From: Acidobacterium sp.
GTDB lineage: Bacteria; Acidobacteriota; Terriglobia; Terriglobales; Acidobacteriaceae
Assembly: GCA_027315385.1 (NCBI GenBank)
Contig: DAHUYD010000164.1
Location: 1-34,872 of the forward strand
Length of the DNA: 34,872 nucleotides
Direction of reading: 5' to 3'
Both the position numbers and the translations under genes were made by a program. The notes beneath the pieces are model-generated. The model had not been told where the DNA came from, searched no databases, and saw nothing but the letters and a program-made list of their open reading frames with translations. Each line of letters begins with the position of its first letter. Position 1 is the first letter of the stretch. Positions 1 through 34,872 of this stretch are shown in pieces.

Positions 1-130
1 CCTGCGCTCGGCCAAGGCTCGAACCGCAGAAGCGCTGGACCAGGCCGTGACCCAGGCGCTCAAAACCATCACCGCCGAAAACGCAGCCGCCTGGTTCCGA
101 CACTGCGGCTATGGTCTACAGCAATCATAG
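1..130 (+). CDS. IS630-type transposase, C-terminal fragment (cut by window start)
   Basis: Only the last 43 codons are present, read from base 2 to a TAG at 128-130. The fragment ends in a Trp-Phe-Arg-His-Cys-Gly-Tyr segment. That resembles the extreme C-terminus of IS630/Tc1-mariner-type DDE transposases, where an A-W-F-x-H-C-G-Y tail lies a few residues before the stop. The DDE catalytic residues would lie upstream, outside the window. The next gene begins only 13 bases after the stop, which suggests the element's right end is at about 131-140. The family call rests on this short tail, so another DDE family is possible. Confidence 0.65.
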   Translation, partial: LRSAKARTAEALDQAVTQALKTITAENAAAWFRHCGYGLQQS

Positions 131-140
131 TTTTGCTCTA
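1..140 (+). mobile_element. Right end of an IS630-like insertion sequence (partial)
   Basis: IS630-family elements usually end within a few tens of bases of the transposase stop and insert at TA dinucleotides. Here the transposase stop at 130 is followed by TTTTGCTC and then TA at 139-140, directly before a gene that looks 5'-truncated. The other inverted repeat is outside the window, so the exact boundary is inferred. Confidence 0.4.
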
Positions 141-142
141 AA

Positions 143-526
143 ATGGCGGCCGAGCAGTTTTTTCCCCCGCGTACCGATGGCCGCACGCCCCCTCCGGTAG
201 CCTGGGCTGAGCAGATGACGAATCGCAGACTCGAGGGCGCCGAGCGCCAGGTGGCGCACAAGACCATCCATTTCCTTTTTGGGGCGCTGGCTGGCGCCGC
301 CTATGGAGCTCTCGTTGAGTTCGAGCCCTCGCTCGCAGCGTGGCGCGGGGCGGCTTTCGGCGTCACGCTAAACCGCATTACGCACGAATGGCTGCTGCCG
401 AAAATGGATCTCAGCGCGGAGCCGAATCGGCAACCCACCCAGGAGCGCATCAGCGAGTGGGTAACCCACGCCGTCTACGGGGTCGCGACCGACACCACAC
501 GGCGGATGGTGCGGAAACGAATGTAG
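143..526 (+). CDS. DUF1440-family (YagU-like) membrane protein, probably 5'-truncated
   Basis: This 127-residue ORF has a central hydrophobic glycine/alanine-rich stretch (about residues 43-62, HFLFGALAGAAYGALVEF) and a C-terminal segment rich in His, Tyr and Gly. The pattern resembles the C-terminal two thirds of DUF1440 proteins, small inner-membrane proteins of unknown function. The N-terminal membrane segment usual for the family is missing; residues 1-30 read like an internal loop (PPRTDGRTPPP). The ATG is 13 bases after the transposase stop and in the same frame. No Shine-Dalgarno sequence is visible. The simplest reading is that an insertion removed the 5' end and the remnant may not be functional. 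It converges with the next gene, with one base between stops. Confidence 0.5.
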   Translation: MAAEQFFPPRTDGRTPPPVAWAEQMTNRRLEGAERQVAHKTIHFLFGALAGAAYGALVEFEPSLAAWRGAAFGVTLNRITHEWLLPKMDLSAEPNRQPTQERISEWVTHAVYGVATDTTRRMVRKRM

Positions 527-527
527 T

Positions 528-1601
528 TCACACCTGGCGCGCGGGCTCTTCCGGGACGTGGCGGTGCGCGAGTTCCTCCCCGGCGTGCTCGCTCTCTTCG
601 GCCACCTTCATCAGGGAGACACGGTCGATGCGCGCCCACACCAGGCCGACAGGAACAATGCCGACGAAGGTGACCAGCAGCAGCGCGGCGGCGCAACCCA
701 GCGAAGCCTCCGGCTTCGCACCGAAGAGCCCAACAATGGTCGCCGCAACACCGGCAATCTGTGTAAACCAACCGAGGATGGGCAATTGCAGCGCGCTGAC
801 AACGCCACTGGCGATCATGAGAATAACTGCGCGAGCCGGTGTCGCGGTCGCCAGCGGCTGACTGGCGACGAAAGCGTGCAATGTGAAGAGGTACGCGAGC
901 GCGATCAGCACCCACATCGCCAGCGACAGCGCGAGAACGATCGCAAAATCGGAGAAGGTGCGGATCGTGTCCAGTCCGGAATGAAACGTCTCGATCTTCT
1001 TCTCGACGGCGACGCCCGCCCTGGCGGAGATCGAGCCGAAAGCGCGTCCCAGCATCCGGGCGACCTTGTCGCCCGCCAGGCGCACCGCAACGAGGAAAAG
1101 CGCTCCTGCGACGGTTAGATCCAGCCCAAGAAATGCGGCCCTCCTGACATGGTGCGGCACCGCGGAAGCCGACGACAGCGCGATCACGGAAAACGCGATC
1201 AGAGCCATCGAACCCGCGTCGAAGAGGCGTTCCACAACATAGACGGCGACCTGTGAGGTCAGTGGCTGGCCGGTCTTTTTGGAGACCAGATAGGGGCGGG
1301 ACAAATCGGCGACGCGGCCAATGAGCGCAACCGCAGTAAAGCCCATCACCTGCATGCCGACCAGCGAGAAGGGCGGCAGCTTTTCCTTGTGCCGCATGAG
1401 CCGGACCCATCGGTAGCCGCGGAAAACGTACCCCGCGTAGATGCAGGCCAGGCCGGCGACGATCATAAGCCAGTCGGCCAGACGAAGCTGCTCGGCAACC
1501 ACCGCCCACCTGAACTGAATGCGGTGCAGCAGGAACCACAGCGGCGCAGCCACAACGGCGAACGCAGCCAGCCACAGGATCCGCTTCTTGTGCAGTGTCA
1601 T
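528..1601 (-). CDS. UPF0104 / lysylphosphatidylglycerol synthase TM-type membrane protein
   Basis: A 357-residue integral membrane protein with roughly eight hydrophobic segments (for example about residues 8-28, 43-62, 77-97, 120-143, 155-175, 215-245, 255-280 and 295-320). It has the features of the UPF0104/AglD2 family: a Gly-Arg-x-x-Asp-Leu-x-Arg-Pro motif after the third segment (GRVADLSRPYL), then a V-V-E-R-x-x-D motif (VVERLFDAGSM). The family covers the flippase-like transmembrane part of MprF and related presumed lipid or glycolipid transporters. There is no cytoplasmic aminoacyl-transferase domain, so it is not a full MprF. A GGAG sequence precedes the ATG. It is the last gene of the minus-strand run that starts with arginine decarboxylase. 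The substrate cannot be read from the sequence. Confidence 0.8.
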   Translation of the reverse strand: MTLHKKRILWLAAFAVVAAPLWFLLHRIQFRWAVVAEQLRLADWLMIVAGLACIYAGYVFRGYRWVRLMRHKEKLPPFSLVGMQVMGFTAVALIGRVADLSRPYLVSKKTGQPLTSQVAVYVVERLFDAGSMALIAFSVIALSSASAVPHHVRRAAFLGLDLTVAGALFLVAVRLAGDKVARMLGRAFGSISARAGVAVEKKIETFHSGLDTIRTFSDFAIVLALSLAMWVLIALAYLFTLHAFVASQPLATATPARAVILMIASGVVSALQLPILGWFTQIAGVAATIVGLFGAKPEASLGCAAALLLVTFVGIVPVGLVWARIDRVSLMKVAEESEHAGEELAHRHVPEEPARQV

Positions 1602-1627
1602 CGAGGCTCCGGGAGGGATTGCACGGA

Positions 1628-2368
1628 TTAGCGGGACGCCCGCCGCGGCGCGGCGTCAGCCCTCAGGCGGGCCATCTGGCGCTGGCGGTGGCGCAATTCG
1701 TAGCGGCGGTTGTACTCGTGGATTACCCGCTCCACGTAGGCCCGAGTCTCGGGATACGGAGGGATGCCGTGCCAGCGCTCCACCGCTGCCGGCCCCGCGT
1801 TGTATGCGGCCAGCGCCAACGGCAGGTCGTCGTGGTACCGGATCAGCAGTTCATTCAAATACGCTGTCCCGCCATCGATGTTCTGTACTGGAGCAAAGCT
1901 GTTGGAGACGCCCATTTCCGCGGCGGTGCCCGGCATAAGCTGCATCAGACCTCTCGCCCCCGCTCGGCTCACGGCCCGCGCTCGGCCGTCGCTTTCCTCC
2001 CGGACTACGCTGGCCAGCAGGTCGGCATCTATATCGTAAGCAGCGCTGGCCTGCGCCAGCATGGGGCGCAGATCTTTCTCGGAGAGCCTTTCCGGCGAAG
2101 GTTGCGTGCCCCTCGCCGCCGGGTTCTGCTTTTCGGCGGAAGGCGGTTGGATTGTCTCGATGGAGGCGATCTCCGACGCCTCCACATCCATATAGTTATC
2201 GCCGGAAGCATCCAGATACAGGCGGACTCTACCCGCCTCCGGCACACGGCGGTCGCAGATGAGGTCGAATCCGTTCTTCAGGGTAACGCGCTCCGCGGCG
2301 TGAGCAGCGGCGGCCAAGCACACGAGAACCAGCGCTCGAGACCAGATTTTGCACCATTGCCGCAGCAT
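1628..2368 (-). CDS. Lytic transglycosylase, SLT domain
   Basis: A 246-residue exported murein lytic transglycosylase, expected to cleave the MurNAc-GlcNAc bond of peptidoglycan in the periplasm. Residues 1-24 form a signal peptide ending A-H-A. Residues 25-75 hold a small beta-rich segment that mentions a DUF4124-like fold but is not clearly assignable. The SLT domain spans about 105-225. It contains the catalytic Glu125 in the REES motif, the GARGLMQLMPGTA block (137-149), AYNAGP (188-193) and the ETRAYV motif (207-212). These are the standard signature blocks of family 1 Slt/MltC-type enzymes. The ATG lies six bases downstream of the HAD gene stop, so the two are probably co-transcribed. 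Confidence 0.9.
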   Translation of the reverse strand: MLRQWCKIWSRALVLVCLAAAAHAAERVTLKNGFDLICDRRVPEAGRVRLYLDASGDNYMDVEASEIASIETIQPPSAEKQNPAARGTQPSPERLSEKDLRPMLAQASAAYDIDADLLASVVREESDGRARAVSRAGARGLMQLMPGTAAEMGVSNSFAPVQNIDGGTAYLNELLIRYHDDLPLALAAYNAGPAAVERWHGIPPYPETRAYVERVIHEYNRRYELRHRQRQMARLRADAAPRRASR

Positions 2369-2374
2369 TGACCT

Positions 2375-3262
2375 CTACTCTACCATTCCTGAGACGCGGA
2401 ACCCGGCCAGAACGCTCTCCAGAATCTGGCCTACTCCGTCCTCGTCATTGGAGGCCGCTACGGCCCATCCACGCCGCCGCGCCTCGATCACCAGGTCGGG
2501 AGCGCCATTGGCCATCACGATCGCCCGGCCCGCGGACTCCAGCATCTCCAGATCGTTCCAGTTGTCGCCCATGGCCACAATTTCCTCGCGCGCGATCCCG
2601 CGCTGGCGGGCCAGCCGCCGCAGCGCCGCTCCCTTGGAACAGCCGGGCGGCAGAATGTCGAGGATGGTCAGGTCGCGCGCCTCATACTCGGTACGATGCA
2701 CTGCGATGCGCGGCGCCAGACCGCTCGCGGCAAGCCACTCCTCTGCTCTGCGCATCTCCGCCACCGTACCGCAGACCATTCCCTGAACGGGTTCCTCGCC
2801 GGAATCGAAGGCTCGTTCCAGCGGGCGAACTTCGCGAATGGAATCGCGGTTTGCCTCAACCCAAAGGGCCATCCGCGGGTGCAGCCGCTCGATGCATTCG
2901 AGCACCATCTCCCCGGAACCTTCGCGATCGAAGGTGAAGACTGTGCTGCCCAGCGGCCGCAGAGCGGGGCAAAGAGCTCGCGCGGTTTCTGCCGGCAGCG
3001 TGAAGCGGTCGATCGCAGCGCCGCCCAGCGTCCGCGTGACCGAGCCATTGGAGGTGATCATCACCGTCTCCGGCTTCAGCTCCACCGGCGCCATCAGCGG
3101 GGCGGCATACGCCTGGCGGCGGCCCGTGGCGATCGCGATTTCCAGGCCCGCGGCCTCGGCTTCGCGCAGCGCGCGGATATTGCGGCTGCTGATGCGCGTC
3201 CCGGCTGAGGGCAGCAGCGTGCCGTCAATATCGATGACGAACATCTTTACGGGAGGAGGCAT
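2375..3262 (-). CDS. HAD-superfamily Cof-type phosphatase
   Basis: A 295-residue soluble HAD hydrolase of the Cof/IIB subfamily, which typically dephosphorylates sugar phosphates, phosphoglycolate or flavin nucleotides. Motif I is DIDGTLL with nucleophile Asp11 and Asp13. Motif II is TSNG (70-73). The motif III lysine is in GCSKGAAL near residue 207, and motif IV is GDNWNDLEM near residue 232. The large insert between motifs II and III forms the C2 cap of this subfamily. A GGGAG sequence a few bases upstream supports the ATG at 3262. It sits 33 bases after tadA in the same run. The substrate is not predictable from sequence. Confidence 0.88.
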   Translation of the reverse strand: MPPPVKMFVIDIDGTLLPSAGTRISSRNIRALREAEAAGLEIAIATGRRQAYAAPLMAPVELKPETVMITSNGSVTRTLGGAAIDRFTLPAETARALCPALRPLGSTVFTFDREGSGEMVLECIERLHPRMALWVEANRDSIREVRPLERAFDSGEEPVQGMVCGTVAEMRRAEEWLAASGLAPRIAVHRTEYEARDLTILDILPPGCSKGAALRRLARQRGIAREEIVAMGDNWNDLEMLESAGRAIVMANGAPDLVIEARRRGWAVAASNDEDGVGQILESVLAGFRVSGMVE

Positions 3263-3295
3263 CTGCTCCCAGTGTATTGGATCGCGCCCACCTTC

Positions 3296-3748
3296 TTATC
3301 GCCGCTCGCGGAAGAAGGCGCGCAGCAGGTCCGCGGACTCGTCGGCCAGAATGCCCGCCGTGACCGCCATGATGTGGTTGAGCCGAGGATGATTCAGCAC
3401 TTCAAGGACAGAACCGGCCGCGCCCGCCTTAGGATCCGCCGCGGCGTACACCAGCCGTCCCAGACGCGCGTGAATCATGGCTCCGGCGCACATCGCGCAA
3501 GGCTCCAGCGTCACGTACAGCTCGCAATCCGTAAGCCTATAGTTGCCCACATCCTGGGCAGCAGCACGCAATGCAACCATCTCCGCATGCGCCGTGGGAT
3601 CGCAGTCGCGCAGCACCCGATTCTGCCCCCGCGCCGCGATTTCCCCGCCCATTACCGCAACTGCGCCGATTGGGACTTCGCCCGCTTCGCCAGCCGCTCG
3701 CGCCTCCGCGAGTGCCTCGCCCATCAGGATTTCGTCGGCTTGTGCCAT
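3296..3748 (-). CDS. tadA: tRNA adenosine(34) deaminase TadA
   Basis: A 150-residue zinc-dependent deaminase that converts A34 to inosine in the tRNA-Arg(ACG) wobble position. Both zinc motifs are present: H-A-E at residues 54-56 (zinc ligand His54, proton shuttle Glu56) and P-C-A-M-C at 83-87 (zinc ligands Cys84 and Cys87). The following AGAMIHARLGRLVY segment and the full length match TadA, not cytosine or guanine deaminases. It starts 15 bases after the Imm53-family stop. The gene is normally essential, so its location inside a polyamine operon may simply reflect convenient expression. The guanine deaminase alternative is less likely because the C-terminal region is the short TadA type. 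Confidence 0.93.
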   Translation of the reverse strand: MAQADEILMGEALAEARAAGEAGEVPIGAVAVMGGEIAARGQNRVLRDCDPTAHAEMVALRAAAQDVGNYRLTDCELYVTLEPCAMCAGAMIHARLGRLVYAAADPKAGAAGSVLEVLNHPRLNHIMAVTAGILADESADLLRAFFRERR

Positions 3749-3763
3749 GCGTTCCGGCTGTTT

Positions 3764-4060
3764 CTACGCCGGCCCCTCGACCCACTTGCGGAAGACGCCG
3801 ATGATCTGCTCGAGGCGGCGAGGATCGCCCTTGCCCTCAAAGCGCCGTTCCCTGAGCGTGCAGTCGATCCACTCCCCCCCGCTGGAATCGAAGTTCATGC
3901 GATTCGGCGCTGCATCCTGCGCGGAGGTGCCCTCGAGGCTGATCGTCAGATGCCACCCCTGCCGCCGCAGGCTCTCCAGATGTATCCCTTCATTGTGCTC
4001 CCACGCGCCGTCGCACTGGCGCTGGTACCAGTCTTCCAGCCATTCGAGATTGTTGGGCAT
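3764..4060 (-). CDS. Imm53-family immunity-like protein
   Basis: A 98-residue soluble acidic protein. The N-terminus carries the features I associate with the Imm53 family: L-E-W-L-x-x-W-Y-x-x-Q-C-D-G-x-W-E-H in residues 5-22, followed by G-W-x-L-x-I-S-L-E. Imm53 was defined computationally as a presumed immunity protein of polymorphic toxin systems; biochemical function is largely unknown. No toxin gene lies next to it. Its ATG overlaps the agmatine deiminase stop by one base (TGATG), so it is probably translationally coupled to that gene. An orphan immunity gene or a housekeeping role in this operon are both possible. Confidence 0.7.
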   Translation of the reverse strand: MPNNLEWLEDWYQRQCDGAWEHNEGIHLESLRRQGWHLTISLEGTSAQDAAPNRMNFDSSGGEWIDCTLRERRFEGKGDPRRLEQIIGVFRKWVEGPA

Positions 4061-5172
4061 CAGGACTCCGCCTCCGGCTGCTGCTGAGTCATGCAGTGAA
4101 TCGCCCCCAGCCCCCAGATCAGGTCTCCGCAGTAAATGCCCACCACTTCGCGCGAAGGAAACGCATCCGCGAGAACGTTGAGCGCCTTGCGATCGACGGA
4201 GTGATTTAAGGTTGGCACGAGAACGCGCCCGTTGGCAATGTAAAAGTTGGCGTAGCTGGCCGGCAGCCGCTGCTTGTCGAACACCACCGGTTCCGGCATC
4301 GGCAGCTCAAGTACCCGGAATGGCTTGCCTTCGAGATTGCGAGCGGACTTCAGGCGATCGAGATTCTCCTGGAGCGGCAGATAATTCTCATCCTCGCGAT
4401 TGCGCTCCACGGCGGCGACGATCGTGTTGGGCCCCACGAAGCGCGCGATGTCGTCCACGTGCCCGTGGGTATCGTCTCCAGCGATCCCGCGGTTGAGCCA
4501 CAACACCTGCTCGATGCCCAGATAATCGCGGAAAACCCGCTCCATCTGCACGCGACCGATGCCCGGATTGCGGGCCTGCACTTTGCTCAGCAGGCACTCC
4601 TCCGTCGTGATCAGCGTGCCCTGGCCGTTCACGTCAATCGATCCACCCTCGAGCACCACGCGCTGCGACCCGGTCGGCGTCTCGACCCAGGGCATCCACT
4701 GCTCCAGGTGCAGTAGTTCCGCCACGCGGCCCGGAATCTGATCGTCGTGGTGCCAATCCGGATACTTCGCCCACGCGTTGAATTTCCAGTTGGTCACCGC
4801 GATGGAGGCTTTGTTCGAGCCCAGCGCCTCCTTCTTGACGAAGATCGGGCCCGAATCCCGGGTCCATACGCGATCAGTCTTCCACACATGGAAATGCACG
4901 CGGGAAAGCTTGGCGCCCACCCGCCGCAGCACGCCTTCCGCCCGCTTCCCGGCTACCGCCGTGTTCACCAGAATGTGCACCTGTTCCTCGCGGGTCAGGT
5001 GTCGCACAATCTCCGCGTAAACCCACGGGATGGGCAGGAGCTTGCCCGGCCAGTCTGTTGGGTTGTGGGGCCACGCCAGCCAGGTGGCGGCATGCGGTTC
5101 CCATTCGGCCGGCATGCGATAGCCAAGATCGCGCGGGGTGCCCGCCGATTCCGTCGCGTGCGTCTCTCTCAT
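4060..5172 (-). CDS. aguA: Agmatine deiminase
   Basis: A 370-residue member of the guanidino-group-modifying enzyme superfamily that hydrolyses agmatine to N-carbamoylputrescine and ammonia. The family blocks are present: MPAEWEPH near the N-terminus (20-27), W-T-R-D-S-G-P (103-109), V-L-E-G-G-S (173-178), the catalytic histidine in G-H-V-D-D (237-241), and the nucleophile Cys360 in the block A-I-H-C-M-T-Q-Q at the C-terminus. Length agrees with AguA. The ATG overlaps the stop of the upstream amidase by four bases (ATGA). The gene product supplies the substrate of that amidase, so the pathway step is well supported by context. A peptidylarginine deiminase activity is unlikely because there is no signal peptide. 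Confidence 0.93.
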   Translation of the reverse strand: MRETHATESAGTPRDLGYRMPAEWEPHAATWLAWPHNPTDWPGKLLPIPWVYAEIVRHLTREEQVHILVNTAVAGKRAEGVLRRVGAKLSRVHFHVWKTDRVWTRDSGPIFVKKEALGSNKASIAVTNWKFNAWAKYPDWHHDDQIPGRVAELLHLEQWMPWVETPTGSQRVVLEGGSIDVNGQGTLITTEECLLSKVQARNPGIGRVQMERVFRDYLGIEQVLWLNRGIAGDDTHGHVDDIARFVGPNTIVAAVERNREDENYLPLQENLDRLKSARNLEGKPFRVLELPMPEPVVFDKQRLPASYANFYIANGRVLVPTLNHSVDRKALNVLADAFPSREVVGIYCGDLIWGLGAIHCMTQQQPEAES

Positions 5173-6086
5173 TGCACCTCGTCATCCAGAAAACGGTTGA
5201 CGATTGGCGCGTAGGCATCGATGCGCCGATCGCGCAGGAACGGCCAGTTGCGGCGCGTGTCTTCGATCTTTTTCAGGTCGATCTCGCCTGTCAGGATTTC
5301 TTCGCGGTCGTGCGAGGCTTTCGCGATAACTCGGCCAAACGGATCAGCCAGAAAGGACCCTCCCCAGAACTCCAGGCCAGGGCCCTCCGCGCGGTTGCCC
5401 CGCACGTCGCCGTGCTCGTGCCCGATGCGATTGACTCCGGCAACGTAGACGCCGTTGGCGATGGCGTGAGCGCGCTGGATCGTCTGCCAAGCTTCATACT
5501 GAGCCGCGCCGAACTCCTCTTTTTCGTGCGGATGCCAGCCGATGGCGGTCGGATAGAACAGCACGTTCGCGCCCTGCAGCGCGATGATGCGCGCGCCTTC
5601 CGGATACCACTGGTCCCAGCAGATCAGCGTGCCGATTTTGCCCGCCGACGTGTCGAACGCGCGGAAACCCAGATCCCCTGGCGTGAAGTAAAACTTCTCG
5701 TAATAGAGGGGATCGTCTGGAATGTGCATTTTGCGGTACAGGCCGGCCACGCGGCCGTCGCGCTCCAGAATCGCGGCGGTGTTGTGGTACAGCCCCGGCG
5801 CGCGCCGCTCGAACAGCGAAGCCACCACCACCACGCCGCACTCGCGCGCCACAACACCCAGCATCTCTGTGCTCGGGCCGGGAATCGCCTCGGCCAGATC
5901 GAAAAGCGCGATATCCTCGCGCTGGCAGAAGTACTGAGCGCGAAAAAGCTCCGGCAGGCACACAACCTCCGCGCCCAGGCGCGCCGCCTCGCGCACCCGG
6001 TCCGCCGCCTTCTCCAGATTGGCGTCGGGGTCCGGCCCGCAGCACATCTGGACAAGGCCAACGCGAAATGTCGTCTCCGACGCCAT
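5169..6086 (-). CDS. aguB: N-carbamoylputrescine amidase
   Basis: A 305-residue nitrilase-superfamily enzyme that hydrolyses N-carbamoylputrescine to putrescine, CO2 and ammonia. The Glu-Lys-Cys catalytic triad is visible: Glu46 in CLPELF, Lys119 in YRKMHIP and Cys156 in ICWDQWYPE. The D-D-P-x-x-Y-E-K-F-Y-F segment after the lysine and the C-W-D-Q-W-Y-P-E block are typical of AguB among nitrilases. I chose the ATG at 6086, preceded by a GCAGGA sequence. An in-frame start further upstream would add 24 arginine-rich residues not found in the family. It overlaps aguA by four bases, so the two are coupled. Confidence 0.93.
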   Translation of the reverse strand: MASETTFRVGLVQMCCGPDPDANLEKAADRVREAARLGAEVVCLPELFRAQYFCQREDIALFDLAEAIPGPSTEMLGVVARECGVVVVASLFERRAPGLYHNTAAILERDGRVAGLYRKMHIPDDPLYYEKFYFTPGDLGFRAFDTSAGKIGTLICWDQWYPEGARIIALQGANVLFYPTAIGWHPHEKEEFGAAQYEAWQTIQRAHAIANGVYVAGVNRIGHEHGDVRGNRAEGPGLEFWGGSFLADPFGRVIAKASHDREEILTGEIDLKKIEDTRRNWPFLRDRRIDAYAPIVNRFLDDEVQ

Positions 6087-6174
6087 TATTCCTGCCTTGG
6101 TTTGTTGCTCGCTTCGTGCAATGCGCGAACGGCGCAGGCCCCTTCGCCCACGCCGCACTGATTACGGATACCGC

Positions 6175-6732
6175 CTACTCGAAAATCAGTATCGCTGCCG
6201 CGATCGTGGTCGTCCACAAGCCGCGCTTGTCCCCGATCGCCGACTGTGTGACGTTCGCCGTGCGCACGATTTTGTTAGAGATGCGGTAGATTTCCTTCTT
6301 CTCGTCCCAGCTCTTGTCGGAATCGAAGTCCACATCCAGGGTGGTGGCCAGCATCTCCGCCGCCAGTTCTTCCGCGTACTCGCCGGCCTGCTCCTCGGTT
6401 TCGCCGAAACTATGGTGCTCGCTCAGATACCCGTAGGTGTTGCGGTCAGTCGGAATGGCCACGCCGATACTGGAAGCCACCAGACGGTGCGGCTCACGCG
6501 TGGAATTTTCCGCCACAACCGCAAAGACCACCTCGCCCGGACTCAGGTATTTCAGCCCCTCCTTGCGAGCGATCAGCTTCGCCTGAGGGGGAAAGATGGA
6601 GGAAACCCGCACCAGGTTCTGTGCGGCAATGCCGGCATCGCGCAGCGCCAGCTCAAATGAAGTCAGTCTCTCTTTGTGTTTCCCGACGCCCTTGGTGAAA
6701 AAGAGGCGCCGCGGAACCATGCTCTTTGCCAA
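6175..6732 (-). CDS. pdaD: Pyruvoyl-dependent arginine decarboxylase
   Basis: A 185-residue proenzyme that decarboxylates arginine to agmatine, the first step of this pathway. The self-cleavage site is the Ser44-Ser45 pair in VRVSSIFPP; the second serine becomes the pyruvoyl group after serinolysis, as in the archaeal PvlArgDC family. Other family blocks are P-x-x-F-F-T-K-G-x-G at the N-terminus, G-E-x-V-F-x-V, and [10 protein letters not shown] chose TTG at 6732 because a GGAAGGAG lies eight bases upstream. An ATG four codons later would put that site too far away. The stop is 88 bases from aguB. This enzyme type is common in archaea and less common in bacteria. Confidence 0.9.
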
Positions 6733-6871
6733 TGTCTGTGCTCCTTCCGGTATCTGCTGCGTGCGGCGAAGACCTGGGCATTCACGCTCCCGCAGAAGTC
6801 CACCCCGATGAAAGTTATCACAGGCCAGCGGGTTGCGGGGGGGCTGAATTTGCGAATTTACGCCGCTTTCA

Positions 6872-7798
6872 TCATACGGTACGGCCGTCGCGGGAGCTTC
6901 GTGATTCCCCGCCCCGCCCGCGGTACGGCTGCGTGGCAATCCCCAGAAACTCCTGCGCCGCCCGCGAGAGCTGCCGGTCCTTGCGGAAGATCAGAGCCAG
7001 GTTCCGGGCGAGGCGTACCCCTTCGAGCGACAGCACGATGAGCGAGCCCGCCCGCTCTTCTTCCGCAACATTAGTGCGCGGCAGGAACCCGAGGCCGAGG
7101 CCGACGCTGACGTACCGCTTGAGCATCTCGCTCGATTCGACTTCCATCGCGATCCGCGGCCTGATCTCGTTCACGCGGAAAAACTCGTCGAGCTGCTCGC
7201 GGCGGCGACCGTGCGCCGGCAACAGCAGCGGGAACTTCGCCGCCTCCTGTATCCTCACCGTGCCGCGCCCCGCCAGCGAATGCCCTTTCGGCACCACCAC
7301 CGCGAGTTCGTCCCTATGGATGGTTTCCACCGTCAGCCGCCCGTCGCTCACCGGCAGCGAAACCACCCCGAAATCCACCTCGCGATTGGCGACGCTTTCC
7401 AGCGTCCTCAGCCGCTCCGCGCGCACGACGTTCAGCATCACGCGCGGATACTGGCGCCGGAATTGCGCGAAGACCTGCGGCAGCACGTACAAATGGGTCG
7501 CCTCATTGGCGCTGATGCTGAGTTCCCCGCGCGGCGAGCGTTCCTGCTCCGCGATCGCCAGCAGAATATGCCGCTGGCGCTCCATGCAGTATTCGGCAAA
7601 AGGCTCAAAAAGCCGGCCGGCGGCAGTGTAGGTGACTTTGCCGCCGTCCCGGTCGAAAAGGCGCGCCCCGATTTCCTGTTCCAGCGAGCGTATCTGCGCG
7701 GAAACCGCCGGCTGCGTGCGCAGCAGCTTTTGCGCCGCCCGCGAGAAGCTCTTGAGGCGGCTGACCTCCAGAAAGGTCCGCAGTTGCTCGAAATCCAT
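6872..7798 (-). CDS. LysR-family transcriptional regulator
   Basis: A 308-residue LysR-type regulator. The winged helix-turn-helix occupies residues 1-60 and carries the standard pattern [17 protein letters not shown] followed by [13 protein letters not shown]. The effector-binding domain covers about 90-295, with GELSISAN at the linker and V-G-L-G-L-G-F-L-P near the end. A charged tail of about 20 residues follows. The gene lies upstream of arginine decarboxylase in the same direction, with 139 bases between, so it might regulate the polyamine genes or be transcribed into them. Classical LysR regulators are divergent from their target, which is not the case here. The effector cannot be predicted. 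Confidence 0.9.
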
Positions 7799-7869
7799 GA
7801 TCTATAGCCAGAATACGGCAATTCCCCAGTCGCTGTTACCGGTTGGGATTTTCGGGCCTGCCTGAAGCA

Positions 7870-9870
7870 TCAGTTCGGGCTGGGAGGCATGCTCGAGCCG
7901 GCCGGTGGAACGCTGGCTTCTCCTGCCCCAGCCGAAGCCCCGTTCTGGAGGGACTGCCAGACGTGTGTTTCCCGGTCCGCATCCGCCGCGCGCCCGGCGG
8001 CCTGATAAGCTCGCGCCAGTTCGCGATGGCACCGGGGATCGCGCGGTTCAAGATGAACTGCCGATTCGAGCTCCGCAATGGCGGCGCCGGTTTTGTTCGC
8101 GGCCAGATAGGCCTCGCCCAGTTCCAGATGGATGGCGCCGTAGTCAGGGTGTGCTTTCTCGAGCGCAGCCAGCCGCTGGATTCCCGCCGCAGCCTGGCCC
8201 GTCCTCACCAAAGCATCGGCATACAGCAACCCTGCCTGCGGATTGGACTCCAGCTGCCCGGCCATCGGCTGCAGCGTGGCGGCACAGCCCGCGTAGTTCC
8301 GGCTCATGCAATAGCTGATGCCCAGAGCTTCCCGCATGTGCGTATCGTCGGGGTGGTCGCGCACGTACGCTGAGAGAGGCATCACGGCGTCGCCAAATCG
8401 CGCTGCGGCAAACGCGGCGCGTCCCCAGTTGTAATTCAGCCCCGGCATCGCGGGATTCCATTCCGCGGCGCTCTGAAACCACGACGTGGCGGCCGAGAAA
8501 TCGTTGCTGGATGCCGCAATTGCACCGAGATTGTTGTAGCTGTCGGCGATGGCCGGCGCCATCTGCTTCTGAAATGCGGCCAGCCGCTCCATATCCGCCG
8601 GTTTGGCGTTGACCGTCGTGTCCTTCAGGGCGAGCGTGGTCTGGGGCCCTCCCATTCCCGCCTGTCCCTGGCCCTGCATTCCGGTCAGCCGGTTCTTATC
8701 CCGCGAGAGGTCGTTCTGCATGTAACCCTGCGCGATGTGCATCTGCGCGGCCGCGGCCTGCTGCTGGCCCTCCCGCATCAGGATTCGGCCCAGCAGGTAA
8801 TAGCCCTTCTGAATCTGGTAATGATTGCGGGAGGGATCGGTCGTGAGCTGGATGGCCTGCCGCAGCGACTTCTCCGCTGGCGCCCACTGCTGCTGGTTGT
8901 ACTGCATCTGCCCCAGGTAGAGCCACGCGTCCGGACTTTTGGGATTCAGTTCGATGGCGCGCGTCAAATATTTGGCGGCGGCGGGATAATTCCGCGCCGA
9001 CACGGCCAGTTTGCCCAGCGCAGCATACGTCAGGAAGTCGTTGGGCGTGATCTTCAGCTCCTCCTGCAGCTCTTTCTCGGCCAGCGGCACTTTGGAGGGG
9101 ACATTTTCCTCGAGATACGTCGCCGCCAGGCAGTAATGGGCCTCGGGAAAGTTTGGATCCTCCGCGAGAACTTTCCTGAATTCCACTTCGGCGCGGGGTT
9201 GGAAATCCGATTCCCCCCAGGCCCGGCCGAATTCCATGTGGATTTGCGGCGTGTCGCCGTAGGTGGCTTCGAGGGAGCTGAACAGCCGCTCCGCGCACTT
9301 GTCGTCGTCCATGTCCAGGCACGCAATTGCCAGGTTGTAGGCGTCGGGAAAGTCGGGGTTCAGCGCCATGGCGGCTTCCAGTTCGGTCCTGGCCTCCTGA
9401 TCCCGGTTCATTCTGAGCAGGGTTCGGCCCAGAACCTCGTGGGCCGCCGCCAGCCCCTGGGGATTGCCGGCTTCTTCGACTATCAACTGCTTCGCCAGGG
9501 TCCGCGCGTGATCCACATCGCCAAAATCCATGGCAGCCCGCGCGTAGTCCAGCCGCACCTGGGGCGAATTAGGTTCCAGAGCGAGCGCTTCGTCGAAATA
9601 CGGAGCCGCCTTGGCGAAATTCCCCACGCGGGTCTCGCCCAGTGCAAACTCGGTAAGAGCGTCCGCCAGAAACAGCCGGTACTCGGCGGCAGCCTGCGGC
9701 AGCCTGCCTTCGGCCCGGAAATGCTCGGCGGCGTTGTAGTGCGCCTCAAGGATAGCGCCCACGTCGCGCTTGCCGCCGGCTTGCGACTGCGCGGACACCG
9801 CCGAGACAAACATTGCCGCGGGCAGGAGAAGTACGGCCGCTCTGCGCTGCAACTGCTTCATCACGCTCAT
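7870..9870 (-). CDS. Exported TPR-repeat protein
   Basis: A 666-residue protein with a signal peptide (residues 1-27, ending S-A-V-S-A). It is followed by a long series of tetratricopeptide repeats, seen as recurring pairs such as A-x-x-Y-F-D-E-A-L-A-L-E-P-N-S-P, A-x-x-L-x-x-A-I-x-L-N-P-K-S-P-D-A-W and L-E-S-A-V-H-L-E-P-R-D-P. About a dozen repeats can be seen, interrupted near residues 385-430 by a Gln/Gly/Met-rich linker. TPR arrays mediate protein-protein contacts; no catalytic domain is visible. The gene follows the TonB-dependent receptor on the same strand, 144 bases downstream and beyond a strong terminator. It probably acts in the periplasm. The partner is unknown. Confidence 0.85.
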   Translation of the reverse strand: MSVMKQLQRRAAVLLLPAAMFVSAVSAQSQAGGKRDVGAILEAHYNAAEHFRAEGRLPQAAAEYRLFLADALTEFALGETRVGNFAKAAPYFDEALALEPNSPQVRLDYARAAMDFGDVDHARTLAKQLIVEEAGNPQGLAAAHEVLGRTLLRMNRDQEARTELEAAMALNPDFPDAYNLAIACLDMDDDKCAERLFSSLEATYGDTPQIHMEFGRAWGESDFQPRAEVEFRKVLAEDPNFPEAHYCLAATYLEENVPSKVPLAEKELQEELKITPNDFLTYAALGKLAVSARNYPAAAKYLTRAIELNPKSPDAWLYLGQMQYNQQQWAPAEKSLRQAIQLTTDPSRNHYQIQKGYYLLGRILMREGQQQAAAAQMHIAQGYMQNDLSRDKNRLTGMQGQGQAGMGGPQTTLALKDTTVNAKPADMERLAAFQKQMAPAIADSYNNLGAIAASSNDFSAATSWFQSAAEWNPAMPGLNYNWGRAAFAAARFGDAVMPLSAYVRDHPDDTHMREALGISYCMSRNYAGCAATLQPMAGQLESNPQAGLLYADALVRTGQAAAGIQRLAALEKAHPDYGAIHLELGEAYLAANKTGAAIAELESAVHLEPRDPRCHRELARAYQAAGRAADADRETHVWQSLQNGASAGAGEASVPPAGSSMPPSPN

Positions 9871-9968
9871 TCAGTATCGATCCTGCCGGCGCTGGATGTC
9901 ACGGAGAATCGCGCGTCGCTGGGCGGCGTGCGGGAGATTGCGGCGATCCGAAGCGCGCACCAGAAAAA

Positions 9969-9994
9969 GAAGGTGGCCGCGAACGGCCACCTTC
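9969..9994 (-). terminator. Rho-independent terminator of the TonB-dependent receptor gene
   Basis: An 11-bp perfect stem (GAAGGTGGCCG paired with CGGCCACCTTC) closes a 4-base loop. On the minus strand it is followed directly by TTTTT. It begins 20 bases after the receptor stop codon, which is the expected position and polarity for an intrinsic terminator. Confidence 0.88.
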
Positions 9995-10014
9995 CTGGTT
10001 GGGATGGAGTTGAG

Positions 10015-13000
10015 CTAGAAGTTGTACTTGATGTTAAGCTCCATGATCCTCTGGGTCGGAGTACCGGCTTTTTGGTCCAGTATTCCGGGGCTGGTGGAGT
10101 TGTGCGAATAGAGCGGTGTGATGGCGTGGGTGACATAGTCGACGGTGTAGTACGGCGAGATCTGGTTGCCGCTGCTGATTTCCGGCAGCGGATGGTTCAG
10201 CCAGTTGAACGCCGAGATGCGGAACTGGATGTTCTGCTGCTCGTGAATGTTGAACGTCTTGTAGAGCGCCAGATCGTTTTCCACGTACTTGGCGTTGCTC
10301 ATGAACGGGAAGTTCTGGCCGCCCTGCTGGCCGATCGCCGGTGCCGTAAAGCAGTTCATATTGAGGATCTGGCTGCTCGCGAGCCCCGATTTCGGATTGC
10401 AGGTTAACTTCGGCAGGATGTTCAAACCGGCGTCCGTGCCGTAGTAGGTGTTGGAGCCGAGGCCGGTGCCCACCGAATTGTTACTCGCGGTTTCCACTGA
10501 CGCGGGAATGTTGACGTACTGCAACCCCATCCCGAAGTTGCCCGGTGAGCCAACTTCCTGCTGCAGGCTGCCCCCGGCCTGGATCGACGTGATACCGGAG
10601 ATGGTCCAGCCGTTCACCGCACCATCGACAAATTTGTTGGAGTGGAGCAGGTTGCCGACCTGGTAGATGTAGTCGGAGTTGAACAGCCACGGCCGGTCGA
10701 CGTTCAGCACACCGTAATCAAACCGTTCGTTGAACGGGTTTACCTGGAGTGCCGCCGTGCCCAGCTGTTTCTGCCAGGTGTAGTTGAAGTCGAAGATGAA
10801 GTGGCCCGTCCTCTTGGTCCACGACGCCTGGAGGGCGTTGTAGTTGGAGTAGAACGTCATCGCGTCCATAGTCACTGAGTTGGCGCCGTACTCCAGGGCA
10901 AACGGGTGGTAGTCGGCCTCGTTGTTACCCGATGGTTGCCCGTTTAGCTGCGTGCCAAGGTTTTCCGGGTTCTGCGAGATGACGTTGGTCACCGGATCGG
11001 GCTTGAAGAAGGCCCCGATGGGAACCTTGTTTTGGTTCGCCAGACCGCCGAAAGCGCTGCCGTTGCTCGACTCTCCGTTGTCGTCCATCTGGCTGCTGTC
11101 GCTGCCCACATAGGCGAGATCCAGAAGCGAGTTTCCCGGCAACTGCTGGTCGATGGTCAGGTTCCAGCTATAGGTGAGCGGGACGCCGTAGTCGGTTGGC
11201 CTGAGGCCCTCCGTGTTGCCGTTGATGCCCTGTTTACCAGGGATGAAACCGGGGCTGCCCGCCACACCCGACGGGGCCAGACCGAGGGACTGGCCGAGAG
11301 GCGTGTTGAGGAACCCGATTTCCCCTTCCGTCACGAACTTCTGAGACGGCAGGTTGTACTGCCGGATATTCGTGGCCGTCTGGAGGCTGCCGGCGTAGTC
11401 GTTGTACTGGTCGGCCCAGCGATAGGCGCCCCAGCCTCCGCGCACCACCGTCTTGCCGGTTCCGAACACGTCGTAGGAGATACCGAAGCGCGGCGACAGG
11501 AAGAACCCGCGGTTCGGAAATCCGCTCAGAGGAACGCCCGAGTCGATGCCATGCCAGTAGAAACCGGGATCCGGTTTGCCCGCATAGTAGTCGGAGGCCA
11601 CGCGGAGGGGGTAGAAGACCGCCATGCCGTTGCCGGTGCGATCATACCAGTGGCCGACATGTTCGAAGCGCGCGCCGACTTCCATGGTGAACCGCCGGCT
11701 TACTTTCCAGTTGTCATTGAGGTAGGCCGCGATCGTCTGGTAGGCCATGTCGCTGTTGGGCGACTTATTCGCCTCGCTGTAGCTGGGCACCACACCCATC
11801 ACGAAGTTGGCTGTGGGGTTATTGGGCGATCCGATCGCGTAGCCCCGGAATGGATCGGGGTAGATCGTGCCGCCCGCGTTGAAGGTGTTGAAGATACCGT
11901 TCATCTGCTGGCCACCGCCCTGGTAGTTGAGGGTATTCTGCGTGAAGACACCCACCTTGACGGTGTGCGCCCCAATAACCTTGGTGAGGTTATCGGCGAA
12001 GGCCGGCACTTCCTTGCGCACCTGATAGATGCCCGAGGGCTCGTAATCGTCGCCCTGGGAGAAGTCCGGCGCAATGTACTGCGTGAAGGAGTTGTTATAC
12101 GCGGGAGCGAGTTTGGATCCCGGCGCAAAGACTTCGCCGTAACCGGCGCCCGTCGGATACCCGAGCGTGGTCCGCCACGCGCCCTGGGGGTTGCCAGGCT
12201 CGTTCGGCAGGTTACCGTAGCCCCAACTGGCGATCAACTCGTTGGTGAGCGTCGGGCTGAACTCGTGGATCAGGTGACCCGCCGTCGTCTTGGTGTAGGA
12301 GTACTGGAAGAGGCCGCCGCCGGGATACGGAATGGAATCGCCCGGCGTCCAGTAGATGTGAGCGCCGTTCCCCTGATCCAGCGAAGAGCTGTATTCCTGC
12401 TGGTAGGTGATGTAGGCCTGGGTCTGGTCGGTCCAGTGCCAGTCGACGCGTGCCCGCCATACCCAGCCGTTCACATGGTTGATGATCGGCAGGAAGTAGT
12501 TGTAGTGGCCCGGCGTCGTCGCGGGGTTGGACCATCCCGCCGCCACGTTGGGCGTTCCGTCGGCGTTGTAGACCTTCGGCCAGAAGCTGGACAGCGGCCC
12601 GGACGCCGGGCTGATATCGGAGGCCGGAATTTTGTTACCTGTCTGGCCGGCCGCGGCTGGAATCAGGGCAGCCTGGTCAGGCGTGGTCGTTCCTGACAGA
12701 TCGTTGCACCAGTGACCAGTGTCGGAAGACTGGAATGAGCCCGCCGGTGTGTTGTAAAAACAGACTGACTGATTGGCCGCGTTGTCAGACGTGAAGTCGC
12801 CCTGCATCATGGCCGGAGTGGGAATGTAGGACTCCAGCACGTTGGCGTTGCCCTGGTTCTGTAACCAGCGCTCGTAGCCGCCCCAGAAGAAGAGCTTTTT
12901 GTGCGTGTGAGGAACCGGGCCGCCGAAGTTGCCGCCCGGATAGTAGTACGCCGCTCCCGCCTTGGGGTGGGCGGTGTGGTTGTCCAGCCAGTCGTTGGCG

Positions 13001-13896
13001 TTCAGCGCATCGTTGCGGGCGTCGAAATAAGCCTCGCCGTGATACTGATCGCCGCCGGAACGGCTGATGGTGCTGACGACGACCGGGCCGAATGGCTGGT
13101 CGGCGCCGAAGTTGGAGGTCATGACGCTGACTTCCTGCGTCATTTCCGGCGTAACCGTGCCGATCGATCCGCCCATGTCGCCCGGATCGATGACGTCGAC
13201 GCCGTCCGACAGGAGGCTCGACGGACCGCGATACTCGGAGCCGCTGATGTTCAGGCCGTTACCCACGGCGCTGGTCTGCGCCGTCACCGTGATGGCGCTG
13301 AACGAGGGACCGTTACTGCTGCCGTTTGGCGTTTCCACAACGCCCGGGAGCACCTTGAGCAGTTCGGTCACATCCCGGCCCTGCAGGTCGATGTTCTGAA
13401 TGTCGGTGTAATCCAGCACATCGGAACGGGCGCCGGTGGCCATGGGGATCATCTGCGTGATGGCCTGCACGGTCACCGTCTGGCTCTCGCTGCCTACCGC
13501 GAGCTGAATCGGGGGTGCCTGCCGGGTGTCGCCGGCATTCAGGACGATGCCCGTCAGCTCTTTCGGAGCGAATCCCTTGGCGGTTGCGCGGACGTTGTAG
13601 GCGCCGGGAACCAGAGACGGGAACGTAAACAGACCGGAACCGGTGGTGACGGATTTCAACTGCGTGCGCGTCGCCTGATTGGTCAGCGTGACGGCCGCTC
13701 CGGGGATTACTGCCCCCGTCGTGTCCTCCACCGAGCCCGTCAGTGTTGCCGTGGTCTGCGCCATCATTCGCGTGGGGATGGCCACGCACAGCAGCATGAA
13801 CACGGCCGGCAGGATGCCGAACAGCAGTCGGCTTCTCCTCCGGAGAGTGCCGGCGAAGCTCGTCGCCGGCTGAACTATCCAAAGCTTCTTAGTCAC
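10015..13896 (-). CDS. TonB-dependent receptor with N-terminal carboxypeptidase-regulatory-like domain
   Basis: A protein of about 1,293 residues in the outer membrane, expected to import a large or polymeric substrate using TonB energy. After a signal peptide (about 1-47, ending MMAQ) comes a carboxypeptidase-regulatory-like beta-sandwich (about 50-145; GSVEDTTGAVIPGAAVTL, then SLVPGAYNVRATAKGF). A plug domain follows with D-V-T-E-L-L-K-V-L-P-G-V, then a long beta-barrel ending in an Asn-Phe C-terminus as expected for BAM recognition. I chose the GTG at 13896 because AGGAGG lies four bases upstream. The Oar-like architecture is abundant in Acidobacteriota. There is no clear substrate clue; the neighbouring TPR gene does not provide one. 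Confidence 0.92.
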   Translation of the reverse strand: MTKKLWIVQPATSFAGTLRRRSRLLFGILPAVFMLLCVAIPTRMMAQTTATLTGSVEDTTGAVIPGAAVTLTNQATRTQLKSVTTGSGLFTFPSLVPGAYNVRATAKGFAPKELTGIVLNAGDTRQAPPIQLAVGSESQTVTVQAITQMIPMATGARSDVLDYTDIQNIDLQGRDVTELLKVLPGVVETPNGSSNGPSFSAITVTAQTSAVGNGLNISGSEYRGPSSLLSDGVDVIDPGDMGGSIGTVTPEMTQEVSVMTSNFGADQPFGPVVVSTISRSGGDQYHGEAYFDARNDALNANDWLDNHTAHPKAGAAYYYPGGNFGGPVPHTHKKLFFWGGYERWLQNQGNANVLESYIPTPAMMQGDFTSDNAANQSVCFYNTPAGSFQSSDTGHWCNDLSGTTTPDQAALIPAAAGQTGNKIPASDISPASGPLSSFWPKVYNADGTPNVAAGWSNPATTPGHYNYFLPIINHVNGWVWRARVDWHWTDQTQAYITYQQEYSSSLDQGNGAHIYWTPGDSIPYPGGGLFQYSYTKTTAGHLIHEFSPTLTNELIASWGYGNLPNEPGNPQGAWRTTLGYPTGAGYGEVFAPGSKLAPAYNNSFTQYIAPDFSQGDDYEPSGIYQVRKEVPAFADNLTKVIGAHTVKVGVFTQNTLNYQGGGQQMNGIFNTFNAGGTIYPDPFRGYAIGSPNNPTANFVMGVVPSYSEANKSPNSDMAYQTIAAYLNDNWKVSRRFTMEVGARFEHVGHWYDRTGNGMAVFYPLRVASDYYAGKPDPGFYWHGIDSGVPLSGFPNRGFFLSPRFGISYDVFGTGKTVVRGGWGAYRWADQYNDYAGSLQTATNIRQYNLPSQKFVTEGEIGFLNTPLGQSLGLAPSGVAGSPGFIPGKQGINGNTEGLRPTDYGVPLTYSWNLTIDQQLPGNSLLDLAYVGSDSSQMDDNGESSNGSAFGGLANQNKVPIGAFFKPDPVTNVISQNPENLGTQLNGQPSGNNEADYHPFALEYGANSVTMDAMTFYSNYNALQASWTKRTGHFIFDFNYTWQKQLGTAALQVNPFNERFDYGVLNVDRPWLFNSDYIYQVGNLLHSNKFVDGAVNGWTISGITSIQAGGSLQQEVGSPGNFGMGLQYVNIPASVETASNNSVGTGLGSNTYYGTDAGLNILPKLTCNPKSGLASSQILNMNCFTAPAIGQQGGQNFPFMSNAKYVENDLALYKTFNIHEQQNIQFRISAFNWLNHPLPEISSGNQISPYYTVDYVTHAITPLYSHNSTSPGILDQKAGTPTQRIMELNIKYNF

Positions 13897-13997
13897 GATT
13901 CCTCCTGAAATAAGTGCCCGTGCCAACGGGAACAGATGAAGCAAAATCGCTCTGCAAAATCGGTTCCGCAGTTACTTCTTTTCTTTGCGCGCCGCTA

Positions 13998-14027
13998 AAT
14001 ATATACGGCTCGATTCTTCGCAGTCAA
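13998..14027 (-). promoter_or_regulatory. Sigma-70-type promoter of the TonB-dependent receptor gene
   Basis: Read on the minus strand, TTGACT (14027-14022) is followed after 18 bases by TATATT (14003-13998). Both hexamers are close to the consensus and lie in a locally AT-rich stretch. The expected transcript start is near 13991, giving a leader of about 95 bases before the GTG at 13896. Confidence 0.65.
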
Positions 14028-14043
14028 GTAATAAAAACGACGG

Positions 14044-14295
14044 TCATCCGTCCAGCAAGCCCTGCAAAAACGTTTTAGAACCCATTCGGGAAGCTCCACC
14101 CGCTTCGCGGGCCTTTGCCGCCTGAGGGTTCGCCCACAGATTATTAATGTTGTCTGGTGAGATATTGGCGCCCGGCTGGCCCGCAACTCGCCGGCCCCGC
14201 TCGAAGTAAGTGCCCCGCCGCGGACCGACGCCCTTCCGGAGAGGCATCCCCGGAGTCCACGCGCACGCAGGCTCTTCACGCCTGAAGAACTGCAT
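14044..14295 (-). CDS. Possible small protein of 83 residues, unrecognised
   Basis: This ORF matches no family I recognise. It encodes 83 mostly basic residues (many Arg, Gly and Pro) with a C-terminal part containing SPDNINNLWANPQAAKAREA. The reasons to list it are positional. The ATG at 14295 has GGGAGG seven bases upstream, and a promoter-like TTGACA/TACAAG pair lies on the same strand about 190 bases upstream. It ends just before the promoter of the TonB-dependent receptor. A longer in-frame start at 14367 has a poorer ribosome site. It could equally be a chance ORF in GC-rich DNA. Confidence 0.3.
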   Translation of the reverse strand: MQFFRREEPACAWTPGMPLRKGVGPRRGTYFERGRRVAGQPGANISPDNINNLWANPQAAKAREAGGASRMGSKTFLQGLLDG

Positions 14296-14747
14296 TCCTG
14301 TGCCTCCCAATGCGTTGCGACTATCTGTGTACCGCGGATCTTGATGTTCGACCGCTGCCTGACGCATTCCCGTCCGGGCGTCCGCGATTCCGCCGGAAGG
14401 TGAAGCGTCGATCGGAGAGCACTTTCGCAGGTAACCTCGGATATCTTCAGCCGCTAATTCGGTTTACCTTTCAGTGCTCCACTCTTGTACGCTCGCGCGA
14501 TCAGGATTGTCAATTGAAAATTTGCCCGCAGGTGAAACGCCGTTCCCGCGGTCCGATCAGTTATTAACTTATAGGTAACTATCTGCACCTGGGACATGAA
14601 GAGCCTGCGGAGGACGGCGCGGCCGGAATCCGAATCGATCCAGCTGATTCCTCGTAAGGGGAGTGTTTACCTAATGGGTATTACCTCTTCTGGAAAACCG
14701 CCTGCGGAGCGACCTCGCCGCGGGAACGAAGGGGACCCGCCGCCCTC
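14296..14747. other. Intergenic stretch with one candidate promoter
   Basis: The region between the small ORF and the peptidyl-prolyl isomerase gene is more AT-rich than its surroundings around 14,510-14,580. Apart from the promoter-like element listed separately, I see no tRNA, no clear hairpin followed by a T run, and no convincing coding frame. A 36-codon plus-strand ORF at 14674 has a GGGAG upstream but overlaps the 3' end of the isomerase gene. Confidence 0.5.
14484..14513 (-). promoter_or_regulatory. Candidate sigma-70 promoter reading toward the 83-residue ORF
   Basis: On the minus strand a perfect TTGACA (14513-14508) is followed after 18 bases by TACAAG (14489-14484), a four-of-six match to the -10 consensus. 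The AT-rich run CAAATTTTCAA lies upstream of the -35. The only ORF in reach on this strand is the one ending at 14044, or the transcript could be non-coding. Confidence 0.4.
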
Positions 14748-15842
14748 TTACTGGGCACCTTTCCTGAATATCTCCTCGGCGTAGTAGTTCACCACCCGCG
14801 CCCGGTCGCGGAGCATCTCCAGATACGCATTCTTGAGCAATTGCTCGCGGCTGTCGCGCAAATGCTGCCTGATGAACTGCTGGACCCGCGGATCGTTCAG
14901 CTGGCGCTGCCCCGCGGCCTCGCGGTCGATGAGCTTGTATATGGCGTAGCCAACCGGCTTTTTGGCGTCGCCCGGCCCATAGACGGGAAGAACGTCCGTG
15001 ATCTGGCCTGGCTTCAGCTTCGTGATCGCCGCATACACCTGCGGATCCTGGCGGAGCTGCGACTCCGAGATTGTCCCCATGTCGCCGCCGTTGCCCGATG
15101 TGTTCGAGGCCTCGGAGAAATTCATCGCCAGCGCGCTGAAGTCGTCGCCTGCTTCCAGTCGATTGTGCAGCATCTGGATCTTGCGCTTCGCCTCGCTGTC
15201 GTTCATCGCCTTGTTGTTCTGCAGGTTGCCCACCTGCTGCGGCGGCTCGGGAATCGAGGTAACCATGATCTGCGCCATGTGGTACTGAGGCTCGGGCAGA
15301 TCGAAATCGACCTTGTGCGCGTTGTAGTAGGCCGTGATATCCGCATCCGTGACATTGATGCGCGAGGTGATTTCCTTGTTGAACAGCTTCTCCTCGGTTC
15401 GGTTGCGGCGGATCTCGCGCTTCAGGTCGTCGAGGGTCATGTGCTGCGCAGTCAGGCGCTTCTGGAATTCGTCCGGCGTGAACGGCGCTTTGAGCTGGTT
15501 CAGCTGCTCCTGCACCTCATCGTCGGTGGCCGTCAGGTTAAGCTTCGCCGCGCGCTGCATCACGATCTCCGTGTCGATCAGCTCGCGCAGGATGTTCAAC
15601 CGCATGATTTGCGACTGCTCCAGCGACGGCTGCTGATGGGAGTCGCCCAGGTTGGCCTGGTAGAGCTGCTGGACGTCTGCGCGCATGATCGGCTTTCCGT
15701 TCACCGTCGCCATCACATCGGCGTTATGCGAGCGGCCGCAACCGGCGGCCAGCGCCAGCAGCAGTGCCGCACAGACAGTCCCCACTACGCGTTGCGAAGA
15801 TCGAAAGCCCAGGACACCGGACAAGTACTTACTGGATGACAA
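14748..15842 (-). CDS. SurA-like parvulin peptidyl-prolyl isomerase, lipoprotein
   Basis: A 364-residue periplasmic foldase/chaperone. The N-terminus carries a lipobox (L-A-A-G-C, Cys35), so the protein is predicted to be a membrane-anchored lipoprotein. A SurA-type N-terminal helical domain follows (about 40-180: VNGKPIMRADVQQLY, then L-R-E-L-I-D-T-E-I-V-M-Q-R-A). A PPIC rotamase domain lies at about 188-310 (YHMAQIMV, F-S-A-L-A-M-N-F-S-E-A-S-N-T, G-G-D-M-G). The TTG start has GGGAG six bases upstream and gives a normal lipoprotein signal. It lies 84 bases after the DsbA-like gene and probably in the lptD operon. It may act as SurA or PrsA/PpiD do; which one cannot be told. Confidence 0.88.
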   Translation of the reverse strand: MSSSKYLSGVLGFRSSQRVVGTVCAALLLALAAGCGRSHNADVMATVNGKPIMRADVQQLYQANLGDSHQQPSLEQSQIMRLNILRELIDTEIVMQRAAKLNLTATDDEVQEQLNQLKAPFTPDEFQKRLTAQHMTLDDLKREIRRNRTEEKLFNKEITSRINVTDADITAYYNAHKVDFDLPEPQYHMAQIMVTSIPEPPQQVGNLQNNKAMNDSEAKRKIQMLHNRLEAGDDFSALAMNFSEASNTSGNGGDMGTISESQLRQDPQVYAAITKLKPGQITDVLPVYGPGDAKKPVGYAIYKLIDREAAGQRQLNDPRVQQFIRQHLRDSREQLLKNAYLEMLRDRARVVNYYAEEIFRKGAQ

Positions 15843-15926
15843 ACTTTTCTCCCTGCTGCGGTGCCGTCCGGCTGCCCGGCGGCGCGCACGTTTCAGAATA
15901 GAGCGGCCAAAGTGGGATGCATAGCG

Positions 15927-16928
15927 CTATTTCGGCTCTGCGCCGCCACCCGTTGCGTGCTTGGTTCCAGGAACCGCGGGGGGCGCCGGAGCCTGCGTGG
16001 CCGGCGGCGTGATCCCCTTCTCCCGCAAAGCGCGGTCGATCATGATCCACAACTGCGATTCATCCAGGATGCCGGACCACCGCTCTCCGTTTACGAAGAA
16101 TGTTGGCGTGGCGTCCACACCCAGTTTCTCCCCGGCTTTCATTTCCGCCCGAATCTCACTGTCGTCCTGCTTCGCCACACACGCTTTCAGTTTCCCGGCA
16201 TCCAGCTGCTCGCGCGCCCCCTCCTGCCCGGCCAGCTGGTCCAGGTGCGCCGCGGCCTTCGCCGGATTATTCTCCCCACCGCTGATCTGCTCGCCGTTCT
16301 CATGCAGGTAATCGACGTAATTCCAGTACGCGGTTGCATTCTGCGCCGCGAGACAATTGGCGTCAACCGCCGCGTGCATCGCCCAGGGGTGAATGGAAGT
16401 CAGCGGAAAATCCACGTAGATGAATTTCACCAGGCCTTTGTAGTGATCCAGCGTGTCCGGGAAAAACTCCGAGTGCAGGCGCGCGCAATACGGGCATTCC
16501 AAGTCGTCGAAGTTGACGATGGTCACTTTGGCGTCGGGATTGCCCCTCACGGGCCGACCCTCGGTGGGCACCTCCGCCATGGGATCGCCGGCAATATCCC
16601 ACTTGGACAGCCGAGCCAGTGTGTTGCCATCCTTCGAGAGAAGAAAATCGAGGCTCTGTGCGCGGGTGCTTTGCCCGGGAAGCGAAAACGCGACCGAAAT
16701 CGTGTCGTAGCCCGACACATCGCTCTTCTGGCGCGGCCCGATCGCGATGTTGTATTGAGGCGGAACTCCCAGTTCCGAGCGGATCATGACTTCGATCTTG
16801 CGGCTCAGAGATGCAGAGAGCGCCTGCCCCACGTTACCGGCGGGTGCTGCGGGAGGCGCCTGCTGCGCGGCGCAAAGTCCCGCCGCCATCGAAACGGCGC
16901 AGATGAAAGCAAATAAATTTCTGGGCAA
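15927..16928 (-). CDS. Exported DsbA-like thioredoxin-fold protein
   Basis: A 333-residue periplasmic protein with a signal peptide (1-21, ending G-L-C-A-A). A domain of about 100 residues that I do not recognise comes next. A DsbA-type thioredoxin fold follows, with the active site C-P-Y-C in DDLECPYCARLH and the cis-proline loop G-V-D-A-T-P-T-F-F-V-N-G-E. The family makes or isomerises disulfides, or acts as the DSBA-like oxidoreductase associated with NhaA-type fusions. A Pro/Ala-rich tail follows. I chose TTG at 16928 since AGGCGG lies upstream and a signal peptide then begins at once; in-frame codons further upstream add non-homologous-looking sequence. Placement between lptD and a SurA-like gene suggests work on outer-membrane proteins. 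Confidence 0.87.
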   Translation of the reverse strand: MPRNLFAFICAVSMAAGLCAAQQAPPAAPAGNVGQALSASLSRKIEVMIRSELGVPPQYNIAIGPRQKSDVSGYDTISVAFSLPGQSTRAQSLDFLLSKDGNTLARLSKWDIAGDPMAEVPTEGRPVRGNPDAKVTIVNFDDLECPYCARLHSEFFPDTLDHYKGLVKFIYVDFPLTSIHPWAMHAAVDANCLAAQNATAYWNYVDYLHENGEQISGGENNPAKAAAHLDQLAGQEGAREQLDAGKLKACVAKQDDSEIRAEMKAGEKLGVDATPTFFVNGERWSGILDESQLWIMIDRALREKGITPPATQAPAPPAVPGTKHATGGGAEPK

Positions 16929-17173
16929 GGAATCCGCCTTTTGGCCGGTGAAGCCGTGAACTGCAGCCTCTCCCTCGGTGAAACGCTCCAACGCGCGGCC
17001 CATAACTCTCCAGGAGCCGTCGGCGTTTCGCAAGCCTGCGGGAAACGCTGTCCTCATTTGCTCGTTCTATTATCGCAGTTCCTCGGTGAGCCGGCCCAGG
17101 GGGCTATCCGAATTGTGGTCCGCCCGCGATCGTGCCGACCGGGCGAAATCGCTCTGCTGAGGCGCCCCAACGC

Positions 17174-19762
17174 TCAGAACAGGCTGATCCAGCGCTTCAG
17201 GTCGCCGACGTTCGTCAATCCGGCAAAATTCACGCTGCCCATGTACTCGGTATCGTCGCGAATGGGACCCAGCGAGAATCGCCGGTACTGGAAGTCGATT
17301 CCGCAGCAGTTCAGGTTGTACTGCCCCTGGACCGCGCCGAATTGCAATTGTTGGTGCACCATGTCGTAGACGGCGCTCACCCCCTCGCTCAACCCCAGCT
17401 TGTTGGCTGCGCCGTGGATCGCGGTCAGATGAATCTGATTGAACTGGTTGGACGCGCTCTCCGTGCGCAGGCGGGTTGTGCTCAGCGGAGTGACGCCCAG
17501 CGGTACATTCATGTACGCCTCACCCAACTGCAGCCGGTACAGGCCGCGCCGGAACGCCGCATAGATATTGCTGGAATCGATTTTGCCCTTCTTCACGTCG
17601 TAATCGAGGTCCCACTCCACGTCGCTGGCGCGCGTAGTATGCATGCGCAGCCGCGAAATCACCGGGCTGGTGCTGCGAGGATCCGTGAGGAAGTCGATGC
17701 CGGTGAAGTTCAGCGTCGTCTCCAGCGGGTTCGGCGTGCCTCGCGTCAGCGCGTGATCGAATTCCGGCTCGAAGTACAACTGCTGCGCCACGCGCCACGT
17801 TATCCAGTCGCGTACTGATTCTCCGCACATAGGTTGCGCGCCGTCCCTCGGCTCCACTGGAGGCGCCGCGGCGTCAGCGCCCCATCCCTCCGCCGCGGCA
17901 AACCCCGATGACTGGCCATTCTGGTCTGTGATGTCCTCCTGACCAGCGTCCGGCGGAGTCCTCGCCGCACCTTTTTTGCAGGGATGCGGCTTGCGCGCCC
18001 GGATGAACAGGCGCTGCGTCAAGCCATATTCGATCTGATTCGTGTTGCTGGCCACGTCTGTCTCGTCGAAACGGAGAATCTGGCGAAAATTATTGATGCC
18101 GGTCACGTAGCGGTACGCGATCTCCGGCTCAATGACGTGACGGACGTCGCCGCCCGTCAGCCGCCGCAGCCAGGGCGCGCTGAAATCCCGCTCCAGCACC
18201 GGCGGCCGCAGATCGAATCCCGTCTCCACGTCGGTCCGCGTGGTTCCCTCCTTGCGCACCACCGGTATCTGCTCAAGCGTCGCCGAATACTGGCTCTTGC
18301 CGTACCACGTCTCCCGCAGGGCCGCCTGCGGCCGGAACGTCCATCCCCCAAAATGAAGCGGCAGCGCAACTCCAGGGTGGAAATCCACGCGCGGTACTTC
18401 CGCCGATGTGCGGAAGTTGGGAAAATCGTACCGCGACAGTGCTCCCGCCGAGCCGGTAAACCTCCACATCAGCCGCGAATGCCCCAGACGCTGGTCCGCC
18501 GCCTCCAGATCGATCTGCGGCATGTGCATGATTCTCACTTCGTCGCCTGGAACCGTCGAACTCTGGAAATCCTGATACCGGTTCATCCGCAGGCTCGCCC
18601 ACCTGTCGTGGCTCTCGTGAGTCGCAAATATCTGCGACTTCACCTCGGAGTCGATGGCCACCGCAAAATTCTCCTGGAAGACCAGCCTGTAGACGTATGA
18701 GCTCAGATATTCGGCATCTACTATGCCCCGCGTGCGCGCCGTAAAGTCGTACCGCCCATCGGCCGCCACGTCCACGCCTCCCTGGTTCACCCGGATGGGC
18801 GCATGTCCCCTGGGAAACTCCAGCATTCCATGGTCCAGAAGGCTATTGAAGCGAATGTTCCCGAAATTCATGCCCCGCCCCCGGTACCGGAACATCGCGT
18901 TTGGCGCGAAGCCGCGCTTCGACCAATATTGTGTCGCCATCGTAAGATCGGCGCTGCGCCCGAGCGTTAGATAGAAGCCCTCGCCCACGATGAATCCTCG
19001 CGTCGTGTCGTCGCCGAAATATGGAAGCAAAATGCCGGACGAGCGCTGCGCCATCACCGGGTGCGTAACATACGGCAGATAGAGCAGCGGTACGTGGAAG
19101 AGCTGAAACCATGCCCCGCTGGTGCTGGCTATGCCCTTGTTCAGCCGGATGTCCTGGGCCAGAATCCGCCAGTCAGGCCGGGGCAGCCGGCACGACGTCA
19201 TGCTGCCGTGTATTACCCGGTATTGTCCTTTGCCCAGCTGCCGCACTTCCTTGCCGGTGATCGCGAACGGATTCGGCGCCGTGAAGACCATGCGCCCGTG
19301 CGGCGCTCGCTCCGCGCCGACCGTGCCCACCACGTCGAACAGATCGCCGGTATCCTGCTTCACGTTCACGGTGCCGTGGCTGGCCGTGAAGTGCTCATCG
19401 TCCGGTCCGCCGTCGATCATCATGTGGCCGCGCGCCGCAATATCGCCGGTCGCAGTGTCGTAGGTGGCATGGTCCGCGTGAACAATGTACCTGCGGTAGC
19501 GGATGACCACATCTCCGTCGATCGTGTAAAGCGCGCCCCCCTTCACGGTCTGCTCGCTCTGAGTGTTCGCGACGATTTCGACAGGTATCCCGGGCACGGG
19601 TTGCGGAATCACATGCGCTTCCGGCAGCGCGCTCTGGTCGCTGGGATCGCTGGGCAGCGCGGCCTGCGGAGACGGAGGAAACTCGGTGGTTACCGCCTGT
19701 CCCCAAACCTGCGGATGACACAGCAGGTACAGCGTGATACACCAAAGCAAGCGGGTTTTCAT
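17174..19762 (-). CDS. lptD: LPS-assembly protein LptD
   Basis: An 862-residue outer-membrane protein that inserts lipopolysaccharide into the outer leaflet together with LptE. A signal peptide occupies about residues 1-22. An OstA-like N-terminal beta-jellyroll covers about 40-180 (G-D-V-V-I-R-Y-R-R-Y-I-V-H-A-D-H-A-T-Y-D and G-x-V-x-I-R repeats), and the large LptD beta-barrel follows, with typical blocks P-Y-V-T-H-P-V and R-S-S-G-I-L-L-P-Y. A Pro/Ala/Gln-rich extracellular-looking insertion near 610-660 contains two cysteines, unlike the four cysteines of the E. coli protein. The ATG at 19762 gives a normal signal peptide; an upstream ATG 33 bases earlier is possible. The DsbA-like and SurA-like genes follow on the same strand. 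Confidence 0.9.
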   Translation of the reverse strand: MKTRLLWCITLYLLCHPQVWGQAVTTEFPPSPQAALPSDPSDQSALPEAHVIPQPVPGIPVEIVANTQSEQTVKGGALYTIDGDVVIRYRRYIVHADHATYDTATGDIAARGHMMIDGGPDDEHFTASHGTVNVKQDTGDLFDVVGTVGAERAPHGRMVFTAPNPFAITGKEVRQLGKGQYRVIHGSMTSCRLPRPDWRILAQDIRLNKGIASTSGAWFQLFHVPLLYLPYVTHPVMAQRSSGILLPYFGDDTTRGFIVGEGFYLTLGRSADLTMATQYWSKRGFAPNAMFRYRGRGMNFGNIRFNSLLDHGMLEFPRGHAPIRVNQGGVDVAADGRYDFTARTRGIVDAEYLSSYVYRLVFQENFAVAIDSEVKSQIFATHESHDRWASLRMNRYQDFQSSTVPGDEVRIMHMPQIDLEAADQRLGHSRLMWRFTGSAGALSRYDFPNFRTSAEVPRVDFHPGVALPLHFGGWTFRPQAALRETWYGKSQYSATLEQIPVVRKEGTTRTDVETGFDLRPPVLERDFSAPWLRRLTGGDVRHVIEPEIAYRYVTGINNFRQILRFDETDVASNTNQIEYGLTQRLFIRARKPHPCKKGAARTPPDAGQEDITDQNGQSSGFAAAEGWGADAAAPPVEPRDGAQPMCGESVRDWITWRVAQQLYFEPEFDHALTRGTPNPLETTLNFTGIDFLTDPRSTSPVISRLRMHTTRASDVEWDLDYDVKKGKIDSSNIYAAFRRGLYRLQLGEAYMNVPLGVTPLSTTRLRTESASNQFNQIHLTAIHGAANKLGLSEGVSAVYDMVHQQLQFGAVQGQYNLNCCGIDFQYRRFSLGPIRDDTEYMGSVNFAGLTNVGDLKRWISLF

Positions 19763-20067
19763 CGCGCGGGGCAACTCCAGAATAGCAAACACCATGGGGA
19801 GTTTCGCGGGATTTTAGGCCGCTGCGCTCTGGCAGAAATTCTCGCGATCTCACCCCTCATTGGAGACTTGCCAGTGATCGCTCATCTGTGGCCGGACGCC
19901 GTTCACCGCCGCTTGCCGCGCTCTCCCGGCGCGGGTTCAGGCCAGTTTCCGCGGCCTTCTTTCCTGCTCCCATTTCCGTGCCCCCGTATTCATATTCATC
20001 TGACGCCGATTGGCGGCGGGAGTTTCGCCGCGCACCCGCCCGAGTTGCAGAACGAACGAGGATTGCC
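19763..20067. other. Divergent intergenic region between lptD and the RDD gene
   Basis: About 305 bases separate the two divergent starts. Both promoters must lie here, but the GC-rich sequence shows no hexamer pair good enough to call. ORFs crossing the region are extensions of the RDD reading frame without a signal or family match. Confidence 0.5.
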
Positions 20068-21291
20068 TTGAGTCTGTCGCCGCTCCATCCTGCCGCGCTC
20101 GATGCCACCCAGCCGCCTCCCGATTCCGCCGCGCCCACGTGGAAGAACGAGGTAACCGCCCGCGTGCGCGCCCACCGCAGCCGCTATGGCCACGTGCCGG
20201 AGAACCAGCCCGCCCTGCCTGGCATGGAGAATGCTCTCGGCGCCTCATCGATTGCCGCGCGTGTGGCCGAGCGGTATGCCCGGGTTCCGTCGTACAAAGA
20301 TATGCTGGCGGCCCAGGCGGAGGCCGCCGCCAGGGCTGCTCAAGCCGCCGTACACGCCCACGTTGCGACCGTGGCCGAGGCGCTCGAATCGGCTCCGCGC
20401 CCCGAACCTGAGCCGCAGCCGTTTCAGCCTGACCTGCTCCGCTACTTCGTCAGCGAGGATTCCCTCCCCAGGCCCCGCACCGCTCCCGCACAGGCGCACG
20501 CCGCCTTGCACCGCGACATCGGGGATGTCGCCGACCCGCTGTCGGAAGCCGTTGTCGAACCGGATCGCCCGCTGCCCGCCCGCGTTATCGAGTTTCCCCG
20601 CGAGTTGATCGCTCCTCGCAAAGCCCGTCCCCGCCTGGCGGACGGCCCCATCAGCGAAGGAGCTGAGCCAGGTCCCTCTGTCGGCGCTCCGGCTGAATCC
20701 GCGCCTTCGCCGTCTCCGGAAGATGCCGCGCAGCTGCGCATCTTTGAGGCCGAGCCGGAAGCGGCTCCGGCCGCCGCTCGATCCTCCGAATGGCTCTCCA
20801 TCCGCCTCGATCCCGAAGGGCCTTCACGTGAGGCAACGCCCTGTTCGCCCTCGCGGCTGGCCGGCGACCTGCACCTGCATGTCGCGCCGCTGGCTGACCG
20901 CATCATGGCCGGCGTCGTCGACGTCGCGCTCACCCTCGCAGCATTCCTGCTCTTCGCGCTCGTCTTTGTCGCGTGCACCACGCATCCACCCGCCGGACGC
21001 ACCGCCGTCGCCGGCGCGACTGCCAGCCTGCTGGCCATGTGGGTGCTCTATCAGATCCTGTTTTTCAGCCTCTCCTCGGCTACACCAGGCATGAGGTACG
21101 CAAAGATCGCCCTGTGCACTTTCGACGACGAGAACCCGGCCCGCCACGCCATGCGGGTGCGCATCGCCGCGATGCTACTCTCTGCGTTGCCGCTGGGACT
21201 TGGCTTCCTGTGGATAATCTTCGACGAGGACGGCCTTAGCTGGCATGACCGCATCACCCAAACCTACCAGCGCAGCTACAGGAAGATGTGA
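20068..21291 (+). CDS. RDD-family membrane protein with long Pro/Ala-rich N-terminal region
   Basis: A 407-residue protein if translated from the TTG at 20068, which has GAGG seven bases upstream; the frame remains open another 60 codons upstream without recognisable features. Residues 1-275 are low in complexity, rich in Ala, Pro, Glu and Arg, and probably cytoplasmic and unstructured. The C-terminal 130 residues form an RDD domain: L-A-D-R-I-M-A-G-V-V-D-V-A at the start (the R and D of the name), hydrophobic segments near residues 285-305 and 320-340, G-M-R-Y-A-K-I between them, and a last segment with L-G-F-L-W-I-I-F-D-E-D-G-L-S-W-H-D-R-I-T. RDD proteins are small membrane proteins of mostly unknown role, some acting as ion transporters. 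Confidence 0.82.
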   Translation: MSLSPLHPAALDATQPPPDSAAPTWKNEVTARVRAHRSRYGHVPENQPALPGMENALGASSIAARVAERYARVPSYKDMLAAQAEAAARAAQAAVHAHVATVAEALESAPRPEPEPQPFQPDLLRYFVSEDSLPRPRTAPAQAHAALHRDIGDVADPLSEAVVEPDRPLPARVIEFPRELIAPRKARPRLADGPISEGAEPGPSVGAPAESAPSPSPEDAAQLRIFEAEPEAAPAAARSSEWLSIRLDPEGPSREATPCSPSRLAGDLHLHVAPLADRIMAGVVDVALTLAAFLLFALVFVACTTHPPAGRTAVAGATASLLAMWVLYQILFFSLSSATPGMRYAKIALCTFDDENPARHAMRVRIAAMLLSALPLGLGFLWIIFDEDGLSWHDRITQTYQRSYRKM

Positions 21292-21295
21292 GGCC

Positions 21296-21352
21296 TGTCA
21301 TGCTGAGCGAAGTGAGGCGCGACCGCGCCGCACGAAGTCGAAGGGTCCTGCT
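21296..21352. repeat. Interspersed intergenic repeat of the TCATGCTGAGCGAAGT type
   Basis: The segment starts CTGTCATGCTGAGCGAAGT and ends CGAAGTCGAAGGGTCCTG, with a GC-rich inverted piece (GGCGC and GCGCC) between. Short intergenic repeats with the core TCATGCTGAGCGAAGT-CGAAG are known to me from Acidobacteriota, Bacteroidota and other genomes. Only one copy is in the window, so the repeat status is from recognition of the core. Confidence 0.5.
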
Positions 21353-21401
21353 CTTCTTTTCCACTTTTCTCTGCGCTCTGCGCGTTCTGCTTGCGCCCTG
21401 A

Positions 21402-24400
21402 TCACTGCACCGGCGTTTCCTTCACCGGCTCGTAATCGAAATCCCACCTCTGGTACTTCTTCCCCGATTCATACCGTGTGTCCCACCTCAGCAGATAATC
21501 CTCCATCGCCGGCGTCTCCGGAAAGTGTTCGCTCGCCGGATAGGGATACGTGCTCATGCCGTGAAAGGGCAGCTCGCCCACCGTATAGGGCTCCGCCTCC
21601 CAGAAGTCCATGTCCTTCACAAATCCATTCGCATAGAAGAAGTAGTCGCGCGTCCAGCCAGGCGGAAGCGGCGGCAGAGCCGTCGAGCGAAATTCCGCGT
21701 CAATCTCCTCACCTGTCCCGAAGATCACGTACTGGTTGTCGATCTTCCGCAGCAGCGGCGTCACGTCGCCGTAGCGCGTATACATCCCGCGCGCCCACAG
21801 GAACGGCCCCGTCTGACTGATGCGGTTGTAATCGTAGGTCAGGTCGCCGGGCGATTTCAGCTCGATCTGATCGGGATACCCGCGGAACGCCAGATGCGCC
21901 ATCGCCAGCGGAACCTCCGCCTGCCGCACCTCGCCGATCTCGTTCGGTCCGTTGTCCACCAGCGCGCGATCCCAGTAGATCTGCAGGTTGGTCGTGATGC
22001 GAATCCTGCGCACCCCCCGCGGCAGCTTGCCGGTAAGGTCCACGACGATGGTGCGTGGCAGCCCTGCGGGAAAGCCCATGTCGCCGATGATCCGTTTCCA
22101 GTGGCCGTCGGGCAGTTGTGCGTCGACGTACGGCGGGATCGGTTTCAGCCCCGCCTGCCACGCCGCGTACATCGAGCTGGCGCTGAAGTAGTCCACATAC
22201 CCGCGCAGCAGCAGGCGCAGCGGGTGCGCCGGCGTCCATGGGCCAAGGTCCAAAGTAAGCGCGTGCAGGTTGGCGAAGCCGTCGTAGCTCAAATCGTGGA
22301 AGTCGGACAAATATCCGTGCTCCTGCCCGTCGAGCAGCGGCAGCACATTTTGCCCCTCGTTGTCCCACGCGCCCGCGGGCGGATGCGGCGCCGACACCGC
22401 AACAGCCTTTCCCGTCGCGAAGGGCGGCTCGCTCAAAAACTTCTCATCGGGATAAACCGAGATCCCCGCCGGGTGATCAACGGCGACAAGGCGCAGCTGG
22501 TCGATGTAGTTCACTTCCTCCATCGGCTCGCCGAAGCGGACGCTCAGCAGCCCGTGCAGCGCCTGCAGATCGTCGCCGGGCACTTTGATCCACTCGGCCG
22601 GATCGTTGCGGTTGGTCGCGGTGGGCGAAACCCAGTGTCCGACAACCGCCGCGCCGATCACGTCGGAGATGAACTTGTACTGCTTGCCGTCCCACGTAAA
22701 CAACACCGGGCAGGAGCTGCCGCGGCGATCGAGCTCGTGCAGCACCAGCGGTTTCGAAGGGTCAACGTCAATCTCGTCCTGCGGCACGCCCGTCGGCCAC
22801 AGCAGCCGAATGACGTCGACTTTGTCCGTCCTTCCCAGCCCCGCAAGAATCTCCGTCGAGTTCTGCCCCTCGTATCCCGAGCCGCCGGCGACCTCGAATT
22901 TTTGCCACTGCCCGCCGGCCAGCACCTCTACCTTGGTGCCGATGCCGGTTTTGTTGTCCGCCAGTCCCGTCAGCGTCAGACGCAGCGAGTGATGCGCCGC
23001 CCCGCCGACATTCAGCAGCACTACCGGCGGGCGATCCTTCTGCGTCACGATCAGGTCCGGGGCGCCGTCGCCGTTCACGTCCGCCGTAATCACTGACCGC
23101 GCGTCGTGCAGATGCAGCTTGCCGAGGCCCAGTTCCGCGCTCACGTCCTTCCATCCCTTCGGCCCAAGGTTACGAAACACGCGCAGCTCCGCCCCGCGCC
23201 TCGTTTCGAGCACCGCCGCCAGATCCACCCAGCCGTCGTTGTCGAAGTCGATGGGGGCGACCCCGTAGCCGCCGATGACGCCCTTCGGCACCGGCAGCGG
23301 CACGCGCTCGAAGCGTTTGCCTTCGACGTTGCGCCACAGCGTCAGTCCCGGCGCGCCGGCATGCGTGACGGCCACATCCATCCATCCGTCTTTGTTGAAG
23401 TCGAAAATGGCGACGCCCCGCGTGGCTGGCAGCTTCGCGTCATACAGCGGCACGGCTTTGAACGGATTCTCGCGCTGGTTCAGGTAGACCACGGGCGCGC
23501 TCCCGCCCGTCACCACCAGGTCCACCGCGCGGTCGTTGTTGATGTCCGACAGCTCCGCCTGCACGGTGCTTCCCTGACCCGTCAGCCCTTTCTGTGCGGT
23601 TACGTCCGTAAAGGTCGAGTTGCCATTGTTCCGCCACATCACGTTCGGCCCGGCTCCCGCGGACTTCCCGGTCACAAACAGGTCCAGATCGCCGTCGTGG
23701 TCGAAGTCCACGAACGTCAGCCCCTTCGCATCGTTCTTCTGCGTGATGCCCACCTTCGCCGTCACGTCGGCAAAATGTCCGCCGCCCAGGTTGTGGTACA
23801 GGATCACCCGCCCTCGCCCATCGCGCCCGCGCACCACCACCGCCAGATCCGGCTTGCCGTCGTTGTCGAAATCGCCCACCGCGCAGGCCATGGCGCGCCC
23901 ACTTGCATCCAGGCCCGTTTCGCTCGCCGGCACCGGCTCGAACTTCCCGTTGCGCAGGTTGCGCCAGGCATGGATGGCGTCGTTCCCTGCGCTCATCACC
24001 ACCAGGTCCTGCGACCCAGGCGCAAACATGTCGATGACGCAGACGCCCTCTCCACCCATCGCGGCCGGATCGATTCCGGGGCCGCTGCCCACAGATCCCA
24101 GTTGCGCACCGAGAATTCCGAAGGGCAGCGGCTCCGCCACAAACTTCACCGGAATCATCGCCCCCGCTGCCTGCGCCGGCAATCTCATCTCTTCCATCGT
24201 GGAAAAGCGCCCGCGGTCGCCGTACCCCAGCGCCAGCGGCGAGGAAATCTTTGCGCTGACCAGATGCTGGAACTTCTGCACCTCGGCATGCGCCGCCTGC
24301 TGCTGCCCGGAGCGCTGCAGCGCCCGCGCCAGCCCGAACTCCGCTGAAGCATGATTCGGGTTCAGCCGCAGCGCCGCGCGAAATTCCGCCAGCGCCTGCG

Positions 24401-24881
24401 GCAGATTCCCCAGGCTCATCTCCAACTGCCCGGCAAAGTAGTGGGTGTCGGCGTCGTTGGGAGCCAGCGCCAGCGCATGCTGCATACTGGCCAGCGCCTG
24501 CTTCTGCTCGGCCGAGTCCATCTGCGCCAGGCCCAGGTTGTACCACACACGCGGATCGTTGGGAGATCTCTGCGCGGCCAGGCGCAACTCCTGCTCGGCC
24601 TCGCCGAGCTTCTCCTCATACAGGAGCGCAATGCCACGGTTCAGGACCGGAATCGCCGCTGCGGAATCGGCGGCCTCCGCCTCGGCAAACTTCGCCGCGG
24701 CCTTTTCCGTGAGCTGCTGGTTCATCAGCGCGATGCCGATCGAGTTCAGCCGCGCAGCCTCAGCCTGGTTAGGCTTAGCGTCTGGCGTTTGAATGCCCGC
24801 GGCGATCGCGGCACCCGCGATCAATATCGCTGCGAGCAGCGCGAGGGGAAAGGCGAACGGAGTTTTTTTTTGGAAAGGCAT
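21402..24881 (-). CDS. CRTAC1-type protein with TPR, FG-GAP/VCBS repeats and UnbV domain
   Basis: An exported 1,159-residue protein. A hydrophobic signal segment (residues 8-28) is followed by TPR repeats (about 40-220). A seven-bladed FG-GAP/VCBS propeller comes next (about 260-620), with repeated calcium-loop motifs such as D-F-D-N-D-G-K-P-D-L-A, D-F-D-H-D-G-D-L-D-L-F and D-F-N-K-D-G-W-M-D-V-A. An ASPIC/UnbV domain follows (about 620-715, ending W-P-T-G-V-P-Q). The last 440 residues begin with C-P-V-L-F-T-W-D-G-K and contain Trp/Tyr-rich beta segments that I cannot assign to a named domain. Such proteins are extracellular or cell-surface and often adhesive or ligand-binding; no enzyme motif is seen. 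The start carries a run of nine A. Confidence 0.88.
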   Translation of the reverse strand: MPFQKKTPFAFPLALLAAILIAGAAIAAGIQTPDAKPNQAEAARLNSIGIALMNQQLTEKAAAKFAEAEAADSAAAIPVLNRGIALLYEEKLGEAEQELRLAAQRSPNDPRVWYNLGLAQMDSAEQKQALASMQHALALAPNDADTHYFAGQLEMSLGNLPQALAEFRAALRLNPNHASAEFGLARALQRSGQQQAAHAEVQKFQHLVSAKISSPLALGYGDRGRFSTMEEMRLPAQAAGAMIPVKFVAEPLPFGILGAQLGSVGSGPGIDPAAMGGEGVCVIDMFAPGSQDLVVMSAGNDAIHAWRNLRNGKFEPVPASETGLDASGRAMACAVGDFDNDGKPDLAVVVRGRDGRGRVILYHNLGGGHFADVTAKVGITQKNDAKGLTFVDFDHDGDLDLFVTGKSAGAGPNVMWRNNGNSTFTDVTAQKGLTGQGSTVQAELSDINNDRAVDLVVTGGSAPVVYLNQRENPFKAVPLYDAKLPATRGVAIFDFNKDGWMDVAVTHAGAPGLTLWRNVEGKRFERVPLPVPKGVIGGYGVAPIDFDNDGWVDLAAVLETRRGAELRVFRNLGPKGWKDVSAELGLGKLHLHDARSVITADVNGDGAPDLIVTQKDRPPVVLLNVGGAAHHSLRLTLTGLADNKTGIGTKVEVLAGGQWQKFEVAGGSGYEGQNSTEILAGLGRTDKVDVIRLLWPTGVPQDEIDVDPSKPLVLHELDRRGSSCPVLFTWDGKQYKFISDVIGAAVVGHWVSPTATNRNDPAEWIKVPGDDLQALHGLLSVRFGEPMEEVNYIDQLRLVAVDHPAGISVYPDEKFLSEPPFATGKAVAVSAPHPPAGAWDNEGQNVLPLLDGQEHGYLSDFHDLSYDGFANLHALTLDLGPWTPAHPLRLLLRGYVDYFSASSMYAAWQAGLKPIPPYVDAQLPDGHWKRIIGDMGFPAGLPRTIVVDLTGKLPRGVRRIRITTNLQIYWDRALVDNGPNEIGEVRQAEVPLAMAHLAFRGYPDQIELKSPGDLTYDYNRISQTGPFLWARGMYTRYGDVTPLLRKIDNQYVIFGTGEEIDAEFRSTALPPLPPGWTRDYFFYANGFVKDMDFWEAEPYTVGELPFHGMSTYPYPASEHFPETPAMEDYLLRWDTRYESGKKYQRWDFDYEPVKETPVQ

Positions 24882-24893
24882 CGCTAGCGGTCC

Positions 24894-24899
24894 ATTATA
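24894..24899 (-). promoter_or_regulatory. Perfect -10 element (TATAAT) upstream of the CRTAC1-type gene
   Basis: On the minus strand TATAAT ends 12 bases before the ATG. The corresponding -35 position is poor (GGCAAA at 17 bases). If used, transcription would start about five bases before the ATG, so the message would be leaderless or nearly so. No Shine-Dalgarno sequence is adjacent to the ATG, which is consistent with that. Confidence 0.35.
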
Positions 24900-24998
24900 G
24901 GGACGCGCGAAGCGCCTTTGCCTGGACGGCCAGTCCCCTCAGCGCGTCTCGATGGCTGCGAGAATCTCAAGGCGCGCCAGCGCCAGTCGCCGCGGCGG

Positions 24999-26045
24999 TC
25001 AGCCGCCGATGTGGACCATGCTGCGCGAGGGTTTCAGGAAGCCAGGCTCGCCAATGTGGTGGCGCGCTTCCTTCTGGTCGACCGTCCGCCGGATGAACGC
25101 CGCCAGATCGTCATCGCTGCCGCCCCTCTGGAGCACGCCGTAGAGGTCGTGGTCCGTCTGCGAAAACAGGCAGGTGCGAATCTTGCCGTCGGACGTGAGC
25201 CGCACCCGGCTGCAGTGCCCGCAGAAGGCCTGCGTGACCGGCGCGATAATGCCGATCTCGCCCACGCCGTCGTCGAACGTGTAGCGCACCGCCGTTTCGC
25301 TGGCGGCGTTGGGAGCCAGCGGCACCAGCAGCTTAAACGAATTCAGCGCCGTCGTGATCTCCCGCAGCGACACCACTGACTCCGGCGTCCACAGCCGATC
25401 CTCTTCCAGCGGCATGAACTCGATAAACCGGACGATGACGCCCTCCTCGCGCGAAAACTTCGCAAAGGCGACGATCTGGTCCTCGTTGAAGCCGCGGAGC
25501 AGCACGCAGTTTACCTTCACCGGATCGAGCCCGGCCCGTTTCGCCGCGCGAATCCCCGCCAGCACGCGCTGGTAGCTGCCCGGCACCCGCGTGATCCGGG
25601 CGAATTTGTCCGCGTCGACGGCATCCATGCTCACCGTGATCCGACTCAGGCCCGCGGCCCGGAGCGGCTCCGCCATCTCCTCCAGCAGGTGCCCATTTGT
25701 CGTCAGCGCCAGGTCCAGCGGCTCGCCGTCGAGGGTGCGCAGCGCGCTCAGCTCGCGAAGTAGCTGCGGTAATTCGCGGCGCAGCAGCGGCTCGCCGCCC
25801 GTCAGACGAATCTTCTCGATCCCCAGAGCGATGAAGACGCGCGCCATGCGCAGGTATTCCGCGATCGAGAGCTCCGCGTACACCGCGCCGTCGTTCCCCG
25901 TCCGGCAATACACGCACTTGTAGTTGCAGCGGTCGGTGATGGAAATGCGCAGGTCGGTGATCCGGCGGCCATGCCGATCCGTCAGCCGGTCAGACGGCCG
26001 GACGGCAGCATCGGTTTCATTGCGGAGCGCTGGGGTGAGCACCAT
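24999..26045 (-). CDS. moaA: GTP 3',8-cyclase MoaA
   Basis: A 348-residue radical SAM enzyme for the first step of molybdenum cofactor synthesis, converting GTP to 3',8-cyclo-GTP. The N-terminal cluster motif is C-N-Y-K-C-V-Y-C (Cys40, Cys44, Cys47). The second 4Fe-4S cluster ligands are C-G-H-C (275, 278) and Cys292 in G-K-I-R-T-C-L-F. The protein ends in H-I-G-G, the Gly-Gly tail that MoaA needs. Fold elements such as T-G-G-E-P-L-L-R and T-N-G are also present. The ATG at 26045 is preferred; an upstream in-frame start adds 24 residues with no homology. No other mo gene is adjacent, so it stands alone. A 13-base inverted repeat lies just before the start. Confidence 0.93.
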   Translation of the reverse strand: MVLTPALRNETDAAVRPSDRLTDRHGRRITDLRISITDRCNYKCVYCRTGNDGAVYAELSIAEYLRMARVFIALGIEKIRLTGGEPLLRRELPQLLRELSALRTLDGEPLDLALTTNGHLLEEMAEPLRAAGLSRITVSMDAVDADKFARITRVPGSYQRVLAGIRAAKRAGLDPVKVNCVLLRGFNEDQIVAFAKFSREEGVIVRFIEFMPLEEDRLWTPESVVSLREITTALNSFKLLVPLAPNAASETAVRYTFDDGVGEIGIIAPVTQAFCGHCSRVRLTSDGKIRTCLFSQTDHDLYGVLQRGGSDDDLAAFIRRTVDQKEARHHIGEPGFLKPSRSMVHIGG

Positions 26046-26049
26046 GAAT

Positions 26050-26062
26050 GAATACTGTATTC
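26050..26062. promoter_or_regulatory. 13-bp inverted repeat next to the moaA start
   Basis: GAATACTGTATTC is a perfect inverted repeat of six bases on each side of one central base. It ends five bases before the moaA ATG on the minus strand, where a ribosome binding site would be. It could be an operator or a chance palindrome in a locally AT-rich stretch. Confidence 0.35.
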
Positions 26063-26133
26063 GATGCCGCCGGGGCCGCGCCAGACGCACTGTTTTCCCC
26101 CGCGCCCGCCCCACCAATGCCCGGGTCGCTTCG

Positions 26134-26334
26134 TTAAGCCACTCTTTTCAAATGGATTGGCGCCGGAGGACGCTTCCAGGCGTGAAAGCGCCGATAGCAC
26201 AACAAGCAGCGGTCGGCTCGCATGCCCATCAGCAGAAACGGCGCGTCCCTCAGCTGCGGGTGCGACCGATACACCGCTTCCCACTCAAAACACATTGGGC
26301 ATTTGAGCGTCGCGCTCGTTCTCGGATGGCTCAC
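26134..26334 (-). CDS. Small zinc-ribbon-like protein, 66 residues
   Basis: The ORF has two Cys-x-x-Cys pairs separated by about 30 residues (L-K-C-P-M-C and D-R-C-L-L-C), the layout of a zinc ribbon, followed by aromatic and basic residues (Y-R-R-F-H-A-W-K). Similar short zinc-ribbon proteins of unknown function are common in Acidobacteriota. I chose the GTG at 26334 because GGCGAGG lies just upstream; the frame stays open 29 codons further without useful sequence. The protein may bind nucleic acid or another protein. It is upstream of moaA on the same strand. Confidence 0.5.
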   Translation of the reverse strand: MSHPRTSATLKCPMCFEWEAVYRSHPQLRDAPFLLMGMRADRCLLCYRRFHAWKRPPAPIHLKRVA

Positions 26335-26622
26335 TGCCTCGCCCTGACCGCTCCCTTTTTCGCAGGGGCAGCAGGGATGGTGCGGGGCGGAGTTGGAGGA
26401 AGCGCCGTTGCGGGATGGCATCGTGGGTGGTCGCGCAAGTAAAGAGTGGGGCCTGAGGTTTCGATCTCACGGGCTGGATTCGCGGGCGGCAGAGGTGGTT
26501 GGTGGGAACTATCCGGCGGGCAGCGCTCGTCGGACGCCTCACCATCTCTGTCGCGATGAAGCTGGGAAGAGCGTGGACAGCCGCCTCTTGACGCGCGCGC
26601 GGGCGAGGAGTAGCTTCTTCGC
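26335..26622. other. Intergenic, nothing assignable
   Basis: This stretch separates the minus-strand zinc-ribbon ORF from the plus-strand radical SAM gene. I see several overlapping ORFs of 60-160 codons on both strands with skewed proline/arginine composition and no family pattern. No terminator or RNA gene is evident. Confidence 0.45.
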
Positions 26623-27675
26623 ATGAGCGAAGAAACGGCGAATACACTGTTCCCGATTCTGGACTCGGAGGCGGCGCGTCCGGTGGGCGTGGCGCGGCTG
26701 GCGGCTGAGGCTGGCGCTGCGGATGCGGGTCGCGATGGGCACGGCGTTGAATTCAGGACGATGGTGACACGCTCGGTGCTGAACCGCGTTGTGTCGAAGC
26801 GGATGCCGTTCTTCAACTGGGGGATCAATCCGTATCGAGGGTGCGAGTTCGGATGCCGCTACTGCTACGCGCGGTATACGCACGAGTTCATGGATAAGCA
26901 GGATCCCTACTTGTTCGAGCGAGAGATTTATATCAAGCAGCAGGCGGCGTGGCTGCTGCGTCAGGAACTGAAGCGGGTGCGGGCGGGCGAGGAGATCGCG
27001 ATCGGAACGGCTACCGACCCTTACCAGCCTGTCGAGCGGCGGGCGCATGCGACGCGAAGCCTGCTGGAGGTGCTGGCGGACCACGAGGGACTGCGGCTGG
27101 GGCTGGTGACCAAATCCACACTGATCGAGCGCGATGTGGAACTGCTGCGGCGGATCGCGCAGCGTAATATTTTGCGGATTTGCGTGACCATCACCACGCC
27201 GGATGCGAAGCTGGCGCGGGTGCTTGAGCCAAGAGCGCCACGACCGGATTTGCGATTCAGGACGGTGGAGCGGCTGCGGGCGGCGGGGCTACGGACCGGG
27301 ATCCTGTGCTCGCCGCTGCTGCCGGGAATCACTGATACGCGCGAGGCGCTCGAGGCAATGGCGCGGCGGGCGCAGAAGGTTAGGGCGAGCTTTTTGGGGG
27401 CGCAGCCGCTGTTTTTGAAGCCATGCTCTCGACCGGTGTTTCTACAGTTCATTCGCGAGCATTTTCCGGCGCTGGAGGCTCAGTATGAGGCGCGGTATCG
27501 GAATCGGGCGTTTGTTCCCAGGGCGTATCACGAGCGCGTAGGGGCGCTGGTGCAGGCGGTGGTGCGGCAGTATGGGCTGGGACAGCGGTTCAGCGCGGGC
27601 GCGCGGAAAGAGCCGCAGCCGGTTTGGCCGGTGCAGGGGGAGTTGTGGGGAAGGGTTGGTAATCAGGATCAGTGA
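26623..27675 (+). CDS. Radical SAM protein of the SPL / Rv2578c family
   Basis: A 350-residue radical SAM protein. The cluster motif is C-E-F-G-C-R-Y-C-Y-A-R (about residues 74-84, a C-x3-C-x2-C), followed by H-E-F. The block A-I-G-T-A-T-D-P-Y-Q-P-V-E and the later T-I-T-T-P-D and P-L-L-P-G-I-T-D are typical of the spore-photoproduct-lyase-like family that includes mycobacterial Rv2578c. Its reaction is unknown to me; despite the name, these non-spore-former members are not shown to repair spore photoproduct. GAGGAG is 12 bases upstream of the ATG, a little far. The cysteine/sulfate genes that follow are separated by 200 bases and have their own leader. Confidence 0.82.
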   Translation: MSEETANTLFPILDSEAARPVGVARLAAEAGAADAGRDGHGVEFRTMVTRSVLNRVVSKRMPFFNWGINPYRGCEFGCRYCYARYTHEFMDKQDPYLFEREIYIKQQAAWLLRQELKRVRAGEEIAIGTATDPYQPVERRAHATRSLLEVLADHEGLRLGLVTKSTLIERDVELLRRIAQRNILRICVTITTPDAKLARVLEPRAPRPDLRFRTVERLRAAGLRTGILCSPLLPGITDTREALEAMARRAQKVRASFLGAQPLFLKPCSRPVFLQFIREHFPALEAQYEARYRNRAFVPRAYHERVGALVQAVVRQYGLGQRFSAGARKEPQPVWPVQGELWGRVGNQDQ

Positions 27676-27716
27676 TCTGCAATCAGTGGCAAGGACGCCC
27701 TGCGAGTTCTCTCTGG

Positions 27717-27722
27717 TATGAT
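27717..27722 (+). promoter_or_regulatory. Candidate -10 element before the cys leader and cysD
   Basis: TATGAT is a five-of-six match to the -10 consensus. A good -35 is not seen at 16-18 bases upstream, so an activator may be needed. Initiation would be near 27729, about 12 bases before the leader peptide ATG at 27741. No Shine-Dalgarno sequence precedes that ATG. Confidence 0.4.
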
Positions 27723-27740
27723 GGCGCTACCGAACCTCTG

Positions 27741-27824
27741 ATGGAACCCCACAACGCAAAATGGGCCAGTTGGAGCGGCCAGCTGCCTGAGGAATCCCGC
27801 GCCTGTCGCCGCTGTTGTCGCTAG
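27741..27824 (+). CDS. Cysteine-rich leader peptide of the cysD operon (candidate)
   Basis: A 27-codon ORF with ATG and TAG that ends Ala-Cys-Arg-Arg-Cys-Cys-Arg; three of the last six codons are TGT. The ORF lies 64 bases upstream of cysD, between a TATGAT element and a small hairpin with a T6 run. Cysteine-rich short ORFs upstream of sulfur-assimilation genes are known from actinobacteria as cysteine-responsive attenuators, in which ribosome stalling at Cys codons changes downstream expression. The same logic fits here: low cysteinyl-tRNA would signal need for sulfate activation. It has no Shine-Dalgarno sequence. The call is from composition and position only, and chance is possible because the ORF is short. 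Confidence 0.55.
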   Translation: MEPHNAKWASWSGQLPEESRACRRCCR

Positions 27825-27834
27825 CTCTTCGCGC

Positions 27835-27857
27835 AGCACGCCGTGGCTCTCTTTTTT
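27835..27857 (+). terminator. Possible attenuator hairpin and T6 run before cysD
   Basis: AGCAC (27835-27839) can pair with GTG and CT (27843-27848, one bulged G) around a three-base loop, followed by CTC and TTTTTT (27852-27857). An alternative pairing of GCTGT (27811-27815, inside the leader's Cys codons) with GCAGC (27833-27837) would compete for the same bases. The stem is short, so termination strength is doubtful; the T run between leader and cysD is the firmer observation. Confidence 0.35.
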
Positions 27858-27887
27858 AAATAATCCCAAATTTGCTGGATGGTATGG

Positions 27888-28784
27888 ATGAGCGGGTATC
27901 TCGCCAGTCTGGAAGCAGAGTCTATCGAAATTCTGCGGGAAGCGGTCGCGCTGGCGGAAAAGCCGGTGATGATGTACTCGATCGGCAAGGATTCCTCCGT
28001 GATGCTGCACCTGGCGCGGAAGGCGTTCTGGCCGGCCGCGCCGCCGTTTCCGCTGCTGCACGTGGACACGACCTGGAAATTCCGGGAGATGATCGAATTC
28101 CGGAACCGCATAGCCCGGGAATGCGGGATGAAGCTGCTGGTGCACACGAATCACAAGCGGAAGGCGGAAGGGGTGAACCCGTTCACGTACGATTCGGACA
28201 CCTACACGGGGCTGATGAAGACGGAGGCCCTGAAGCAGGCGCTGGATGAGGGCGGATTCGATCTGATCATCGGCGGGGCGCGGCGCGATGAGGAGAAGTC
28301 GCGAGCCAAAGAGAGGATTTTCTCGTTCCGCTCGCCGGGGCATCGCTGGGATCCCAAACTGCAGCGGCCGGAGCTGTGGAACATCTACAACGCGCGCATT
28401 CATCCGGGCGAATCGATCCGGGTGTTTCCGCTTTCCAACTGGACGGAAGCGGACATCTGGCAGTACATCGCGGCCGAGAACATCGAGATCGTGAAGCTGT
28501 ACTTTGCGGCGATGCGGCCGGTGGTGCGGCGGTCGAACCAGTGGATCATGGTGGACGACGAGCGCATGCCACTCAATCTGGGCGAGACGCCGGAGATGAA
28601 GATGGTGCGGTTCCGGACGCTGGGCTGCTATCCGCTGACGGCGGCGATGGAGAGCACGGCGACAACGATAGCGGAAATTGTGGAAGAGACGCAGACGGCG
28701 CGGACCTCCGAGCGCCAGGGGCGGCTGATCGATCACGATCAGGCGGCTTCGATGGAGAAAAAGAAGGTGGAGGGTTATTTCTGA
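27888..28784 (+). CDS. cysD: Sulfate adenylyltransferase subunit 2
   Basis: A 298-residue catalytic subunit of ATP sulfurylase, which makes adenosine 5'-phosphosulfate (APS) from sulfate and ATP. The PP-loop [15 protein letters not shown] is at about residues 31-45. The blocks [22 protein letters not shown] and R-F-R-T-L-G-C-Y-P are those of CysD, not of PAPS reductase. I chose the ATG at 27888 (GGATGG five bases upstream); the ATG at 27879 is also in frame. The stop overlaps the ATG of cysNC (TGATG), so the two subunits are made in a coupled way. Confidence 0.95.
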
Positions 28785-30637
28785 TGGGGGACGTGCTGCG
28801 GTTTATCACCTGCGGGAGCGTGGACGATGGGAAGTCGACGCTGATCGGGCGGCTGCTATGGGAATCGAAGCAGGTGTTCGAGGATCATCTGTCGGCACTG
28901 GAGCGGGACTCGACGCGCTACGGAACACAGGGGGATGCGATCGACTTCGCGCTGCTGGTGGACGGGCTGCAGTCGGAGCGCGAGCAGAGCATCACGATCG
29001 ATGTTGCTTACCGCTTCTTCGCGACGCCGCGGCGGCGGTTTATCGTAGCGGACACGCCCGGCCACGAACAGTACACGCGCAACATGGCGACGGGAGCGTC
29101 TACGTCGGAACTGGCGGTGCTGGTGGTGAACGCGGGCAAGGGATTGCAGGTGCAGACGCACCGGCACGCGCGGATCGTATCGTTGCTGGGCATTCGCCAC
29201 CTGGCGATGGCTATCAACAAGATGGACCTGGTGGACTGGGACCAGGAGGTTTTCGACCGCATCGTGGAGGAGTTCCGGCCGGTGGTGCGGGAACTGGGGT
29301 TCCAGTCGTTCCAGCCGATTCCGGTGTCGGCGCTGAACGGGGACAACATCACGGAGAGCAGCGCTGCGGCGCCCTGGTACAAGGGGCCGACGCTGCTGAA
29401 TTATCTGGAAGAGGTGGATGCGACCACGGATGTGCCGGATCTGAAGTTCCGGATGGCGGTGCAGCTGGTGAATCGCCCAACGCACGATTTCCGGGGCTAC
29501 TGCGGGCGTATCGCCAGCGGGCAAGTGAAAGCGGGGGACCGCGTGCGGGTGGTTCCGGGCGGACAGGAGACGAAAATCCGGTCGATCGTTGCGTGGCAGT
29601 CGGAGCTTCCGTCGGCGAGTGCGGGGGAATCCGTGACGCTGTGCCTGGCGGATGAGGTGGACGTGTCGCGGGGCAGCGTGCTGTCGACGGCGGGCGATCC
29701 GGTGGACTTGAGCGACCAGTTCGAGGCGCGGGTGATCTGTCTTTCCGGCCATCATCTGGTGGCGGGACGCTCGTATCTGATGAATCTGCATACCGCGCAG
29801 GCGGTGGCGACCATCACCGCGATCAAGCATCGGGTGGACGCGCGCACGGGGAGCCATGAGGCGGCCAGGGCGCTGGAGATGAACGATATCGGCGTGGTGA
29901 ATGTGTCGACGGATCGGGCGGTGCCGTTCGAGCCGTACGAACGCTGCCGGCGGCTGGGAAGCTTCATTCTGGTGGATCGGATCACAAACGAGACCGTGGG
30001 CGCGGGGATGGTGGACTTTTCGCTGCGGCGGGCGGCGAACATCCACTGGCAGCACGTGGATATCAATAAGCAGGCGCGGGCGGAGCAGAAGCTGCAGAAG
30101 CCCGTGTGCCTGTGGTTCACGGGACTGTCCGCGTCGGGGAAATCGACGATTGCGAATTTGCTGGAGAAGCGGGTGTTTGCGGCGGGGAAGCACACTTACA
30201 TGCTGGACGGAGACAACGTGCGGCACGGGCTGAATCGGGATCTGGGGTTCACGGAGGCTGATCGGACGGAGAATATCCGGCGCGTGACGGAAGTGGCGAG
30301 GCTGATGGTGGATGCGGGACTGGTGACGATTGTTTCGTTCATCAGTCCGTACCGGGCGGAGCGGGAACTGGCGCGCTCGCGGTTTGAGGCGGGCGAGTTC
30401 ATCGAGGTATTTGTAGACACTCCGCTGGAGATCTGCGAGCAGCGCGATCCCAAGGGGTTGTACGCGAAGGCGCGCCGCGGGGACCTGAAGAATTTCACAG
30501 GGATCGACAGCGATTACGAGCCGCCCGTCTCGCCGGAGGTCCACCTGCGAACGGCGAGCGAACCGGTAGAACAATGCGTGGATCGAATCCTGCAGATGCT
30601 TGAACAGGCGGGAAAGCGCGAGGAGAAAGCACAGTGA
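28784..30637 (+). CDS. cysNC: Bifunctional sulfate adenylyltransferase subunit 1 / APS kinase
   Basis: A 617-residue fusion. The N-terminal part (about 1-430) is the CysN GTPase that drives ATP sulfurylase: [10 protein letters not shown] (11-20), [12 protein letters not shown] and N-K-M-D-L-V-D-W. It is followed by the elongation-factor-like beta-barrel domains. The C-terminal part (about 440-617) is APS kinase, which phosphorylates APS to PAPS: P-loop G-L-S-A-S-G-K-S-T (447-455), [11 protein letters not shown], and G-L-Y-A-K-A-R-R-G. The same fusion is known as NodQ in rhizobia and as CysNC elsewhere. The start overlaps the cysD stop, and the stop overlaps the cysQ start. No nodulation genes are near, so this is a general sulfate activation role. 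Confidence 0.95.
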
Positions 30638-31437
30638 GCGGAACCAGCGATGCCGGCGAGGAGAAGGGCTTGCGCGAACTTCTGCCGCGGGTGGTTGAGA
30701 TCGCGCGCCAGGCGGGCGGGAAGATCATGCGGTTGTACGCCGAGGTGAATCCCGCGGTCGAATACAAGCGGGACAATTCTCCGCTGACGCAGGCGGATCT
30801 GGCTTCTCATCGCGTGATCGACGAGGAGTTAACGCGCATTGCGCCGGAGTGGCCCGTGCTGTCGGAGGAGTCGAAGGAGATTCCCTTCGATCAGCGCCGC
30901 GGGTGGCAGCGGTTCTGGCTGGTCGATCCGCTGGACGGGACGAAAGAATTCCTGAAGCGCAACGGCGAGTTCACAGTGAACATCGCGCTGATGGAAGAGG
31001 GGCGGCCAATTCTGGGCGTGGTTTACGCGCCCGCGATGGATCGGATGTACTACGCGGCACGCGGCGCCGGGGCATGGAAGGCGGAGGGCGGAGCCGTCGC
31101 GGCGATTCGGATCGGGCGGGCGGAACACGGGAGGATCCGCGTGGTGACGAGCCGCTCGCACGCGTCCAGGGAGGATAACCTGTCCCCATACACGGGCGGA
31201 GACGCGGCTTGCGACTTCGTCACGATGGGCAGCTCGCTGAAGTTCTGCCTGGTGGCAGAAGGGGCGGCGGATGTGTATCCGCGCACGGGGCCGACGATGG
31301 AGTGGGACACGGCGGCGGCGCAGTGCGTGGTGGAACAGGCGGGCGGGACGGTGACGGATCTCGAGGGCAATCCGATGAGTTACAACAAGGCGGTGCTGCT
31401 GAATCCGGGGTTTGTGGCGCGGGGTGAAGCGAAGTAA
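30634..31437 (+). CDS. cysQ: 3'(2'),5'-bisphosphate nucleotidase CysQ
   Basis: A 267-residue Mg-dependent, inositol-monophosphatase-fold enzyme that hydrolyses PAP to AMP, and may also act on PAPS, so it removes the by-product of sulfotransfer. The metal-binding residues are in E-E-S-K-E (78-82) and D-P-L-D-G-T-K-E-F (98-106), and the last block is [12 protein letters not shown] (about 223-234). The GTG start overlaps the cysNC stop by four bases. Position and coupling fit a role in sulfate activation. An inositol monophosphatase is less likely because the sequence pattern [13 protein letters not shown] is that of CysQ. Confidence 0.93.
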
Positions 31438-31472
31438 ACGGCCGGCGCGGGCAAATGGCGGGCTCTCCATGG

Positions 31473-32318
31473 TCAGAACAGGAGACGCCCGGTAAAGATG
31501 AGCTGGTGGTTGTAGGTGTGGAACGAGCTGACGGCGATCTGCTCGCCGGCTCCGAGGCAGATACCTAAGCGGGTTTCGGCGCCGGGACGGCGCAATTTGT
31601 GGGCAGCGAGCAGGCCGGGCGTCATGAAGGCCTGGGTTCTGCCGTCGTTCGGACCTCCGTGAAAATAGGTGGCATTGAATTCCGCTTCCGGCCAGAAGTA
31701 TTTGGCGAGATGGTATTCGGCGGCGGTATTCCAGGCGACGGGGCGGCCGAGCGTGGTGGTGTGGCCGGTGGGCAGGGCGGCGCTGAGGGTGGTCTGCAGA
31801 TTGAAATTGCCGAAGCCTTTGCCGAAACCCATGGCGGGGGAGACTGTCGCATCCGTGCTTCCGTTCTTATAACTCCCGGTGGGAACGGTGGCGCCGAGGA
31901 AGGCGCTGACGGCGTAATTTCCATGAAGGGCGTTACCTGCGAAGATGCGGTATTTGGCAAGAAACGAGGCATCGCCGGCGCCGTCCGGGGTGGCGGCGCT
32001 GCTGTGCGTGAGCAGAGGCGGAAGATTGAAATCGAACTCGGTGTTGGCCCAGGGAATCAGGTTGAGGCCCTTGCTGGTGTCGTAGTTCCACGTGGTGGCG
32101 TGGCTGGAGGCGATCTGGCGGGTGAAGTCGCCGCGGTAGACCTGAATGAGCGGCACGAAGGTGGTGACCAGAGGCGGCGTCCAGGCGGGCTGCATTCGCT
32201 GGGTTGCCGAGGCGCGAGCTTCCCATTGCGCGAAGAAGTTGTTCTGAGCCGGCGCGGAGAGCGCAGCCGCGAAAAGAAGAAAGCCTGCACAGGCCTTGAG
32301 CATAGGTTTCGCGATCAT
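31473..32318 (-). CDS. Outer-membrane beta-barrel protein, transporter-like
   Basis: A 281-residue exported protein with a signal peptide (about 1-24, ending A-P-A-Q). The rest shows alternating hydrophobic and polar residues and many aromatics, and ends in a strand with a C-terminal Phe (F-T-G-R-L-L-F), as in outer-membrane barrels. G-D-A-S-F-L-A-K-Y-R-I-F and T-V-P-T-G-S-Y resemble the phenol MetA-degradation/transporter-like barrel family, and that is the best guess. It converges with cysQ, with 35 bases between stops. The substrate is unknown. Confidence 0.65.
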   Translation of the reverse strand: MIAKPMLKACAGFLLFAAALSAPAQNNFFAQWEARASATQRMQPAWTPPLVTTFVPLIQVYRGDFTRQIASSHATTWNYDTSKGLNLIPWANTEFDFNLPPLLTHSSAATPDGAGDASFLAKYRIFAGNALHGNYAVSAFLGATVPTGSYKNGSTDATVSPAMGFGKGFGNFNLQTTLSAALPTGHTTTLGRPVAWNTAAEYHLAKYFWPEAEFNATYFHGGPNDGRTQAFMTPGLLAAHKLRRPGAETRLGICLGAGEQIAVSSFHTYNHQLIFTGRLLF

Positions 32319-32528
32319 GCCCGTTAAATGGGCAGGAGAACAACCAACTTTCGATGGATTTTGCAGAGGGTTCGGACGGGGAAGCGAGAATGTCGCCGCG
32401 GGTGGAGCGCTGGAGCGGGGCAGGGTCAGCGCCGCGCGATGAGCTTTGACAGCCTGACGGTTGCGGCTCGCGAGGCCGTTGCGTATAGTGCGAACAAAGC
32501 AGAGCAGCGAGCAAACAAAGGAGCCGAA

Positions 32529-32924
32529 ATGGCGGGAGAGGCAGCAGCCGTGATCGGGAAGTCCGTACAGATTCGAGGCGAAGTGAAAGGCAACGAGGAC
32601 CTGCTGGTGGAGGGTCTGGTGGAAGGCACCATCACGCTAACCGATCACCGATTGACCATTGGCGCGAACGCGCGGGTGCAGGCCAACGTCTCCGCACGGG
32701 ACGTGGTGCTGCAGGGCACGCTGCACGGCGACGCTCATGCGTCGGGCCGCGTAGAATTGCGCGCGGGCTGCCACATGACGGGGGACATCCACGCGGCGCG
32801 GCTCTCGATCGAGGAGAACGCGATCCTTTCGGGCAAAGTGGAGCTGAACGCATCGGCGAGCGCGGAGAAGCCGGCTGCCGCGGCGCCTGCAGGCACGACG
32901 CAGGCAGCAACGTTTGCGGGGTGA
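32529..32924 (+). CDS. Bactofilin
   Basis: A 131-residue polymer-forming cytoskeletal protein. The beta-helix domain covers about residues 10-105: I-G-K-S-V-Q-I-R-G-E-V, then G-N-E-D-L-L-V-E-G-L-V-E-G-T-I, G-A-N-A-R-V-Q-A-N-V, V-V-L-Q-G-T-L-H-G-D-A, and L-S-I-E-E-N-A-I-L-S-G-K-V. The C-terminal 25 residues are Ala/Pro-rich and flexible. Bactofilins form nucleotide-independent filaments and often scaffold cell-wall enzymes. I chose the ATG at 32529, which has AAAGGAG seven bases upstream; the frame continues another 67 codons upstream with charged, unlike sequence. It diverges from the outer-membrane protein gene. Confidence 0.9.
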   Translation: MAGEAAAVIGKSVQIRGEVKGNEDLLVEGLVEGTITLTDHRLTIGANARVQANVSARDVVLQGTLHGDAHASGRVELRAGCHMTGDIHAARLSIEENAILSGKVELNASASAEKPAAAAPAGTTQAATFAG

Positions 32925-32981
32925 GTGACAGAGGCGCGATCTCGGACGGCGATGCCGGCGAGCAGGGAGCAGGAATCAGAG

Positions 32982-33012
32982 CGGCTCCGCATCCAGGATG
33001 GATGCGGAGCCG
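32982..33012. terminator. Perfect 13-bp hairpin between convergent bactofilin and GH3 genes
   Basis: CGGCTCCGCATCC pairs perfectly with GGATGCGGAGCCG around a five-base loop. It lies between the bactofilin stop and the beta-glucosidase stop on the opposite strand. Neither side has a long T run (TTGCTGTTTCTG on the plus strand), so it may act as a weak bidirectional terminator or an mRNA stabiliser. Confidence 0.6.
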
Positions 33013-33042
33013 TTGCTGTTTCTGAAGATGCCGGATGTGACC

Positions 33043-34872
33043 TTATTCTCCGACGTGCATTGCGACATGAAGGGGCGTGTCGGCCGATGAGGAGCCGGCG
33101 ACGATGGTGTAGTCCCCGGGAACCATCTCAAAGGCGTTCTTCTTCACATTGAAGATGGACAGAGTGAGCTGGTTCATCGGCACCGTGACGGTTTTCGACT
33201 GGCCGGGGTCGAGGGTTACGCGATCCCAACCCACCAGACGCCTGAAGGTGTTCTCGCCGGTGGAAGCGGGCAGAATTGCATAGACCTGGGCGACCTCAGT
33301 ACCGGCGACCGAGCCTGTATTGGTTACCGTCAGGGTGGCGGTGTGCTGAGCGGCATCCGCGGACAGATGAGAGAACGAGTAGGTGGTATAGGAGAGTCCG
33401 AAGCCGAAGGGGAAGAGCGGCGTTTTGTGCTCCGATTCAAACCACTTATAGCCCACGCGGGCACCTTCGACGTTGTAGTCAACGTTGAAGGGCTGCTGCT
33501 TGTGGAAGCCGTTTTCCGGAAGGCTGCCAGGAGCGGCGACTTTCAGGCCGGGAATCTGGGGCCGCGGGAGCTGCGCATCGTCTTTGGCGAAGGTGATGGG
33601 CAGGCGGCCGGAGGGATCGACGTCGCCGAAGAGGATGTTGGCCAGCGACTGAGCGCCGCCGATGCCGGGGAACCAGGCTTCGACGATGCCCTGCACCTGG
33701 TCAACCCAGGGCAGGGCGACGGGGCCACCGCTCTCGATGACGACGATGGTGCGGGGATTGGCTTTGGCGACCGCTGCGACAAGCGCGTTTTGATCGACGG
33801 GCTGCGAATAGCTGAGGCGATGGGTTTGCGGGTTGAATCCGATCACATCGCGAGCGGGCGGCAGGGCGAGGGAGGGGCGATCCATGCCCTCGCTCATCCA
33901 CTGCTGGACGAAGACGATGGCGATCTGGGATTTGGCGGCGAGGGCGGCGGCGGACTGGATGTCCGTGCCGGGATTGAACTGAATGTCAGCGCCGGGGTCA
34001 TGCTGGCGGATGCAACGCTCGGGCGAATCAGGGAACCAGACGTGCTCATCCCAGAAGGCGGAGCCGGGATGGGGGTGGACGGCGCCGCCGCCAGGGGCGT
34101 CAACCTGGGCGGAGCCGCCGCCGGAGAGAACGGCGACATCGGCATGGGAGCCGATGATGGCGATGGAGTGGACGGCGCCGGCGGAGAGCGGCAGGATGTG
34201 GTCCTGATTGCGCAGCAGGACGATGCTCTCGTCGGCGATGTGCTCGGCGTCGCGGCGGCCCAGGAAGGGATTTACCTCTTCCGGCTGCGGCGGGTTATCG
34301 ATGACGCCGTCGGCGAACATCTCTCGGAGGACGCGATGGACGGCGTCATTGAGGCGGGACATGGGAACCTGACCGTCCTGGATGGCTTTTTTGAGCGGGT
34401 CGCCGAAGTATTCCGAGCCGGGCTCTTCATTGTCGAGGCCTGACATGAAGGCGTGGACGGTGGAGTGCGTGCCGCCCCAGTCGGAGAGGACGAATCCCCG
34501 GAAGTCCCAGTCCTTTTTGAGGACCTGGTTGAGGAGATAGTCGTTCTGGCAGGACCAGTCGGGCGCGGAGTCCGGGGGAGTTACGGTTTCCTTGTTGTAG
34601 GAACACATGACGCCGGCGGGATGGGCGAGCTGAACTGCGATCTGGAAGGCGAGGAGGTCGCTTTCGCGGGCGGCCCGCTGGGTGATTTCGGCGTTGTAGA
34701 TGGTGCGGCCGGTTTCCTGGTCGTTGAAGGCGTAGTGCTTGATGTCGCCCATGACCTGGTTGGACTGGACGCCTTTGGCGAGATTGCCGACCATGGTGCC
34801 GGCCAGGAGCGGGTCTTCGCCGGCGTACTCGAAGTTGCGGCCGTTGCGGGGATCGCGGGCGAGGTCGACGCC
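33043..34872 (-). CDS. GH3-family beta-glucosidase (N-terminus beyond window end)
   Basis: The 609 visible residues run to the window edge. They carry the glycoside hydrolase family 3 blocks: G-R-N-F-E-Y-A-G-E-D-P near the edge, K-H-Y-A-F-N-D-Q-E, and the catalytic nucleophile Asp in V-L-S-D-W-G-G. The (alpha/beta)6 C-terminal domain follows, with G-S-H-A-D and V-E-A-W-F-P-G-I-G-G-A. A fibronectin-III-like domain ends the protein (F-G-F-G-L-S-Y-T-T-Y-S-F, then V-T-N-T-G-S-V-A-G-T-E-V-A-Q). The order is that of BglX/BglB-type beta-glucosidases acting on cellobiose or xylo- and glucosides. It is convergent with bactofilin. The signal peptide is not visible. Confidence 0.92.
   Translation of the reverse strand, partial: GVDLARDPRNGRNFEYAGEDPLLAGTMVGNLAKGVQSNQVMGDIKHYAFNDQETGRTIYNAEITQRAARESDLLAFQIAVQLAHPAGVMCSYNKETVTPPDSAPDWSCQNDYLLNQVLKKDWDFRGFVLSDWGGTHSTVHAFMSGLDNEEPGSEYFGDPLKKAIQDGQVPMSRLNDAVHRVLREMFADGVIDNPPQPEEVNPFLGRRDAEHIADESIVLLRNQDHILPLSAGAVHSIAIIGSHADVAVLSGGGSAQVDAPGGGAVHPHPGSAFWDEHVWFPDSPERCIRQHDPGADIQFNPGTDIQSAAALAAKSQIAIVFVQQWMSEGMDRPSLALPPARDVIGFNPQTHRLSYSQPVDQNALVAAVAKANPRTIVVIESGGPVALPWVDQVQGIVEAWFPGIGGAQSLANILFGDVDPSGRLPITFAKDDAQLPRPQIPGLKVAAPGSLPENGFHKQQPFNVDYNVEGARVGYKWFESEHKTPLFPFGFGLSYTTYSFSHLSADAAQHTATLTVTNTGSVAGTEVAQVYAILPASTGENTFRRLVGWDRVTLDPGQSKTVTVPMNQLTLSIFNVKKNAFEMVPGDYTIVAGSSSADTPLHVAMHVGE

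Follow-up and report, generated by a model that had tools for sequence, protein, structure and literature searches.

The 27-codon open reading frame (ORF) at 27741–27824 of the window (the whole stretch of DNA that was analysed, 34,872 nt from a soil acidobacterium) is predicted to be a cysteine-responsive attenuator of the cysD-cysNC-cysQ genes. A probability of roughly 0.84 was assigned to this reading, which covers the cysteine-responsive attenuator and not the Rho step considered below. The support comes from comparison: two relatives keep the leader, its Cys/stop end has resisted drift, and leaders recur at sulfur-assimilation genes. Judging from the sequence, low cysteine very probably turns the sulfate-activation genes on. 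The comparison supports the original prediction of a cysteine-sensing leader for sulfate activation outside Actinobacteria, but not the hairpin mechanism proposed with it. The features of the locus are as follows.

26623–27675, plus strand: radical SAM gene (Pfam PF04055), 5' of the leader.
27717–27722, plus strand: TATGAT, a -10-like box read in the sequence and present in both leader-bearing relatives.
27741–27824, plus strand: 27-codon leader ORF, MEPHNAKWASWSGQLPEESRACRRCCR*, exact in the sequence; length and Cys/stop end kept in genomes G003 and G006.
27804–27821, plus strand: candidate sensor codons TGT CGC CGC TGT TGT CGC (Cys-Arg-Arg-Cys-Cys-Arg), abutting the TAG.
27805–27847, plus strand: possible hairpin in which the Cys codons are paired with downstream bases (-18 kcal/mol); not conserved.
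27825–27854, plus strand: C-rich tract directly 3' of the leader stop (12 C and 7 G of 30); candidate Rho-loading site.
27829–27846, plus strand: weak terminator-like site of 5 pairs.
27852–27857, plus strand: T6 run; the two relatives have a run rich in pyrimidines at roughly this position.
27877–27882, plus strand: GGATGG, likely Shine-Dalgarno (SD) sequence of cysD; identical in 3/3.
27888–28784, plus strand: cysD (sulfate adenylyltransferase subunit 2; Pfam PF01507); the ORF is listed from 27879.
28376–30637, plus strand: cysNC (GTPase + APS kinase; Pfam PF00009 and PF01583), in listed ORF coordinates with the start as listed.
30634–31437, plus strand: cysQ-like gene (inositol monophosphatase family; Pfam PF00459).

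The ORF was found exactly as first described. It ends Ala-Cys-Arg-Arg-Cys-Cys-Arg-stop, with TGT codons at 27804, 27813 and 27816 and a TAG stop, and it is unique in the window among ATG ORFs of 15–60 codons with at least three Cys among the last six residues (34,872 nt, both strands). The TATGAT and the T6 run are both present; a sigma-70 consensus scan returned no promoter-like site. The order ORF, cysD, cysNC and cysQ-like gene is supported by Pfam. The start of cysD is likely to be the ATGAGC at 27888, which is common to the relatives, rather than the listed 27879. A MoaA-like gene (radical SAM + Mob_synth_C) lies at 24999–26117 on the minus strand, near the radical SAM gene 5' of the leader. 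At the gathering score, no Rfam family was matched in the window and only four tRNAs were matched across 18 related loci.

CysD proteins at least 80% identical to that of the window were found in 6 of the 398 genomes of the family sample (G000, which is the genome of the window, G003, G006, G008, G019 and G232). G003 and G006, of the same genus, each carry a 27-codon leader at the same syntenic place (MKACHAKRAGSSGHLIEKPFFCCCGCR and MNSWYTNGLTLSAFLIAKARACCRGCR). Cys22, Cys26, Arg27, the TAG and the ORF length are identical in the three genomes sharing the radical SAM-cysD locus. Among the three leaders, nucleotide identity is 53–63% over codons 2–21, with no third-position excess of changes, and 81–95% over codons 22–27 and the stop. 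A Cys/stop end held while the remainder drifts is the pattern expected of a sensor leader. The radical SAM neighbour was looked for by tblastn at five loci; it was detected at those of both leader-bearing relatives (L083, 83%; L084, 89%), with no hit at L085, L086 and L116.

The check proposed with the original prediction, a comparison of cysD upstream regions in related genomes, returned a Cys-rich ORF of the same length in two genomes and no recognisable leader in the three others with this cysD type. In G008 (CysD 89%), cysD lies behind an unrelated 303-codon ORF. In G019 and G232 (CysD 80–81%), Cys ORFs were flagged 320–420 nt upstream and were judged to be chance occurrences. The window-type leader is known from three sequences of one genus. 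When its pattern was searched in 12 genus genomes, zero-mismatch matches occurred at the three known cysD loci only. Allowing up to two mismatches gave 45 matches versus 94 for a reversed control, and following up two of the two-mismatch matches happened to reveal other Cys leaders, one ahead of a PF03601 gene in G007 and one ahead of a ThiS gene in G003.

The window CysD shares 67–74% identity with 79 other named records (most of them proteobacterial; one, L070 at 70%, acidobacterial) and, among the matches listed, 56–62% with the CysD usual in its family. This greater closeness to the proteobacterial proteins suggests that the gene was gained horizontally. A second, native cysD was not found in G000, G003 or G006 (drafts 88–99% complete).

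Cysteine-rich short ORFs (8–60 codons, at least three Cys within some 10 residues) were found in 72 of 93 regions upstream of cysD; the regions reached up to 420 nt, and almost all were acidobacterial. Controls on the same 93 regions gave 18 on the antisense strand and 8–22 in 20 shuffles; mostly proteobacterial control cysD regions, from the named-record scan, gave 8 of 77. The 93 regions include 79 from one family (f1). Near-duplicates were kept (L002 = L084; others with identical leaders), L156 (88 nt) was dropped, L052 (40 nt) was skipped and L006 was counted in both the 93 and the 77. By hand mapping, 67 of the 79 f1 loci had a match, or 61 once six doubtful ones were set aside, in 16 of 22 genera. 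The usual cysD of f1, only 56–62% identical to the window type, is likewise preceded by cysteine leaders. Outside f1, Cys ORFs were patchy and near the shuffle rate (6/30 phylum loci); two or three of these six were judged to be real. Counts over leaders include related sequences and so are not independent. At L091 (G029), a Cys-rich tail, GAGVCRAMCCCAGAHTRPRRYR*, lies in frame on the end of an ORF, about 105–190 nt before the cysD match at 842. The ORF carrying it, directly before cysD, is ThiS/MoaD-like by eye, as if a sulfur-carrier gene bore the leader as its 3' end. At L136, L153, L132 and L138, the opposite strand carries a tRNA gene some 400 bases ahead of the cysD match.

Codon use and starts were then compared. 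TGT accounts for 277 of the 374 Cys codons of the leaders versus 8 of 131 in the cysD stretches of those loci, and is rare in seven ORFs of the window (3/34 Cys codons). The start test was performed on the 39 leaders with a single in-frame ATG, from 65 left after removals. A TANNNT box ends 5–12 nt before the ATG in 35 of the 39, where two control offsets gave 0 and 5; an SD-like motif is present in 2. With this spacing and so few SD motifs, most family leaders look leaderless or nearly so. In the window type, 17–23 nt separate the box from the ATG; the window leader itself, with its ATG 18 nt past the -10-like box and no SD-like motif, does not look leaderless.

Other Cys leaders occur in the same genome and genus. 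The second leader of the window's genome, MSFCPRLVAARVCCCTLRRPCG*, has a conserved terminator; some 240 nt separate this leader from a cysH-like gene of the PAPS-reductase family downstream. It is located at 2321–2253 of L112 (G000:C107), minus strand, with the terminator extending to about 2190, and has counterparts in G003 and G006. A further short ORF, translated by eye as VKDQTVASKRAIQRARCSVARAFWHPERRHRRSSHHV*, is seen at 2160–2047 on the minus strand of L112, in the interval from this terminator to the cysH-like gene; ORF starts resembling it are visible in L111 and L113. The third leader, MVLISPSGRLSAHSTGARCCCCWA*, precedes a ThiS-family CysO-like gene (L319, upstream of 1501; G000:C137), which is followed on C137 by a ThiF-rhodanese gene. 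Counterparts of MVLISPSGRLSAHSTGARCCCCWA* were found in G003, G006 and G009, with a more distant one in G011 and a Cys-poor version in G007; none was seen in G002 or G008. Cys leaders precede sulfite-reductase (NIR_SIR) genes in 11 of 12 genus genomes, the G000 contig ending short of the place. Over 17 genomes, 15 of the 23 NIR_SIR loci scanned had a Cys ORF match and 13 were judged to be leaders. A Cys ORF was also found before a PF03601 transporter-family gene at three of eight loci scanned (L328 in G007, L329 in G002 and L330 in G009), with none before the PF03601 gene of G000; these ORFs hint at sulfur transport.

On predicted pairing, the genus leaders before cysI, cysH and the native cysD are textbook attenuators. 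Eleven of them were aligned (alignment A1). All contain TGTTGTTG, followed by a terminator and a U run, and the last Cys codon lies inside CTTGTGGG, able to pair with CCCATAAG at the 5' arm of the terminator. In A1, 97.4% of terminator cells are paired, through conservation and without two-sided changes. For the antiterminator the value is 88.6%, with two pairs changed on both sides, and falls to 24–51% when the pairing is slid. A covariance model of A1, scored on 150 of 2,309–3,521 candidates per genome, gave at least 18 strong matches in 12/12 genus genomes. Eleven were its own sequences and seven were new, before six NIR_SIR genes and one PAPS-reductase gene. Over the 18 sequences, in an alignment fitted to the terminator, 238 of 252 terminator cells are paired and two pairs show changes on both sides; for the antiterminator, 119 of 144 cells are paired, versus 50–70 when slid. 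The attenuator model (R1), searched against 21 sources, had no match at E 0.01 in the window, L083 or L084. As predicted from sequence, the mutually exclusive terminator and antiterminator were recognised in other genus leaders and not in the window leader.

For the read-out of the window leader, the favoured conjecture, at a little under even odds, is that Rho terminates transcription past the leader stop; it arose post hoc, from looking at the data. A C-rich, G-poor tract at the leader stop suits Rho. For the terminator and composition tests, the 72 leaders were reduced to 64 by removing eight (duplicates L002 and L121; L086, L100, L102, L116 and L166, judged to be chance; and L091, fused to a coding gene). 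A scan requiring at least 6 pairs found intrinsic terminators in 11 of the 64, versus 1.35 expected. For composition, L098 (terminator seen in A1 and missed by the scan) was moved into this group and L147 (judged false) out of it, giving 11 leaders with and 53 without a recognised terminator. In the 53, the first 30 nt past the stop contain 37% C and 13% G, with C exceeding G in 51. No such skew was found in 21 cysD regions lacking a leader, and regions before the leader are near parity. The last Cys is at most five codons from the stop in 51 of the 53 versus 5 of the 11 with a terminator, and a Rho gene is present in the three genomes searched. The window tract itself has a modest C excess (12 C versus 7 G of 30). 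The excess peaks at the stop and is weaker toward cysD (C>G in 37/51, 33/50, 28/42 and 23/31 in the next four 30-nt steps), with C>G in 45/53 at -60 to -31 before the cysD match; as it continues toward cysD, it may be a feature that such leaders have in general. In L119, L127 and L142, more than 10 codons separate the main Cys cluster from the stop, so a stalled ribosome would not cover the tract.

The read-out may instead be translational, through a hairpin terminator, or something else. In translation attenuation, the leader region would keep the ribosome-binding site of cysD masked until stalling at the Cys codons exposes it. The closest tested precedent, in the passages cited from PMC13236596 and PMC9031893, is that of the mycobacterial cysteine uORFs, and the near-leaderless starts of the family (35/39) are as in mycobacteria. 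This read-out is nevertheless unlikely. With a ribosome placed on the Cys codons, the computed accessibility of the cysD start changed from 0.33 to 0.29, from 0.39 to 0.36–0.42 and from 0.28 to 0.28 in the only three sequences modelled; with the ribosome masked at codon 10, it rose somewhat (0.45, 0.50 and 0.31). None of the three showed a clear gain with the ribosome on the Cys codons, so the proposed freeing of the cysD site was not seen in this computation. Base pairing between the C-rich tract and the SD of cysD was rejected: in 52 leaders no notable pairing was found, the post-stop tract pairing with the SD no better than shuffled tracts do (mean z +0.17) and only slightly better than with other windows (lower in 28/46).

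Classical attenuation would have the Cys codons and downstream bases form an intrinsic terminator at the T6 run, which a stalled ribosome blocks. The -18 kcal/mol hairpin adjoins the T6, the weak 5-pair site is listed there, and the same principle is predicted in the genus at cysI, cysH and the native cysD. The alternative pairing through the Cys codons does exist, but its energy was equalled or bettered in 62 of 200 shuffles, and the equivalent folds of the two relatives fared worse (147/200 and 188/200 shuffles as good). The terminator-like site has five pairs, and the two relatives have no comparable terminator; the scan found none of at least 6 pairs in the three sequences. With a fold like that of shuffles, no conservation and no scan or R1 match, an intrinsic terminator for the window leader was rejected, which makes classical attenuation improbable here.

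A functional small Cys-Arg peptide, binding for instance a thiol or a metal, would account for the C-terminal CxxxCR that is identical in 3/3. It is very improbable as an alternative to a regulatory leader, because the remainder drifts without third-position bias, the family leaders share Cys codons and no common peptide by eye, TGT, rare in genes, is favoured, and leaders precede sulfur genes. A chance ORF with no role, as its shortness, the Cys ORFs in 8–22 of 93 shuffled regions and its absence from three of the six genomes with this cysD type might suggest, is scarcely credible against an end kept in three genomes, 72 of 93 regions with a Cys ORF and its uniqueness in the window.

The cysteine-responsive attenuator would then work as follows. 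Translation of the leader would begin after a short 5' stretch in which no ribosome-binding site is evident. With ample Cys-tRNA, the ribosome would pass the three TGT codons, end at the TAG and depart. With scarce Cys-tRNA, it would stall on the last six codons, beside the stop, and this stall would increase cysD-cysNC-cysQ expression. Tentatively, the parked ribosome would cover a C-rich, G-poor tract otherwise loading Rho, as at TnaC.

More broadly, it is conceivable, if on balance doubtful, that Acidobacteria possess a sulfur-to-cysteine regulon (cysD-N-C, cysH, cysI, the CysO-like carrier and the PF03601 family) under leaders sensing Cys-tRNA through rare TGT codons. The read-out, per gene, would be an intrinsic terminator or a Rho tract covered at the stop (a mirror-image TnaC), and a cysD operon that arrived by horizontal transfer, like the one in the window, would have gained a leader anew. 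If this is true, sulfur-assimilation control could be predicted from sequence in a large, mostly uncultured soil phylum, with cysteine leaders marking the genes. The likeness to mycobacteria in another phylum (Cys-run ORFs, near-leaderless starts, sulfur genes) would be repeated evolution, and the terminator and non-terminator versions inside one genus would make the exchange of read-outs a testable question.

Cysteine leaders are a known device that seems to be undescribed in the phylum Acidobacteria. In the parts of the literature cited, they are described in Actinobacteria, mainly mycobacteria (PMC9031893, PMC9094748, PMC13236596, PMC1262725), and before cysS in Rhodobacterales (PMC8632094). 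Short leader genes of Acidobacteria are counted generally in PMC4833913, with cysteine unmentioned in the passages cited. No report of an acidobacterial cysteine leader was found in the titles, abstract openings and passages covered, most subscription papers being outside this coverage.

The polycysteine leaderless short ORFs of mycobacteria (Canestrari et al. 2020, Mol Microbiol 114:93, as cited in PMC9031893, PMC9094748 and PMC13236596) resemble the present leaders, as described there, in being short Cys-run ORFs before cysteine genes with a predicted cysteine response. Most acidobacterial leaders tested likewise look leaderless or nearly so, whereas the window leader does not. They also differ in their phylum, in the intrinsic terminators used by many genus members and, for the window leader, in showing no in silico ribosome-binding-site release (three sequences). 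An origin independent from the actinobacterial leaders is plausible. Seliverstov et al. 2005 (PMC1262725), in the passages cited, described Cys leaders before cys operons of Mycobacterium and P. acnes and before cbs of B. longum, and proposed Rho-dependent, tna-like control, a Rho prediction that the authors call rather weak. Those leaders share with ours stop-proximal Cys codons, no conserved terminator and pyrimidine-rich stretches up to the operon, but they are actinobacterial, and the C excess at the leader stop (51/53) is what sets the acidobacterial leaders apart from that account. The uORFC-8-2 motif before cysS in Rhodobacterales, for which cysteine attenuation via the ribosome was proposed, likewise places Cys codons in tandem within a short ORF, together with a terminator-like stem and a U run; unlike the window leader, it is, in the cited description, a structured motif before a cysteinyl-tRNA synthetase gene in Alphaproteobacteria (PMC8632094). 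As at E. coli tnaC in the account cited (PMC8429421), a ribosome at the leader end is proposed here to cover a rut site right after the stop. TnaC stalls at high free tryptophan, whereas here scarce Cys-tRNA would cause the stall, so that the logic would be opposite to that of TnaC and an arrest peptide would be unnecessary.
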